NCBI RefSeq assembly: GCF_009727155.1
Contig: NZ_WNWM01000002.1
Coordinates: forward strand, 5,890,001 to 5,954,000
Direction: 5' to 3'
DNA: 64,000 nt
DNA from: Pseudoduganella dura
GTDB lineage: Bacteria > Pseudomonadota > Gammaproteobacteria > Burkholderiales > Burkholderiaceae_D
The notes below the pieces were generated by a model. That model did not search any database and was not told where the DNA came from. It saw only the letters and a program-made list of their open reading frames with translations. Both the position numbers and the translations under genes were made by a program. Numbering within the stretch: the first letter of the stretch is position 1; each line of letters starts with the position of its first letter. This document shows, piece after piece, positions 1-64,000 of the stretch.

Positions 1-723
1 GTCGTGGCGATGCTGGGCGTCTGGCCGGAGGCGATGATCACCCTGTCGCTGGTGCTGACATCGCTGGCCTTCTGCCTGGCGATCGGTCTGCCGCTGGGGA
101 TCTTCCTCGCCAGCAGCGACCGCGCGCAAAACATCCTGCGCCCGCTGCTCGATGCCATGCAGACCACGCCGGCCTTCGTGTACCTGGTGCCGGTGGTCAT
201 GCTGTTCGGTATCGGCAATGCGCCCGGCGTGATCGTGACCATCGTCTTCGCGCTGCCGCCGCTGGTGCGCCTGACCAATCTCGGCATCCGCCAGGTGCGG
301 CCCGACCTGATCGAAGCGGCGCGTGCCTATGGCGCCTCGCCCTGGCAGCTGCTGACGCGCGTGCAGTTCCCGCTGGCCATGCCGTCCATCATGGCCGGCA
401 TCAACCAGTCGCTGATGCTGTCGCTGTCGATGGTGGTGATCGCGTCGATGATCGCGGTCGGCGGCCTGGGCCAGATGGTGTTGCGCGGCATCGGCCGCCT
501 GGACATGGGCCTGGCCACCGTGGGCGGGCTCGGCATCGTGCTTCTGGCCATCACGCTGGACCGGCTGACGCAGGCGATGGGGCAGCCGCGCCGCGGCGTG
601 CGTCACTGGTATCAAACGGGCCCGGCCGGTTTCATCCTGCGCCTGGCAGGCGGCAGCACGGTACAGGGCAGTCCGGCACGCGGCGAAGCGGCCGCGCCGG
701 CCACGGCCAGTGCCGCGCACTAA
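1..723 (+). CDS. proW: Glycine betaine/proline ABC transporter permease (5' end outside window)
   Basis: Inner-membrane permease subunit of a ProU/Opu-type importer for glycine betaine or related quaternary amines. The reading frame is open to the left edge, so the visible part (about 240 residues) lacks its N-terminus; the GTG at 4 is unlikely to be the true start. Five or so hydrophobic segments are visible, and the EAA loop that docks on the ATPase is clear ([18 protein letters not shown], around residues 104-121 of the visible part). The C-terminal 45 residues are Ala/Gly/Pro-rich and probably cytoplasmic. The next gene encodes the matching binding protein, 25 bp downstream. The ATPase gene is not in the window and probably lies upstream. 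Family identification is confident; the exact substrate is inferred from the ProX neighbour. Confidence 0.88.
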
Positions 724-748
724 GCAAGTAAAAGAAGAAAGGATCGCC

Positions 749-1798
749 ATGCATCACATCGAACACTTCAACGTCACCTGTAAAACGCAGCGCAGGTTCA
801 AATGGTTTTCGGCGCTGGCGCTTGCCGCGCTCGCCTTGACCACCAGCCTGGCCATGGCGCAAACGCCCGATGCCGGCCTGCCCGGCAAGGGCATCAAGGT
901 GCAGGCGCTGCAAAGTTCGATCGCCGAGGAAACGTTCCAGACCATGCTGGTCGACCGCGCCCTGGAAAAGCTGGGCTACGAGCCGCAGCCGATCCAGGAA
1001 GTCGACTATCCGACCGCGCATATCGCCATCGCCAACGGCGATGCGACATTCCTCGCGGTGCACTGGGATCCTTTGCACCAGGACTACTACGACAATGCCG
1101 GCGGCGACGGCAAGCTGCTGCGCACGGGCCGGTATGCCGGTCCGGCCGCGCAGGGCTACCTGATCGACAAGGCCTCCGCCGACAAGTACCGCATCACCAG
1201 TATCGACCAGCTGCGCAATCCGGAAGTGGCCAAACTGTTCGACCAGGACGGCGACGGCAAGGCCGACCTGACCGGCTGCAATCCGGGTTGGGGCTGCGAG
1301 GCGATGATCGAGAATCACATGGATGCCTACAAGCTGCGCGCGACGGTCAAGCATGTGCAGGGCAGCTACTCGGCACTGATCGCCGATACCATCGGCCGCT
1401 ACAAGCGCGGCGAACCGATCCTGTACTACACGTGGACGCCATACTGGGTGAGCGGGGTGCTGGTGCCGGGCAAGGATGTGGTGTGGCTGCAGGTGCCGTT
1501 CTCGTCGAATCCCGGCAAGACCAATACCCGTCTCGACGATGGCAGCGATTATGGATTCGCCGTCAACACCACGCGCATCGTCGTGAACCGCGCCTGGGCG
1601 GAGAAAAATCCGGCGGCCGTCAAGCTGTTCGAAGTGATGCGCCTGCCGATTGCGGATATCAATGCGCAGAACGAGCGCATGCGCAGTGGCGAAAACACGC
1701 AGGCCGATATCGCGCGCCACACCGCGGGCTGGATCGAATTCCACCAGCAGCTGTTCGACAGCTGGATCGCGCAGGCGCTGGCGGCGGCGAAATCCTGA
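749..1798 (+). CDS. proX: Glycine betaine/proline ABC transporter substrate-binding protein
   Basis: Periplasmic binding protein of the ProX type, 349 residues. I chose ATG 749 because GAAGAAAGGA lies just upstream; an in-frame GTG at 710 inside the permease end has no ribosome site. A positively charged N-terminus followed by a hydrophobic stretch ending near LAMAQ is a signal peptide. The core has features usual in ProX: the VHWDP segment, a [13 protein letters not shown] segment with two Cys, and several Trp residues (TWTPYWVSG) suited to a cation-pi cage for a quaternary amine. It sits directly behind the permease and is surely co-transcribed. Betaine, proline betaine or choline are all possible ligands. 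Confidence 0.9.
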
Positions 1799-1811
1799 TT
1801 CGACAGCGGAA

Positions 1812-2795
1812 TTGACAGCGAAAGCAACCCGGCGATCGCGCTCTGCGCTCGCCCTTGCCTTGCCTCTTTGCCTGCTTGCATCGCCGGCGGCATGGTCGCA
1901 GGGCGGCATCCTGGTGTCGGGCTTCATCGATGCCGGTGTGTACCGCGACAACGGCGATACCTGGCGGGTCGGGCCGATCCAGCGCAGCAATCTCGCCTTC
2001 GAGGCAAGGGAAGCGCTGGGGGACGGTGCCATCGTCACATTCAGGCTGAGCACGCGTTTCGAGCCGGACAGCGGCGCCTTCGAAGAGGCGGGCAAGCCGT
2101 TCTGGCACGACGAAGCCACCATTGGCCTGACGGGAAAATTCGGCTCGCTGCGGATCGGGCGGCACATGGATGCGCTCTATGCGAACGACTGGATCTTCGA
2201 TCCGTGGGACTACTACGACCGCATTGCCTCGCCGGCGTATGACCTGTGGCGCCGCAATTTCGCGTCCGACCCGATTGCGAACCTGGGCGGCACGCCGGAC
2301 TGGGGGCGCGTCAACAACGGGGTTTTCTACGATTCGCCCGACATGAATGGCTTCACGCTTCACGTCAGCGGCTCGCCCGAATCCTCCGCGGGAAGCCGCC
2401 GCAAGGCGCTGATGACGGCCGTGCGATACCGGCACCCGCATGGCGCCGCGATGATCGCGCATGGTCGCAACAGCGCGGGCGATACCGACAGCTTCATCGG
2501 GCTGAAGCTCATCGGGACCGCCGTGAGCTTGATGGGCGGCTATGACATCAGCCGGTCCGGTGCTTCGACCGCGAAGGGGCTGTCGGTGGGCGCCAGCCAC
2601 GTTGCCGGCCGCACCACCTACCGGATCGGCGCCGGCCGTGTCGACGTCGACGGCGTTCGACAGGAACGGATGCTGGGGCTGGGCGTCAGGCAGGCGCTTT
2701 CCGCACGCACCAGCGTCTACGCCGATTTTGCCCGCAAGGCGTACCCGGCGCGCATTGCTTCCACATACGGCGTGGGCATCACCCATAGCTTCTAG
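1812..2795 (+). CDS. Gram-negative porin
   Basis: Outer-membrane beta-barrel porin of about 327 residues, the general beta-proteobacterial type. It has a signal peptide (ALALALPLCLLASPAAWSQ), then SGFIDAGVYRDN and the frequent alternation of aromatic and small residues seen in barrel strands, and the chain ends in Phe (THSF), the usual signal for BAM insertion. The best start I see is TTG 1812, 13 bp after proX; the frame is open further upstream, but that part is inside proX. It may be translated with the betaine genes and help solutes cross the outer membrane. The substrate cannot be told from sequence. Confidence 0.8.
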   Translation: MTAKATRRSRSALALALPLCLLASPAAWSQGGILVSGFIDAGVYRDNGDTWRVGPIQRSNLAFEAREALGDGAIVTFRLSTRFEPDSGAFEEAGKPFWHDEATIGLTGKFGSLRIGRHMDALYANDWIFDPWDYYDRIASPAYDLWRRNFASDPIANLGGTPDWGRVNNGVFYDSPDMNGFTLHVSGSPESSAGSRRKALMTAVRYRHPHGAAMIAHGRNSAGDTDSFIGLKLIGTAVSLMGGYDISRSGASTAKGLSVGASHVAGRTTYRIGAGRVDVDGVRQERMLGLGVRQALSARTSVYADFARKAYPARIASTYGVGITHSF

Positions 2796-2828
2796 GGAGG
2801 CGCTGCCGGCCGGCGCAATCCCTGCATG

Positions 2829-2850
2829 GCGGCATCGTTTAAAATGCCGC
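2829..2850. promoter_or_regulatory. Inverted repeat just before the tetR start (probable operator)
   Basis: GCGGCAT (2829-2835) and ATGCCGC (2844-2850) form a perfect 7-bp inverted repeat with an 8-bp AT-rich spacer, ending one base before the ATG at 2852. The size and position fit an autoregulatory operator of the TetR protein. This is inference from position only. Confidence 0.45.
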
Positions 2851-2851
2851 G

Positions 2852-3502
2852 ATGACCAGAGCCAGCAGATCGAAGACCGCATCCCCCAAGGCCGACGAAG
2901 ACGGCACCCGCGACAGGATCCTGAACGTGGCGCTGCAGGAGTTTTCCAGGCACGGCCTGAGCGGCGCCCGCATCGATACGATCGCCGCTGAAAGCGGGCT
3001 CAACAAGGGAATGATCTACTACCACTTCGGCAGCAAGGAAGACCTGTACGTGGCCGCGCTGGAGGAGAGCTACCGCCGCTTCCGCCAGGTCGAGAGCGAA
3101 TTCCATATCGACACGTTGCCGCCGGAACCAGCGCTGCGCAAGCTGGTCGGCGCCACCTTCGACTTCCATTCCGCGCACCCCGAGTTCATCCGGATGGTCA
3201 TGAGCGAGAACATCAACCAGGGCGAATACATCCGCAAGATCCCGGACCTGCGCGCGATCAACCGTTCGGCCATCACCTTGCTGGACCGCCTGTGCCAGCG
3301 CGGCATCGCCGAGGGCGTGTTCCGCGCGGACATCGATACCGTCGACCTGCACATGTCGATCAGCGCGCTGTCGTTCTACAACGTGTCGAACCGCCATACG
3401 GCCGGCTTCATTTTCGACCGCGACCTCGGCGCGGCCGACGTGCATGCCGCGCGGCGCGACACCGTGGTCGATACAATCCTGCGCTACGTACGGGCACCCT
3501 GA
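2852..3502 (+). CDS. TetR/AcrR family transcriptional regulator
   Basis: A 216-residue one-component repressor. Residues 20-65 form the TetR helix-turn-helix (RIDTIAAESGLNKGMIYYHFGSKEDL); the YYHFGSKE recognition helix is diagnostic. The C-terminal ligand domain has the HPEFIRMVMSEN segment common in the TetR_C subfamily near RutR/NicS-like proteins. It follows the porin by 56 bp and converges on the glucose dehydrogenase gene. Its ligand is unknown. It could control the porin, itself (see the inverted repeat at 2829) or gcd, whose upstream region holds a large TetR-like palindrome. Confidence 0.85.
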   Translation: MTRASRSKTASPKADEDGTRDRILNVALQEFSRHGLSGARIDTIAAESGLNKGMIYYHFGSKEDLYVAALEESYRRFRQVESEFHIDTLPPEPALRKLVGATFDFHSAHPEFIRMVMSENINQGEYIRKIPDLRAINRSAITLLDRLCQRGIAEGVFRADIDTVDLHMSISALSFYNVSNRHTAGFIFDRDLGAADVHAARRDTVVDTILRYVRAP

Positions 3503-3526
3503 GAGGGCGCGAAAACTGATGACGAC

Positions 3527-3562
3527 GCGGCGGCCTGCACGGATGGTGCCGCCGCCGTTTGT
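3527..3562 (+). terminator. Weak terminator-like hairpin after tetR
   Basis: GCGGCGGC (3527-3534) pairs with GCCGCCGC (3548-3555), followed by CGTTTGTCTT. It lies between the convergent tetR and gcd genes. The loop is long and the T-tract broken, so it is only a candidate. Confidence 0.35.
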
Positions 3563-3593
3563 CTTGCAAGTCGGTTGTCGTGCTTGCGCGCGG

Positions 3594-6041
3594 TCAGCGG
3601 TCCAGCGCGTAGGCGATCACGTAGTCGCCGCGGTCCGGCGACTGCCGTGCGCCGCCCGCCGAGACGAGCACATACTGCTTGCCGGTCTTCGGCGACACGT
3701 AGCTCATCGGTCCACCCTGGCTGCCCACCGGCAGGCGCGCTTTCCACACTTCCTTGCCCGTCGCGCTGTCGAATGCGCGCAGGTAGTAGTCCTGCGTCCC
3801 CGCGATGAACACGAGGCCGCCCTGCGTCGCCAGCGTGCCGCCGAGCGTCGGCATCCCGACCGGCATCGGCATGCGCATCTTGACGCCGAACGGACCGGTA
3901 TCCTGCACGGTGCCGATCGGCACCTGCCACAGGACTTTGCGGGTCTTCAGGTCGACGGCCGAAAGCGAGCCGAACGGCGGCTTCTGGCAGGGAATGCCGA
4001 GCGGCGACATGAAGCGGTTCTTGTTGACCGCGTAGGGCGTGCCCTTCAACGGCACCGCGCCCATGCCCGCGTTGACCGCTTCGCCGCCGTTGCCGGCGGG
4101 GCCGCTGTCGCCGGGTCCACTGCCCGTATCCTGCGGAATCATCTGCACCCACAGGCCGAGGCGCATGTCGTTGACGAAGACCACACGGTGGTTGGGATCG
4201 ATGGACAGGCCGCCCCAGTTCATGCCGCCGAGCGAGCCGGGGAAGCTCAGCGACACGTCCGTGCCCGGCGCCGTGTACAGGCCCTCGTAGCGCATCGACC
4301 TGAAGCCGATACGGCAGGCCAGCTGGTCGAACGGCGTGGCGCCCCACATGTCCGACTCCTTCAGGGTTTGCGCGCCGATCTGCGGCATGCCCACCGAGAA
4401 TGGCTGCGTGGTCGAATATTGCTCCTTGCTGATCCCCGCGGTCTTTACGGGCCGTTCCTCGACGCGCGTGAGCGGCTTGCCGGTCATGCGGTCGAGCACG
4501 AAGATCTGGCCGGCCTTCGTGCCGAACACGACGGCGGGCGTGGTCGAACCGTCCCTGTTCGGGAAGTCGACCAGGCTCGGCTGCATCGGCACGTCGAAAT
4601 CCCACAGGTCGTTGTGCACCGTCTGATACACCCATTTTTCCTTGCCCGTGGTCGCATCCAGCGCGAGGACGGACGTCGCATAGCGGTGGTCCAGCGGCGT
4701 GCGGTTGCCGCCCCACAGGTCGACCGACGAACTGCCCATCGGGATGAAGACCGTGTTCATCGCCGGGTCGTAAGACATCGCGGCCCACGCATTCGGCGTG
4801 CTGCGCGCATACGTCTGGCCAGGAGACAGGCGGGCGTTCGGATCGTCGCGGCCGGGATCGAATGCCCAGCGCATCCGGCCCGTGATGACATCGAAGCCCC
4901 GCAGCACGCCGCCGGGCATGTCGGTCTGCACATTGTCCGCTACGCGGCCGCCCACCACGACGGTCGTTCCCGCGACGGTCGGCGCGGAAGTGAGCTGGTA
5001 TTTCGGATCGTCCGCATTGCCCAGGCCCGCCTTCAGGTCGACGATGCCGCCATCGCCGAAGCCTTCGCACATTGCACCGGTGTCGGCGTCGATCGCGACG
5101 AGGCGTGCGTCGATCGTGTTCATCAGCAGGCGGCGCCGGCAGTTCGCCCCGGCCGGCAGCGACACCGGCGCAACCGGCGTCGCATTGGCCGCGGTGGGCT
5201 GCGGGATCGGCCGGGTTGCATCGAACCAGGCGAGGCCGCGGCAGCGGTTCCACACCTGCGCCTGCACGTTGAAGGCGCGTTCCCAGATCTTCCTGCCGCT
5301 GTCGGCGTCGACGGCGATCACATTGTTATGCGGCGTGCACAGGTAGATGCGATCGCCGATCTGCAGCGGTGTCTGCTGGTCTTCCGCGCCATTGCCCGTC
5401 GGGCTCACGGGGATGTCGCCGGTGCGGAAGGTCCACGCGACCTTCAGGTCTTTCACGTTGTCCCGTGTGATCTTGTCGAGCGCGACGAAGCGGCTGCCGC
5501 CCGGCGTGTTGCCGTAGCTGCTCCAGTCCTTCTGCTCCTGGCCGGGCGCGACCGGCACCAGTGGCGTGGGCGTGCCCTGGAACGCGACGGTCGGGTGTGG
5601 CTGGAACATCGCCGCGAACGTGACGCCCATGCCGGCCACAAGCAGGGCGGCCAGGCCGTAGGCGGCCCTGGCGGCAGGTGGCCGGTTGTCGATCCTGCGC
5701 AGCGACGGCCATGCAAGCAGTGCCAGCACCATCAGGCCGGCCGGCAGCATCAGGCGCGACACGAGCGGCCAGAAATCGGGCCCGGCATCGGCCAGTGCCC
5801 AGGCCAGCGTGCCGGCGAACGCCGTGCCATACACGATGACCGCGGACCATTTCAGCCGCATGAACTGCACGGCGGACGCCACGATGACCACGCCGGCGAT
5901 CAGGAAATACCAGCTGCCGTGCAGCGTGGCGAGCCTGGCGCCGCCGACGGCGAAGAACAGGCCGGTGGCGAGCATTACGAGCCCGAGCATTATGCACCCG
6001 GCCTTCAGCGCGGCCGATGCAGGGGTTTTACTTTTAGTCAT
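3594..6041 (-). CDS. gcd: Membrane-bound PQQ-dependent glucose/quinate/shikimate-family dehydrogenase
   Basis: An 815-residue quinoprotein that oxidises aldose (probably D-glucose to gluconolactone) in the periplasm and passes electrons to ubiquinone. Residues 1-140 hold five hydrophobic helices, the membrane anchor typical of Gcd; the rest is the PQQ beta-propeller with recurrent Trp-docking motifs (for example VDLWGGNRTPLDHRYATSV and MNWGGLSIDPNH). Length matches E. coli Gcd (796). ATG at 6041 is preceded by GGAG. It converges with tetR. Quinate or shikimate dehydrogenases share this fold, so the sugar specificity is an inference; a soluble dehydrogenase is excluded by the anchor. Confidence 0.9.
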   Translation of the reverse strand: MTKSKTPASAALKAGCIMLGLVMLATGLFFAVGGARLATLHGSWYFLIAGVVIVASAVQFMRLKWSAVIVYGTAFAGTLAWALADAGPDFWPLVSRLMLPAGLMVLALLAWPSLRRIDNRPPAARAAYGLAALLVAGMGVTFAAMFQPHPTVAFQGTPTPLVPVAPGQEQKDWSSYGNTPGGSRFVALDKITRDNVKDLKVAWTFRTGDIPVSPTGNGAEDQQTPLQIGDRIYLCTPHNNVIAVDADSGRKIWERAFNVQAQVWNRCRGLAWFDATRPIPQPTAANATPVAPVSLPAGANCRRRLLMNTIDARLVAIDADTGAMCEGFGDGGIVDLKAGLGNADDPKYQLTSAPTVAGTTVVVGGRVADNVQTDMPGGVLRGFDVITGRMRWAFDPGRDDPNARLSPGQTYARSTPNAWAAMSYDPAMNTVFIPMGSSSVDLWGGNRTPLDHRYATSVLALDATTGKEKWVYQTVHNDLWDFDVPMQPSLVDFPNRDGSTTPAVVFGTKAGQIFVLDRMTGKPLTRVEERPVKTAGISKEQYSTTQPFSVGMPQIGAQTLKESDMWGATPFDQLACRIGFRSMRYEGLYTAPGTDVSLSFPGSLGGMNWGGLSIDPNHRVVFVNDMRLGLWVQMIPQDTGSGPGDSGPAGNGGEAVNAGMGAVPLKGTPYAVNKNRFMSPLGIPCQKPPFGSLSAVDLKTRKVLWQVPIGTVQDTGPFGVKMRMPMPVGMPTLGGTLATQGGLVFIAGTQDYYLRAFDSATGKEVWKARLPVGSQGGPMSYVSPKTGKQYVLVSAGGARQSPDRGDYVIAYALDR

Positions 6042-6398
6042 GAAAATTCTCCAGGAAATAACCAGGCGATGATGCGTTTCGTGCCGCCTAGCCAGGGCAT
6101 GCCGATGCGTATCGCCTGGTCGGCGATCTCCATCCGATCCGACGGTACCGCCGGATCATCATGTGGCACACGAATTAACTAACCAGTTAGTTAATTCGTG
6201 TGCCAATGTTGTCGACCATGCCCTGCTGCGGGGCTGGCTGAAGTACCGGATGATGGAGGAGCGGCATGCAACCATGGCAGGATGCCAAGCGGGATGCAAA
6301 GGTGATCATTCGTCGATCAGACCTTGCAGCGATGGTTTGAACGACGGCATGAAGTTTAACACGCTCGTCCATCCACTGTTCGATCGCGCATGCCCGGG
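6042..6398. other. Intergenic region upstream of gcd
   Basis: This 357-bp stretch between the start of gcd and the end of the MocR gene (both minus strand) contains the 42-bp palindrome at 6164-6205. I see no convincing gene in it; open frames here lack ribosome sites and protein-like composition. Confidence 0.5.
6164..6205. promoter_or_regulatory. 42-bp perfect palindrome, TetR-type operator candidate
   Basis: Arms TGGCACACGAATTAACTAAC and its exact reverse complement (20 bp each) are separated by only CA. The AT-rich core TTAACTAACCAGTTAGTTAA resembles operators bound by TetR-family dimers. It lies 123 bp upstream of the gcd start. It could alternatively be an RNA hairpin terminating the MocR transcript, but no T-tract follows on the minus strand. 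Confidence 0.6.
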
Positions 6399-7829
6399 TC
6401 ACTGCACATTGGGCGCGATGATGGCCCGCAGCCGCGCGACCGCCTCGCCGGCTTCCGCCGGCGTCGCGAAGTTGGCGAATCCCATTAACAAGCCGCCGGC
6501 ATCCGACCCACACAGGCGCCAGTCGCTCAGCGCATTGACCGCCAGTCCCGCGGCGGCGGCCGCCGCCGCCAGAACCGTGTCATCCTGCCGGGGCGGCAGG
6601 TGGGCCAGCACGTGGATACCGCCGGCCTGCGGCTGCACGTGCAGGCGATCGCCGAGCATCCGCGCCAGCGCATCGACCAGGTAGCCGCGTCGCGTCGCAT
6701 ACACGGAGCGCATTTTCCGCAAGTGCCGGGAAAAATGACCCTGTTCGATGAAATCGGCGACCGTTGCCTGCGGCAGGACGGCACCCGGGCCCGGAATGTG
6801 CTGCAGCGCCGCCTCGAACGCTCCCACCTGGGAGACGGGCACCACGAGATAAGCCAGCCGCAGGCCGGGGAACAGCACCTTGCTGAACGTGCCGGTGTAA
6901 AGCACCCGGCCTTCGGCATCCAGGCTTTTCAGGGCCGGCAGAGGCCGGCCGTGATAACGGAATTCGCTGTCGTAGTCATCCTCGATGATCCATGCGCGGC
7001 GGCGGTTCGCCCAGTCCAGCATGGCCAGGCGCCGCGGCAGCGACAGCGCCATGCCCATCGGGCTCTGGTGCGTGGGCGTGACCACGGCGAAGCGTGCATC
7101 GCCTGCCAGTTCGATGCCCCTGGCCACGTCCACGCCCTCGCCATCGACGGGTACCGGTGCCAGACGCATGCCGGCAAATTCGAGATAGCGCCGGGCAAGG
7201 ATATAGCCCGGGTCTTCGTACCAGCCCAGGTCGCCTGCCTGGAGCACGGTGCGGCATATGAGATCGAGGGCACCCCGGTAGCCCCCGGTCACGAATACCT
7301 GCTCGTGCGAACACGCGATGCCGCGCGAAATGCCCAGGTAGCCGGCGATGGCGCGCCGCAGCGGTTCATGGCCGGCGGGATGCGGGTAGGTCATTGCGGC
7401 GGCGTCCAGCCTGCGCACGTTGTGTCCCGCCAGCCGGGCCCAGGTCTTTCGCGGGAAAACATCCAGCGCCGGCAAGCCGAGCTGGAACGGGTGGATCTGG
7501 CCGGGCAGCGTATCGGGGCGCGACGAGGCTACCGGAAGATTTTCGGCTGGCCGCGCCGCGCCTGGCCCGGACAGGCTGGCGAGGCGAGGGGACACGACGG
7601 TTCCCGCGGCGCCGCGCGCCACGACATAGCCTTCGCTTGCCAACATCTGGTAGGCCAGTTCGACCGTGCCGCGTGCCAGGTTCAGTTCGCTGGCCAGGCT
7701 ACGAACGGACGGCACGCGATCGCCGGGCTTGAGCCTTCCTGCCGCGATGGCATCGCGGTAGCGCCGGTACAGTTGCAGGTATATCGGCACGTCCTGGTCC
7801 CGCTCGGGCTTCAGTTCTTGCAGGTCCAT
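6399..7829 (-). CDS. MocR-type (GntR/aminotransferase fold) transcriptional regulator
   Basis: A 476-residue PLP-dependent regulator of the MocR/PdxR group. Residues 10-80 are a GntR winged helix (PSVRSLASELNLARGTVELAYQ), a linker follows, and residues 110-476 form a class I aminotransferase domain. The PLP-binding lysine is K317 in TGTFSKVLFPGLRL, and the EDDYDSEF motif (around 284-290) supplies the pyridine-ring Asp. It is divergent from the gene at 7934 with 104 bp between starts; MocR proteins commonly control such a divergent neighbour. Direct repeats in the shared promoter support this. The effector, an amine or PLP-related molecule, is unknown. Confidence 0.92.
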   Translation of the reverse strand: MDLQELKPERDQDVPIYLQLYRRYRDAIAAGRLKPGDRVPSVRSLASELNLARGTVELAYQMLASEGYVVARGAAGTVVSPRLASLSGPGAARPAENLPVASSRPDTLPGQIHPFQLGLPALDVFPRKTWARLAGHNVRRLDAAAMTYPHPAGHEPLRRAIAGYLGISRGIACSHEQVFVTGGYRGALDLICRTVLQAGDLGWYEDPGYILARRYLEFAGMRLAPVPVDGEGVDVARGIELAGDARFAVVTPTHQSPMGMALSLPRRLAMLDWANRRRAWIIEDDYDSEFRYHGRPLPALKSLDAEGRVLYTGTFSKVLFPGLRLAYLVVPVSQVGAFEAALQHIPGPGAVLPQATVADFIEQGHFSRHLRKMRSVYATRRGYLVDALARMLGDRLHVQPQAGGIHVLAHLPPRQDDTVLAAAAAAAGLAVNALSDWRLCGSDAGGLLMGFANFATPAEAGEAVARLRAIIAPNVQ

Positions 7830-7842
7830 TTGGCATGCCTCG

Positions 7843-7875
7843 TTCTTGTCCTGGTTATCCAGGCGTTTCTTGTCC
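7843..7875. promoter_or_regulatory. Direct repeats in the MocR divergent promoter
   Basis: TTCTTGTCC occurs at 7843-7851 and again at 7867-7875, 24 bp apart, with the inverted pair CCTGG/CCAGG between them. Direct repeats spaced about two helical turns are typical binding sites of MocR regulators, so this is the likely operator for the 6399-7829 protein. Confidence 0.5.
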
Positions 7876-7933
7876 CTGTTCGGTAGGTCATGATTGTCTT
7901 AAATTAACGGCTTCGACACAAGGAGCAAGACTC

Positions 7934-8368
7934 ATGAGCACAACACAACGACTGCCGTATTACACGCTGTCCCCGGAAGCCTATCGGGGTTTTGGCGCGA
8001 CGAAAGCGGCGCTGGAAAATAGCAGCCTCGGCAAGGATTTGATCGAACTGGCGTGGCTGCGGATGTCGCAGATCAACGGATGCGCGTTTTGCCTCGAAAT
8101 GCATGCGAAGGCACTGCGCGCAGGCGGCGTGCCGGAAGCCAAGCTGGACAGCCTGGCCGGCTGGCGCGTCGGTGAACGCTTCACGGAACGCGAGCGCGCC
8201 GCGCTGGCCTGGACCGAGGCATTGACGCACGTGGACCGGACGCATGCGCCGGACGAGGACTATGAACCATTGAAGCGGCATTTCAGCGATGCCGAAATCT
8301 CCGACCTCACCTTCGCCATCGCGCTGATGAGCGCGTTCAACCGGCTGGCCATCGGCATGCGGCAGTAA
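7934..8368 (+). CDS. Carboxymuconolactone decarboxylase/AhpD-like protein
   Basis: A 144-residue all-helical protein of the CMD family. The AhpD-type redox core is present: C50-A-F-C53 followed by H57 and then a Gly-rich turn (CAFCLEMHAKALRAGG). Members with this CxxC act as peroxidase/disulfide reductases rather than decarboxylases. I chose ATG 7934 because AGGAGCAAG precedes it. It is divergent from the MocR regulator and 33 bp ahead of an azoreductase gene, so the pair probably forms a small oxidative or electrophile stress operon under MocR control. Confidence 0.85.
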   Translation: MSTTQRLPYYTLSPEAYRGFGATKAALENSSLGKDLIELAWLRMSQINGCAFCLEMHAKALRAGGVPEAKLDSLAGWRVGERFTERERAALAWTEALTHVDRTHAPDEDYEPLKRHFSDAEISDLTFAIALMSAFNRLAIGMRQ

Positions 8369-8401
8369 CGCCGGTCAATACCGAACTCTTGAAAGGATCG
8401 C

Positions 8402-9019
8402 ATGCACATCCTGCATATCGACTGCAGCCCGAGGGAACAATCGCACAGCCGGAACCTGTCGGCCGCCATCGTGGCACGGCTTTTCGCCGCGCATCCGGGC
8501 GCGTCCGTCACCCGGCGCGACCTGGGGCGGCATCCCATACCTCATGCGGAAGCGGCATACGCCGGTGCGCTGGCCGCGCCTGGCAACCCGGACGCCGGCG
8601 CGGCCACGCGCCTGTCCGATGAACTGATCGGCGAGATCGAAGCGGCCGGCACCCTGGTGATCGGTACGCCGATGAACAACTTCACCGTGCCTTCGGTGCT
8701 GAAGGCCTGGATCGACCAGGTGCTGCGGATCGGGCGAACGATCGGTACGACGCCGACCGGTGAAAAGACCGGCCTGCTGCGCGACAAGCCTGTTTTCATC
8801 GGCATCGCCTCCGGCGGCGTCTTCGCCGGCGAACACGCCAGGCAGCCGGACTTCCTCATTCCCTACCTCACCGCGGCGTTTGCGTGTGTGGGATTGACGT
8901 CGCTGCGGTTCTATCCTCTGCAGGCGACCGCGTTCCTGGACGAGGCCCGGCTGGCGGCCAACCAGAAAGCGTTGCTTGCGGCACTGGACGTGACAGGGAT
9001 TGGCGCCCCGGAGCGGTAA
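8402..9019 (+). CDS. azoR: FMN-dependent NADH-azoreductase / quinone reductase
   Basis: A 205-residue flavodoxin-like oxidoreductase of the AzoR/NQO2 group, which reduces quinones and azo compounds with NAD(P)H. The N-terminal HILHIDCSPREQSHSRNLS phosphate-binding loop for FMN is clear, followed by GTPMNNFTVPSVLKAWID and the ASGGVF segment that lines the flavin. Length matches the family (about 200). GAAAGGA precedes the ATG. It probably shares a transcript with the CMD-like gene upstream. Confidence 0.9.
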   Translation: MHILHIDCSPREQSHSRNLSAAIVARLFAAHPGASVTRRDLGRHPIPHAEAAYAGALAAPGNPDAGAATRLSDELIGEIEAAGTLVIGTPMNNFTVPSVLKAWIDQVLRIGRTIGTTPTGEKTGLLRDKPVFIGIASGGVFAGEHARQPDFLIPYLTAAFACVGLTSLRFYPLQATAFLDEARLAANQKALLAALDVTGIGAPER

Positions 9020-9146
9020 GCCATGCGGGACACGACCTGTCGTGTATCCACGCCGATCGCCTGTCGTCCACCTGCCCGCCGCGGGCGGGCAGGCGAAATC
9101 CGTCCGAATCGATAAGGGAAAATTCCACGTTGGCACAAAACCACAC

Positions 9147-9160
9147 TGAAAACGTTTGCA
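9147..9160. promoter_or_regulatory. LacI-family-type operator upstream of pectate lyase
   Basis: TGAAAACGTTTGCA is a near-perfect palindrome with central CG, the typical LacI/GalR-family operator form. It lies 137 bp before the pectate lyase start, next to an AT-rich patch (9172-9200) containing a 16-bp A/T palindrome likely to serve as a promoter element. Confidence 0.5.
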
Positions 9161-9227
9161 ATCTACTTCATGATTTTTTTATATAAAAAACATTATTAAT
9201 TCCACCAGAGCGGAGTGCGTTTTTAGC

Positions 9228-9273
9228 TGGCCGATCCATTTTTGGTCGAGCCAAATCTATACTGGCCTGACCA
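9228..9273. promoter_or_regulatory. Three repeated TGGYC/CCA near-palindromes before pectate lyase
   Basis: TGGCCGATCCA (9228), TGGTCGAGCCA (9243) and TGGCCTGACCA (9263) are close variants of one dyad, lying 24-69 bp before the start codon. GntR-family regulators of the FadR/UxuR kind bind TGGT-type dyads. Three copies so near the start suggest a cluster of operator sites for sugar-acid control, which is inference. Confidence 0.4.
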
Positions 9274-9296
9274 ATATGACCTTGAAGGAGGCGAAA

Positions 9297-11174
9297 ATGG
9301 AGACAGGAAGCAGTGCGGGCACCGGAATGAAACGGCCATGCCGGACGGCGTTCGGCATCGCCGTCGCGGCGCTGGTCATGCAGGGATGCGGCGGCGAGGC
9401 GGGCGTCGACTCCGCCGCCGGGCCGGCCGGCAATGTAACGATGGCGGCGGCGGTCCAGTCGCAGGATGCGTCGGCAAGGGCCGCGGCAGCGCCGAACGCC
9501 GCCAGCGGCTGGGCGTCGCAGGGCGACGGCACCACGGGCGGCGCGGGCGCCCCGGCCAGCAATATCTACGTGGTGCGCAACTGGGCCGAACTCAATGCGG
9601 CGCTGGCGAACGCCAACAGCCCCACTTATGCGGGCAATCCCGCCGCGGCCAGGCGGGAACCGAAGATCATCCGGGTCGTCGGCACCATCTACGGCACCGA
9701 CCTGGGCAACGGCAAGCTGGCCGACGAGGCGTACTACAAGTCCCTCAATGCCACCGCCGCCAGGTGGGACTTCAACCTGTACCTGCAGAGCCTGGACACG
9801 GCCTTCATGGCCGATCTGAATGCCCTGGTGGCGCAGGGTGACCCGGCCGCGATCGCGCTGCGCGCGCGCATCTCGGCACTGAGCTCCGCGCGCAGCACGC
9901 TGCGCAACCTGCAGAAAGCGCAGATCCAGTTCATCGTTCCGTCCAACACCACCATCGTCGGCGTGGGCCGCGACGCCAGGGTGGTCGACGGCTATTTCTC
10001 GATCAACGCCACGCCCAACATCATCATCCGCAACCTGGAACTGCAGGCACCGCAGGACCTCACGCCCAGCTGGGACGGCAAGGGCGCCTGGGATTCCCGG
10101 TACAAGGCCATCTCGGTGGTGACCGGCAAGCAGCTGTGGATCGACCACTGCACGCTGAGCGACGGCGAACCCGCCGAGGAAACCGTCACCATCAACGGCG
10201 TCACCTCGCACGTCAACCGCTTCGACGGCCTGATCGACATCGAGGACAGCAGCGACTACGTCACGCTGTCGTACAACGTCTTCAAGAACCACGACAAGAC
10301 CAACATGGTGGGCGGTTCCGGCGACGGGAACGGCGCCAAGGAGCGCAATTTCAACCGCATCACCTTCCATAACAACGTGTGGGACAACATCACCCAGCGC
10401 GCGCCGCGCGCCCGCTTCGGCCGCATCCACGTCTACAACAACTACTACCGGGGCGCCACGGACGCCGGCCGGTACCGCCTCGGCTACTACATCGGCATGG
10501 GGGCGGAATCGAAGATCCTGTCCGAGTCGAACGCGTTCGAGATCGCCGGCCCGGGCGCCAACGCCGCGAAAGTGGTGTCGAACCTGAACGGCTACCAGTT
10601 CAAGGATGTGGGCTCGTGGATCAATGGCGTGCCCGCTTCCGCCGAACTCGAGGCGGCGGCGAAAGCGGCGCTGGACAAGAACTGGACCAGCGTGGTGGCC
10701 GCCGCCGCCAACAGCGGCTTCACGGTCGGGCCGTACACCAACGAGCTGGGCTGGACGCCCACGTATGACTACCGGCCCGGTAAATCGTTCCAGGAGGTCA
10801 AGATGCACAACCTGGCCACGGCCGGCGCGGGCAGGGTGGCGATCGACGGCGCGACGCTGGACGTGACGGCCGGTTTCTCGCTGCGGCGGTCGGGCCTGGC
10901 CTGGAACCGTATCACCGGCAAGTACGGGGCGTCGATCACGCTGACCAACAACAGCGGTGCCCCGCTGGGCGGGCCGCTGCAGCTGGTGCTTGCGCGGCTG
11001 CCGGACGGTGTCGCGCTCGACAATGCCAGCGGCCTGCACGACGGCGCACCGTACATCACGTTCGGCGCCGGCGGCCTCGCCGCCGGCGCCTCGGTCACGG
11101 TGCCGCTGGTGTACAGCAATCCCGGCAAGGTGGCCATCAGCTACACCAATTCCGTCCATGTCGGACTTTTTTGA
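9297..11174 (+). CDS. Secreted pectate lyase (PL1 family)
   Basis: A 625-residue enzyme that cleaves polygalacturonate by beta-elimination outside the cell. ATG 9297 is chosen because AAGGAGG lies 5 bp before it; an upstream ATG at 9276 has no such site. The N-terminus has a hydrophobic stretch ending MQGCGG, a plausible lipobox. The parallel beta-helix core runs from about residue 85 to 430, with TNMVGGSGD, RFDGLIDIEDSSDYVTLSYN and the catalytic-region RAPRARFGRIHVYNNYY, all characteristic of PL1. An Ala/Gly-rich C-terminal module of about 130 residues follows. A LacI-type site and three GntR-like dyads precede it. Confidence 0.9.
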   Translation: METGSSAGTGMKRPCRTAFGIAVAALVMQGCGGEAGVDSAAGPAGNVTMAAAVQSQDASARAAAAPNAASGWASQGDGTTGGAGAPASNIYVVRNWAELNAALANANSPTYAGNPAAARREPKIIRVVGTIYGTDLGNGKLADEAYYKSLNATAARWDFNLYLQSLDTAFMADLNALVAQGDPAAIALRARISALSSARSTLRNLQKAQIQFIVPSNTTIVGVGRDARVVDGYFSINATPNIIIRNLELQAPQDLTPSWDGKGAWDSRYKAISVVTGKQLWIDHCTLSDGEPAEETVTINGVTSHVNRFDGLIDIEDSSDYVTLSYNVFKNHDKTNMVGGSGDGNGAKERNFNRITFHNNVWDNITQRAPRARFGRIHVYNNYYRGATDAGRYRLGYYIGMGAESKILSESNAFEIAGPGANAAKVVSNLNGYQFKDVGSWINGVPASAELEAAAKAALDKNWTSVVAAAANSGFTVGPYTNELGWTPTYDYRPGKSFQEVKMHNLATAGAGRVAIDGATLDVTAGFSLRRSGLAWNRITGKYGASITLTNNSGAPLGGPLQLVLARLPDGVALDNASGLHDGAPYITFGAGGLAAGASVTVPLVYSNPGKVAISYTNSVHVGLF

Positions 11175-11189
11175 GATCGAGGGAACCCC

Positions 11190-11822
11190 ATGATGCAAAA
11201 CCTGAAGAATCGTCTCGCCTTGTGCCTGGCCGCGCTGGCGCTGCTGGCCAGTCACGCCGTCCATGCACTGCCGACGTACCATGTCAGCGTCGATACCCGC
11301 GGCTTTGCCGGTGAAGCCCTGCTGGACTTGACCTTCCTGGCCAACGCCGGGGCGACGCCGGCCAGCGCCGTGCTGGACAACTTCAGCGGTGCTTTCGGCG
11401 CCACGTTCGATGCCTCGCCGTACGTCGCCGGTACGATCCCGGCCGGGGTCGTGCTGGGCAACCGGAACGGCGGCGACTACCTGACCCAGTATGTCCGGCT
11501 GGGCGGCTGGCTCAGCTTCGATATCCGATTCGGCGGCGCCTTCGCCACCACGGAGAACATCGATGCCTCGCTGTTCGCGGCAACGCTGTACAACACCGGA
11601 CTGACCGGCCATATCGGCGATGCCGGCAGCCTCGTCGAGTTCGCGCTGTTGCCCCAGGTCGATGGCATTCCGGGCGGGATCGACGTGACGGCGAGCGCGC
11701 TGGCGAGCGTCACCGAGGTGTCGCCGGTCCCCGAACCGTCCATGCTGCCGATGGCATTGACCGGCCTGGGCCTGCTGGGACTGCACCGGCGCAGGCAATC
11801 GAAGACAGTTCGCAAGCGGTAG
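11190..11822 (+). CDS. PEP-CTERM sorting-domain protein
   Basis: A 210-residue exported protein with an N-terminal signal peptide (LALCLAALALLASHAVHA) and a C-terminal PEP-CTERM signal: VPEPS, then a hydrophobic helix (MALTGLGLLGL) and an Arg cluster (HRRR). Such proteins are processed by exosortase and placed on the cell surface or in exopolysaccharide. The middle domain is beta-rich, with no enzyme motif I recognise. It starts 15 bp after the pectate lyase gene, so the two are probably co-expressed. ATG 11190 is followed at once by a second ATG, so the start is uncertain by one codon. Confidence 0.85.
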   Translation: MMQNLKNRLALCLAALALLASHAVHALPTYHVSVDTRGFAGEALLDLTFLANAGATPASAVLDNFSGAFGATFDASPYVAGTIPAGVVLGNRNGGDYLTQYVRLGGWLSFDIRFGGAFATTENIDASLFAATLYNTGLTGHIGDAGSLVEFALLPQVDGIPGGIDVTASALASVTEVSPVPEPSMLPMALTGLGLLGLHRRRQSKTVRKR

Positions 11823-11896
11823 GCGGCATCGGCACCGGCGAACGCGCGAAGCGGCCGTATTTCCTTGTTTCCGGCCGCACCCCATACCGACCTTCG

Positions 11897-12592
11897 TCAA
11901 TTGAAAGAAGGGGCGGCGGAAGCGGCATCGAGCTGCGCGCGCAGTTTCGCCATCAGCGCGGTTTGTGCTGCCTTGTCCATTGCATCGAGCCGCGCCGCAT
12001 GCATGCTGCCCGCCGAATCGTGCAGTCCGATCCGCACCGTGGTCGCGGCACCGGGCGAGCCAACGCTGGCCGGGCAGGTGGCCACGACCACGGCATCGCC
12101 GCGCCGCCACACGAGCGCTACCTCGGCCGCGCCGGATTCGGCGCGGCCGAGGCCGATACTGTCCGGCAGGCCCCATTTTTTCACAACGGCGGCGCGAAAC
12201 GCCGCCAGCGCGTGCGTCATTGCCCGCGCCGGCGGCTGCCTGACGAAAATCACGCCCACCAGCACGGGCCTTGCGTCGTCGAACAGGTAGATCGCCTGGT
12301 CGATGAATGGCGTGCCCGTCTTTTCGAACATCACCTTGGCATGCCCGCTGTTGTCGTCCCGGAAGCCAGCCTTCGCCGCGGGACGCGCCCGCTGCAGTTC
12401 CTCCTGCGTCATGCCCAGTACCACGGTCCGGAATGCGTCCGGCATCAGGCCATTGGTAGCGGGCATTTGTCCCGCGGCTGTATCGCTATGCCGGCCCGCA
12501 AGCGGGAGCGCCGCGCCGACGGCAAGAATTGCCCGCAGCGCGAGGCGCCGGGACATGAAGCAGCGATGGATGTTGGCGTGCATTGCGGTCAT
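11897..12592 (-). CDS. Exported protein of unknown function
   Basis: A 231-residue protein I do not recognise. The N-terminus carries two or three possible Met starts; MSRRLALRAILAVGAALPLAG (from about 12556) looks like a signal peptide and may be the real beginning. The mature part has LGMTQEELQRARP, a motif seen in small exported proteins that monitor or bind other proteins, and ends in an Ala-rich helix. It starts 14 bp after the end of the next minus-strand gene and is probably co-transcribed with it. No catalytic motif is visible. Confidence 0.7.
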   Translation of the reverse strand: MTAMHANIHRCFMSRRLALRAILAVGAALPLAGRHSDTAAGQMPATNGLMPDAFRTVVLGMTQEELQRARPAAKAGFRDDNSGHAKVMFEKTGTPFIDQAIYLFDDARPVLVGVIFVRQPPARAMTHALAAFRAAVVKKWGLPDSIGLGRAESGAAEVALVWRRGDAVVVATCPASVGSPGAATTVRIGLHDSAGSMHAARLDAMDKAAQTALMAKLRAQLDAASAAPSFN

Positions 12593-12606
12593 TCCGGGAA
12601 GCGCGT

Positions 12607-13629
12607 TCAGCGCGCCTGGGCCTTGATGGCAGCCCGCACCCGGTCACCGTTCAGCGCCATGTCCACCGAACCCGATTTCATCGGGTTGTCCAGTGCGAAG
12701 GTGCCAGGGCCGGTCTGGTGCACCACGTCGCGCCAATGACGGCTGGACGCGGTTTCGGTAAAGAAGATCACCGCCCGGGAGCCGTCGACCAGCACGTAGT
12801 CGACACTGCGCGCCGCGGTCAGGCTGTTGTAGGTCGCGATCTTCCTGTGGGCCGGCGCGGCTTCATGGGAGGCCTTCAGCAGCGCCTGCGCGTCGGGCCG
12901 CAGGCAGGCCAGGTAACGCCCCAGTGCGCCCGGCTCGAGGCCTTCGCGCGATGTGCAGGCGGCGTAGAACGACATCAGCGCTGCTGTCGGGCCGCTGTCG
13001 GCGGGACCCGGCACGATGCGCGCGCGCAGCGCCAGCCGCCCTTGCGTGCCCTGGTCGTCCAGCACCACGGTGCGAGACGGAACGTTCGCCAGCGGCTGCG
13101 CTTTCTGTACGTCCCGGTTCGCGTTGCGGAAGGCGGACAGCACCAGCGGCACCAGCGATCCGGCTTCCTGTTGTTCCGAAAACAGCCAGCGATCACCGGT
13201 CTTCCTGAAGGTCAGCACGCGCCATTCGGCGGGAGGCGGCGGCTTGAGCGGTACCAGCATCGCGCCCGACACCGCCAGCGGCGGCTCCGCGGTGAAGGCG
13301 CCGAAACGCTCGAACGAGGCGAACATGCGCAGGCAGTGGGCCGGCCGGTCGCCCGGGCCCAGCCTGTAGGCGCCCGCATCGACATGGTTCATCGCCCTAT
13401 TGCAGTCGCGCGACTTGACGGCGCCCAGGAAGGCTGCGCTGGCATCGGCTGCCGCCCGGCTGTCGACAGGGCTGCCGGGCAGCGCGGTGCGCGCCAGCAG
13501 CACGGTATCGCCGCTGGCCGGTGCGCCCGGCGCCGGCGCCAGCACCAGCGCGCGCTCCGCCGCCGCGCCGGACGCGCCTTGCGCCGTGGCTCCAGCGGCC
13601 AGGAGAGCAATGTACAGCATTGATTGCAT
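12607..13629 (-). CDS. Exported protein of unknown function
   Basis: A 340-residue protein with a short signal peptide (MLYIALLAAGATAQG) and no family I can name. Two segments resemble NTF2-like folds: around residues 62-150 (ADASAAFLGAVKSRDCNRAMNHVD and WRVLTFRKTGDRWLF) and around 200-320 (MSFYAACTSREGLEPGA and VIFFTETASSRHWRDVV), so it may be a duplicated cone-like domain, which is inference. It leads a two-gene minus-strand unit with the 11897-12592 gene. An FNR-like box lies 218 bp upstream. Confidence 0.7.
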   Translation of the reverse strand: MQSMLYIALLAAGATAQGASGAAAERALVLAPAPGAPASGDTVLLARTALPGSPVDSRAAADASAAFLGAVKSRDCNRAMNHVDAGAYRLGPGDRPAHCLRMFASFERFGAFTAEPPLAVSGAMLVPLKPPPPAEWRVLTFRKTGDRWLFSEQQEAGSLVPLVLSAFRNANRDVQKAQPLANVPSRTVVLDDQGTQGRLALRARIVPGPADSGPTAALMSFYAACTSREGLEPGALGRYLACLRPDAQALLKASHEAAPAHRKIATYNSLTAARSVDYVLVDGSRAVIFFTETASSRHWRDVVHQTGPGTFALDNPMKSGSVDMALNGDRVRAAIKAQAR

Positions 13630-13846
13630 GACGTGATCCTCGGTCGACGATGGGGAGTGGGCCCGCTATGCCTGTCTGCGATTGCCGGCGGGGCAGAAAC
13701 CGGCGGACCCGGCATGTGCTACGGAGCGCCGGCAGGGCCTGCTCGTAATCCAGTGCGGCCTCGGCGCCTGCGCGATGAAGAAGCGGCAAGCGCGGAACGG
13801 AAAGTGCAAAATGGCAGAGCAATATTGATGCCAATCTACCAAGTTA

Positions 13847-13860
13847 TTGATTTAGATCAT
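13847..13860. promoter_or_regulatory. FNR/Anr-like box
   Basis: TTGATTTAGATCAT matches the FNR consensus TTGATNNNNATCAA except at the last base. It lies in the 280-bp gap upstream of the exported-protein gene starting at 13629. The rest of the gap shows no gene. Confidence 0.4.
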
Positions 13861-13909
13861 TGCCTTGGCACGTCGGATCGTTGTTTGTAAGATTTTTCGA
13901 CACTTCCTT

Positions 13910-14365
13910 TTACATCGAAACCGTCTCCCGCCCTGTCGGCAAGACCGCGGGCAGGTAAGCAGCACGGAACTCGGGCGGCATGCGGCGCGGCTTGCCGCTG
14001 GCGATCTCGATGCAGACGAGTTGCCAGCGCCCGCGCATGACCGTGGCGCCGTCCGCGGCGCGCACGAGCTGGAAACGGCGCTCCATCGTCAGGCGGCCAT
14101 CCGTCGCGTACAGCCAGGTGCCCACCAGCAGGTCGTCGCCGAGGCCCGTCGGCAGCAGGTAATCGTAGGCCGCGCTGCCGATCGCCATCGCGCGGTTCAG
14201 CCGGCGGTATGCGGCCAGGTCCAGGCCCAGCGCCTCCGAATGCGACCAGCCGGCCTGCTCGCACCAGCGCACGTAGACGGCGTTGTTGGTATGGTCCAGG
14301 CCATCGATATCCGCCGCGGCGGGCGAGACGGGGCAGATGTGCGGATCGGGATGGTCCCAGTTCAA
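13910..14365 (-). CDS. Acyl-CoA thioesterase, 4HBT hot-dog family
   Basis: A 151-residue single hot-dog domain protein that probably hydrolyses acyl- or aroyl-CoA thioesters. The N-terminal DIDGLDHTNNAVYVRWCEQA is the hallmark of the 4-hydroxybenzoyl-CoA thioesterase/YbgC branch, with the Asp/His/Asn catalytic area. The start is TTG (14363-14365), supported by GGAG seven bases upstream on the minus strand; no ATG is available there. Neighbouring genes give no clear pathway link. The 220 bp upstream, to the GntR gene end, shows no gene. Confidence 0.85.
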   Translation of the reverse strand: MNWDHPDPHICPVSPAAADIDGLDHTNNAVYVRWCEQAGWSHSEALGLDLAAYRRLNRAMAIGSAAYDYLLPTGLGDDLLVGTWLYATDGRLTMERRFQLVRAADGATVMRGRWQLVCIEIASGKPRRMPPEFRAAYLPAVLPTGRETVSM

Positions 14366-14585
14366 TGGTGGCTCCAGCAGGCAAGGACGGCCATTGTAGC
14401 GTCATGGCGTTGCCCCGCCGCGTGGCGGCATGGCGGGCAGCGCCGCGCGCCAAGAAACGGTCATGCGGTACCGGTGACGCTGCGGCGGCAAGCACCTGTA
14501 CAGGCCCGATCGCGAGGGCGGCGACGGCAGTCCGGCGTACGCGCGTGACTGGTTCCTCCCCACCTCCCGGAGACGGCCCGCCGCC

Positions 14586-15377
14586 TCAGCGCAGCCCCAG
14601 CATGCGCGCCAGGCTGTGCTCTTCGTCCGAGCGGTCCAGGCAGATGTTGCGCTCCAGCGTGGCCAGGTGGGCCTGCATCAGCGCGACGGCGCCTTCCGCG
14701 TCGCCCCGTTCCAGGCAATCGACGATCTGGCCGTGTTCGTCGTGCTCGCAGCTGGCATTGCCGGGCGGCTCGTACAGCGCCACGATCAGCGAACAGCGCG
14801 ACACCAGTTCGGCAAGGTAGCCGGCCAGCACGGGGTTATGGGCCAGTTCGGCGATCTTCAGGTGGAAGCTGCTGGCCAGCCGGGCCCAGGCCGGCTGGTC
14901 GTAGCGGTGCATGGCCGCGTGTTCTTCCGCCAGCTGCGCCCGCAGCGCGGCGATGTCGCCGGCCGTCACGCGCCGGGCCGCCAGCCGCACGATCGCCGCT
15001 TCCAATGCCTGGCGCGCCTCGAAGATGGCCCGGGTCTCCTCCGGCGTCGGGGTGGCGACCACCGCGCTCTGGTTCGGGCGCAATGCCACGATGTGGTCGT
15101 GGGCCAGCTGCTGCAATGCCTTGCGCACGTTCGCGCGGCTCACCTTGAACAGCTTGCTGAGCACCGCTTCCGGAAGCCGGGTGCCGGGGGCGAGGCGCTG
15201 GTTCATCACGCCTTCGTAGACGGACTGGTAGATCCGCGTTTCGATATCGCCGCTGCCGCGGCGGCCGCCGGCGGGAACGTCGTCCGGTTCCGGCAATGAT
15301 GTATCGATGCCGCGATGCAGCGGATTGTCGGGGTCCGCGTCGGCGTCGGCGTCGGGGAATGGGGGCATGTGCTTCAT
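14586..15377 (-). CDS. GntR family regulator with FCD ligand domain
   Basis: A 263-residue regulator. Residues 1-45 are an acidic low-complexity leader (DADADADPDNP); residues 48-115 form the winged helix (RLPEAVLSKLFKVSRANVRKALQQLAHD); residues 125-250 are the helical FCD domain (IFEARQALEAAIVRLAA, and a C-terminal EHDEHGQIVDCLERGD segment supplying metal or acid-ligand His/Asp). FCD regulators sense carboxylates. It is the last gene of the minus-strand set starting at 18129 and probably controls the divergent importer and amidase operons through the dyad at 18215. Confidence 0.9.
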   Translation of the reverse strand: MKHMPPFPDADADADPDNPLHRGIDTSLPEPDDVPAGGRRGSGDIETRIYQSVYEGVMNQRLAPGTRLPEAVLSKLFKVSRANVRKALQQLAHDHIVALRPNQSAVVATPTPEETRAIFEARQALEAAIVRLAARRVTAGDIAALRAQLAEEHAAMHRYDQPAWARLASSFHLKIAELAHNPVLAGYLAELVSRCSLIVALYEPPGNASCEHDEHGQIVDCLERGDAEGAVALMQAHLATLERNICLDRSDEEHSLARMLGLR

Positions 15378-15425
15378 CGTGTAGGTTGGACAGGCCGCCC
15401 GGCACGCTGGCCGGACGGCGATTCG

Positions 15426-16643
15426 TCAGAGCGCCGCGGCGACCTGGATCGCCAATTTTACCAATGCGGCATCGCTGCCGGCGGGCCCCACCAGCGAGAT
15501 GCCGAGCGGCAGGCCGTCGTCGCCGGCAAACGGAATGCTCACCTGGCACAGGCCGCCGATGCCGGCGATGCAGGTGATCTGCAATGTGCGCATGCGCAGC
15601 GCGTCCACCGCGCTGCCGCTTGCGTCCAGTGCCGGTGCCACGCCCGCCGCGGACGGAATGACCGCGACGGCGTCGTCGCCGAACAGGCCGCGCACATGGG
15701 CGCGGATCTCGTGCACGCGGGCCCATGCCGCGCGCGCCGCGTCGTCGCCGATCCCGGCCGCGCCTTGCCAGCGCGCGGCGATGGCCGGGGAAAACACGGG
15801 TTGGCTGGCCGTGATCCACGCACCGTGGGTTTGCCAGGCTTCGTGACCGCCGGCGGTGGCATAGGCCTGGCGCCAGTCGTCCAGCGTTTCGTCGCCGCGT
15901 GGCAGCGTCAGGAGCGCCGGTGCGGCCTCCAGCAGGCGCGTGGCGATGGCCAGCACTCGCGCCAGCGGCGCCGCGAAGGCGGGGTCCGCCAGTCCGCACA
16001 CCGCCTCGGGATACAGCACGCGGCGGAAACGGTGCGGGGACGGCGGCAGCAGCACGGCGGCCACGCGGGCGAACGTTTCCGGGTCGTGCGCCAGCCAGGT
16101 GGCGGTATCGAACGACGGGTGCAGCGGCACCATGCCTTCGCGCGGCAGCAGGCCGTGCGTGGTGCGCAGGCCCCAGAGCCCGCAGTAGCTGGCCGGCACC
16201 CGGGTGGAGCCGCCGGTGTCGCTGGCCAGTGCGAAATCGCACAGCCGAGCGGCGACCGCCGCGGCCGAACCGCTGGACGAGCCGCCGGGCACGCGGCCGG
16301 GGGCGCGCACATTGAGCGGCGTGCCGTAATGGACATTGTCGCCGTTGATGCTGTAGGCGATCTCGTCGGTCAGCACCTTGCCCACCAGCGTCGCGCCGGC
16401 GGCGAGCAGCGTGTCGACGAGCGGGGCGCTGGAGGCGGGTACCGGATTGCCGGCCAGCCAGGCCGGATTGCCCGCGCCGGTCGGGTATCCGGCGACATCG
16501 AAAATGTCCTTCACCGCGAAGCGCAGGCCGTCGAGCGGGCCGCTGGCGGTGGGGGGGATGGTGAAGCGGCCGTGCGCCACCCAGGCGTTGACGGTATCGT
16601 CGATGGGGAAAACGGCCGCGAGGGGGGCTGTCGTCATGGTCAT
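15426..16643 (-). CDS. Amidase-signature-family amidohydrolase
   Basis: A 405-residue amidase with the full Ser-cisSer-Lys triad: K45 (FAVKDIFDVAG), S122 (PGGSSSGSA) and nucleophile S146 (SDTGGSTRVPASYCG), at the standard spacings of 77 and 24 residues. The surrounding sequence resembles plant AMI1 (indole-3-acetamide hydrolase) more than the GatA or allophanate hydrolase branches. It overlaps the deacetylase gene by four bases (ATGA), so the two are translationally coupled. With HpxZ/HpxW-like proteins in the divergent operon, its likely job is hydrolysis of an imported amide or ureide to release ammonia; the substrate is unknown. Confidence 0.88.
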   Translation of the reverse strand: MTMTTAPLAAVFPIDDTVNAWVAHGRFTIPPTASGPLDGLRFAVKDIFDVAGYPTGAGNPAWLAGNPVPASSAPLVDTLLAAGATLVGKVLTDEIAYSINGDNVHYGTPLNVRAPGRVPGGSSSGSAAAVAARLCDFALASDTGGSTRVPASYCGLWGLRTTHGLLPREGMVPLHPSFDTATWLAHDPETFARVAAVLLPPSPHRFRRVLYPEAVCGLADPAFAAPLARVLAIATRLLEAAPALLTLPRGDETLDDWRQAYATAGGHEAWQTHGAWITASQPVFSPAIAARWQGAAGIGDDAARAAWARVHEIRAHVRGLFGDDAVAVIPSAAGVAPALDASGSAVDALRMRTLQITCIAGIGGLCQVSIPFAGDDGLPLGISLVGPAGSDAALVKLAIQVAAAL

Positions 16644-17650
16644 GCGGATTCCTTGGTGGAGTGGAGCGGGGTGTGGCAGAGATCGGGACCGGAGCCGACG
16701 CGGCCGTCGGCGGCCAGCGTGTCGAGGTGCCGGCAGATCGCGCCCGGCGTGGTGAACCAGATCTCGCCCCGGTCGCGCGCGGCGGCGATGTGCGCCAGCG
16801 CGCGCCGCAGGTGGCGCAGGCGGTAGGGCTGGCCCACCAGGTAGGGGTGCAGCGCGATGCCCATCACCAGCGGCTGCCGGCGGGCCTGGTCGCGCATCTC
16901 GTCGAAGTTATCGATGATCATGTCGGCAAACGGCGCGGCATCCATCTGCCGGCCGACGAGCATCGGGATATCGTTCAGTTCCTGCGGGTAGGGGATCGAC
17001 CAGAGGCGGCGGCCGGAACGGGTGCGCATCGGCAGCGGCTGGTCGTCGTGGCACCAGTTCAGCGTGTAGCTGTAGCCGGCCTCGGCGAGCAGGTCGGGCG
17101 TCAGCCGGCTTTCCGAGATCCAGGGCGACAGCCAGCCGGCGGGCGCGATGCCGCTGCCGGCCGCGATGCGGTCGCGGCAGCCGGCCAGCAGCGCCGCCTC
17201 GGCGTGCTCGCCGAATTCGGACTGGCGCGCCGCGTTGGTGTGGCCGTGGCCGATCAGTTCGTCGCCGCGCGCCGCGAACGCGGCCACCAGTTCCGGGCAA
17301 TGGTCGTACAGCGCGGTGTTGACCAGCGCGCCGGTGGGCAGCGCTAGCTGGTCGAACAGTTCCAGGCAGCGCCAGGCGCCGACCCGGTTGCCGTATTCCC
17401 GCCAGCTGAAATTGAGCACGTCCGGCTCGGGCGAGGCGGGGCCGAGGCGCGCGCCGAGCCCCTCGCCGAAGGCGAAGTGCTCCAGGTTGAAACCGATATA
17501 GACGGCCAGGCCCTGACCGGCGGGCCAACGGTAGCCGGGGCGGCGGGTGATGGGGTCGTAGCCGAAGCGGCCATGGCAGGCAAGGGCGGCGAACGGTGCG
17601 GCGTCGGTTGCGAAGCCGGTGGTCGGGTCGGGGGCGCGGGTCATGGCCAT
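16640..17650 (-). CDS. Polysaccharide deacetylase-fold (PuuE-like) hydrolase
   Basis: A 336-residue protein of the NodB-homology superfamily, close in pattern to PuuE-type allantoinases and related cytoplasmic amidohydrolases. No signal peptide is seen. The GHGHTN motif (around residue 147) and ALHPYLVGQPYR (around 280) supply the metal-binding His residues and match the PuuE group. ATG 17650 is chosen because it lies 5 bp after the stop of the upstream NTF2-like gene; the frame is open further but runs through that gene. It probably opens a cyclic or acyl amide in the same pathway as the amidase. The substrate is inferred only from context. Confidence 0.82.
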   Translation of the reverse strand: MAMTRAPDPTTGFATDAAPFAALACHGRFGYDPITRRPGYRWPAGQGLAVYIGFNLEHFAFGEGLGARLGPASPEPDVLNFSWREYGNRVGAWRCLELFDQLALPTGALVNTALYDHCPELVAAFAARGDELIGHGHTNAARQSEFGEHAEAALLAGCRDRIAAGSGIAPAGWLSPWISESRLTPDLLAEAGYSYTLNWCHDDQPLPMRTRSGRRLWSIPYPQELNDIPMLVGRQMDAAPFADMIIDNFDEMRDQARRQPLVMGIALHPYLVGQPYRLRHLRRALAHIAAARDRGEIWFTTPGAICRHLDTLAADGRVGSGPDLCHTPLHSTKESA

Positions 17651-17655
17651 GCCGC

Positions 17656-18129
17656 TCACGTGCCTGCTTCGCTGCCCGTTTCGCCGCCCGCGCCGGCGTC
17701 GCGCTCCAGCCGGGTCAGGAGCAATTCCGCGCTGTCGTTCCACACCTGCATCTCGGCGATCAGGCCGTGGCGCACGACGTAGCGGTCCACGTAGCGGTTG
17801 CCCTCGAAGGCGCTGCCGTCCGGCCATGCGCCATGCAGCGTGCCCAGGCTGTAGACGATGGCTTCCTCCGCGGTGGCGCCGCCGACCACCTCGATGCGTT
17901 CGAAGCGCTTCTGCACCCATGCATAGCGGCCGGCGTTGAAGGCCGCGCATTCGGCCGGGTCGCGCATGTGGCGTCCGCCGGTGAACCGTATCCGCAATTG
18001 CGGCGAGATGAAGCGCCGCGCACCGTCCGGGTCGGGAATCATCAGCGTGCGCAGATAAGTGTCGACAAGATTTGCGGCATCTCTTGCGCAGTTGGTGTCG
18101 GCGATGACTTGAATTGGTGCGTCCTGCAT
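17656..18129 (-). CDS. NTF2/SnoaL-like protein
   Basis: A 157-residue cone-shaped alpha+beta-barrel protein of the nuclear transport factor 2-like group. Typical features are AANLVDTYLRTLMIPDPDGARRFISPQLRIRFTG at the start and RYVDRYVVRHGLIAEMQVWND near the end. ATG 18129 is chosen for its GGAGG seven bases upstream. It leads the minus-strand operon and faces the importer genes across a 205-bp divergent promoter region. NTF2-like proteins here may be small accessory hydrolases or isomerases; compare HpxZ in the facing operon, which has the same general fold. Confidence 0.8.
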   Translation of the reverse strand: MQDAPIQVIADTNCARDAANLVDTYLRTLMIPDPDGARRFISPQLRIRFTGGRHMRDPAECAAFNAGRYAWVQKRFERIEVVGGATAEEAIVYSLGTLHGAWPDGSAFEGNRYVDRYVVRHGLIAEMQVWNDSAELLLTRLERDAGAGGETGSEAGT

Positions 18130-18214
18130 CGGGAATCCTCCGTTTTGCACCCACACGGGGCGGGTTGGGTTGAATGGCTCGTTCAGGATCTACTGTACGC
18201 AAGATGGATGCCAG

Positions 18215-18248
18215 AGTGTCGACACTTTGTATTTAATGGTGCCGACAC
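18215..18248. promoter_or_regulatory. GntR-type dyad pair in the divergent promoter
   Basis: AGTGTCGACACT (18215-18226) is a perfect 12-bp palindrome, and a second imperfect copy GTGCCGACAC lies at 18239-18248. Both sit between the divergent operons starting at 18129 and 18335. They are the best candidates for binding by the locus-encoded GntR/FCD protein. Confidence 0.5.
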
Positions 18249-18334
18249 GATATTTGAAGAAATGCCATCACCTGGCATGGCGATTGCATTGTCCTGTGGC
18301 GAACGCACTTTTTCTCTCACAGGAGTTTTCCAGC

Positions 18335-19516
18335 ATGAACATGTCACGCAGGGTCTTCATCGCCACCGTCTCCGCTGTCGCGGCCTTCAACCTGGCAGGG
18401 CCCGCACAGGCGGCCGAGACGATCAAGATCGGGCTGGTGACCGCCCTGTCGGGACAGTCCGCGCGCTCGGGCGAAGCCATCACCCGCGGGCTCGCGGTCG
18501 CGATCGACGAGATCAACGCCGGCGGCGGTCTGCTGGGCGGGCGCAAGCTGGAACTGGTGCGCCGCGACGACGAATCGAATCCGGCCAAGGGCGTGATGGC
18601 GGCGCGCGAGCTGATCTTCCGCGAGAAGGTGGCCGTGCTGTTCGGCGGCCTGGATACGCCGGTCTCGCTGGCGGTGGTGCCGCTGGCCAACGGGGCGAAG
18701 GTGCCGTTCATGGGGGCCTGGGCGGCGGGCACGGCCATCACGAGGAACGGCGCCGAGCCCAATTTCGTGTTCCGCGTGTCGGCGGTGGACGAGATCGTCG
18801 ACCAGGGCATGCTGGAGTACGGCATCAAGGCCTTCAACGGCAAGAAGTTCGGCATGATCCTCGTGAACAACCCGTGGGGCGAATCGAACGAGAAGGGCTT
18901 GCGCGCCGCGCTGCGGCAGAAGGGCCTGGCGCCGGCCGGGGTCGAGAAATTCGAGGGCAGCGACGTCGACGTGGTGCCGCAGCTGTCGCGCCTGAAGGCG
19001 GCCGGCGCCGATACGCTGTTCCTGGTCGGGAACGTGGGGCCGTCGGCGCTGGTGGTGCGCTCGCTGGAGCGCATGGGCTGGAACGTGCCCGTTGTGTCGC
19101 ACTGGGGCCCGCTGGGCGGCCGCTTCACCGAGCTGGCCGGGACCGGCGCGAAGAACGTGCACTTCGTGCAGACCTACAGCTTCTTCGGCAAGCAGTCGCC
19201 GGTGGGTACCCGCGTGATCAAGGCGTTGATGGCCAAGTACCCCGACGTGAAGGGGCCGGAAAACATCACGCCGGCGGTCGGCGTCGCCAACGCCTACGAC
19301 GGCATGCAGCTGGTGGCCAGGGCGATTGCCAGGGCCGGCACCGCCAATGGCGACGCGGTGCGCAAGGCCATGTACGGCATCGACGAATACGCGGGCCTGA
19401 TCAAGACCTACCGCAAGCCGTTCGCGCCGGGCGTGCACGACGCGCTCACCAAGGACGACTACGTGTGGGCCCGCTTCGTGGGCGAGCGCATCCTGCCCGT
19501 GGGCGAAACCGACTGA
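18335..19516 (+). CDS. livK: Branched-chain-amino-acid-type ABC substrate-binding protein
   Basis: A 393-residue periplasmic binding protein of the LivK/AmiC class. The signal peptide is MNMSRRVFIATVSAVAAFNLAGPAQAAE with a Tat-like RR. The mature start IKIGLVTALSGQSARSGEAITRGLAVAIDEINAGGG is the signature of the family. ATG 18335 is chosen for AGGAG nine bases before it. It heads the operon livK-livH-livMGF fusion-hpxZ-hpxW. In this company the ligand is probably not leucine but a small amide, ureide or urea-like compound, as for UrtA or AmiC relatives. Confidence 0.9.
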   Translation: MNMSRRVFIATVSAVAAFNLAGPAQAAETIKIGLVTALSGQSARSGEAITRGLAVAIDEINAGGGLLGGRKLELVRRDDESNPAKGVMAARELIFREKVAVLFGGLDTPVSLAVVPLANGAKVPFMGAWAAGTAITRNGAEPNFVFRVSAVDEIVDQGMLEYGIKAFNGKKFGMILVNNPWGESNEKGLRAALRQKGLAPAGVEKFEGSDVDVVPQLSRLKAAGADTLFLVGNVGPSALVVRSLERMGWNVPVVSHWGPLGGRFTELAGTGAKNVHFVQTYSFFGKQSPVGTRVIKALMAKYPDVKGPENITPAVGVANAYDGMQLVARAIARAGTANGDAVRKAMYGIDEYAGLIKTYRKPFAPGVHDALTKDDYVWARFVGERILPVGETD

Positions 19517-19574
19517 ACGCGCCACCCGGCCGGCCGCGGAGCCGGTTCCGACTCATTCTTGCAAGGAGATCTCC

Positions 19575-20446
19575 ATGCTTTTGTCAACTTTGATCACCGG
19601 CTTCGGGCTGGGCAGCATCTACGGGCTGATGGCGCTGGGCTTTTATCTGACCTACGCCGTGTCCGGCACGGTGAACTTCGCCCAGGGCAGTTCGATGATG
19701 CTGGGCGCGGTGCTCACTTTTACCTTCGCCCAGACGCTGGGCTGGCCGCTAGTGCCCGCAGTCGTGCTGGCGCTGGCGCTGTGCGCGCTGTACGGCCTGC
19801 TGGTGGAATACATCGCGGTGCGGCCGTTCGTCAGCCGCGGCTCAGATGCCTGGCTGATGGGCACCGTGGCGCTCGGCATCGTGCTCGACAACGTGGTGAT
19901 GGTCGCCTTCGGGAAGGAGCCGCGCAACCTGCCGTCGCCGCTGGCCGAAACGCCCTTGGCACTGGGCAGCGCCGGCCTGGGGGTGTATCCGCTGCAGGTC
20001 TTGATTCCCGTCGTGGGCCTGGCGCTGGCGGCGCTGCTGCACGCCGTATCCCGCCGCACGCGCTGGGGCACGGCCATGCTGGCCGTCACGCAGAACCGCG
20101 ATGCGGCGCGGCTGATGGGCATCCCGGTGCGGGCCGTGGTCGCGGCGGCGTTCGCGCTCTCCACGCTGCTCGCGGGCGTGGCGGGCGTGCTGGTGGCGCC
20201 GCTGTTCAACGTGCATGCCGACATGGGCACGCTGTTCGGGCTGAAGGCCTTCGCGGTCGCCATCCTGGGCGGCATCACCAGCGCGTGGGGCGTGATGATC
20301 GCCGGCCTGCTGTTCGGCATCGCCGAGGCGCTGGTGGCCGCCACGCTGGGCTCGGGCTACACCCAGATCCTGATGTTTACGCTGGTGATCGTGGTGCTGG
20401 CGGTCCGCCCCAACGGCCTGTTCGGCCGCGCCCAGGTGAGGAAAGT

Positions 20447-20450
<4 letters not shown>
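19575..20450 (+). CDS. livH: Branched-chain-type ABC transporter permease
   Basis: A 291-residue inner-membrane permease with about eight hydrophobic helices. [35 protein letters not shown] is the standard LivH opening, and [12 protein letters not shown] is its coupling loop for the ATPase. AAGGAG precedes the ATG. Its stop overlaps the start of the next gene by four bases (ATGA), so it is made in fixed ratio with the fused permease-ATPase protein, with which it should form the transporter. Confidence 0.92.
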
Positions 20451-23035
<2,585 letters not shown>

Positions 23036-23052
23036 TTTTTACAGGGAGCCCA

Positions 23053-23496
23053 ATGAAGCACCACATCAACCTGCCGGCGGTGCACGCCGAAGTGGCGGCG
23101 GCGTTCGCCCGCTACGAGCGCGCGCTGACCGGCAACGACACCGCCGTGCTGGACGAACTGTTCTGGCACAGCGGCCACACCATCCGCTATGGCGCCACGG
23201 AGAACCTGCACGGCTACGCCGCCATCCAGGCCTTCCGCAAGCTGCGCCCCTCGACGGGGCTCGAACGCAGCTTGCGCAACACCGTCATCACCACCTATGG
23301 CAGCGACTACGCGACGGCCAACACCGAGTTCACCCGCCCCGGCTCGCAGGCGGTCGGCCGGCAGAGCCACACCTGGCTGCGCACGGCGCAGGGCTGGCGC
23401 ATCGTCGCCGCCCACGTGTCCCTGCTCAATCCGCGGCCCGGGTTGCCGCCTGAACCGTTGCCCGAGCCGGCGCCGGAGGCACCCGATGCCGCGTAG
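23053..23496 (+). CDS. hpxZ: HpxZ/AtzH-like NTF2-fold protein
   Basis: A 147-residue protein matching the HpxZ (oxalurate catabolism) family, an NTF2-like fold. Recognisable parts are [48 protein letters not shown] and [22 protein letters not shown]. In Klebsiella hpxWXYZ, HpxZ accompanies amidohydrolases acting on oxalurate from purine breakdown; its own reaction is not clear to me. It starts 17 bp after the fused transporter and overlaps the next gene by 11 bp, so all are one operon. The C-terminus is a short Pro/Glu-rich tail. Confidence 0.88.
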
Positions 23497-25069
23497 CCGC
23501 ACCTGCACCGGCGGCATGGTCAGCGCGCCGCACCACCTGGCCGCGCAGGCCGGCGCCGGCATCCTGCGCGAAGGCGGCAACGCCATCGAGGCCATGGTGG
23601 CGGCCGCCGCGGCCATCGCGGTGGTCTACCCCCACATGAACGGCATCGGCGGCGACGGGTTCTGGCTGATCGCCGAACCGGGCCGGGAACCCGTGGCGAT
23701 CCGCGCCTGCGGCCCCGCCGCCGGCCTGGCCAACGCCCGCTTCTACACGGACCATGGCGACACGGCCATCCCGACGCGCGGGCCGCGCGCCGCGCTGACG
23801 GTGGCCGGCGCGATCGGCGGCTGGGACGAGGCGCTGCGCCATGCCCGCGCCGCGGGCGGCCGCATGCCGCTGGCGCGCCTGCTGGCCGACGCCATCGGCC
23901 ACGCCCGCGCGGGCGTTCCCGTCACGGAATCGCAGGCGGCGTTGACGGCCTCCAAATGGAGCGAGCTGTCGGCGCAGCCCGGCTTTGCCGCCACCTATGC
24001 GCCGGCCGGCCCTCCCGCGCTGCACGCCATCCTGCGCCAGGGCGCGCTGGCCGCCACGCTGGCTTACCTGGCCGAAGCGGGGCTGGACGACTTCTACCGG
24101 GGCGACGTGGCGCGCGCGCTGGCTACGGGCCTTGAATGTGCGGGCAGCCCGCTGCGCCTTGACGACCTGGCCGCGTTCCGCGCACGCACGCTCGCGCCGC
24201 TGGGCGTACAGCTGCGCTCCGGCCGGGTCTACAACCTGCCACCGCCAACGCAGGGCGTGTCGTCGCTGATGATCCTGGCGCTGTTCGACCGGCTTGGGGT
24301 GACGCGGGCCGACGGGCACGCGCACGTGCATGGCCTGGTGGAGGCGACCAAGCGCGCCTTCATCCTGCGCAACGCCCACGTGGGCGACCCCGGGCGCATG
24401 CCGTTCGATCCGGCGGACTGGCTGCGCGAACCCGTGCTGGCGCGCGAGGCGGCGTCGATCGACATGGCGCGCGCCGCGCCGTGGCCGCACCCGGCCCGGC
24501 CGGGCGATACCGTCTGGCTGGGCGCGGCCGACCGCGAGGGCCGCGTGGTCAGCTACATCCAGAGCATTTTCTGGGAATTCGGCAGCGGCGTGGTGGCCGG
24601 CGATACCGGCGTGCTGTGGCAGAACCGCGGCGCCAGTTTTACCCTGGAGGAGGGCCCCAACGCGCTGGCGCCCGGCCGCCTGCCGTTCCATACCCTCAAC
24701 CCGGCGCTGGCGCGGCTGGCCGACGGCCGCACGCTGGCCTACGGCACCATGGGCGGCGAGGGCCAGCCGCAAACCCAGGCGGCGCTGTTCACGCGCCACG
24801 TGCTGTACGGGCAGGACATGCAGGCCGCCATCGACGCGCCGCGCTGGCTGCTGGGCCGCACGTGGGGCGCGGCTTCCACCAACCTGAAGGTGGAAGCGCG
24901 CATGGCGCCGGACGTGGTCGAGCAGCTGGTCCGGGGCGGGCACGACGTGGAACTGGTGGGCGACTGGGAAGACATGATGGGCCACGCCGGCGCCGTCGCC
25001 TTCCATCCCGGCGGCGTGATCGAGGCGGCCACCGATCCGCGCGCCGACGGCGCCTGCGCCGGAGCATGA
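23486..25069 (+). CDS. hpxW: HpxW-like Ntn-hydrolase (gamma-glutamyltransferase family, oxamate amidohydrolase)
   Basis: A 527-residue self-processing Ntn hydrolase of the gamma-glutamyltransferase superfamily. It lacks a signal peptide, so it is cytoplasmic, like HpxW and unlike periplasmic Ggt. The predicted autoprocessing site and nucleophile is T342 in [21 protein letters not shown], which splits a large and a small subunit. The N-terminal [22 protein letters not shown] and [11 protein letters not shown] are family hallmarks. HpxW homologues hydrolyse oxamate to oxalate and ammonia; next to HpxZ this is the likely reaction. It is the last gene before a strong bidirectional terminator. Confidence 0.88.
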
Positions 25070-25127
25070 GAATGCAGCGGCGCTGTACGGCGCTGCAGCA
25101 GCAGTAAACGACTGGCCGATAACGAAA

Positions 25128-25159
25128 AAAAGCCCCCGGACCTGAGTCCGGGGGCTTTT
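25128..25159. terminator. Bidirectional rho-independent terminator
   Basis: An 11-bp perfect stem (AGCCCCCGGAC/GTCCGGGGGCT, 25131-25141 and 25146-25156) with a CTGA loop is flanked by A-rich sequence on the left and TTTT on the right. It ends both the hpxW (+) and actP (-) transcripts. Confidence 0.9.
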
Positions 25160-25181
25160 CGCATGCAGCGGGGAATGCGGC

Positions 25182-26861
25182 TCAGTGCGCGTGCGCGCCC
25201 GATGCGCCGATGCCCGTTTCCGAACGTACTTCCTGCGCCTCGAAGCCGGCCTTGTCGATGGCGGCGCGGGCGCTCTTGTCGGTCACCGAGAACAGCCAGA
25301 TGCCGACGAAGCCGACGGTCATCGAGAACAGCGCCGGCGACGTGTACGGGAAGATCGCTTCGGCGTTGTGGAACACATCGACCCACACCGATTTCGACAG
25401 CACGGTCAGGCCGACGGCGGTGATCAGGCCGAGGAAGCCGCCGACGGTGGCGCCGCGGGTGGTGCACTTGCTCCACAGGACCGACATGAACAGCACCGGG
25501 AAGTTGGCCGAGGCGGCGATGGCAAAGGCCAGCGACACCATGAAGGCCACGTTCTGCTTCTCGAACACGATGCCCAGCAGCACGGCGATGACGCCGAGCA
25601 CGATCGTGGTGAACTTCGACACGCGCAGTTCGCTGCCCGGCGCAGGCTTGCCCTTCTTGATCACGGTGGCATACAGGTCGTGCGACACGGCCGAGGCACC
25701 GGACAGCGTGAGGCCGGCCACCACCGCCAGGATGGTCGCGAAGGCCACGGCCGAGATGAAGCCGAGGAAGACGTCGCCGCCGACGGCGCTTGCCAGGTGC
25801 ACGGCCGCCATGTTGTTACCGCCCAGCAGTGCGCCGGCGGCATCCTTGAACACCGGGTTGGTGCCGACCAGTACGATCGCGCCGAAGCCGATGATGAAGA
25901 CCAGCACATAGAAGTAGCCGATCCACGTGGTGGCCCACAGCACCGACTTGCGCGCTTCCTTAGCGCTCGGCACGGTGAAGAAGCGCATCAGGATGTGCGG
26001 CAGCCCGGCGGTGCCGAACATCAGCGCCATGCCGAACGAAATGCCGGAGATCGGATCCTTGATGAAGCCCCCCGGACCCATGATCGCGTCGCCCTTGGCG
26101 TGCACTTCCACGGCCTTGCCGAACAGCTTCGACGGGCTGAAGTCGTACAGCGCCAGCACGGCGAACGCCATGTAGCTGGTGGCGCCGAGCAGCAGCACGG
26201 CCTTGATGATCTGCACCCACGTGGTGGCGGTCATGCCGCCGAACAGCACGTACACCATCATCAGCACGCCCACCAGCACCACGGCGATCCAGTAATCGAG
26301 GCCGAACAGCAGCTTGATCAGCTGGCCGGCGCCGACCATCTGGGCGATCAGGTAGAACAGCACCACGACCAGCGTGCCGGACGCGGCGAACATGCGCACC
26401 GGCTTCTGGGCGAAGCGGTAGGCCGCCACGTCGGCGAAGGTGAACCTGCCCAGGTTGCGCAGGCGTTCGGCCATCAGGAACGTGAGCACGGGCCAGCCGA
26501 CCAGGAAGCCGATCGCATAGATCAGGCCATCGAAGCCGCTGGCGAAGACGGCGGCGGAAATGCCCAGGAAGGACGCGGCCGACATGAAGTCGCCGGCGAT
26601 CGCCAGGCCGTTCTGGAAACCGGTGATGCCGCCGCCGGCCGTGTAGAAGTCGGAGGCCGAGCGGGTGCGCTTGGCGGCCCATTTGGTGATGAAGAGGGTG
26701 CCCAGCACGAATGCCGCGAACATCGAGATCGCGGTCCAGTTGGTGGCCTGCTTGGTGGACTGGCCGAGGTCCGGCGCGGCCAGCGCGGCGCCGGCGAAGG
26801 CCAGGAACGCCAGCGCGGCGGCGGCATGGAGAACCGGGCGGGATTGCAGGCGGGCGATCAT
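25182..26861 (-). CDS. actP: Cation/acetate symporter
   Basis: A 559-residue sodium:solute symporter (SSS family) that imports acetate and other short carboxylates. The cleavable-looking N-terminus ([16 protein letters not shown]) and a dozen or so membrane segments are visible; [38 protein letters not shown] is the classical ActP region around the sodium site. It overlaps the DUF485 gene by four bases (ATGA). Length agrees with E. coli ActP (549). Terminated by the stem-loop at 25128. Confidence 0.95.
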
Positions 26862-27220
26862 GCGCGCACCTTCGTCGGCTCTGGCGCCTGGCCGGGAGCA
26901 GTGGGCTGCTGGCCGGCTGCCGCGTTCCGGTGGATCGCATCGGTCAGCGCATCGAATTCCCGGTTGGCGCGGCGCACGTAGATCGCCGTGACCGCGACAG
27001 TGAACAGGATCACGAACAGGCCGAGCGGCACGCCGCGCGACATGACCCCGTCGCCGATCTTGGCGGCCATGAATTCCTTGTCGAATGCGTTCAGGGCGGT
27101 GAAGCCGTAGTAGGCGATCATCACGGCCCAGGTCAGCTTCCAGCCGTAGGCGGAACGGGTCTTGACCAGCTTCTGGTAATTGGGGTCGCTCTTGACCCGC
27201 CGTACAACATCTTGTTCCAT
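26858..27220 (-). CDS. yjcH: DUF485 inner-membrane protein, ActP partner
   Basis: A 120-residue small membrane protein of the YjcH family, almost always encoded just before actP. Two hydrophobic segments are visible ([18 protein letters not shown] and [19 protein letters not shown]) with charged ends. ATG 27220 is preceded by GGAG; an extended in-frame start at 27259 is less likely. It may assist ActP folding or activity; its precise role is unsettled. Confidence 0.9.
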
Positions 27221-27407
27221 CTTTGTCTCCAGTCGTTTTATTGGATGCGGCTTTTCCAAAGCAGCTGATGGAGATCCTAAGCGCCGTTACTTACCATATG
27301 CTTACGCTGAACAAGTTACGGCCTGGGCGCGGCGCCCGGGCTGGGGGCCGGTCGGCATGGTGCACGTGCTCTGCATCCGGGTACGACGCCGGCACTGCCG
27401 GCACCCC

Positions 27408-28475
27408 TCATGCCGAGTCGCGCGGCACCAGCCCTCCGGTGAACCGCTTGCGGTACGGCGCCGCACCGGCGCCGTCGAGCTGGGCCTGCAGGCACTCCAT
27501 GGCGGCCACGCCGATCGCGGCGACGTCCTGCCTGAACGTGGTCAGCGGGGGATGGAGGTAGGCGGAAATCGGCAGGTCGTCGTGGCCGACGATGGCCAGG
27601 TCCTTTCCCGGCTCCAGGCCGAAACGGCGGCACGCCGACATCGCGCCGATCGCGAGCCTGTCGGTGCCGCAAGCCAGCGCGGTGACGCCGGCGCGCTTCC
27701 ACGCGCCGCCGGCGAGCCAGTCGAGCACATGACGGAACCCGAATGCTTCGAAATCCCAGGATGGCTGCGCGCCGGCAGGCACGAAATGCGGCGCCATGCC
27801 GGCTTCCGCCATCGCTTCCAGGTAACCGGCACGCCGTTCTTCCGGCGACGGATGGGCGACCGGCGGCGCGCCCAGGTAGGCGGGCGTGTGGCCGCGGCCG
27901 AGCAGGTAGCGCGTCAGCATCGCCATGCTCTGCCGGTTGTCGTTCATCACGTAATTGCAGTCTTCATGCACGTAGCTGTCCAGGTAGACGATGCGCATTT
28001 CCTGTTCCAGCCGCAGCAGCAGGTCCAGGTTGTTCCGGGAGGCGACCGCGGTCAGCACTACGCCCGCCACCTTCATCGAGCGCATCGTCATCAGCGCGGC
28101 CGCCTCCGCGGCAGGATCGTTGTAGGAACACTGGATGATCACCTCCATGCCCAGTGCCCTGGCCTTTTCTTCGATCGCGCGCAGGGCTTCGGCGAAGAAC
28201 GGCTCGCTGATCACCGGAAGAATCACGCCGACGATCCGCGATCGCCCCCTGACCAGGCTGACCGCATGGGGGTCGGGCACATAGTCGAGTTCGCGGCATG
28301 CGCGCTCGATACGGGCCAGGGTGTCCGCCTTCAGGCCCTCGCGGTCGTTGAAATACTTCGATACCGTGGCGCGCGATACCCCGGCCAGCGCGGCGACATC
28401 GTGCATCGTTACCGGTCCACGGGACTCCTGGCTGCGCGGAGCGGGTGCGGCACTGGCCTTCTTGACAGTCTTCAT
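27408..28475 (-). CDS. LacI family transcriptional regulator
   Basis: A 355-residue regulator. Residues 22-75 form the LacI helix-turn-helix and hinge (TMHDVAALAGVSRATVSKYFN; ELDYVPDPHAVSL); the rest is a periplasmic-binding-protein-like sugar domain. ATG 28475 is chosen because the dyad TTTACTCGTGTAAA lies 8 bp upstream, in a position fit for autorepression; the frame remains open further but has no ribosome site. It is divergent from a regulated promoter at 28728 and a maltoporin-type gene at 29165, so it probably controls uptake of an oligosaccharide. Confidence 0.9.
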   Translation of the reverse strand: MKTVKKASAAPAPRSQESRGPVTMHDVAALAGVSRATVSKYFNDREGLKADTLARIERACRELDYVPDPHAVSLVRGRSRIVGVILPVISEPFFAEALRAIEEKARALGMEVIIQCSYNDPAAEAAALMTMRSMKVAGVVLTAVASRNNLDLLLRLEQEMRIVYLDSYVHEDCNYVMNDNRQSMAMLTRYLLGRGHTPAYLGAPPVAHPSPEERRAGYLEAMAEAGMAPHFVPAGAQPSWDFEAFGFRHVLDWLAGGAWKRAGVTALACGTDRLAIGAMSACRRFGLEPGKDLAIVGHDDLPISAYLHPPLTTFRQDVAAIGVAAMECLQAQLDGAGAAPYRKRFTGGLVPRDSA

Positions 28476-28482
28476 CAGTAAG

Positions 28483-28496
28483 TTTACTCGTGTAAA
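28483..28496. promoter_or_regulatory. LacI operator (autoregulation)
   Basis: TTTACTCGTGTAAA is a near-perfect 14-bp dyad (TTTAC arms) just upstream of the LacI start codon. Its core recurs at 28745 in the facing promoter. Confidence 0.6.
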
Positions 28497-28727
28497 GTTC
28501 TCGCTCGGGCAGCGCCCCGAAAGACTTCTGCACGCGCATGGGCGGGCCAAGCGGCGCCGCGAGCGCGCCTCATCATAGCAAAAATACCCGGCTGCAATAA
28601 GAGTGCCTGTCGTCCGGGCGTCGGTGCGACCAGGCGCCTTCCAATCGGCGTCGTTGCCTGCCGTCTGCTGCACTTTTCGCACGACGTTGCAAGCGAAATC
28701 CTCCCGGGATTGTTGTTAAAAAATCTG

Positions 28728-28757
28728 TTGACGCTGAAAAGTCGACACGTGTAAAGT
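28728..28757 (+). promoter_or_regulatory. Promoter with overlapping LacI-type dyad
   Basis: TTGACG at 28728 and TAAAGT at 28752 make -35/-10 elements with an 18-bp spacer. ACACGTGT (28745-28752), followed by AAAG, resembles half of the LacI autoregulatory operator and overlaps the -10, so repression by the 27408 protein is likely. Confidence 0.5.
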
Positions 28758-28869
28758 TTGTGTGTGACGACAGATCACGACAAGAGCAGCGTGCCGCTCA
28801 GCGGTACCGAAAGCCGGCAGCACATCGACGTGCCTGCCGCTCGCACTCAATACAACCGGAGACATCCCG

Positions 28870-28977
28870 ATGACCAGAAACCACGTGTTCGCCCGTAGCG
28901 CACCGATCGACGTATCCCTCGTCAGGCAGGCATGGGCGGCGCGGCCGCCCGAGCCCGCCGGCGCCATGCCCGGCTAG
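28870..28977 (+). CDS. Possible 35-residue leader ORF or gene remnant
   Basis: ATG 28870 follows GGAG by 8 bp and opens a 35-codon frame (MTRNHVFARSAPIDVSLVRQ at its start, Ala/Pro-rich end) that stops at 28977. It lies just downstream of the regulated promoter. No homology is recognised; it may be a translated leader peptide, a small protein, or the remnant of a deleted sugar-uptake gene. Confidence 0.35.
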   Translation: MTRNHVFARSAPIDVSLVRQAWAARPPEPAGAMPG

Positions 28978-29164
28978 GCCCCGGCCTGCCTGTGCCCGCG
29001 ACAGAGCCTTCCGGCTTGCCGCAGGGCAGGGCACATAACCAGTCCCGATACAGGCAACCTGCCGCGTCCGTCAAGGCGCGGCAGGACGGGACCCGCTTTT
29101 GCCGCACGTTCGCGAGCCGCCAAAGAATGCGGGCCTTGCGCAGACACAACAATCAGGAGACATC

Positions 29165-30391
29165 ATGCTCATGAAGCACACCGCGCTGGCGCTGCTCGCG
29201 CTCGCATCGGCTTTTCCCGCCGCCGCCCTGGAACACACGGAGTATTTGCGCGCCAACGCCGCGGTCAATTCGGAGGAAGGCGGCCAGACCTGCTTTGGCC
29301 TGGCCGGCGCGGGTTCGAAGTACCGGCTCGGCAACGAATGCGGCGTCTACGGCGAACTGCTGCTCGGCCAGCGCCTGCATCGCGGCGGCGACGGCATGGA
29401 GGTCAAGGGATATGCGATGCTAAACCTGGGCAACAACGCCGCGTCCAGCAATGCACGGCGGCCGCAGGGTGGCTGGACCGTCGGCTTGCCACAGGCCTAC
29501 CTCGCGATGGAGAACGTGTCCCGTCTCGGCGGTGCGACGCTGTGGGCCGGGCGGCGCTATTACAAGCGCGAATCGACGAACATCACCGACTTCATGTACT
29601 GGAATCCGTCCGGCCTGGGGGCCGGCATCGAGAACGTGCCGGTCGGCGAAATGCGGTTCAGCTATGCTTTCCTGAACGACGACCGGCAGACCATGCCGAA
29701 CATGCGGGACGGCGATACCGCCAGCCGGCACGACTTGCAGTTGCGCGGCTGGAAGGTCAACCCGGGCGGAGCGCTGGAGTTCGGCCTGGCGCTGATTCGC
29801 GGCAACGGCCAGGGCGACCGCCATGGCGGCTCGATGCTCACCGTGCAGCACCGGCAGCGCGCCCTGGCCGGCGATGGCGAAAACCGCCTCGTACTCCAAT
29901 GGGGAACGGGGGCCGGCGCGGACAACGGCGCGACCGGCGATACCGGCAACGGCAGCGATGTGCATCGCCTGCGCATCGTCGAAGGCTGGCATGCGCAGGT
30001 GACCAGGCGGCTCGGCGGCGAATTCGTCGCGGTGTGGCAACGCGACACGGCGCACGATTCCGCGAAGGCCAGGACGTGGGCCAGCGTGGGCGGGCGCGTG
30101 TCGTATGGCCTGTCCGACCATGTGAAGCTGCTGACCGACATCGGCCATGACCGGGTGGCGCCGGAACGGGGCGCTGCGCGGCGGCTGACCAAGTTCACCG
30201 GCGCCGTCGCGATGTCTGCCGGCCCCGGCTACTTCGAGCGCCCCGAACTGCGGCTGTTCTTCACGCACGCGCGCTGGAACGACCCGGCGCGCGCCGCGGC
30301 GGCCGAAGGCGATCCGCTGTCCGCGACCGGGATCTTCGGCAAGGCCCTGAGCGGCTTCACCGTCGGCGTCACGTACGAAAACTGCTGGTAA
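29165..30391 (+). CDS. Maltoporin-family (LamB-like) carbohydrate porin
   Basis: A 408-residue outer-membrane porin of the LamB class. Signal peptide ALALLALASAFPAAALE; mature part with the typical LamB opening (LRANAAVNSEEGGQTCFGLAGAGSKYRLGNECGVYGELLLG), the PQAYLAMENV and LWAGRRYYKRESTNITDFMYWNPSG segments, and a C-terminal aromatic residue (TYENCW) for barrel insertion. ATG 29165 is preceded by GGAGA. The nearby LacI regulator suggests induction by an oligosaccharide; maltodextrin is possible but not proven. Confidence 0.88.
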   Translation: MLMKHTALALLALASAFPAAALEHTEYLRANAAVNSEEGGQTCFGLAGAGSKYRLGNECGVYGELLLGQRLHRGGDGMEVKGYAMLNLGNNAASSNARRPQGGWTVGLPQAYLAMENVSRLGGATLWAGRRYYKRESTNITDFMYWNPSGLGAGIENVPVGEMRFSYAFLNDDRQTMPNMRDGDTASRHDLQLRGWKVNPGGALEFGLALIRGNGQGDRHGGSMLTVQHRQRALAGDGENRLVLQWGTGAGADNGATGDTGNGSDVHRLRIVEGWHAQVTRRLGGEFVAVWQRDTAHDSAKARTWASVGGRVSYGLSDHVKLLTDIGHDRVAPERGAARRLTKFTGAVAMSAGPGYFERPELRLFFTHARWNDPARAAAAEGDPLSATGIFGKALSGFTVGVTYENCW

Positions 30392-30468
30392 GGGATGGCC
30401 GGCGGCGATTGCGTGCCGCAGGCGAGGGGGTTCGCCTTCACGCCGCCGGGTGCCGCCGCCTCGACGCG

Positions 30469-30594
30469 GCTTTCAGTGAGCCGCTTTCAGGAAGGCGCCT
30501 TCGAGAGGCAGCTTGCAGGGAGCAGCTTTCAGGGAGCAGCTTTCAGGACGCAGCTTTCAGGAAGCAGCTTTCAACGAGCGCCTTTCACTGACCT
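30469..30594. repeat. 14-bp tandem repeat, nine units in exact register
   Basis: Nine consecutive 14-bp units with consensus GCTTTCAGGGAGCA occupy 30469-30594; units 4-7 differ from one another at only a few bases, the outer ones are more diverged. The 14-bp period is not a multiple of three, so the array is not selected as protein-coding. Confidence 0.85.
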
Positions 30595-30622
30595 TTCGGC
30601 CGGCGCGGAATGCGCGGGAAGT

Positions 30623-30670
30623 GCTGGACGTCGTTGAGGCTGGACGTCGTTGAGGCTGGAACGTTGTTGG
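30623..30670. repeat. 16-bp tandem repeat, three units
   Basis: GCTGGACGTCGTTGAG is repeated exactly at 30623-30638 and 30639-30654, with a diverged third copy at 30655-30670. Confidence 0.8.
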
Positions 30671-30855
30671 TGCCGGTATATTTCCCGACCGCCGGCGCCG
30701 GTAGTAACGCCTCTGTGGGCATTATTTTGCTTGTCTCCTCGTTCTCCACAAGCAGACAAACATTGTAGATTTTCAGGGCAAATGAGGTTTGATTTAGCTC
30801 AATAACTTCAAAACGAAGCCCGGCAAGTCCAGTTTGCAATGTTCCTTTCCCGGCG

Positions 30856-32225
<1,370 letters not shown>

Positions 32226-32229
<4 letters not shown>

Positions 32230-34127
32230 GTGTCCACCGATGCGGTCTTGAGTTCGATTATGAAGCAGGCGCCCGTATCGCTTTGTTCGGCGCGCAGGCT
32301 GCCGCCGAAGTCCCGGATGATCTGCTCCGAAATGGCAAGGCCCAGGCCGAGGCCTTCGCCCTGCGGCTTGGTGGTGAAGAAGGGCTCGAACAGGCGGGCG
32401 CGCGCCTCGTCCGACAGGCCGGGGCCGCCGTCGCGCACGCGGATCTGCACCGACCCGGGCACTTCCGTCACGCTTACCGACAGTTCGCGCCGCGCGCCGC
32501 GCTCCAGCGTGCCCAGCGCGTCGAGCGCGTTGGTCATCAGGTTGAGCAGAACCTGTTCGAGCCGGTTGATGTCGCACAGCGCGTAAATGTCGCCCTGGCT
32601 GATGTCGAGCGTGAACGCCACCTTGTCCAGTTCCAGGCGGCGCTCCACCAGTACCAGCGCGTTCGCGATCGCGGTGTGGATGGAGGCGGGCGCCAGCGCG
32701 GCGTTCGACTTGCGCGCGAAGCTTTTCAGCTTGCCCGTGATGCCGCCCATGCGCGCCACGATCTGCGAGATCTTCGCCAGGTTCTGCCTGGCTTCGTCCA
32801 TGCGGCCGCGCTCGAGCAGCAGCACGGCGTTGTCGGACATGGTGCGTAGCGCCGTCAGCGGCTGGTTCAGTTCATGCGTGATGCTGGCCGACATCTGGCC
32901 CAGCACGGCCATCTTGCCGGCCTGGTACAGCTCGTTCTGCGTGCGGTGCAGCTGCTGCTCGGCCTGACGTCGCACCTCCACCTCGTCGCTCAGGCTTTGC
33001 GTCGTGCGCGCCAGCCGCGCGGTGCGTTCGGCCACCATCAGTTCCAGGTTGTCGTAGGCCTCCTGCAACTGCTCCCTGGCCTGCAGGCGCTGGAGGATGC
33101 CGCGCTGGCGCTGGCGCAGGTACAGGAACAGCAGCAGCAGGAAGCTGTACGCCATGCAGGCGAACAGCGCGGCCGCGCGGGCGTTGGCGCGCGCCTGGCT
33201 CAGGTCCGACAGGTAGGTGTATGTCCAGTTGCGCGGCGCCATCGAGCGCGTTTGCGCCAGCAGCGGCGGCGCGCCGTCGCCGATGGCGACCACGCGCGTG
33301 CCGTCGGCGCGCGCTTCGTCACGGCGCAGGGGCAGGGCGGGCAGCGGCAGGCGGTGATACTGGCGTGTCTGTTCCAGATGGGCGCGCACGCTGCCGGACA
33401 AGGGGCGCAGCGTGTGGTATTTCCAGGCCGGTGCGGAGGACAGGAACACCACGCCGTTGGCGTCGGCCAGCATCACCTTGTCCGCGCCCTGCACCCAGCC
33501 GCGTTCCTGCTCCTCGATGTTCACCTTCACCACCGCCACGCCCAGCATGCGGCCGTCGCGGTGGACGCCGCGAGCGTAGAAGTAGCCCGGCTCGCCGCTG
33601 GTGGTACCCACGCCGTAGAAGCCGCTCGGGCGGCCGCGCAGCGCGTCCCGCAGGTACGGCCTGAAGCCGATGCTGTCGCCGACGAAGCTGTCCTTCTGCC
33701 GCCAGTTGCTGGCCGCCAGCGTGCGGCCCCGCAGGTCGACGATATAGATGATGCGCGAACCGGCCTGCCTGCTCAGCCGCTCCAGGTAGCCGTTCACTTC
33801 CTGCCGGCGCGCGCTGTCCCCGGGATGCTCCAGCAGGGCCAGCACATCCTTGTCCAGCTCCAGCATGTGCGGCAGGAAGTCGTATTTGTCGAGCAGGTTT
33901 TCCAGGCTGGCCGCGTACACTTCGAGGCGCTGCGCGCCTGCGGCGCGCAGGCGTTCCGTGCTGATCTTCTCCGTCCACCAGTACGCGGCGCAGGCGAATG
34001 CCACGCCCACCGCCAGCGCCACGCACCATGCCAGGTGCGCAGGCCGCAGGTGTGCCAGGCGCGCGAAAGGCGGCGAGGCGGCCGCCTGTGTGGCCGGGCT
34101 GGCAATGTTGTCGAACGGGGCTGGCAT
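32226..34127 (-). CDS. dctB: C4-dicarboxylate sensor histidine kinase
   Basis: A 633-residue membrane kinase. One hydrophobic helix (WCVALAVGVAFACAAYWW) near residue 35, a periplasmic Cache/PDC sensor to about 280 (IIYIVDLRGRTLAASNWRQKDSFVG; GFYGVGTTSGEPGYFYARGV), a second helix, a coiled coil, then DHp (MSASITHELNQPLTALRT) and HATPase (N box NLMTNALDAL, G boxes DGGPGL and GEGLGLGLAIS). ATG 34127 is preferred; the upstream in-frame TTG at 34187 would place the start inside an inverted repeat. It overlaps dctD by four bases. Confidence 0.92.
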
Positions 34128-34155
34128 CCTGGCCACTATAGCAAAGCGCGGGCAA

Positions 34156-34314
34156 GTGTCCTGAATCAGAAATTCGTTGATTACCAAATTTGACGAAATC
34201 GTCTTGAGGCAAGGCGGAAATGCCCGGTAAGGCCGGGGCCTTTCCGGGTATTTTCAACGCAGCATCGGGGCGATTCTCGTTGAATTTGTTCAACGAATCT
34301 CTGATTCGGGACAC
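34156..34314. repeat. Long-range 25-bp inverted repeat flanking a 109-bp core
   Basis: The 25 bases at 34156-34180 (starting GTGTCCTGAATCAG, ending ATTCGTTGA) and the reverse complement of 34290-34314 agree at 23 of 25 positions. The core contains the terminator-like hairpin at 34221 and the dyad TCGTTGAA/TTCAACGA (34278-34297). The right arm abuts the porin stop codon; the left arm lies before dctB. It may be a small mobile element (MITE-like) or a regulatory loop site. Confidence 0.65.
34221..34254 (-). terminator. Hairpin after the porin gene (terminator or attenuator)
   Basis: CCCGGTAAGGCC (34223-34234) pairs with GGCCTTTCCGGG (34237-34248) apart from one mismatch, and is followed by TATTTTC on the plus side. 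It may reduce read-through from the porin gene into dctB. Confidence 0.45.
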
Positions 34315-35303
34315 TAGAACACGTGGCGCAATCCCAGGTTCAGTGCGGCGTTGCCGGTACCATCGTCGGTGGCGTTGCCCACCTTGAAGTCCGCGCCGTT
34401 GTCGTTGCCGATATGGCCGTAGGCCGTGTACAGGTCGGTGCGGCGCGACAGCGCGTACGTGTAGCCGACGGCGAACTGCCGCGCATCGCGCCGTGCGGCC
34501 GTGCGGTCGTCGTGCCGGATGGCGGACAGCATCACGTGGTGCGCGCCCGTCGCATAGCCCATGCCGAGCAGTGCATCGCGGCTGTCCGCGCCGCCCAGGC
34601 CGCGGGTGCGCACGTGGGCCGCGTGCGCCGTGAACGCGCCCAGCGTGTAGCGCATCGCCAGCAGCGCGTTGCTGACGTGGTCCGGCAGCAGCGCATCCTC
34701 GCGGCGATGGTGGGCCAGCACCACGGCCAGCGCGCCGGGCGCATAGCTCAGCGCGCCGCTGGTCACGCGCTTGCGACCGGCGTCTCCGGCCACCTCCCCG
34801 GCGCCGTATGCCACCTCGGCCGACCACCCGGCCACCTTCGGCGTGCCGTAAACCACGGCATTGTCCATGCGGCGGTTGCCGGCGATGATGTTCATCGCCT
34901 GGCCGGCGAATCCGTCGCAGAACGGATCGGCCACGTCGCGCAGGGCCTTGTAGTAGGGAGACAGCTGGCGGCCCGCGCTCAGGCTGCCGAACGCGCCGCT
35001 CAGGCCCACCCAGGCCTGGCGGCCGAAGAAGGTGCCGCCCTGGCCCGATGTGCCGGTGTCGATGTTGAAGCCGCTCTCCAGCACGAAGTTGGCGGACAGG
35101 CCGCCGCCCAGGGCCTCGGTGCCCTTGAAGCCCACGCGCGAGCCCGAGGCCACGCCGCTGCTGAGCATCGTGCGGTTGCCGTCGGGGGTGCCGTACTCGG
35201 CCACCAGGCCGGCGTCCACCACGCCGTAGACCTTGACCTGGGTTTGTTGTGCGTGGGCGGCCGCGCAGGCCAGTGCCAGCGCGGCGGTTGCTGCATGTTT
35301 CAT
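34314..35303 (-). CDS. Gram-negative porin
   Basis: A 329-residue outer-membrane porin with signal peptide (AATAALALACAAAHAQQ), the QVKVYGVVDAGLVAEYG opening typical of beta-proteobacterial trimeric porins, a FFGRQAWVGLSGAFGSLSAGRQ segment and C-terminal RHVF. ATG 35303 is preceded by GGAG. It lies 23 bp after dctA and is transcribed with it, so it may give outer-membrane entry to dicarboxylates under DctBD control. Confidence 0.88.
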   Translation of the reverse strand: MKHAATAALALACAAAHAQQTQVKVYGVVDAGLVAEYGTPDGNRTMLSSGVASGSRVGFKGTEALGGGLSANFVLESGFNIDTGTSGQGGTFFGRQAWVGLSGAFGSLSAGRQLSPYYKALRDVADPFCDGFAGQAMNIIAGNRRMDNAVVYGTPKVAGWSAEVAYGAGEVAGDAGRKRVTSGALSYAPGALAVVLAHHRREDALLPDHVSNALLAMRYTLGAFTAHAAHVRTRGLGGADSRDALLGMGYATGAHHVMLSAIRHDDRTAARRDARQFAVGYTYALSRRTDLYTAYGHIGNDNGADFKVGNATDDGTGNAALNLGLRHVF

Positions 35304-35326
35304 GGTGTCTCCGTATTATTCTTGAT

Positions 35327-36613
35327 TCAGGCTGCGTGGATGTGGCTGTGCTGCGCGTCATGCCCGGCGCGCGCGGGATCGGGCTCTTCCAGCGCGCCTT
35401 CCCACTTGGCCACCACGGCGGTCGCCACGGCGTTGCCGACGGCGTTCGTGGCCGAGCGGCCCATGTCGAGGAACTGGTCGACACCCATCAGCAGCAGCAG
35501 GCCCGCTTCAGGGATGTGGAACTGGGTCAGCGTGGCGGCGATCACCACCAGCGATGCGCGCGGCACGCCCGCCATGCCCTTGGAAGTCAGCATCAGCAGC
35601 AGCAGCATGGTGATCTGCGTGCCCACCGACAGGTCGATGCCGTACGCCTGGGCGATGAACAGCACGGCGAAGGTGCAGTACATCATCGAGCCGTCCAGGT
35701 TGAACGAATAGCCCATCGGCAGCACGAAGCTGGAGATGCGCCGCTGCACGCCGAACTTGTCGAGCGCCACCAGTAACTTGGGATACGCCGCTTCCGAGCT
35801 GGCGGTGGAGAAGGCCAGCAGGAACGGTTCGCGGATCAGGCCGACCAGGCGGAACACGCGCGGCCCCAGCACCAGGAAACCCGCGCCGATCAGCAGCGCC
35901 CACAGGCAGAACAGGCCCAGGTAGAAGCCGCCCATGAACTTGGCGAACGTGGCCAGGATGCCCAGGCCGTTGGTGGTAACGACCGACGCCATGGCGGCGA
36001 ACACCGCCAGCGGCGCCATGTTCATGATCGCGCCGGTAATGCGCAACATCACCTGCGCCAGCTCGTCCACCACGCCCAGCAGGCGTTTGCCGGAGTCGCC
36101 CAGCGCGCCGAGCGCGGAGCCGAAGAAGATCGAGAACACCAGCACCTGCAGGATCTCGTTGTTGGCCATCGCCTCGATCGGCGACTTCGGCACCACGTGC
36201 GTGACAAAGTCCTTCAGCGTGAATGCCGCGGTTTTCAGGCCGGTGGTGGCGTCCGCGGCCGGCAGCGGCAAGCCGAGGTTCGTGCCGAGCTGGAGCAGGT
36301 TGGACAGCACCATGCCCAGTGCCAGCGATACCAGCGACGCCGCCAGGAACCAGGCGAACGCCTTCGCGCCGATGCGGCCGGCGGCCTTGCCGTCCGCCAG
36401 GTTGGCGATGCCGACGGTCAGCGTGGAAAACACCAGCAGCGCGATGATCATCTTGATCAGGCGCAGGAAGATATCCGTCACCAGCGAGATGTGGGCGGAA
36501 ATGTCGCCCGTGACCTGTTTATCGGGGAACAGGGTATGACAGGCATAGCCGACCGCGATGCCGAGCAGCATCGCGATCAGGATATAGAGTGTAAGGGGGC
36601 GCTTTTTCTGCAT
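35327..36613 (-). CDS. dctA: C4-dicarboxylate:cation symporter
   Basis: A 428-residue member of the DAACS family importing succinate, fumarate and malate. The substrate-binding hallmarks are present: AFSTASSEAAYPKLL (serine-rich hairpin), LPMGYSFNLDGSMMYCTFAVLFIAQ and MDQFLDMGRSATNAVGNAVA-like VDQFLDMGRSATNAVGN. ATG 36613 with GGAGA upstream is chosen over the in-frame 36649, because the predicted sigma-54 start site (about 36660) would leave the longer form almost no leader. The C-terminus is His/Asp-rich. It heads the dctA-porin-dctB-dctD set. Confidence 0.92.
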   Translation of the reverse strand: MQKKRPLTLYILIAMLLGIAVGYACHTLFPDKQVTGDISAHISLVTDIFLRLIKMIIALLVFSTLTVGIANLADGKAAGRIGAKAFAWFLAASLVSLALGMVLSNLLQLGTNLGLPLPAADATTGLKTAAFTLKDFVTHVVPKSPIEAMANNEILQVLVFSIFFGSALGALGDSGKRLLGVVDELAQVMLRITGAIMNMAPLAVFAAMASVVTTNGLGILATFAKFMGGFYLGLFCLWALLIGAGFLVLGPRVFRLVGLIREPFLLAFSTASSEAAYPKLLVALDKFGVQRRISSFVLPMGYSFNLDGSMMYCTFAVLFIAQAYGIDLSVGTQITMLLLLMLTSKGMAGVPRASLVVIAATLTQFHIPEAGLLLLMGVDQFLDMGRSATNAVGNAVATAVVAKWEGALEEPDPARAGHDAQHSHIHAA

Positions 36614-36670
36614 TGCAGTCTCCGTTTTTTTAGAAACCGCGGTGGCCACCGCGGAAGGTGGCTCCTAATT

Positions 36671-36686
36671 AGCAAGCGCTGTGCCT
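36671..36686 (-). promoter_or_regulatory. Sigma-54 promoter of dctA
   Basis: On the minus strand AGGCACAGCGCTTGCT matches the sigma-54 consensus TGGCAC-N5-TTGCW with the invariant GG and GC exactly 10 bases apart. Transcription would begin near 36660, 47 bp before the dctA ATG. The local activator DctD supports it. Confidence 0.8.
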
Positions 36687-36845
36687 GACCAGATCGAATG
36701 GCTAAGTTGCTGATTTGATTACGAAGTTTCTGGCGCCTGGGGCAAAAACGTATGAGGAATTGGACTGGCGCGCCGTGACGGGTCCGATAAATCGGACGGG
36801 GCTGTGGGAGGTTGCCGGAAATGCCGGGAACGGCGCATTGCGATG

Positions 36846-36857
36846 GGAAACGTTTCC
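36846..36857. promoter_or_regulatory. Palindrome GGAAACGTTTCC before the ABC/SCO operon
   Basis: A perfect 12-bp palindrome with central CG, 85 bp upstream of the binding-protein gene at 36942. The form is typical of LacI-family operators. No cognate regulator is encoded next to it. Confidence 0.4.
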
Positions 36858-36941
36858 GGTCAAACGGTCCCGGCCATTCCGCCGGCAGCGAGGTGATGTA
36901 CAATCCGGCAACAATTCATTACAACGAGACCGGCCGAAACC

Positions 36942-37991
36942 ATGAGGCGAGAGACTACCCATGTCGTGCATCAGGCGCGCCGCCGCCAGCTGCTGAAAGG
37001 CGCGGTGGCCGCGGCGCTGCCTGGCGCGCTGCCGGTAGCCGCCGGCGCTGCCAGGGACACCGCCGCGCCGCTGGCCGTCGGCGGCCTGCCCGTGACGTGC
37101 AACCTGACGCTGCCGATCGCCTGCGTGGCCAGGTCGAACGCCAATGCGCGCCTCGGTCTCGGTCCCGCGCCGTTCGCCTACCATAAGTTCAGCGGCTGGC
37201 CGGAGATCAAGGAATCGCTGATGACCGGCCGCATCCAGGCGGCTTACATGCTGGCGCCGCTCGTGATGGACCTGGTCGACAGCCGTATCCCGATGAAGAT
37301 CGTTTCGCTCGGCCACCGCTCCGGCGCGGTGATCATGGTGCGCACCGACTCGGCGTTCCGGAACTTCCGCGACCTGCGCGGCAAGAGCGTGGCCGTGCCG
37401 AGCCGCTTCGCGGTGGACTACCTGTTCCTGCGCAAGATGCTGGCACGCGAGAACATGGTGCTGAAGGATATCCAGGTGATCGAGATGGCCCCGCCCGACA
37501 TGCCTGCCGCGCTGTACGCGAAGGCGGTCGACGCCTACTGCACCGGCGAGCCGTTCGGCGCCTCCGCCCAGCGTGCCGGCTATGCCCGGCCGCTGGCCAT
37601 GACGCGCGACGAATGGCGCAACTACATCTGCTGCGTGCTGACCGTGCGCGAAGACGTGATCCGCACCGAACGCCCGCTGGTGCAGGACCTGGTCGATCAC
37701 ATCCAGGCTTCCGGCACCTGGCTGGACCAGGGCCCGGCCAACCGCGACCGGGCGGCGCAACTTGCCGGCGGCAGGAAGTTCTTCAACCAGGATCCGAAGA
37801 TCATCAAGTTCGTCATGGATAACCCGCACGACCGCGTGACCTACGGCGACCTGCGCATGATCCGCGCCGAGTTCGACGAACTGATGCAGCTCTCGGTCGA
37901 GGCGCGTACCCTGAAGCGCCCGATCGCCTTCGACCGCTATGTGGACGAAAGCTTCGTCAAGGCGGTCCGTCCGCTGAAATTGATCCTGTGA
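36942..37991 (+). CDS. NrtA/SsuA-type ABC substrate-binding protein
   Basis: A 349-residue periplasmic binding protein of the nitrate/sulfonate/taurine (NMT1-like) class. The N-terminus has a Tat-like motif (ARRRQLLKGAVAAALPGALPVAAGA), implying folded export. The fold is indicated by YHKFSGWPEIKESLMTGRIQAAYMLAPLVMDL and LRGKSVAVPSRFAVDYLFLRKML. The two adjacent Cys in NYICCVL are unusual. It leads a five-gene operon with SCO and cupredoxin-like genes between it and the permease, so its ligand may be a copper complex or a substrate whose use needs copper. The sequence alone does not settle this. Confidence 0.85.
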   Translation: MRRETTHVVHQARRRQLLKGAVAAALPGALPVAAGAARDTAAPLAVGGLPVTCNLTLPIACVARSNANARLGLGPAPFAYHKFSGWPEIKESLMTGRIQAAYMLAPLVMDLVDSRIPMKIVSLGHRSGAVIMVRTDSAFRNFRDLRGKSVAVPSRFAVDYLFLRKMLARENMVLKDIQVIEMAPPDMPAALYAKAVDAYCTGEPFGASAQRAGYARPLAMTRDEWRNYICCVLTVREDVIRTERPLVQDLVDHIQASGTWLDQGPANRDRAAQLAGGRKFFNQDPKIIKFVMDNPHDRVTYGDLRMIRAEFDELMQLSVEARTLKRPIAFDRYVDESFVKAVRPLKLIL

Positions 37992-38001
37992 GAGCCTTGC
38001 C

Positions 38002-38625
38002 GTGAACCCAGCGTTGAAACGATTGATCGCATCCTTGCTGCTGTGCGCGGCCGCGGCCCAGGTCCAGGCCGGGGAGCAGGCCCGGGCACAAATCCAGGCG
38101 GGGACCCGGACCCTCAAGGCCGGCGTGTTCGACCCGCCGCGCGCCGCGCCCGACATCGCGCTGCCCGCTTCGACCGGCAAGCCGTTCCGGCTGTCCGGTT
38201 TACGCGGCAAGGTCGTGGTGCTGGAATTCGGCTTTTCCCATTGCGAGTCGGTATGCCCGGTGTCGCTGGCATCGCTCGCGCAGGCGCGCAAGCTGCTGGG
38301 CGCCGCCGCGGAGGATGTGCAGGTGCTGTTCATCACCGTCGATCCGGCGCGCGATACCGCCGCGCGGCTGCGCACGTACCTGGCGCAGTTCGACGCAAGC
38401 TTCATCGGCATCACCGGCAGCGAGGCGCAGGTCGCGCAATTGCTGAAGAACTACGGCATCAGCGCCGCCAGGCGCCCGATCGGCGGCAGCACGACGGACT
38501 ACTCGATGAGCCATTCGTCCTACCTGTACTTCATCGATCGCCAAGGCATGCAGCGCGCAATGATGCCGTTCGGGCGGCCCGCCGCCGACATCGCCCACGA
38601 CCTGGCGATCCTGCTCGAGCGCTGA
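38002..38625 (+). CDS. SCO1/SenC/PrrC family copper-handling thioredoxin-fold protein
   Basis: A 207-residue exported protein with a signal peptide (LIASLLLCAAAAQVQA). The copper site of SCO proteins is complete: CESVC (residues 76-80) and the distal His in DYSMSHSSYLYFID. SCO proteins deliver Cu(I) to the CuA site of cytochrome oxidase or act as thiol-disulfide reductases on copper proteins. It lies 10 bp after the binding-protein gene and 3 bp before the cupredoxin-like gene; a periplasmic copper-delivery role to that protein is the natural reading. Confidence 0.92.
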   Translation: MNPALKRLIASLLLCAAAAQVQAGEQARAQIQAGTRTLKAGVFDPPRAAPDIALPASTGKPFRLSGLRGKVVVLEFGFSHCESVCPVSLASLAQARKLLGAAAEDVQVLFITVDPARDTAARLRTYLAQFDASFIGITGSEAQVAQLLKNYGISAARRPIGGSTTDYSMSHSSYLYFIDRQGMQRAMMPFGRPAADIAHDLAILLER

Positions 38626-38628
38626 ACG

Positions 38629-39060
38629 ATGGAACGCGTGCGAGTCTGTGGGCGGTGGTGGCTGCTGAACGCCGCCGCGGCCGTCGTCGCCGGCGCGCCG
38701 CTGCTTGCCGCCTGGGCGCCGCTGCCGGCCGGTAGCCGCGACGAGCTGTTCGAGATTCCCGCGGGTACGTGGGCACGCCGCATGGCGGGCGACAAGGTCG
38801 ATATCCTGCCGTCCACCATCACCCTGACGGCCGGTGTCCGGGACATTCTCCTGCTGCGCAACAGCGATACGGTGCCGCAGGTGTTCGGCCCCGTGCTGGT
38901 CATGCCGGGCCAGGATTTCCGGCTGCCGTTCGAAACGGTGTCGGTCAACGAATTCAACTGCACCGCGCACAGCAGCGGCTCGATGAAGGTCATCGTCGAG
39001 CCGTGGCCCGCGCCGGGTATCGCGCGCCTGCGGTGGCGCATGACCCGCCTGTCCCGTTAA
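38629..39060 (+). CDS. Membrane-anchored cupredoxin-like protein with an incomplete copper site
   Basis: A 143-residue protein: one N-terminal hydrophobic helix (LLNAAAAVVAGAPLLAAW) then a cupredoxin domain (residues 40-125). C111, H114 and M119 in NEFNCTAHSSGSMKVIVEP have the spacing C-x2-H-x4-M of plastocyanin/pseudoazurin. The first ligand, normally His in a N-x-D-x-x-P-H motif, is Gln here (NSDTVPQVFGP, Q84). So it may bind Cu(I) with three ligands, or use Gln as a ligand. The likely copper donor is the SCO protein encoded 3 bp upstream. Confidence 0.78.
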   Translation: MERVRVCGRWWLLNAAAAVVAGAPLLAAWAPLPAGSRDELFEIPAGTWARRMAGDKVDILPSTITLTAGVRDILLLRNSDTVPQVFGPVLVMPGQDFRLPFETVSVNEFNCTAHSSGSMKVIVEPWPAPGIARLRWRMTRLSR

Positions 39061-39078
39061 GAAAGGAACCCGCGACCC

Positions 39079-39837
39079 GTGGAAAAGTTCAACAAGGCCT
39101 GGCCTCCGATCCTGCTGATGGCGCTGCTGACGGGCGCCTGGCACTACGCCGTCGTCGCGACGCACAGCGTGATTTTCCCCACGCCGCAGCAGGTGCTGGA
39201 AGGCACTCTCGAACTGGCTCGCGACGGTACCCTGTGGCAGCACATCGGCGCTTCGCTCGGGCGCGTGGCCACCGGCTTCATCCTGGCGGTGCTGGTTGCC
39301 GTGCCCCTCGGCCTGTGGATGGGCCGCGTGAACACGGTGTACACCACGCTCAACCCGGTATTCCAGATCCTGCGGCCGATCTCGCCGATCGCCTGGATTC
39401 CGCTGGCCATCCTGTGGTTCGGCGTGGGCGACGTGTCGCCCGTGTTCCTGATTTTCCTTGCGGCCGTGTTCCCGATGATCGTGCAGACCGCGAACGGCGT
39501 GCACACGATCGAACAGCGCTACCTGCATGCGGCACTGAACTTCGGTGTTTCACGCCGCAAGATGTTCCGGCAGGTGGTGATCCCGGCGGTGCTGCCGGAT
39601 ATCGTGGTGGGCATGCGCATCAGCCTGGGCGTGGCGTGGCTGGTGGTGGTGGCGGCCGAGATGATCGTGCGCGGCTCGGGGCTGGGCTTCATGATCATCG
39701 ACGCGCGCAATGCCGGCAACCGCTACGACCTGGTCATCGCCGCGATGGCCATCATCGGCATCATCGGCCTGCTGCTGGACGTGGCGATGCGCCGGCTGGA
39801 AGGGTTGAACTCGGTAAGGTGGCGCTATGGAAAATAA
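39079..39837 (+). CDS. SsuC/TauC-type ABC transporter permease
   Basis: A 252-residue inner-membrane permease with six hydrophobic segments. The cytoplasmic EAA loop is visible as HAALNFGVSRRKMFRQVVIPAVLPDIVVGMRISLGVAW, as in nitrate/sulfonate/taurine permeases. AAAGGAA lies near the ATG. It overlaps the ATPase gene by 11 bp. It completes, with the ATPase and the binding protein at 36942, a full importer. Confidence 0.92.
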   Translation: MEKFNKAWPPILLMALLTGAWHYAVVATHSVIFPTPQQVLEGTLELARDGTLWQHIGASLGRVATGFILAVLVAVPLGLWMGRVNTVYTTLNPVFQILRPISPIAWIPLAILWFGVGDVSPVFLIFLAAVFPMIVQTANGVHTIEQRYLHAALNFGVSRRKMFRQVVIPAVLPDIVVGMRISLGVAWLVVVAAEMIVRGSGLGFMIIDARNAGNRYDLVIAAMAIIGIIGLLLDVAMRRLEGLNSVRWRYGK

Positions 39838-40573
39838 AATCGTGATCGACGATATCCGCAAGGGCTTCGCCAAGGGCGGCGCGACCTTGCCGGTGATCGA
39901 TGGCCTGGACCTGGCGGTGGGCGATGGCGAGTTCGTCGCCATCGTCGGCCCGTCGGGGTGCGGCAAGTCGACCCTGATGAAGATCATCTCGGGCTTCGAG
40001 CCGCCCGACACGGGCAGCGTGCGCATCGATGGCACGGCGCTGCGCGGGCCGGGGCCGACGGGCATCGTGATCTCGCAGCATGGTTCGGTGTTCCCGTGGC
40101 TGACGGTGCAGGAAAACCTGATGTTCGGGCTGAACACGGGCGGCGCGGCCGAAAAACGCCGGCTGGCCGACCACTATGCCGACATGGTGGGCCTGAAGGG
40201 CTTCGAGCAGGCCTACCCGCGCGAACTGTCCGGCGGCATGCTCAAGCGCGTGGAGATCGCGCGTGCACTGGTCGTCAAGCCCCAGATCCTGTACATGGAC
40301 GAGCCGTTTTCAGCACTCGACGCCCTGATGAACCTGCATATGCGTAACGAACTGCTGCGCATCCTGCAGGAAGAACGCCACACGGTCGTGCTGATCACCC
40401 ATGACGTGGAAGAGGCGTTGTACCTGGCCGACCGCATCATGGTGCTGTCGCCGCGGCCGGCGAGGATCCGCAGGAGCTTCACTGTCGGCGAGCCGCACCC
40501 CCGCAAGCTGTCCAACCCCGGCCTGCAGCGGATGAAGGACGACATCCTCGCCGAACTGGGCCTGACGACCTGA
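39827..40573 (+). CDS. SsuB/TauB-type ABC transporter ATPase
   Basis: A 248-residue ATP-binding subunit. Walker A GPSGCGKST (near residue 43), Q-loop ISQHGSVFPW, signature LSGGMLKRVEIARAL, Walker B ILYMDEPFSALD and H-loop LITHDVEEAL are all present. The signature has Leu-Lys where family members usually have Arg-Gln. It is the last gene of the five-gene operon and stops 30 bp before the convergent MipA gene. Confidence 0.93.
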   Translation: MENKIVIDDIRKGFAKGGATLPVIDGLDLAVGDGEFVAIVGPSGCGKSTLMKIISGFEPPDTGSVRIDGTALRGPGPTGIVISQHGSVFPWLTVQENLMFGLNTGGAAEKRRLADHYADMVGLKGFEQAYPRELSGGMLKRVEIARALVVKPQILYMDEPFSALDALMNLHMRNELLRILQEERHTVVLITHDVEEALYLADRIMVLSPRPARIRRSFTVGEPHPRKLSNPGLQRMKDDILAELGLTT

Positions 40574-40603
40574 CGGCGCCAACGCCGCCGGCCGATCCAG
40601 CGC

Positions 40604-41482
40604 TCATTCCCAGGCCCGCGCCGCCGACCGGTGGATGGTCCACGTAAAGCCGGCCCCCACCGACACGCCGCCGCGCTTGCGGAACAGCGGGCTGTCGCGG
40701 TTGGCCGCGTGGCTGTGGTTGTCGTAGCGGGTGAACCCGAACACGCGCCAGTCCGGCGTCAGCCGCCGCGACAGGCTCAGCCCGAGCCGCGTCATCATCA
40801 GCCCGCCATCGGCCGCGTAGGCCGGGCGTGCGGCGGTCGCATACCGCGGCGCCACCTCGTAGAAGTAGGCATTCAGGCGGGCATTGCCGAACACAGCGCC
40901 CACGCTGGCATCGGCCTGCCACTTGCCGGTGCCGTCGCCGGTCTCGAAGACCACGCGCGGCTCGAAAACCAGGCCCTGCCGCCTGAATCCGTTGCCCAGT
41001 TCGAGCGGCATGCGCAGCGGCAGTTCCAGCCTCGCGCGGCTGGTGGCGGACGGTTCGGCGAGCAGCACCTTCAGGCGCGGGCCGAATTCCAGCAGCGAGT
41101 GCAGGTCCGGCATGCCCTCGCGCGCGGCCACGTCGTCGGAGCGGGCGGGCAGCGACAGCGCGAAGCCGAGGTCGAGCTCGACCCGCTCGCTGTTGAACAG
41201 GCGCGCGCTCACGCCGGACCGGTCGGCGCGGATGATCCTGCCCCGGTAGATCACCAGCGGCAGCACCAGCGCGCGCGAGGAGCGGTCGTCCGCGCCGGGA
41301 TAGGCGGGGGTGGAAGCCGCGCCGCCGAAGACGCCGACTTCCCACAGCGGCAGCCCGGGTGCCTGCACCGGCGCCTGCTGTTGTGCGATGGCCGGTGCCA
41401 TCGCGGCCAGCATGGCGATGGCGGTCAACATGCGCGGCTTCATGCGCGGGTTCATGCACACGCGAGGGCGATATCGAAGCAT
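40604..41482 (-). CDS. MipA/OmpV family outer-membrane protein
   Basis: A 292-residue beta-barrel protein of the MipA/OmpV family. Signal peptide MLTAIAMLAAMAPAIAQQ; mature part with WEVGVFGGAASTPAYPGADDRSSRALVLPLVIYRG, the family opening, and a C-terminal aromatic barrel end (FTWTIHRSAARAWE). ATG 41482 is chosen for AAAGGA just upstream; the open frame continues but through non-coding sequence. Members are MltA-interacting scaffolds or respond to metals or antimicrobials. It converges on the ABC operon. Confidence 0.85.
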   Translation of the reverse strand: MLRYRPRVCMNPRMKPRMLTAIAMLAAMAPAIAQQQAPVQAPGLPLWEVGVFGGAASTPAYPGADDRSSRALVLPLVIYRGRIIRADRSGVSARLFNSERVELDLGFALSLPARSDDVAAREGMPDLHSLLEFGPRLKVLLAEPSATSRARLELPLRMPLELGNGFRRQGLVFEPRVVFETGDGTGKWQADASVGAVFGNARLNAYFYEVAPRYATAARPAYAADGGLMMTRLGLSLSRRLTPDWRVFGFTRYDNHSHAANRDSPLFRKRGGVSVGAGFTWTIHRSAARAWE

Positions 41483-41608
41483 GGGTTCCTTTCTTTCGGA
41501 TGTTGTGCAGGGCGAAGATGCTGCGGAGATGCCGGAACGATACCATGCACCGCGCGGCCGCCGGCCTCCGGCCTTATACTTTGCTCTGGCTCCCGCAACC
41601 GACCGCGC

Positions 41609-42616
41609 ATGAACACTTCTTCCAGCTCCGACATGCCCCTTCCGCACGAGGCGGCGCCGACGAAACCCTGCTGCGCCGCCTCGCGCGCCGGCGCCGGCGC
41701 TTCGCCGGCGCTGCCGTCTCCACCGGCATCGGGGCCGGCGCAAGCCCTCGCGCCCGAACCGCGCCCCACGGTGTTCCTGCCGGCGGCCACATTCCTGATG
41801 GGCACCGACTACGCGCACGCCAATCCGGGCGACGGTGAGGGACCGGTGCGGCCCGTTTCGCTGTCGGCGTTCTCGATCGACGCCAGCCCGGTGACGAATG
41901 CCGATTTCGCCCGCTTCGTGCACGCCACCGGCCATGTGACCGAGGCGGAGCGCTACGGCACATCGTTTGTGTTCCAGGGGCAGATTCCCGAAGACCGCTA
42001 CGACGAGCTGGTCGAGGATACGCTGGCGGCGGCGCCTTGGTGGTGCCTGGTGCGCGGCGCGTGCTGGCATGCGCCGCAAGGGCCCGGTTCGAGCATCGAT
42101 GCCCGTCTCGCGCACCCGGTGGTCCATGTTTCCTGGAACGATGCGATGGCCTACGCGGCGTGGAGCGGGGCGACGCTGCCGACCGAGGCGCAGTGGGAAT
42201 ACGCCGCGCGCGGCGGCCTCGAACAGAAACTGTATCCGTGGGGAGATGAACTGGCGCCGCACGGGCGCTTCCTGTGCAATGTGTGGCAGGGAGAATTCCC
42301 TTTCCTGAATACGGCCGCCGATGGCTACGCCGCCACCAGTCCCGTCGACGCGTTCCCGCCCAACGGCCACGGCCTCCTTTCCGTTACCGGCAACACGTGG
42401 GAGTGGTGCGCCGATTTCTGGAGCACGGATTTCAGCAGGGCCCCGGCCCGCGATCCGCAGGGGCCGCCGGCCGGCGATGCGCGCGTGATGAAGGGCGGTT
42501 CCTTCCTGTGCCACGCGTCGTACTGCAACCGCTACCGGCCGGCGGCGCGCACGATGAACACGCCCGACAGCTCGGCATCGAACATCGGCTTTCGCTGCGC
42601 CGGGCCGGCGCGCTAA
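41609..42616 (+). CDS. Formylglycine-generating enzyme (sulfatase-modifying factor)
   Basis: A 335-residue SUMF1-type enzyme that converts the sulfatase active-site Cys to formylglycine using oxygen and copper. The C-terminal MKGGSFLCHASYCNRYRPA contains the two Cys (spacing C-x4-C) that bind Cu(I) in true FGEs, followed by ARTMNTPDSSASNIGFRCA, nearly identical in layout to characterised FGEs. Thus it is an active FGE rather than a generic SUMF-fold protein. The first 45 residues are Ala/Pro-rich and variable, with no clear ribosome site, so the start is tentative. It converges with the sulfatase at 42669. Confidence 0.92.
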   Translation: MNTSSSSDMPLPHEAAPTKPCCAASRAGAGASPALPSPPASGPAQALAPEPRPTVFLPAATFLMGTDYAHANPGDGEGPVRPVSLSAFSIDASPVTNADFARFVHATGHVTEAERYGTSFVFQGQIPEDRYDELVEDTLAAAPWWCLVRGACWHAPQGPGSSIDARLAHPVVHVSWNDAMAYAAWSGATLPTEAQWEYAARGGLEQKLYPWGDELAPHGRFLCNVWQGEFPFLNTAADGYAATSPVDAFPPNGHGLLSVTGNTWEWCADFWSTDFSRAPARDPQGPPAGDARVMKGGSFLCHASYCNRYRPAARTMNTPDSSASNIGFRCAGPAR

Positions 42617-42668
42617 GCAACCCGCTCAGTCAGCCCGCCAAGCCTGCCCGCTAGGTCAGCCCGCTGCC

Positions 42669-44072
42669 TCAGCCCTTGGGCGGCGGGTCGGGGTACTCGG
42701 CCGAAGCCACGTGTTCGCGCGCCATGCCTTCGGCCATCCGGGCCACGATGTCCGGATGGTCGGCGGCCACGTTCCGGCTTTCCTTCGGATCGCGCGACAG
42801 GTCGTACAGTTCGAGCGCGCCGTCGCGCTTCATCCGCAGCGCTTTCCATTTGCCCCAGCGCGCCACCTGGCGGAACTCCGGATCGTAGAACTCCCAGTAC
42901 AGGAAGCGGTCGGCGGCCTTGCGCCGCGCATCGACCAGGAACGGCCGCAGGCTCACGCCATCGGACCTGGCCACCGGCGCGCCGGCCAGGTCGAGCGCGG
43001 TGGGCAGGAAATCCGGGAAATACACGGGCACGTCGCTGACGGCGCCGGCAGGGATCTTTTCCGGCCAGCGCACGATCCACGGCGTGCGGATGCCGCCTTC
43101 GTACATGTCGCGCTTGTAGCCCGTGAGGCCGCCGTTGGAATCGAAGAAATCGGTTATCCGGGTCTGCTGCGCGGTCGGTTCCGAGCGCGGCCCGTTGTCC
43201 GACGCGAAGAAGATCACCGTGTCCTTGTCGAGCCCCGCGCCGGCCAGCTTGTCGAGCAGCCGGCCGATGCCGAGATCGAGATAGTGGATCATCGCCGCGT
43301 AGGTCTTTTCGTCGTCCGACCAGCCGGCCCGGTCGGCGTACGGCCCGAAATCGGGCGCCGTGAACGGCGAATGGGGGCTGTTGTAGGCCGCGTACAGGAA
43401 GAAAGGCCGGCTCCTGTGACGCTCGACGAAGTCGATCGCATCGTCGGTGATCATGTCCGTGTCGTAGCGGCCATGTTTCCCGTTCGCGTTTTCGGGAATG
43501 TCGACCAGCGTGGCATCGTGCACGCGCTGCGCCGGCCAGTAACCCTGGGTGCTTTCGTACTGGATCAGCCAGCCCTTGAATTCGTCGAACCCGAAGTTGG
43601 GCGGCGTGGCCTTCGTCTCGAAGCCGTCGAGGTGCCACTTGCCCATCAGGCCGGTGCGATAGCCGGCTCCCTGCAGGTACTGCGCCACGGTGCGGTCGTC
43701 CGGCAGCAGGTTCGGGCGCCGCCACAGCTGCTTGCCGTTGCCCTTGGTGCCCAGCTTGCCGGCGGCGAGCGCCGTGTTGTCGCGGATGCGCGCGTGGCCG
43801 GTGTGCATGCCCGTCATCAGCGCGCAGCGCGACGGCCCGCAGACCGGCGCGCCCGCATAGGCCTGGGTGAACCGCATGCCGTCGCGCGCCAGGCGGTCGA
43901 TGTTGGGCGTTGCGATCCGGCGCTGGCCATACACGGCCGTGTCGCCATAGCCCATGTCGTCGGCCAGGATGAAGATGATGTTGGGACGGCGCGCGCCGGG
44001 CTGCGGCGCGGCGAAGGCGGGCGCCGCGGCGATGGCTGCCAGGGCGCTGGCGATGAATTCTCGACGGATCAT
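42669..44072 (-). CDS. Secreted type I sulfatase (arylsulfatase family)
   Basis: A 467-residue sulfatase with Tat-like signal peptide (MIRREFIASALAAIAAAPAFA). NIIFILADDMGYGD provides the metal Asp residues; VCGPSRCALMTGMHTG contains the C-x-P-S-R motif whose Cys becomes formylglycine. The convergent FGE gene, 52 bp away, is its probable activator. The target is a sulfate ester of a polysaccharide or aryl compound; the family subclass cannot be fixed by eye. The 196 bp upstream, to the CitMHS gene end, shows no gene. Confidence 0.92.
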   Translation of the reverse strand: MIRREFIASALAAIAAAPAFAAPQPGARRPNIIFILADDMGYGDTAVYGQRRIATPNIDRLARDGMRFTQAYAGAPVCGPSRCALMTGMHTGHARIRDNTALAAGKLGTKGNGKQLWRRPNLLPDDRTVAQYLQGAGYRTGLMGKWHLDGFETKATPPNFGFDEFKGWLIQYESTQGYWPAQRVHDATLVDIPENANGKHGRYDTDMITDDAIDFVERHRSRPFFLYAAYNSPHSPFTAPDFGPYADRAGWSDDEKTYAAMIHYLDLGIGRLLDKLAGAGLDKDTVIFFASDNGPRSEPTAQQTRITDFFDSNGGLTGYKRDMYEGGIRTPWIVRWPEKIPAGAVSDVPVYFPDFLPTALDLAGAPVARSDGVSLRPFLVDARRKAADRFLYWEFYDPEFRQVARWGKWKALRMKRDGALELYDLSRDPKESRNVAADHPDIVARMAEGMAREHVASAEYPDPPPKG

Positions 44073-44268
44073 GTGGGCTCTTCCGGTGGGGCGGCATGTC
44101 GGACGAGTACGCGGCGCGGGATGGCGCTGCGCGCACGTACGCGCCGCGCCAGCTTACCATCCCGGCGCTCCGCAGCCTGCTCAAGCCGTTGAGTATTCGC
44201 ACAGGCCGGTGAGCGGCCCGGCGCCACTCCCCGTCATTGCCGGCTGCGGCCCGCCATCGCCGGAGCGG

Positions 44269-45804
44269 TCAGGGGATGCTGCCCATCAGCGGAATCACGC
44301 CGAACAGCACGGCGGAGACCAGCATCACCAGCGCCGCGCTGATCGACCAGATCAGCGTATAGCGCTGGTGGTCGCCGAATTCCACCTCCGACATGCCGAC
44401 CAGCAGGTAGGTCGATGCCACCAGTGGACTGAGCAGGTGCACCGGCTGGCCGATCAGCGAAGCGCGGCCGATCTCGGCCGGCGAGATGCCATAGACGGCG
44501 GCCGCCTCGGCGAGGATCGGCACGATGCCGAAGTAGAAGGCATCGTTGGAGATGAAGAAGGTGAATGGAATGCTGAGCACTCCCGTGACGATGGCGAGGT
44601 AAGGCCCCATCCAGCCGGGCACGCCCGCGATCACGCTCGCGGCGATCGCATCGACCATCTTCGTTCCCTGCAGGATGCCGACGAAGATGCCCGCGGCGAA
44701 GATCAGCGAAACGACGGGAAGCACGTTGGGCGCGTGCGCCGCGACGCGTTCCTTCTGTTCCTGCAGCGTGGGGTAGTTGATCGTGATCGCGACGGCAAAG
44801 AAGATCATGAACAGCACGGGCAGCGGCAGGGCGCCCAGGATCAGCAGCACCATCAGGGCCGCGGTCAGGGCGAAGTTCACCCAGATCAGCCGGGGGCGCG
44901 CGGTATGGGAGGACGACACGGTGATTTCCGGTTCGGCATGGCCGGCGGCGTCTGTCGAACCGGCGTGGCCGGCGCTGGACCCGGATACTTCATGGCGCGA
45001 ACCGGGGTGCGCAGGGCTGTGCACCGCCGCGGCGACCGGGCTGGCCGTCCACTGTCCCGTGGTGCCGTTCATCCTGCCCGGGATGTCGTCCGCGGCCTTG
45101 CCCGGTACCGAAAGCCCGGCTTCGGCCGGCTGCAGGCTGGCCGCGTTCGCCGTATTGCGTGCCCTGGCCTGGTCCGCCAGGGTGACCACGCCGATGCGCT
45201 TGCGCTCCTTCATGCCGAGCACATAGGCAACGAACAGCACCCATACGGCGGCCACGGCCATCGGCAGGATCATCGGCACGAAGATGTCGCGCACATCCAC
45301 GCCCAGCGCGCTCGCCGCCCGGGCGGTGGGGCCGCCCCACGGCAGGATATTGAACACCCCGCCGGCCAGCATGATCACGCACGCCAGCACGAGCCGGCTC
45401 ATGCCGAGCCGCTTGTACAGCGGCAGCATCGCCGATACCGTGATCATGTACGAGGTGGCGCCATCGCCGTCGAGCGAGATGAACATCGCCAGCGCCGCCG
45501 TGCCGACGACGATCTTCATCGGGTCGCCCTGCACCAGCTTCAGGATCCTGCGGACGACCGGGTCGAACAGGCCGGCATCGATCATCACGCCGAAATACAG
45601 GATCGCGAACATCAGCATGACGCCGGTGGGGGCCAGGTTCTTGATCCCGGTAAGCATCATCGGCCCGAGTTCGGCGCCGAATCCGCCGATGATGCCGAAG
45701 GCGATCGGCACTATGATCAGCGCGACCAGCGCCGGCAGGCGCTTGGTCATGATCAGGAACATGAATACAACGACCATCGAATAGGCCAGTACTGTCAACA
45801 TCAT
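44269..45804 (-). CDS. CitMHS-family metal-citrate/proton symporter
   Basis: A 511-residue inner-membrane transporter of the CitM/CitH family, importing citrate complexed with Mg2+, Ca2+ or another divalent metal. The opening LTVLAYSMVVVFMFLIMTKRLPALVALIIVPIAFG and FISLDGDGATSYMITVSAMLPLYKRLGM are family hallmarks. A hydrophilic loop of about 90 residues in the middle (residues 205-300, Ala/Gly/His-rich) is longer than I expect in the family. AGGAGA precedes the start, which has two adjacent ATGs. No regulator adjoins it. Confidence 0.9.
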   Translation of the reverse strand: MMLTVLAYSMVVVFMFLIMTKRLPALVALIIVPIAFGIIGGFGAELGPMMLTGIKNLAPTGVMLMFAILYFGVMIDAGLFDPVVRRILKLVQGDPMKIVVGTAALAMFISLDGDGATSYMITVSAMLPLYKRLGMSRLVLACVIMLAGGVFNILPWGGPTARAASALGVDVRDIFVPMILPMAVAAVWVLFVAYVLGMKERKRIGVVTLADQARARNTANAASLQPAEAGLSVPGKAADDIPGRMNGTTGQWTASPVAAAVHSPAHPGSRHEVSGSSAGHAGSTDAAGHAEPEITVSSSHTARPRLIWVNFALTAALMVLLILGALPLPVLFMIFFAVAITINYPTLQEQKERVAAHAPNVLPVVSLIFAAGIFVGILQGTKMVDAIAASVIAGVPGWMGPYLAIVTGVLSIPFTFFISNDAFYFGIVPILAEAAAVYGISPAEIGRASLIGQPVHLLSPLVASTYLLVGMSEVEFGDHQRYTLIWSISAALVMLVSAVLFGVIPLMGSIP

Positions 45805-45934
45805 CTATCTCCTCCAGGTACTGTGACCTGTCATATCCGGGGCCGGTGGGGCCCAACGTTCTTGTTTTCATCACTATAGGAGCGTCCACCTTTCAATTTG
45901 CTTTCATTGCATGCAATGCGCGCGCGGAAATGAA

Positions 45935-45964
45935 AACGCCCGCAGGTGGATTCCTGCGGGCGTT
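45935..45964 (-). terminator. Rho-independent terminator of pullulanase gene
   Basis: A 12-bp perfect stem (AACGCCCGCAGG/CCTGCGGGCGTT) with a 6-base loop, followed on the minus strand by TTTTCA. It lies 84 bp after the pullulanase stop and also closes the gap before the CitMHS promoter. Confidence 0.85.
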
Positions 45965-46017
45965 CCGGGCATTCGGCGGGGGAATTTGCCCGAATGCGGG
46001 AGGGAGGGCAGGGCGCC

Positions 46018-46041
46018 CCGGGGGGCACCGGTGCCCCCCGG
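46018..46041. repeat. 24-bp perfect GC palindrome next to the pullulanase stop
   Basis: Centred on CACCGGTG (46026-46033) with six-G and six-C flanks and outer CC/GG. It begins 7 bp after the stop codon on the minus strand. It would form a very stable RNA hairpin without T-tract, possibly a 3'-end stabiliser. Confidence 0.6.
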
Positions 46042-46047
46042 CTGCGG

Positions 46048-49000
46048 TCAGTCGTTCGCCACCTGCACGAACACGGCCGTCGTGCGCGCCGGGATCGTGA
46101 AGTTGCCGGTGGCCGCGTCATACGCGGAAGCCTTCACCACGTCGTCCCTGCCGAAGCGCTGGATCTCGTGCAGTTTCAGCTTGCGGCCCTTCAGTTCGGG
46201 GATGGCGACGGTATTGGCCGCCTTGTCCGCGTTGAACACCACGACCACCTTCTTGTACTTCGCGTCCGGGTAGGCGGACGGCTCGGTGCCCGAAATGCTC
46301 ATCGCCACCACGCCGGGCACCTGGCCGGGGCCGGTGTTATGGAACTTCAGGCGGTCGATCACGTCCTGCGCCGTGCGCAGGCGGAACAGCGAGCTGTCCT
46401 TGCGGATCGCCAGCAGTTCCTCGAATCCGGCCTTCGCCGCCAGGATGGCGCGCGTGTCCGGGTTGATCAGCGGATTGGCCAGCACCGGCGCCATGATCGG
46501 CCAGCTGCTCTCGTTCTTTTCCGCCAGCGGCAGGCCCACGCCGAAGTTGTTCGACGCATAGCCGTAGTCCAGCCGGTTGAACCAGTCGCCCGCGTTGTAG
46601 CTGTCGCGGTCGAGCGACTTCGAGCGCAGGATCTCCTGGCCGGCATGGAAGAACGGCACGCCCTGGGCCAGCGTATTGATGGCATTGCCCAGCGTCTGCA
46701 TGCGCACGCGGTCGGCCAGGCGCGTCGCCTGCGGCAGCTTCAGCGCGTTGACGTCGAACAGCGTCTGGTTGTCGTGCGCCTCGACATAGTTGATCGTCTC
46801 CGCCGGGCTGCCGGCGAATCCGGCCTGCTGGCCGAAGTAGTCGATCTCGGCGTTGCTGCGCACGTTGCCGAAGCGGTCCGTGAAGCGGTAGTCGCGCAGC
46901 GTGCCGGACAGGGCCACGCGCACCAGGTCGGCCAGGCGCAGCGCATCGTCGCGCGTCTGCGCCGACTGGCCGTTCGGATCGGACCACACGCCGTTGGCGA
47001 AGCCCTGCTGGTCGACCAGCGAGGCGCCGGTGTCGCAGCAGCCGCCGCCGCGCACGGTGTCGCGGATGCGGTCGTTGAACGAGCCGATGCCGGTGCCGAA
47101 CATGTTGGCCTGGCGCGCCTGCACGAAGCGCGCGTCGTTGGCGACCGCGCCGAAGTTCCATGCCTCGCCGTACAGGTAGACCGGGCGGCCGGCCGCCTTG
47201 TCGGCGGCGGCCTGCAGGCGCTTCATCAGGTCGAGCGGCGTGAAGCCCATGATGTCGAAGCGGAAGCTGTCGATCTTGTACTGCTTCGCCCACAGCGCCA
47301 CCGAGTCGGTCATCAGCTTGGCCATCATGGCGTTTTCCTGGGCCGTGTCGGCGCAGCAGCTGTCGTTGAGGATGTTGCCTTCGGCGCCCAGGCGGTAGTA
47401 GTAGGCCGGCACGATGCGGTCCAGTACCGACAGCGGGCCCTGCTGCGACTGGCTCGTGTGGTTGTATACCATGTCCAGCGTGACGCGCAGCCCGGCCTCG
47501 TGCAGCGCCTGCACCATCGCGCGGAACTCGCGCACGCGCACGGTGCCGTCCGTGGCATCGGTGGCGTAGCTGCCTTCCGGAGTGTTGTAGTGCACCGGGT
47601 CATAGCCCCAGTTGAAGCAGTCGCTGTCGCGCGTGGCGGCCACGGCGGCCTGCTGCGTGCCGGCATCCGCGGCGCCGCCCGGAATGGCGGGCGTCACGCA
47701 GCCCGTTTCGTCGACGCTCGAGAAGTCGTAGCTGGGCAGCAGGTGCACGTGGGTCATGCCGGCCTTCTGCAGAGACTTCAGGTGGCGCATCGGCGCCGCT
47801 TCGCTGTCCGTGAAGGCCAGGTACTTGCCGCGGTGCGCGGCCGGCACGGTATTGTCCGATACGGAAAAGTCGCGGATGTGCAGTTCGTACAGGGCGATGT
47901 CGGTGGGGGCGGCGAGTTTCGGAATGCGCTGCTCGTCCCATCCCGCCGGCTTCAGGCGCGGGCTGTCCAGGTTGGCCACGAAGCTGCGCCTGCTGTTGGC
48001 GGACACGCTCAGCGAATACGGGTCGGTCACCGTGTTCGTCACCAGGGTGTTGTTCACCCAGCGCGACAGCACCTGCACGGAGTACGTGTAGTAGGCATTG
48101 TTGGTCCACGAGGCATCCGGTGCCGTGTACGACCAGACGCCGCTGGCGGCATCGCGCGTCATGGCCACCGACGTGGCGTTCGCGGCGCTGGCGCTGGCAT
48201 AGACGTCGAGCCGCACGGCCTTGGCCGTCGGCGCCCACACGCGGAAGGTCGGCACGCCCAGGCGGTCGAATGTCAGGCCCAGCTGCGCCGTGCCGGCGTG
48301 CGCGGCGAACAGGTCGTCGAGCATGCCGGCCTGCTGCAGCGAGGTCACCTGGACCAGCGTGCCGTCCGCGCCGTATTGCGCGATGGCGAACTGGGCGCTG
48401 GCGAGTCCGGCGATCCGGGCGGCGTCGGCGTCCGACAGGCGCAGGCCGGTGGCGCCGGCCAGGTGCGGGTATTTCTGCCGCAGGGCGTCCGGCAACGCGG
48501 CCGGCTGGAGCGCCAGGCTGCCGTTGGCGCCGGCCAGGCCGGTGGCCGCGTCGGGGCTGGCCGACATGCCGCCGTTCAGCGCGTAGTACAGCTTGTAGGT
48601 GCCGCCCGCCGGCACGCCGGGCCAGGCCAGCGTCGTGGCGGACAGCCAGTGCGCCCTGGCACCGGCCAGGTTGCCGTAGCTGAGCGCGGGCTGGTTCGCG
48701 TACACCGTGCAGTCGCCTTCCAGCAGCCACACTTCCTGGCCGTTCGTCATCACGTCGGCCGCCAGGTCGGCATGCTGGTCGGCGCCGCAATTCTTGGTGC
48801 CGTTGCCGTCCGTGACGAGGAACGAAATGACGCTCTTGCCGGCGGCCAGCGGAATGTCGACATAGCCGCCGAAGCTGTCGGCGCCAGTGAACATGAAGCG
48901 GCCGGTGATCCAGGCGGCGCTCGCTTGCTGCGGACCGTCCCAGGAATACACGCCCCACTGGGCCTCGTCGCCCTGGGTGCGGTGGAAATGCATGCGGATG

Positions 49001-49170
49001 GTGCCGGGCGCAACCGCGGCGGCGCTGCCGGCGCCTTGCGCCACGCTGGCAAGGCGGACCGGGGCGGCGGCTTGCTGTCCTTCTCCGCCATCCCCGCCGC
49101 AGGCCGCCAGCAAGCCGCCAACTATCAACGCAAGTCCAAATCGTGAAGCCAAACTACGTCCGATATTCAT
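46048..49170 (-). CDS. pulA: Secreted pullulanase-type alpha-1,6-glucosidase (GH13)
   Basis: A 1040-residue lipoprotein that debranches pullulan, starch or glycogen. The signal ends LLAACGG (lipid Cys at 24). Residues 55-160 resemble a CBM41 starch-binding domain (MHFHRTQGDEAQWGVYSWDG); about 300-420 is the CBM48-like domain (GVPTFRVWAPTAKAVRLDVYAS); the GH13 barrel follows with YNHTSQ, nucleophile DSFRFDIMGF, acid YGEAWNF and YVEAHDNQT. GGAG precedes the ATG. It complements the maltoporin at 29165 in alpha-glucan use, though far from it. Divergent from a c-di-GMP enzyme gene. Confidence 0.93.
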   Translation of the reverse strand: MNIGRSLASRFGLALIVGGLLAACGGDGGEGQQAAAPVRLASVAQGAGSAAAVAPGTIRMHFHRTQGDEAQWGVYSWDGPQQASAAWITGRFMFTGADSFGGYVDIPLAAGKSVISFLVTDGNGTKNCGADQHADLAADVMTNGQEVWLLEGDCTVYANQPALSYGNLAGARAHWLSATTLAWPGVPAGGTYKLYYALNGGMSASPDAATGLAGANGSLALQPAALPDALRQKYPHLAGATGLRLSDADAARIAGLASAQFAIAQYGADGTLVQVTSLQQAGMLDDLFAAHAGTAQLGLTFDRLGVPTFRVWAPTAKAVRLDVYASASAANATSVAMTRDAASGVWSYTAPDASWTNNAYYTYSVQVLSRWVNNTLVTNTVTDPYSLSVSANSRRSFVANLDSPRLKPAGWDEQRIPKLAAPTDIALYELHIRDFSVSDNTVPAAHRGKYLAFTDSEAAPMRHLKSLQKAGMTHVHLLPSYDFSSVDETGCVTPAIPGGAADAGTQQAAVAATRDSDCFNWGYDPVHYNTPEGSYATDATDGTVRVREFRAMVQALHEAGLRVTLDMVYNHTSQSQQGPLSVLDRIVPAYYYRLGAEGNILNDSCCADTAQENAMMAKLMTDSVALWAKQYKIDSFRFDIMGFTPLDLMKRLQAAADKAAGRPVYLYGEAWNFGAVANDARFVQARQANMFGTGIGSFNDRIRDTVRGGGCCDTGASLVDQQGFANGVWSDPNGQSAQTRDDALRLADLVRVALSGTLRDYRFTDRFGNVRSNAEIDYFGQQAGFAGSPAETINYVEAHDNQTLFDVNALKLPQATRLADRVRMQTLGNAINTLAQGVPFFHAGQEILRSKSLDRDSYNAGDWFNRLDYGYASNNFGVGLPLAEKNESSWPIMAPVLANPLINPDTRAILAAKAGFEELLAIRKDSSLFRLRTAQDVIDRLKFHNTGPGQVPGVVAMSISGTEPSAYPDAKYKKVVVVFNADKAANTVAIPELKGRKLKLHEIQRFGRDDVVKASAYDAATGNFTIPARTTAVFVQVAND

Positions 49171-49495
49171 TCTGTCTCCTTTGTTTTTGTAGGCGTCCCA
49201 AGGTTTTAAGGGGGTTTGCGCACTGGAAAGCGCCTTGGTTGTAATAATACTACTGCTTTAGTCGCGTTCGGCAGTGAGTTATCGGACGTTGTTTTATTTT
49301 CACTACAGCCGGTCTTCCGGCGAAAACGACGCTGTATGGACGGCGTGGCCCGTCCTTCTGCCAGGTAGTGCCCTGCTACCGGTGTACGCATTGGCGTGCC
49401 GGGCCAGCCGGCATCCGGTAACCACGCAGCCGTGACCGTTCCGCCACGTCGTCCGGTGCTCCTTCAGTAGCGGCACAGGGCTTGTCCGGGCTCGC
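49171..49495. other. Divergent promoter region, pullulanase versus diguanylate cyclase
   Basis: This 325-bp gap has an AT-rich patch (49236-49262) likely to hold the pullulanase promoter, and a spaced dyad CCAAGG/CCTTGG (49198-49203, 49233-49238). No gene is visible. Confidence 0.45.
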
Positions 49496-52417
49496 ATGAC
49501 AGCTATCCGCTCTGTTATCATGCCGCATAGAAATTTATTTCCACGGTTCAATATCATGTTCACGCATCGGTTTTTTGGCCGCATTCCCCTGGCCCCCTCG
49601 CTGGCGGCGGTATCGGCGCTGGTCATGCTGCTGTTGACAGTGGTGACACTGCAGCTGGTGGGGCACACGATGACCCGGCAGGCCGAGCTGGACATCGGCC
49701 GTGACCTGGCGGAACTGGCGTTCCAGACGACCGACAAGCTCGACCGGGGCATGTACGAGCGGTACCGGGAAGTCAAGCTGATGGCCGAGCGCACCGAGAT
49801 CACCGATCCGAAAGTGACGGGCGCGGCAAAGCGCGCGGCGATCGAGAGCATGCAGGAGACCCATCCGTATTACGCCTGGATCGGCCTGACCAATCTGCGG
49901 GGTAACGTCGATATCGCAACGAAGCGCATGTTGGAAGGCAAGGACGTCTCGCGCCGGCCATGGTATTCCGCGGCATTCCGCGGCGTCCACTTGCACGACG
50001 TCCACGAGGCGGTGCTGCTTGCCAAGCTCCTGCCGAACCCGGGCGGAGAACCGAAACGCTTCTTCGACATTGCCTTTCCCTACCGGGGCGCGGATGGCCG
50101 CATCGCCGGCATTCTCGGAACACACCTGAGCTGGCAATGGGCGCAGGACGTGGAGCGTTCAGTGCTGCGTCCGCTTGCCGAGCGCAAGGCCGTGGACACG
50201 CTCATCCTCAGCAAGGGGGGCGTGGTCCTGCTGGGCCCGAAAGCTTACCAGGACAACCTGCTCGACCTGGACAGCGTCAGGCGCGCGCAGCGCGGTGCCA
50301 ATGCCGCAGTCATCGAGACCTGGCCCGACGGTCGCCGTTACCTGGTTGGCTACAGCCAGAGCCACGGTCACCAGTCCTACCCGGGCCTGGGCTGGACGGT
50401 CGTGGTTCGCCAGCCCGTCGAGCAGGCATTCGCGCCCGTCGAGGCGTTGCGCGGCAAGATATTCCGGTTCGGCCTGTGCGCGGCCGCGATCGTCTCGCTG
50501 CTCGTGTGGATTGTGTCGAGGAACATCATCAAGCCGCTGGAAACCATCACGGGCCATGCCGAGGCGCTGCATGCGGGCAATGTGGGCAGCATACCGCCGG
50601 TGCGCAGCCGCCTGCGGGAGGTGCAGATCCTGCAGGGGGCACTGAACGGCCTGCTGTCGAAGCTGCTGGCCAACGAGAACCGGTTGCGCGAACTCAATGC
50701 GACGCTCGAGGCGCGCGTGGCGCACAGGACCGTGGAACTGCACGCCGCCGTCGAGGAAACCCGGAAAGGCGAGCGCAGGGTGAGGGCGATCATCGACTCC
50801 GCGCTGGACGCTTTCGTGGGGGTCGACGCGCAAGGCCGGATCACCGACTGGAACCCGCGTGCCGAGGAAATATTCGGGTGGCGCCGCGCCGAGGCGATGG
50901 GGCGGACGGTCACCGAGACCATCATCCCGCACCGGCTTCGCGAGGCGCACGAGGCAGGCATGCAACGTTATTCGGTCGCGGGCAGTTCCGGCGTCGTCGG
51001 CAGGCGCATCCAGCTTTCCGCACTGCGCCGGGACGGCGAGGAATTCCCGATCGAGATGACGATCGGCCTGATCAACGCCGGCGACTCCCATTTCTTCGGT
51101 ACATTCATCCAGGATATTTCGGTACGCAAGCGCATCGAGGACGAGCTAGCCCGCGAGCGCGAGCTGCTCGATGCCGTCCTGGAGTCCATCGACGTCGGCA
51201 TCATGGTCTGTTCGCCCGGGGGGGAGGTGACGATGTTCAACCGCGCGGCGAAGGAGATCCATGGCTTGCCAACCGGCGCGGTCTCGCCCGGGCAGTGGCA
51301 GGATTACAGGATGTCCGCCGCGGACGGCGCAACGCCGGTTCCTCTTGAACAGACCCCGCTGTACCGGGCGCTCCGTGGCGAGTTGGTCGAGAATATGGAG
51401 CTGACGATCACGCCGCCGGGCGCGGGAACACGTGTCGTGCTCGTCAGCGGGCGGGCACTCCATGCAGGCGATGGCAAGAACATCGGCGCCGTCATTGCAC
51501 TGAAGGACGTGACTTCGCTGCACGCGGCGGCCCGCCGCCTGGCAGCCGGCGAAAGGCGCCTGCGTACGATCACGGACAATGTGCCGGTCCTGATCGGCTA
51601 TGTCGACAGCACGGAAAGGTACCAGTTTGCCAACGCGACCTACGCAGCGTGGTTCGGTGTTCCCGCCAATGACATCGTCGGCAAGTCGGTGCAGGAAGTC
51701 TTCGGCGACGATCTGTATGGCCGCCACCGGCAGCATCTCGGCATGACCCCGGGCGAGACGGCCCGCTTCGAAATGACGCTCGCCATGCGCGAAGGCCATC
51801 GAACCATCGAGGTCACGCGCATCCCCGATATCCAGGATGGCGTCTGCAACGGTGTCTACGTGCTGGGCGCGGACATCTCCGCGGCCAAGCGCCACGAGGA
51901 AGAGCTGAACCAGCTCGCGCGCATCGACACATTGACAGGCCTGCCGAACCGCCGCGCCTACCAGGAACGGCTGCATGAAGCGCTACAGCGGGCCCGCCGC
52001 AGCGGCCACGCCGTCGCGCTGATGTATCTCGACGTCGATCATTTCAAGCACGTCAACGACACTCTCGGCCATGCCGCCGGCGATCTCGTCCTGCACGAGT
52101 TCGCCCAGCGGGTAAAGGCTTCGGTGCGCGCCACCGATACCGTTTGCCGGCTGGCGGGCGACGAATTCACGGTGATCCTCGAGGGATTGAAAACATCCGG
52201 CGAGGCCGCGCTCGTCGCGGGGAAAATCGTTGCCGCGTTCGAACGGCCGTTTGCGCTGGAGCGGGAGGAGCGGCTGATATCGACCAGTATCGGCGTCGCC
52301 TTTGCCGGCATGTTCCCTGTCGACGCCGCCGTGCTGGAGGCACATGCGGACAAGGCGCTGTACCAGGCGAAAGACCAGGGCCGCGGCCGCTTTGCGATGA
52401 TGCCGGTCGGTGCCTGA
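49496..52417 (+). CDS. Membrane sensor diguanylate cyclase (Cache-PAS-PAS-PAS-GGDEF)
   Basis: A 973-residue (from the first ATG) inner-membrane enzyme making cyclic di-GMP. A first helix (SLAAVSALVMLLLTVVTLQLVG) is followed by a periplasmic Cache domain to about residue 320, a second helix (LCAAAIVSLLVWIVSRNI), a HAMP-like linker and coiled coil, three PAS domains (about 430-545, 555-680, 690-800) and a GGDEF domain. The active loop is AGDEF (first Gly to Ala, often still active) and the inhibitory I-site RATD lies five residues before it. Starts at 49496, 49520 or 49556 are all possible; none has a good ribosome site. Confidence 0.9.
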   Translation: MTAIRSVIMPHRNLFPRFNIMFTHRFFGRIPLAPSLAAVSALVMLLLTVVTLQLVGHTMTRQAELDIGRDLAELAFQTTDKLDRGMYERYREVKLMAERTEITDPKVTGAAKRAAIESMQETHPYYAWIGLTNLRGNVDIATKRMLEGKDVSRRPWYSAAFRGVHLHDVHEAVLLAKLLPNPGGEPKRFFDIAFPYRGADGRIAGILGTHLSWQWAQDVERSVLRPLAERKAVDTLILSKGGVVLLGPKAYQDNLLDLDSVRRAQRGANAAVIETWPDGRRYLVGYSQSHGHQSYPGLGWTVVVRQPVEQAFAPVEALRGKIFRFGLCAAAIVSLLVWIVSRNIIKPLETITGHAEALHAGNVGSIPPVRSRLREVQILQGALNGLLSKLLANENRLRELNATLEARVAHRTVELHAAVEETRKGERRVRAIIDSALDAFVGVDAQGRITDWNPRAEEIFGWRRAEAMGRTVTETIIPHRLREAHEAGMQRYSVAGSSGVVGRRIQLSALRRDGEEFPIEMTIGLINAGDSHFFGTFIQDISVRKRIEDELARERELLDAVLESIDVGIMVCSPGGEVTMFNRAAKEIHGLPTGAVSPGQWQDYRMSAADGATPVPLEQTPLYRALRGELVENMELTITPPGAGTRVVLVSGRALHAGDGKNIGAVIALKDVTSLHAAARRLAAGERRLRTITDNVPVLIGYVDSTERYQFANATYAAWFGVPANDIVGKSVQEVFGDDLYGRHRQHLGMTPGETARFEMTLAMREGHRTIEVTRIPDIQDGVCNGVYVLGADISAAKRHEEELNQLARIDTLTGLPNRRAYQERLHEALQRARRSGHAVALMYLDVDHFKHVNDTLGHAAGDLVLHEFAQRVKASVRATDTVCRLAGDEFTVILEGLKTSGEAALVAGKIVAAFERPFALEREERLISTSIGVAFAGMFPVDAAVLEAHADKALYQAKDQGRGRFAMMPVGA

Positions 52418-52565
52418 CACGGTGCGTCATGTCCGGCCGGCCCCGGCCGGTCGAATGATATTCATGCCTTCGGCAGTTATTAACGATGATAAGCCGGGAT
52501 AACAGCATCCCTCAATCAAACGACGGAAAGTCATTTGCACGCTATCATACTGCTCTACGGAACAG

Positions 52566-54440
52566 ATGCCGTGGTTGCCGTTATTGCCCATGATTGGCGT
52601 GAATATGAATCATATGTCTCCACCACTGCCGCCTGACGAAAGTGTCAGGCTGCATGCGCTGCATGCGACGCAGCTCCTGGATACGCCTCCCGAGGAAGTA
52701 TTCGACCGGATTACCCGTATTGTCTGTACCGTGCTGGCTGTTCCAATCAGTCTCATTTCGCTGATCGACAAAGACCGCCAGTGGTTCAAATCGAGCTGCG
52801 GCCTGCGGGCTGCCGAAACTGGCCGGGATATTTCTTTTTGTGGCCATGCGATACTTGCCGACGCCCCCTTTATTGTCGAGGACGCGATCGAGGATTGCCG
52901 TTTCAGCGAAAATCCGCTGGTGCTGGGCGAGCCGGGTATCCGGTTTTACGCCGGCATACCGATACATGCGGGCAATTGCCGTATCGGCACGCTCTGCGTG
53001 ATCGATACGGTGCCGCGCAAGCTCGAGATGCAGGAAGTCGTTTTATTACGAACCCTGGCCCGCGCGGTCGAAGATCTTTTATATCTGAGGCAGGCGTCGT
53101 TCGATTCCATCGGGCAGATCAACAGCTGGTCCGATAACGTCGCGGTGGAAGATCTCGTCGATATCCAGGCGCTGAAGAATTTGCTGTTGCGTGATCATCT
53201 GACGGGCTTGCCGATGCGTCATGCCGTCGACAAGGCGATCGAAGACTGGGCGGCGCGCCGCGGCGACGGCAAGGAAGGCGGCTTGCTGGCGGTCATCGAC
53301 ATCGACAATCTCTCCGCGGTCAACGAAAGGCTGGGACACGGCATCGGCGATCACCTGATCGCAGCCATCGCCGGCCGGCTGAAGGAGTTTTGCGGATCGG
53401 CTCAACTTCCGGCAAGAATTGGCGGCGGAATGTTCGCTTTGCTGTTGCGCGGCCTGCCCGATTTTCCTGCCGCGGTAACGCGGCTGAAGGAAATCCATGA
53501 AGCCCTCAATACGCCGATCGTCACTGGAAACTTCATTATCCACAGCAGTTTGACCACCGGCTATGTGCCGCTGCACGGTCATGATGCCGCCGCCAGGTCG
53601 CTCCTCGATGCCGCCCATGATGCGGTGCGCCAGGCAAAAGCGCTCGGTCACGGCCTGATATGCGCCTACAATCGCGCATTGGGCAACCTCAACCATCGCT
53701 CGCTGGAACACGATCTTCGCAGTGCGCTCGCCAATAACGAGCTGTTTCTCGTCTATCAGCAGAAGATGAATATCGAAACCGGCGGCGCGACCGGAGTCGA
53801 AGCCCTGCTGAGATGGGCGCATCCGCAACTGGGATTGATTTCGCCAGCCGAATTCATTCCCATCGCCGAGGAAAGCGCGCTCATTGTCCAGATCGGACGG
53901 TGGACGCTGGACAAGGCTTGCAGGCAAGCCCGCGACTGGGTCGATGCGGGAAGAACCAGGTTCACCGTCGCAGTAAACCTTTCGCCTCGACAGTTTCTGC
54001 ACGGTGATATCGTGGACTCCGTGCGCATGGCCCTGGCCCGGAGCGGCCTCCCTGCGCACCTGCTGGAACTGGAGCTGACGGAATCGGTCGCGATCGATGA
54101 CGTGGACCGCACCATCGCCATCATGCATGAGCTGAAGAGCATGCAGGTGGCCCTCAGCATCGATGATTTCGGTACCGGATTTTCGAGCCTGTCCTACCTG
54201 ATCCGGCTTCCGGTCGACAAGTTGAAGATCGATCGTTCGTTCATCGCCGGCATCGGCGACAGCAGCCGGTCCCGGGCGATCGTGAAAGGCATCATCGATA
54301 TCAGCGCGGGACTGGGCATCTGCGTCATCGCGGAAGGGGTCGAGACGTCCGTGCAGGCGGATATCCTGTTCGATCTTGGTTGCACGGAAATGCAGGGCTA
54401 TTTCTTTGGACGACCGGTCGCGCCCGAAAAAATCGGCTGA
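52566..54440 (+). CDS. GAF-GGDEF-EAL cyclic-di-GMP phosphodiesterase (degenerate GGDEF)
   Basis: A cytoplasmic protein of up to 624 residues. Residues 30-185 are a GAF domain (VFDRITRIVCTVLAVPISLISLIDKDRQWFKS); 200-360 a GGDEF-fold whose active loop is GGGMF, lacking the catalytic Asp-Glu; 375-620 an EAL domain with the catalytic set GVEALLRW, NLSPRQF, ELTES, DDFGTG, KIDRSF and EGVET. So it should hydrolyse c-di-GMP, with the cyclase part regulatory. It lies 148 bp after the cyclase gene, a likely opposed pair. Four in-frame ATGs (52566, 52590, 52605, 52614) make the start uncertain. Confidence 0.9.
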   Translation: MPWLPLLPMIGVNMNHMSPPLPPDESVRLHALHATQLLDTPPEEVFDRITRIVCTVLAVPISLISLIDKDRQWFKSSCGLRAAETGRDISFCGHAILADAPFIVEDAIEDCRFSENPLVLGEPGIRFYAGIPIHAGNCRIGTLCVIDTVPRKLEMQEVVLLRTLARAVEDLLYLRQASFDSIGQINSWSDNVAVEDLVDIQALKNLLLRDHLTGLPMRHAVDKAIEDWAARRGDGKEGGLLAVIDIDNLSAVNERLGHGIGDHLIAAIAGRLKEFCGSAQLPARIGGGMFALLLRGLPDFPAAVTRLKEIHEALNTPIVTGNFIIHSSLTTGYVPLHGHDAAARSLLDAAHDAVRQAKALGHGLICAYNRALGNLNHRSLEHDLRSALANNELFLVYQQKMNIETGGATGVEALLRWAHPQLGLISPAEFIPIAEESALIVQIGRWTLDKACRQARDWVDAGRTRFTVAVNLSPRQFLHGDIVDSVRMALARSGLPAHLLELELTESVAIDDVDRTIAIMHELKSMQVALSIDDFGTGFSSLSYLIRLPVDKLKIDRSFIAGIGDSSRSRAIVKGIIDISAGLGICVIAEGVETSVQADILFDLGCTEMQGYFFGRPVAPEKIG

Positions 54441-54534
54441 ATGCCGGCCCGCCCGCGACCGGCGCCTTGTCGCCATCGGGCGGGCGCGCAAATGCTAGGA
54501 TAGCGGTCCATCAAGCATAATCCCGGAGGTAGCC

Positions 54535-54762
54535 ATGACCGTATTTGCAATGCCAGTTTTCGACGCCACCGTCATCTACGACGGCAAGGAACTCTTCAAG
54601 GGCAAGGGCGCCGCCGGCATGTGGGCCGAGAAGCTGGCCAGCGAACTCGGCACCGGCATCACGGTGGAGAAGATCGGCACGGGCTGGGCCTTGTGCGGCA
54701 ACGTCGATGGTGCCGACCGCCAGTGGGGCATCCACGGCCAGCGCCTCAAGCGGCTGGATTGA
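54535..54762 (+). CDS. Small conserved-looking protein of unknown function
   Basis: A 75-residue soluble protein starting at ATG 54535 after CGGAGG. Alternating charged and hydrophobic residues (VIYDGKELFKGKGAAGMWAEKLASELGTGITVEKIGTGWALCGNVDG) suggest a compact alpha/beta fold. I do not recognise a family. It is 49 bp ahead of the PhoD-like gene and may be co-transcribed. Confidence 0.7.
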   Translation: MTVFAMPVFDATVIYDGKELFKGKGAAGMWAEKLASELGTGITVEKIGTGWALCGNVDGADRQWGIHGQRLKRLD

Positions 54763-54811
54763 CCGACCGTGCCGAAACGGCGGTTCACGCGTACATGAAA
54801 GAGGGCTCGTC

Positions 54812-55774
54812 GTGAATATCGCCTTCACCTCATGCATCGACGCCGTGGATGACCACGAACAGGAAGTCTGGACCACGATCGCCCAACACGCACCGGATGT
54901 CCTCGTGCTGCTGGGCGACATCATGTACATGGACTATGGCCTGGGATTCCTGGGCAGCCAGCGGCCGGTGGGGTGGCCGCGCAAGGTCACGAACGATGTC
55001 TTCGCCACCACGATGCACGAGCGCTATGCGCGCCAGTGGTCGGTGGCGTCGTTTCGCGCGTTGCTGGCGACCGGGATCCCGCTGGGGATGACGTGGGACG
55101 ACCACGATTTCGCCTGGAACAATTCACGGGGACGCGGCCGGCAAAAATATTTTGCCGTTTCCCGGGACAAGCGCCTGATCGCACAGGGCCTGTTCCGCCA
55201 GTTCCGCGGTGCCTGCAACGATATCGGCCTGTCCGCCTATCCGGCAATGCCGTCGCTGACGGAATTGCTCGAAGGCCCGGAGGAGGGCATCCAGGCCCGC
55301 TTCGACCATGAAGACGTGCGCTTCATCATGATCGACGGGCGCAGTTTCCGGGAAGACCCCAGGATCAGGCCCGACGCCGACATGCTCGGCCAGCCCCAGC
55401 GCGAGTGGATCCGGCAGGAACTGAGCGGCTGGCACGGCATGGTGGTCATCGGCTCCGGCAGCGTGCTGACCGGCACGGGGGAAAGCTGGGCCGAATACAG
55501 CGACTATGAATGGCTGCTCGGGCTGCACAACCGGCAGGTGGTCGTGCTGACGGGCGACATCCACAGGAACGTGCTGCCGGTGCGGCACAGTCCATTCCTC
55601 TACGAGGTGACGTCGTCGGGAGCCGCCCACCCCGGGCTGGGCGGCGGCCTCGGCAACTTCGGCGGCGCGCGCGGCAACTTCGGCATCCTGACCATCGGCG
55701 ACATCGTCAGCGCCACGCTGTATTCGCCGGATAACCCGAACGGCGCCAGCGCGACGATCCGTTTCGGCGAATAG
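54812..55774 (+). CDS. PhoD-like metallophosphatase
   Basis: A 320-residue protein of the alkaline phosphatase D/metallophosphatase group. The opening NIAFTSCIDAVDDHEQEVW, LVLLGDIMYMDYG, TWDDHDFAWNN and VVLTGDIHRNVLP are the metal-binding blocks of PhoD-type enzymes. The start is GTG 54812 behind AAAGAGGG; there is no signal peptide, so unlike classical PhoD it is probably cytoplasmic. It would hydrolyse phosphodiesters or monoesters; the substrate is unknown. Confidence 0.85.
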   Translation: MNIAFTSCIDAVDDHEQEVWTTIAQHAPDVLVLLGDIMYMDYGLGFLGSQRPVGWPRKVTNDVFATTMHERYARQWSVASFRALLATGIPLGMTWDDHDFAWNNSRGRGRQKYFAVSRDKRLIAQGLFRQFRGACNDIGLSAYPAMPSLTELLEGPEEGIQARFDHEDVRFIMIDGRSFREDPRIRPDADMLGQPQREWIRQELSGWHGMVVIGSGSVLTGTGESWAEYSDYEWLLGLHNRQVVVLTGDIHRNVLPVRHSPFLYEVTSSGAAHPGLGGGLGNFGGARGNFGILTIGDIVSATLYSPDNPNGASATIRFGE

Positions 55775-55804
55775 ACGCGCCGGCCCGGCCGCGCCGGCGG
55801 CATC

Positions 55805-58015
55805 TCAATAGCCCAGGCCGAACCCGTACGGATACAGGGTGTCGGCGGCCGGATAACCCGGCGCGTCCGGTTCGTTGCGCAGCACGGCGTCGAGCTCCCT
55901 GGCGAGCGCGAACGGCAGCTTGCCCTGTGGCTTGAACCCGCCGCCGAGCACGTCCATCAGCGCCGCGTCGCTGACGCCGAACGTGGCCAGGATCGCGCCG
56001 GCGCTTCGCACGCCGCTTGCCGCGTCGAGCACGTAGGGCTGCCTGAAGTAGATCGCCAGCACGGTGCGCGCCGCGCCCACCTCGTTCATCACGGCCCGGA
56101 TGTCGGCCAGCGAAGGCGTCATCCGCCACGATGCCGATGCCGCCATGGTGGTGAACGAGATGTTGTTCACTTCCCACGGCAGCGCGCCGCCGAACAGCAG
56201 GCCCAGGTCGTCCACGCAGCGCGGGTTCACGGCCGGCGCCAGGCTGCACGGGTCCTCGGCGCCCCAGGGCTGTCCGGTGCGCGGGTTGCGCTTCGCCGGA
56301 TCGGCGCCGGTGTCGGCGCCCTTCGTGCGGTAGGCCAGGGTCACGTCCATCGGGTTCGTCACCTGCACGCGGATGATGGCCAGGTCATGGCCGGCCGCGC
56401 TCGGGCGCGTGCCGGGCTGTGTGTAATTGCCGTCCGTGACGGTGTGGCCATGGCGCTCCACATCGGCCTTGCCCATTCCCATCGTGTAGATGCGTTGGCC
56501 CGGCGCCAGGGGCAGCAGCCTGCGCCCTGTTTCCAGGGCGGCGTTTTGCAGCAGCACGATCGACTGCTTCTGCACCGTCATGCCGGCCGCGCGGTGCGCC
56601 GCGCTGCCCAGCGTGCCGTCGGCCCTGGCCGCATCCACGTAAGGGTTGTCGAACAGGCCCATCGCGAACTGTTCCAGCAGCAGCCGGCCGGCCGCTTCGT
56701 CCACGCGCGTCTGGCGCACGAGGCCCGCCGCGACCAGGTCGGTAATGACCTTGTTGCTGCTGAAGCCGGACAGCACGTCGACCCCGGCGTTGATCGACGC
56801 GGCGGCCCGCTCCGCGACGGTTTTTCCTTCCAGGCCCCACGCGCGCTCGTTGATGATGCCCGTATCGGAATTGACGTAGCCCCGGAAGCCGAGTTTATTG
56901 CGCAGCAGGTCGGTCACGATCTGCCGGTTGAAGGCGAAGCCCGTCTGGTCGTAGGTCACGCCTTCGTGCGTCACGCTGACCGGCACGCCGTAGTAGGGCA
57001 TCACCGACGCGACGCCGGCATCGATCGCGGCCTGGAACGGTTTCAGGTGCCAGGCGAAGTTCCCCGCCGGGTAGACCTGCTGCTTGCCGAAGCTGTAGTG
57101 GGGATCGAGCCCCTGTTCCTGCGGCCCGCCGCCGGGGAAGTGCTTCAGCGTCAGCGCCACGGCGCTGTGCGGGTTCAGCGGACCGCCCTGCAGCCCCAGC
57201 ACCAGCGCGCGCATGATACCGGCGCCCAGGCCGGCGTTCTCGGTGAAGCTTTCCGATACACGCGACCAGCGCGGCTCGGTGGCCAGGTCCGCCATGTAGC
57301 CGTACACGCCGCGCAGGCCGACAGCCGGGAACTCCGCGCCCATCACGGCGGCCAGCGACGCGACGGGCGACATGTCGCCCGTGCCCAGCGCGGCCGCGGC
57401 GATGCCGGCCTCGCGCGGGAACTCGGTAAACGCGCCGGCGCTGCCGGAAATGCCGAAGCGCGGATCGCTGTTGTAGTGGTTGCGCGGGTTGTCCTTGAAC
57501 AGTACCGGAATGCCGAGCGGTTCGGCTTCCGCCAGGGCCTGCACGGCGTTGTGGAATTCGGCCAGCTGCCGCGGCGTGACGGCCAGGCCGCCGCGCCCGG
57601 GCTTGACGCTGCCGTCGCACGGGTCGGCAGCGGCCCGTGCCACGTTGCGCAGGATGAAGCGCGACATCTTCTGCGCCTGTACGAAGTCGCGCGCCGGCGT
57701 GCCGTCGAGGCTGCCGGCGCAGCCGGCATTGAGCGTGTCGATCAGCATCATGCCCGCCTTCTGTTCGGTCGTCATGCGCGGCAGCAGGTCGGCCACCCGC
57801 GCCGCCGCGGGCAGGCGCCAGTCCTCGTAGGCATCGAGGCGCCCGTTGCCGTTCGCATCGCGGAACCGGTAGCCGTCCACGTCGAGGACCGCCTTGCTGC
57901 GTACGCCGATGTCGGCCTGGCTGGCGGGCTTGTCTGCTGCTGTGGCAGGACCCGCGATCGTGCCCAGCGTTGCCGCCAGCACGCCTGTGGAAACGATAAA
58001 ACGATAATCCGGCAT
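55805..58015 (-). CDS. Secreted GH3 beta-glycosidase
   Basis: A 736-residue glycoside hydrolase family 3 enzyme, exported (signal peptide VSTGVLAATLGTIAGPATAA). The N-terminal TIM barrel includes LGIPVLFKDNPRNHYNSDPRFG and LKHFPGGGPQEQGLDPHYSFGK; the nucleophile Asp is in GYVNSDTGIINERAWG, where SDT replaces the usual SDW. The C-terminal alpha/beta domain follows. ATG 58015 is chosen for GGAG five bases before it, over an upstream in-frame start. An EF-hand-like segment (DANGNGRLDAYEDW) at about residues 50-65 may bind calcium. It probably releases glucose or xylose from oligosaccharides. Confidence 0.9.
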   Translation of the reverse strand: MPDYRFIVSTGVLAATLGTIAGPATAADKPASQADIGVRSKAVLDVDGYRFRDANGNGRLDAYEDWRLPAAARVADLLPRMTTEQKAGMMLIDTLNAGCAGSLDGTPARDFVQAQKMSRFILRNVARAAADPCDGSVKPGRGGLAVTPRQLAEFHNAVQALAEAEPLGIPVLFKDNPRNHYNSDPRFGISGSAGAFTEFPREAGIAAAALGTGDMSPVASLAAVMGAEFPAVGLRGVYGYMADLATEPRWSRVSESFTENAGLGAGIMRALVLGLQGGPLNPHSAVALTLKHFPGGGPQEQGLDPHYSFGKQQVYPAGNFAWHLKPFQAAIDAGVASVMPYYGVPVSVTHEGVTYDQTGFAFNRQIVTDLLRNKLGFRGYVNSDTGIINERAWGLEGKTVAERAAASINAGVDVLSGFSSNKVITDLVAAGLVRQTRVDEAAGRLLLEQFAMGLFDNPYVDAARADGTLGSAAHRAAGMTVQKQSIVLLQNAALETGRRLLPLAPGQRIYTMGMGKADVERHGHTVTDGNYTQPGTRPSAAGHDLAIIRVQVTNPMDVTLAYRTKGADTGADPAKRNPRTGQPWGAEDPCSLAPAVNPRCVDDLGLLFGGALPWEVNNISFTTMAASASWRMTPSLADIRAVMNEVGAARTVLAIYFRQPYVLDAASGVRSAGAILATFGVSDAALMDVLGGGFKPQGKLPFALARELDAVLRNEPDAPGYPAADTLYPYGFGLGY

Positions 58016-58055
58016 CTGTGCTCCATGTATTGTTCTTTGACCGGTCTTCCGGCCA

Positions 58056-58071
58056 CACTGATATATCAGTG
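58056..58071. promoter_or_regulatory. 16-bp perfect palindrome upstream of the GH3 gene
   Basis: CACTGATATATCAGTG is a perfect palindrome, 41 bp upstream of the GH3 start codon on the minus strand, where an operator overlapping the promoter would lie. The facing gene at 58303 is 232 bp away. The binding protein is unknown. Confidence 0.5.
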
Positions 58072-58302
58072 CTCCCATGGTAGGGACGATACGGCATGCC
58101 GGTCAAAGCCATTCATGCGATAGGTGCTATCGCCAAAAGCGAACGGTCGGCAAGCCGCCCATTCCGGGCGTTCCGGCAGTGCTCGCCGACGGCGCGTCCG
58201 CTGGTATTCTTCGGGGCGGGGTAAACGCGGCCTGGTTGGCCCGGGGCCGCTTCGCGCCCGCGACCATGTCCCGACAAGAACCTTCAGCAAAGGAGAACGC
58301 AG

Positions 58303-58656
58303 ATGTCCGAATCGAACAAAACCGTTTTACGCAACGCGAATGCGGCAGTGAGCGCCGGCGACAACGAAGGCTTCCTGTCGTTCTGCACGGACGATATCGT
58401 GTGGTCCACGGTGGGCGGCGAAACGCTGCATGGCAAGGAGGCGGTCCGCGCGTGGATGAAGAAGGAATACGTGGCGCCGCCGCAGTTCACGGTGCATAAC
58501 CTGATCGCGGAAGGAGAATTCGTGGCGGCACTCGGCGACATCACGTCGAAGGATGAAAACGGCAAGCTGGTGCCGAACGCGTACTGCGACGTCTGGCGCA
58601 TTCGCGACGGCAAGCTGGCCGAGCTGAAGGCATATGTCGTCGAGACCGGCGGGTAG
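58303..58656 (+). CDS. NTF2/SnoaL-like ketosteroid-isomerase-fold protein
   Basis: A 117-residue protein with the NTF2-like fold: NAAVSAGDNEGFLSFCTDDIVWSTVGGETLHGKEAVRAWMKKEY, then VAALGDITSKDENGKLVPNAYCDVWRIRDGKLAELKAYV. AAAGGAGAA precedes the ATG. Small stand-alone members are often annotated as isomerases without proof. It lies 215 bp before the RtcB2 gene and is probably independent of it. Confidence 0.85.
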   Translation: MSESNKTVLRNANAAVSAGDNEGFLSFCTDDIVWSTVGGETLHGKEAVRAWMKKEYVAPPQFTVHNLIAEGEFVAALGDITSKDENGKLVPNAYCDVWRIRDGKLAELKAYVVETGG

Positions 58657-58750
58657 GCCGCATCGCTGCCGCCGTTCCGGCACTTGTATTGCCGATGCAA
58701 TTCCGCTACGATTCGTTTCCCATCAACCCGTCGATCACGAGGAGGCAACC

Positions 58751-58822
58751 ATGCAATACACGATCACCCGCAACGCCTTCAATATCCGGGTCGGTGCCGT
58801 CGCGCAGGCAAGCATCAGCTAG
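58751..58822 (+). CDS. 23-residue small ORF with strong ribosome site ahead of rtcB2
   Basis: ATG 58751 is preceded by GGAGG at 58741, an excellent ribosome site, and opens a 23-codon frame (MQYTITRNAFNIRVGAVAQA then SIS) ending 49 bp before the RtcB2 start. It may be a regulatory leader peptide for the ribosome-repair pair or a small functional protein. No homology recognised. Confidence 0.5.
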   Translation: MQYTITRNAFNIRVGAVAQASIS

Positions 58823-58871
58823 TCCGCTCGTCCCCCTCCCGGCATTCAGCAGATATGAATACGGGAAAGTA

Positions 58872-60065
58872 ATGGGAAATTTCATCTCATCGGTTGCGGA
58901 CCGCGCAACCATCGTCGCCTCTCCACGCCTGTGGCTGGAGGGTGCGGCAATACAGCAACTCATCAAGACATCGCAACTGCCGGGCATGATCCGGGCCGTC
59001 GGCATGCCGGATCTCCATCCCGGCCGCGGCTATCCGGTCGGTGCCACGTTCTTCAGCGCCGGGCGTTTTTATCCGGCACTGGTCGGCAGCGATATCGGTT
59101 GCGGCGTGTCGGTCTGGAGCACCGACCTGCCGGCGGCCAAGTACAAGCTCGACAAGCTGGACCGGCTGATCGGCAATCTCGACGGCCCGATGGCGGACGC
59201 TGAACTGGACAGGATCGCCGACGCGTTTCCCGCCCTGGCGGCCCGACTGGAAGCGGTGCGGGCATGCCTGGCCGCCGCCGGACTGGACGCGAAGCACATG
59301 CGCTCGGCCGGCACCATCGGCCGCGGCAATCACTTCGCGGAAATCCAGCGTGTCGAGAGCGTGGTGGACGGGGCAGGGCCGCCGGCCGCGCTGGTCGACC
59401 CGAAACGCCTGAACCTCGTGGTGCACAGCGGCTCGCGCGGGCTGGGGGAGAGCATCCTGCGCGAACATGTCGATGCGTTCGGACACGGCGGCCTGATCGA
59501 CGGGAGCGACGAGTCCACCGCGTACCTGGCGCGCCACGAGGCCGCGGTGGCCTTCGCCGAAGTCAACCGCTGGCTGATCGCCGCGAGGATCTGCGTGCGG
59601 CTCGGGGCGGAAGCGGAGCGCCGGATCGACGTCAACCACAACACCGTCACGCAGGAGTGCTTCGATGGCATGCGCGGCTGGATCCACCGGAAAGGCGCGA
59701 CCCCGATGGCCGGCGAAGCGATCCTGATACCCGGCTCGCGCGATGCGCTGAGTTATCTCGTCGCGCCGGTCGCCGGCGCGGCGGAGTCGAGCCTGGGCTC
59801 GCTCGCCCACGGCGCCGGCAGGAAGTGGCAGCGGTCCGATTGCAGGGGGCGCCTCGAAAAAACGGGCGTGCTGAAAGAACCCGGCAAAGGTGCCCTGGGC
59901 AGCCGGGTCATCTGCGACGACCGCAACCTGGTGTTCGAGGAAGCGGGCGCGGCCTACAAGCCGATCGACACGGTCATCGACAGCCTGGTCGGCGCGGGGC
60001 TGGTCCGGGTCATGGCGCAGTTTCGGCCGGTACTGACGTACAAGACGCGCGGGGAGTGCTGCTGA
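58872..60065 (+). CDS. rtcB: RtcB-family RNA ligase, PrfH-associated (RtcB2)
   Basis: A 397-residue GTP/Mn-dependent RNA ligase joining 2',3'-cyclic phosphate or 3'-phosphate ends to 5'-OH. Metal and catalytic blocks are present: GSDIGCGVSVW (Cys/Asp ligands), IGRGNHFAE, VVHSGSRGLG and DVNHNTV; the guanylylated His is in SLAHGAGRKWQRSD. Shorter than classical RtcB (about 408-480), as in the RtcB2 subgroup. ATG 58872 follows a purine-rich stretch. Its stop shares a base with the prfH start (TGATG), so they are coupled. RtcB2-PrfH pairs are reported to repair and rescue ribosomes cut in the 16S decoding centre. Confidence 0.93.
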   Translation: MGNFISSVADRATIVASPRLWLEGAAIQQLIKTSQLPGMIRAVGMPDLHPGRGYPVGATFFSAGRFYPALVGSDIGCGVSVWSTDLPAAKYKLDKLDRLIGNLDGPMADAELDRIADAFPALAARLEAVRACLAAAGLDAKHMRSAGTIGRGNHFAEIQRVESVVDGAGPPAALVDPKRLNLVVHSGSRGLGESILREHVDAFGHGGLIDGSDESTAYLARHEAAVAFAEVNRWLIAARICVRLGAEAERRIDVNHNTVTQECFDGMRGWIHRKGATPMAGEAILIPGSRDALSYLVAPVAGAAESSLGSLAHGAGRKWQRSDCRGRLEKTGVLKEPGKGALGSRVICDDRNLVFEEAGAAYKPIDTVIDSLVGAGLVRVMAQFRPVLTYKTRGECC

Positions 60066-60769
60066 TGACGATCCTTCTTCAGATCTCCGCCAATACCGGG
60101 CCGGACGAATGCTGCCTCGGCGTCGTCAAGATGCTGGCGCATGTCGACGCGGCGGCGGCGCGGGCCGGCCTGGCGCTGCATGTCGTCGAGGAAGTGCCGG
60201 CCGGGCGGCGCGGCACGCTGCGATCGGTATTGCTTTGCGTCGAAGGCGACGGCGAATCGCGCCGCCTATTCGCCGAACGCCAGGCCGGCACCGTGCTGTG
60301 GCGTTGCCCCAGCCCGTATCGCCCCCGTCACCCGCGCAGGAACTGGTTTCTCGATGTCGCCGTGTTCGCACCGCCCGAACGGGAATTCGAGCGGGAAGTC
60401 GTGTTCGAGACGATGCGTTCGTCGGGCCCCGGCGGGCAGCATGTGAACAGGACGGAGACCGCCGTGCGGGCCACGCACGTGGCCACCGGGCTGTCGGTCA
60501 AGGTGGAGGGATCGCGCAGCCAGGTGGCGAACAAGGCCGCGGCGCTGGCGCTGCTCGATGCGAAGCTGCAGGCCCATGTCGACGGCGGCATGGCCCGCGA
60601 CAAGGCCGCGCGCCGGGCGCGGCATGCCGCGCGGCCGGGCGGGGCGGTGGTACGGCGCTTTATCGGCCCGGCATTCAGTGGGCCGGAATTCAGCGAACCG
60701 GGATTGAGTGAGGTGTGGCCTGCTAATAAAGTTGGCCACAAGCTAACAAAGTCCGCCACAAAACAATAA
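60065..60769 (+). CDS. prfH: Peptide chain release factor H, C-terminus altered by a transposon
   Basis: A 234-residue class I release-factor-like protein with the catalytic GGQ (residues 123-125, SSGPGGQHVNRTETAV) and the RF-H layout without a codon-recognition domain. It acts with RtcB2 to release stalled peptides from damaged ribosomes. The last residues, VWPANKVGHKLTKSATKQ, are encoded by the left end of the inserted element at 60714. Removing the element and one TGAGG copy gives ...GLSEA followed by TGA, a 217-residue protein. The catalytic part is intact, so function is probably retained. Confidence 0.92.
   Translation: MTILLQISANTGPDECCLGVVKMLAHVDAAAARAGLALHVVEEVPAGRRGTLRSVLLCVEGDGESRRLFAERQAGTVLWRCPSPYRPRHPRRNWFLDVAVFAPPEREFEREVVFETMRSSGPGGQHVNRTETAVRATHVATGLSVKVEGSRSQVANKAAALALLDAKLQAHVDGGMARDKAARRARHAARPGGAVVRRFIGPAFSGPEFSEPGLSEVWPANKVGHKLTKSATKQ
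60709..60713. repeat. Left target-site duplication TGAGG
   Basis: TGAGG directly before the element end; the identical pentamer lies at 63551-63555. Five-base duplications are produced by Tn7- and Tn5053-type transposases. Confidence 0.9.
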
Positions 60770-60780
60770 AGTTCGCCACA
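60721..60780. repeat. Left-end TnsB-like binding repeats, three 20-bp units
   Basis: TGCTAATAAAGTTGGCCACA (60721), AGCTAACAAAGTCCGCCACA (60741) and AAACAATAAAGTTCGCCACA (60761) follow one another without gap. They match the AATAAAG-containing transposase sites of Tn7 in general form. Confidence 0.85.
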
Positions 60781-60934
60781 ACGGCCGCCGGTACCTAGGG
60801 TGCCAGGCCTGGGGTCGTGCGCCCATCGTCTTGTCCTGTCAGCACCAAGCTTGTAGGCTGAGCCATACCTACCGGCTGCTTTAGCCTAGAAGCGGTCTTA
60901 ACTACCCACGAGTGGGGCATATTGCTTGAAGGTA

Positions 60935-61411
60935 ATGGAACGTATTGCGACTTTGGAAAATTTAGAAAAGTTCCTTGAGGTGGACTTGGGACGGTATGAA
61001 CCGAAACCAAGGATTAACCATTCTAGCATCCGCATATCTCAAGCATGCGGTAATATTGCCCGGTCCATTAAAAGTGGTGACAGAGACGCAGCAAAAGTTG
61101 GATATAAAATAATCGTGAGGGACCCGCACCTTCCTTTCGGGAAGCTTATAAAAAGTGGAATTGCGCGCGCATTGAAGCAACGTGTCAATCTGATGTCTCC
61201 GATGGAAAAAGCCGGATTTGTTGAGAAAACTTCAAGTCTTCTGAATCTCCCGTTCTGCCCACGCGAGACTGAGGACTACTGCAAGGTGGTAAGGAAGCTT
61301 GGATCGGCGGCCATGCAACTCGTTATAGAAAATACGCACGCAAGAAATGAAAAATCCATTCGACTTTTGACATATCTGATTCAATCAAATACATTGCGGG
61401 AAGACCTGTAA
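60935..61411 (+). CDS. Cargo protein of unknown function
   Basis: A 158-residue soluble, mostly helical protein, not recognised. It is basic in the middle (GKLIKSGIARALKQRVN) and begins MERIATLENLEKFLEVDLGRYEPKP. ATG 60935 is preferred to an in-frame TTG at 60926; AAGG lies only two bases before it, so the ribosome site is weak. AT-rich codon use differs sharply from the chromosome. First gene inside the transposon. The 150 bp before it hold only the element's left end and no clear gene. Confidence 0.65.
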   Translation: MERIATLENLEKFLEVDLGRYEPKPRINHSSIRISQACGNIARSIKSGDRDAAKVGYKIIVRDPHLPFGKLIKSGIARALKQRVNLMSPMEKAGFVEKTSSLLNLPFCPRETEDYCKVVRKLGSAAMQLVIENTHARNEKSIRLLTYLIQSNTLREDL

Positions 61412-61655
61412 TTTTGGAAGTAAGGTCCGCTTTTACAAGACGTGAAGGTCTGTCCTTAATCGTTATGAAATGTGATTCAATGGTAGCTCGCGACGAGCTG
61501 CGCACGAATTGTCCTGGAGCGGCTGTGGACGTAGGATCAGACCAGAGTCCGCTTGCAGGCGCTTCTGAGCCTAATGTCCACTTGGTTTCTATGCTCCAAC
61601 TTCCAAGCAGATTTCGCCCCAGGTCGCGCGAACCAGAATTTCGACTGATCATCAC

Positions 61656-62204
61656 ATGAACATCAAGCCATTCGCATCAATACGCAGTCTCTCATACCAC
61701 TTCAGCATGGCATGGCCGGCTGGAGCCGTGCGCACTGCGGCAATGGCGCTTCTTCTTGTCACGACAAGCGCATGGGCAACTGGCGATGCCCCGCTGCCCA
61801 CGCCCGCCAACGCACTGAAAGCGTCCAGAGCGGTCTTCGATCTGTGCATCCAGGCACAGGACTGCGACCGAAACGCGTGCGCGAGCAATGGCGGCCTGTC
61901 GTACTGTTACTACGAAGCTCAACTTCATTGGGATAAGAATCTTCATGCCGCCGAGCGGTCGCTCCGCGAACAGGGCGGATGGTGTGCGCGCCACTGGAGG
62001 AGCCTAGCAAAGGAGCATGCGGCTTTTCGCCGTCGTGCCATGGCGGCGAAGTCCCTCGCTGATGGCCCGTATGGTTCCGATCATGACCTTGGCTTGCTGC
62101 TGGCTCAACAGCAGTACGAACTTGCGTATCATTTGCTGAGCAATAGTGCGTGCAACAAGATTGCATCGGTTCCCAGAAATTCCACGATGAGTAGTCGCCG
62201 CTGA
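61656..62204 (+). CDS. Exported Cys-rich cargo protein, LprI/DUF1311-like
   Basis: A 182-residue protein with a signal peptide (VRTAAMALLLVTTSAWAT). The mature region has six or so Cys (CIQAQDCDRNACASNGGLSYC; WCARHW; SNSACNK) and the helical pattern SLAKEHAAFRRRAMAAKS ... LLLAQQQYELAYHLL, which resembles the LprI lysozyme-inhibitor/DUF1311 repeat. That likeness is tentative. It is higher in GC than the neighbouring cargo. The 244 bp before it (61412-61655) contain short overlapping frames on both strands that I could not judge real. Confidence 0.65.
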   Translation: MNIKPFASIRSLSYHFSMAWPAGAVRTAAMALLLVTTSAWATGDAPLPTPANALKASRAVFDLCIQAQDCDRNACASNGGLSYCYYEAQLHWDKNLHAAERSLREQGGWCARHWRSLAKEHAAFRRRAMAAKSLADGPYGSDHDLGLLLAQQQYELAYHLLSNSACNKIASVPRNSTMSSRR

Positions 62205-62275
62205 TCGCATAGAAGCGGTTGCATGCAGCAAAAATCCGACTTTTAACCTAAAAACCAAATTCTGAAGCTACCTTT

Positions 62276-62800
62276 ATGGCTCAAAAAATAGCTGTCTTTT
62301 TAATCACGGTACTGTTCGCGGCTGGAATCAGTCCGAACATGGCACATGCGGCGAGCAACCATGCCCATATGGCGGAATGTAGAGAATTGTTCCTTTCATC
62401 ATTTCCAATTGAAAAACTCGATGCTTTGCTCGGCACTAAACTGCAACTTCAAGTAGAACATTCACACAACAATTGTGTATTCAGCTTTGCTAGCGAAGGC
62501 GGCAACGAGAATGTGCTTTTAATAGATTTCTCTCCACGCGAGGAATCGATTGCTATTTACGAATGGAGCCGCAAGAATGTCACCCATCCACTTGTTGCAG
62601 CCGAGCACTTCCCGGGCGTGATCTACGGATTTTCTTATAAAAAATTTGGAATGAATGTTGTCGAAGTCCTGACGGCCGACTACGACTGGATTACCGTTTG
62701 CGTGTCGACCAAGAAACCGGAAGATGTGTCGTATCAGGTTGCAAAGCTTTCCATGGATTTTGTTCAGACGCCACAAATGAGGGCATGGGTTGTGCGGTAA
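62276..62800 (+). CDS. Exported cargo protein of unknown function
   Basis: A 174-residue protein with a clear signal peptide (IAVFLITVLFAAGISPNMAHA). The mature part is a mixed alpha/beta domain with three Cys (MAECRELF, NNCVFSF, WITVCVS) and no motif I recognise. It follows the LprI-like gene by 71 bp in the same direction; both being exported suggests an envelope function for the cargo. Confidence 0.65.
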   Translation: MAQKIAVFLITVLFAAGISPNMAHAASNHAHMAECRELFLSSFPIEKLDALLGTKLQLQVEHSHNNCVFSFASEGGNENVLLIDFSPREESIAIYEWSRKNVTHPLVAAEHFPGVIYGFSYKKFGMNVVEVLTADYDWITVCVSTKKPEDVSYQVAKLSMDFVQTPQMRAWVVR

Positions 62801-62955
62801 TAAAGGCGACGGACCATGCTTTTTCCAGCCAAGGGAAACCTCCCGTGAAAAGGTATCATGAACAACGATAAAATCGTCAAAATCCAAATCCAGGTCTTCA
62901 TGTACAAAACTACGGTTTACTGCTCAGGCGCGCTACCAGTACAGACATCCCATCC

Positions 62956-63342
62956 ATGATACGGCAGTCTGTGGTAGAAAATATCCTCTCGGAGCCGACG
63001 CATGTCACAAACCAAATGTACGAGGATTTTCTGGATGAGATGAGCTGTGGCTGGGTTGTAGAAATTGACGACAAGATCGTCGCTTTTTGCTATGCGGATA
63101 AAGCAAACGCTTTTATTTTGGCGCTCTTTGTGCGTCCGGGCTATGAAGGGAGAGGCTTTGGACAATCACTGCTCAAGCAATCAGTCGACTGGCTGTTCGG
63201 GATAGGTCATAAGTGTGCGTACCTCACTACCGGCCTCAATACCAGAGCAGATCGCTTTTATTCGGAACAAGGAAGGGTGCGTGCGCCCGTTAGCTCTATG
63301 GAAGTCGGATACTCGCTGACCAAGCCGCGAACAGTTGAGTAA
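62956..63342 (+). CDS. GNAT-family N-acetyltransferase (cargo)
   Basis: A 128-residue acetyltransferase. The acetyl-CoA-binding motif A is clear: ALFVRPGYEGRGFGQSLLKQSVDWL, with the Q/RxxGxG/A pattern as EGRGFG; a motif B-like TTGLNTRADRFYSEQGRVR follows. It is shorter than many GNATs (about 150), lacking part of the N-terminal strand; an upstream non-ATG start is possible. Last gene before the right end of the transposon. The acceptor is unknown. Confidence 0.8.
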   Translation: MIRQSVVENILSEPTHVTNQMYEDFLDEMSCGWVVEIDDKIVAFCYADKANAFILALFVRPGYEGRGFGQSLLKQSVDWLFGIGHKCAYLTTGLNTRADRFYSEQGRVRAPVSSMEVGYSLTKPRTVE

Positions 63343-63409
63343 GCTTTTAAAGCCAATGTCCGCAATGGGGCGGGAGCAGACTGTCGGGCAACGCACATGG
63401 CTAGCAGGC

Positions 63410-63548
63410 TGTGGCAAACTTTATTGTCGCAAACTGCCTATCTGGAACGGATTTTCGCGCAGTTGTGGCAAACATTGTTTGCGCCGACAACCTGCCTAAA
63501 TCGTCCTGCCTCGTAGAGGAACTTGTGGCAGGCTTTATTGTTCGACTA
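63410..63548. repeat. Right-end TnsB-like binding repeats, three spaced units
   Basis: Units in the inverse orientation to the left end: TGTGGCAAACTTTATTGTCG (63410), TTGTGGCAAACATTGTTTG (63463) and TTGTGGCAGGCTTTATTG (63523). The outermost unit reads out to the terminal ACA at 63548-63550. Confidence 0.8.
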
Positions 63549-63550
63549 CA

Positions 63551-63555
63551 TGAGG
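63551..63555. repeat. Right target-site duplication TGAGG
   Basis: Exact copy of the pentamer at 60709-60713, directly after the terminal ACA. The bases that follow (CTTGA) complete the original Ala codon and TGA stop of prfH. Confidence 0.9.
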
Positions 63556-63590
63556 CTTGAACCGGGCCTCTTCGAATGCTCCGCCCGCGT

Positions 63591-64000
63591 TCAGCGCACC
63601 AGGCAAGGCTTCTTGTTGTCGAACTGCCAGTTCGGCACCAGGAACTGCATCGCGGCGGCGTCGTCGCGCGCGCCCAGGCCCATGTTTTTGTAGGCCTGGT
63701 GCGCCTTGTCCAGTTCCGCCGGATCGAGCTCGATGCCCAGGCCCGGCTTTTGCGGAATGCGGATGAAGCCGCCTTCGATCTTCAGCGGGTCCTTCGTCAG
63801 GCGCTGGCCGTCCTGCCAGATCCAGTGCGTGTCGATCGCCGTCACCTTGCCCGGCGCGGCGGCGCCCACGTGCGTGAACATCGCCAGCGAGATGTCGAAG
63901 TGGTTGTTCGAATGCGAACCCCACGTGAGGCCGAACATCTGGCATAGCTGCGCCACGCGCACCGAACCCTGCATGGTCCAGAAGTGCGGGTCGGCCAGCG
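63591..64000 (-). CDS. gudD: Glucarate dehydratase, C-terminal part (runs off window)
   Basis: The last 135 or so residues of an enolase-superfamily dehydratase converting D-glucarate to 5-keto-4-deoxyglucarate. [25 protein letters not shown] contains the catalytic His region, followed by [37 protein letters not shown] and the terminal KPCLVR, closely following E. coli GudD. The gene continues past the right edge. It converges with prfH; without the transposon the two stop codons were about 30 bp apart. Confidence 0.92.

Follow-up and report, generated by a model that had tools for sequence, protein, structure and literature searches.

What is the low-GC segment that interrupts the 3′ end of prfH in Pseudoduganella dura, and what put it there? 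In the window, i.e. the whole stretch of 64,000 nucleotides that was analysed, prfH (TIGR03072) occupies positions 60065-60769 on the forward strand, next to its neighbour rtcB (58689-60065, forward strand; NF007153, TIGR03073), and its frame runs into a TGT...ACA-bounded element of 2837 bp located at 60714-63550. Two copies of TGAGG flank the element (60709-60713 on the left and 63551-63555 on the right), as expected from the 5-bp target duplication of Tn7-like transposons; once the ends are fixed by the register, such a flank match has a chance of 1/1024 (arithmetic estimate). The GC content of the element is 50.0%, compared with 66.5% in the 3 kb to its left and 65.3% in the remaining 450 bp of the window to its right, where the 3′ part of the convergent gudD gene (glucarate dehydratase, TIGR03247 positions 315-441) lies outside the element at 63591-63998 on the reverse strand. 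Removing the element and one TGAGG in silico rejoins prfH into a frame of 217 aa ending in ...GLSEA. A transposase-less Tn7-class cargo element with exact ends and a 5-bp duplication had been proposed in a sequence-only reading, and our analysis confirms it to the base; the span given there, 60709-63555, is the element plus both duplication copies.

Each end carries three TnsB-type sites. The tight, Tn7 right-like end on the prfH side has its sites at 60725-60741, 60745-60761 and 60765-60781 (forward strand), in 20-bp steps, while the inner (63409-63425), middle (63463-63479) and outer (63523-63539) sites of the spread, Tn7 left-like end are on the reverse strand, at steps of 54 and 60 bp. AATAAAG starts at element base 12 in both ends, and the register of the outer site is the same as in the Tn7 right end adjoining tnsA on plasmid R721. 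Such repeats at both ends, in a register of ~12 bp, correspond to the arrays by which Tn7-like transposons are recognised, described in the accessible part of PMC8649781 as ~20-bp inverted repeats, the outermost lying ~12 bp from the boundary. When the window was scanned with a position-weight matrix, the six sites were the six top scorers in the 64 kb (20.0-27.0), followed by a seventh match at 11.5; the matrix was trained on 58 sites from outside the P. dura genome, and these had been chosen by a first matrix including sites of that genome, so that the training is only partly independent. Shuffled sequences gave maxima of 13.3 (20 dinucleotide shuffles of the window) and 18.2 (200 shuffles of the element), none reaching 20. 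The spread end is 76.7% identical over 197 bp to that of an element in genome G032, and the tight end and L211 share 82.8% identity over 58 bp. The sequence-only reading had named the presence of the repeats in all relatives as evidence against a mobile unit; we found the exact repeat in 2 of 100 genomes searched, P. dura included, and, of 392 family genomes, 36 contained the end pattern with no more than one mismatch. The pattern had no match in viral_contigs and the DNA of the element had none among plasmids.

The element encodes no Tns protein and contains no tns remnant. Since the genes for TnsB, TnsC and TniQ/TnsD, which together mark a complete Tn7-like transposon, are absent from it, we class it as a non-autonomous derivative. 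It is 2.8 kb long, while Tn7-like elements have median sizes of 14-29 kb, and its tight end has three sites where that of Tn7 has four (both values from the accessible part of PMC8649781). Tn7 and the TnsABCD transposons that insert at glmS share with it the TGT/ACA termini, AATAAAG at base 12, the tight and spread arrays and the 5-bp duplication; unlike them, it is devoid of tns genes and sits in the 3′ end of prfH, not directly downstream of glmS. Laboratory mini-Tn7 vectors place two Tn7 ends around foreign DNA, with TnsABCD supplied in trans. The element likewise consists of two Tn7-type ends flanking other DNA, but it is natural, has no marker and is not at attTn7. MITEs and passenger MITE/TIME-like elements are also transposase-less, consist of ends only and are moved by a relative; in contrast, the prfH element has four ORFs and, in place of a single terminal inverted repeat, arrays of the Tn7 type, and its relatives of 271, 682 and 757 bp come closer to them.

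The sequence-only reading had forecast a relative having these ends together with transposase genes, and two were found. Both are complete tnsA-B-C-D + tniQ elements located beside glmS (TIGR01135); they share the end code of the prfH element and have perfect duplications. The first, in Janthinobacterium sp. BJB426 (G331), spans 25.6 kb with the duplication GCAGA; the second (G273) spans 28.4 kb with the duplication TCAGG. In both, TnsA, TnsC, TnsD and TniQ were identified by Pfam, which alone would be misleading for TnsB: no model matches that of G331 at 0.01, and the only match for that of G273, to PF09299, falls below the cut-off of the model. The G331 TnsB nevertheless matches Tn7 TnsB (7pik) with an E-value of 7.5e-81, and the G273 TnsB is 53% identical to it. 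The sites of the G273 element read AATAAAGTTCGCCACAA, as in the prfH element, so that the site consensus matches a tnsABCD-bearing element. Altogether three tight/spread end pairs enclose tnsABCD, including a 62.7-kb pair (G340 C3) whose flanks are unequal (ACTGT/CAAGC). Other candidate helpers were rejected: the 20 regions scanned around PF09299 loci of the genus gave no matching end pair, with two isolated site-like matches in one of them, and among 33 family loci (30 with TnsA and 3 with PF09299) five had weak matches, up to 15.3, and no proper end.

The alternative that a helper resides elsewhere in the P. dura genome, also raised by the sequence-only reading, was not borne out, as nothing beyond further transposase-less elements and a single TnsB-like gene turned up there. 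The complete genome has no TnsA, no TniQ, no PF09299 and no cognate TnsB. Its single distant match to a TnsB query, at C2:2369850-2371634 (PDB 7pik, E 1.9e-59), is found at the corresponding position in a large part of the genus and seems to be inactivated; no site clusters were seen in the fetched stretch around it. The one PF00665 match belongs to an IS30 family transposase (NF033563), not to a TnsB. That the genome holds no helper today speaks against an origin by mobilisation in trans.

The element is a member of a dispersed family of natural mini-Tn7 elements. We delimited 14 transposase-less elements at both ends, in 10 genomes and with sizes of 0.27-20 kb; none of them contains a Tns homologue (G331 and G273 queries, tblastn E 1e-3). 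The 5-bp duplication is perfect in 8 of the 14, and two of the other six match at four of five bases. Five of nine small elements compared have blastn similarity to the prfH element, at the ends in every case. The count covers ends with a delimited partner, partners having been sought for only some of the single-end matches, and it excludes the long G340 C3 pair, a 38.9-kb pair with two tight arrays and flanks GCTGA/ACGGG (G448), and a 26.9-kb pair with a split TnsB frame, of which one flank, on the near side, was fetched (G117). At a NUDIX locus, one inherited insertion end is common to four genomes, from which it follows that some members of the family are old and immobile. These four genomes match the locus at 93-100% identity and carry the NUDIX-side end, the far end having been fetched for two; two genomes matching at 70% have no site, with one flank only aligned, and the remaining matches are short. 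No empty NUDIX site was found in the genus of G340, where 14 of 62 genomes gave any match. Similarly, neither an empty site nor a further copy of the prfH element was found in any strain. PrfH is encoded in 12 of 74 genomes of the genus, P. dura included, and none offered a clean empty site; the nearest other PrfH (75% identity) has a different downstream gene and no element, and homology stops 69 bp before the junction.

We consider it very probable that the element is a natural mini-Tn7, inserted near the 3′ end of prfH by the TnsABC and target selector of a related element, and we infer that this TnsABC belonged to the tnsABCD clade and acted in trans. A related full-length element would supply TnsA, TnsB and TnsC together with a TniQ/TnsD-type selector. 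TnsABC would pair the two ends, whose three TnsB sites each form the tight array next to prfH and the spread array opposite, and cut at TGT/ACA; the cut ends would then be joined to prfH close to its 3′ terminus, at a staggered break that would create the TGAGG repeat. The insertion would bring in four small genes as cargo and give prfH a new 3′ tail. Counting against this reading are the missing helper, the failure to find an empty site or another copy of the element, the six family members lacking a perfect duplication, the unequal flanks of the G340 C3 pair and the old, immobile part of the family.

It is also conceivable, if rather unlikely, that a complete Tn7-like transposon inserted at prfH and lost its tns genes in place, without ever being mobilised in trans. 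Such a history is illustrated by a second element of the P. dura genome, element A, which adjoins glmS, is 20.1 kb long, has the perfect duplication ACGCC and no tns genes, and harbours the IS30 family transposase mentioned above. It carries type I R-M and other defence-type genes, with HsdR, M, ATPase and HNH 89-95% identical to the cargo of the complete G331 element, and is probably a decayed full element. The inherited ends of the NUDIX locus point the same way, their interior differing between the two genomes for which a full comparison was made. Element A shares the end code, the perfect duplication and the absence of tns genes with the prfH element, but differs from it in size, in cargo and in its position at glmS. 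Against decay at prfH stand the absence of any tns remnant there and the small elements of G364, G058, G021 and G032, which have perfect duplications away from glmS in genomes with no TnsB close to the reference (the first three) or with no TniQ and no PF09299 (G032).

A class other than Tn7 is very improbable. TGT/ACA termini with a 5-bp duplication are common to several DDE transposon groups, among them possibly Tn5053/Tn402, which have 25-bp terminal repeats and tniABQR; however, three sites per end, the tight/spread asymmetry and AATAAAG at base 12 fit Tn7 and the tnsABCD elements and are unlike the Tn5053 terminal repeat, and the complete relatives have TnsA and TnsD. Least credible of all is an immobile regulatory region where the host TnsB-like protein binds, a reading that draws on the conserved homologue at C2:2369850-2371634 but leaves the TGT/ACA termini, the duplication and the sharp GC and cargo boundary unexplained, and that sits badly with the lack of a site cluster around that gene.

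Beyond the origin of the natural mini-Tn7 at prfH, we tentatively put forward, as a possibility well short of an expectation, a system of Tn7 satellites among the Oxalobacteraceae and their neighbours, in which cargo-only elements of 0.3 to ~7 kb with one end code would be moved in trans by helpers. The helpers would be rarer TnsABC + TniQ elements, also on conjugative plasmids, and the ends would serve as interchangeable frames around small genes unrelated to one another, in a way closely resembling the dependence of phage satellites on helper phages. The TnsB-like protein that looks dead, yet occurs in place in a large part of the genus, might be an antagonist of this system kept by the host. 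The accessible parts of PMC8649781, PMC10293859, PMC11406308 and PMC8987985, from the openly accessible literature, contain no description of cargo-only Tn7-like elements. The large cargo survey, as far as its accessible part describes it, located elements by ends within 125 kb of tnsB, and cargo-only elements would be invisible to it because the search was anchored on that gene (PMC8649781). If they are common in some bacteria, Tn7-type gene traffic has been undercounted, and the prfH element offers a direct test case for the question whether, in nature, a Tn7-type machine also acts on elements that are not its own.

The four cargo genes, all on the forward strand, gave no match in PADLOC that would indicate a defence role, and a promoter/terminator scan returned results near chance. 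ORF 2 (61656-62204) encodes a cysteine-containing protein of 182 aa with a signal-like N terminus, as read by eye; it has no Pfam, NCBIfam or PADLOC match and three relatives besides itself. ORF 3 (62276-62800, 174 aa), with an N terminus that also looks signal-like by eye, matches no family and has four relatives besides itself, at 78-83% identity. ORF 4 (62956-63342, 128 aa) encodes a GNAT acetyltransferase (PF00583, E 4.6e-14). ORF 1 (60926-61411; 161 aa, or 158 aa if translation starts at the ATG at 60935) had no match among plasmids; it belongs to a hypothetical-protein family and has a paralogue of 78% identity on the same chromosome, at C2:375572.

The genome is complete (6.95 Mb, two contigs), and the window corresponds to G000:C2:5890001-5954000. 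The transposase-less element occupies window positions 60714-63550 (2837 bp), with TGT...ACA termini and TGAGG flanking it on both sides, and its GC content is 50.0% versus 66.5% in the 3 kb to its left. The tight end, on the prfH side, displays three 17-base sites with a step of 20 bp, the spread end has three inverted site copies with a spacing of 60 and 54 bp, and AATAAAG begins at base 12 in either end. Using a site matrix trained on 58 sites from outside the host genome, the independence of which is incomplete because these sites were picked via a first matrix that included host sites, the six sites of the element score 20.0-27.0 and no further site in the 64 kb exceeds 11.5; a score of 20 was never reached in 20 shuffles of the window or 200 shuffles of the element. 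The reading frame of prfH (TIGR03072), which stands after rtcB, runs into the element. In silico removal of the element together with one TGAGG yields a prfH ORF of 217 codons ending GLSEA, which places the insertion at the extreme 3' end of the gene. The neighbour in convergent orientation is gudD (TIGR03247), of which the window includes the 3' part.

The cargo comprises four ORFs (161, 182, 174 and 128 aa), none with a match in PADLOC; ORF 4, a 128 aa GNAT protein (PF00583), is the sole one with a family assignment. For the family of ORF 1, the search found 47 proteins including ORF 1 itself, the named matches being Janthinobacterium and Duganella proteins. A 78% identical paralogue of ORF 1 is found elsewhere on the same chromosome, with no TnsB-type sites around it in the 12 kb fetched. 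Besides themselves, ORF 2 has three relatives and ORF 3 has four.

In Tn7, TnsB recognises the arrays at the two ends, cleavage is the work of TnsA together with TnsB, TnsC provides the connection to a selector of the TniQ type, and joining across a 5-bp stagger produces the target duplication. The corresponding enzymes for the window element must either have been supplied from outside or formerly have been encoded within it and then lost. The sequence-only reading had placed a possible helper elsewhere in the genome or in related strains. Profile searches of the host genome returned no TnsA (PF08722), no TniQ (PF06527) and no PF09299 protein. Searching with TnsB of the Janthinobacterium element described below identified one distant homologue at home (C2:2370027-2371598, 30% identity), corresponding to a stand-alone TnsB-like gene on the minus strand (G000:C2:2369850-2371634, L208:7851-9635), whose product matches 7pik (E 1.9e-59) and aligns with Tn7 TnsB across 538 residues. 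No tnsA, tnsC or tnsD was found beside this gene. Relatives of the protein at 45-61% identity (in L061-L078) are present in 16 of 20 fetched PF09299-derived genus regions, and the same oxidoreductase-like ORF adjoins the gene in 11 of 14 displayed loci. Of 14 genes tried for alignment nine were entered and five left out, and the D, D, E positions, which we take to be the catalytic residues, were placed via motifs in common with Tn7 TnsB. The second presumed Asp is absent in 9/9 aligned copies, the first in two, that of the host genome among them, and the Glu in two. Among the matches listed, three copies (G018, G028 and G036) contain a stop codon, and therefore the gene is not intact everywhere. 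We read the host protein as a TnsB-like one kept for another purpose and not as a helper; it is perhaps a domesticated, inactive Tn7-type transposase.

Across 84,980 genomes the exact end pattern was found in 11 stretches, ten in Burkholderiales and one in a Christensenella MAG. The complete element of Janthinobacterium sp. BJB426 (G331; 25.6 kb, duplication GCAGA) adjoins glmS (TIGR01135), the target of Tn7 TnsD, and encodes TnsA (PF08722, PF08721), a TnsB of 728 aa (7pik, E 7.5e-81), TnsC, TnsD (PF15978) and a second TniQ. The complete element of G273 (28.4 kb, TCAGG) also adjoins glmS and by Pfam encodes TnsA, TnsC, TnsD and a second TniQ; its TnsB is 53% identical to that of G331, and its sites are of the GCCACAA type, as in the window element. 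A third tnsABCD-bearing end pair, in G340, spans 62.7 kb with unequal flanks. As in Tn7, the tight array of the complete relatives is on the glmS and tnsA side, and the outer register of the window-element ends equals that of the Tn7 right end located next to tnsA on R721. The second TniQ could serve another target pathway, by analogy with the two-pathway habit of targeting treated in PMC11406308. Same-clade tnsABC and tniQ genes (51% identity) are carried, along with a comparable tight array, by a conjugative Burkholderia contaminans plasmid (L255, NZ_CP042167.1), and therefore a vehicle exists.

Ends matching with at most one mismatch occur in 36 of 392 family genomes, and the reversed control pattern in one (G211) among the matches listed. 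Five of these 36 (G188, which its contig shows to be G331, and G340, G273, G379 and G117) have a TnsB with 45% identity or more to the reference, a count that leaves out TnsBs below 45% identity, which may still serve such ends; this search was run on an apparently identical genome sample, with the two best candidates per genome scored. In 10 genomes we fixed the boundaries of 14 elements lacking a transposase, four of which are in the host genome (the window element and elements A, B and C, found through the same site pattern), and tblastn detected no homologue of TnsA, TnsB, TnsC, TnsD or TniQ of the two complete elements in any of the 14. Perfect 5-bp duplications, with a chance expectation of 0.014 for 14 elements, flank eight: the window element, A, those of G032 (L038:5509-9679, 4171 bp, CGCAC), G364 (2083 bp), G058 (1603 bp) and G021 (2341 bp), and both of G437 (same assembly as G338), one at glmS (14,423 bp) and one at a NUDIX gene (L159:1480-8054, 6575 bp, GCTGC). 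The flanks match in 4 of 5 bases for G435 (= G335; 682 bp) and the small element of G340 (L293:4928-7117, 2190 bp), and in 3 or fewer for B, C, G375 (271 bp) and G431 (757 bp). Of these genomes, G340 is alone in having a small element alongside a full tns set. By blastn, five of nine small elements are similar to the window element, in every case at the ends; its spread end is 76.7% identical over 197 bp to that of the G032 element, and their cargo is unrelated.

Element A (C2:3069117-3089234; L033, L034; 20.1 kb, duplication ACGCC) lies directly after glmS (attTn7) and carries defence-type genes (type I R-M, a PtuA-like ATPase with HNH, PDC-S06, nSTAND3). A further tight array starts immediately past its right duplication, so that elements are stacked at attTn7. 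Element B (3.5 kb) is flanked by GCAGG and GCCGT, and element C (9.9 kb) has no duplication at the called boundary. Element A suggests that decay in place does happen, because it has no tns genes yet shares HsdR, M, ATPase and HNH proteins with the complete G331 element at 89-95% identity. That the window element is likewise a full element which lost its tns genes after insertion seems to us possible but rather doubtful. Against movement of the window element as a cargo-only unit, neither an empty prfH site nor a second copy of it was found. Of 74 genus genomes searched for PrfH, 12, the host counted, have the protein; the closest other PrfH (G045, 75% identity) is without the element, and homology ends 69 bp short of the junction. 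The NUDIX locus points the same way: one inherited Tn7-like insertion end stands beside the NUDIX gene in four related genomes (L159:1480-8054, L293:4928-7117, L307 and L308), and the pair compared in full shows about 93-94% identity in flanks and outer ends but a different interior (6.6 kb vs 2.2 kb). Part of the family is therefore not moving now, and the locus is, judging from this comparison, one of cargo turnover within conserved ends.

We favour the reading of the window element as a natural mini-Tn7 mobilised in trans. Tn7-like ends with their machinery and laboratory mini-Tn7 are already known; in the portions of the literature searched, we found no description of naturally occurring, dispersed, cargo-only Tn7-like elements. 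The survey PMC8649781 looks for ends within 125 kb of tnsB, and it could not have found cargo-only elements because of this anchoring.

Further features of individual elements were observed. The NUDIX element at L159:1480-8054 has TAT/ATA at both ends instead of TGT/ACA, despite its perfect duplication. The single large gene of the G032 element encodes a 1249-aa nSTAND1 NTPase, with no PADLOC match. Finally, an IS1182 family transposase lies just inside an end in four different elements, as if this IS prefers these ends; two match NF033551 (L033:974-2509 and L163:9579-11075), and two are similar by eye (L036:1825-3407 and L167:11868-13412).
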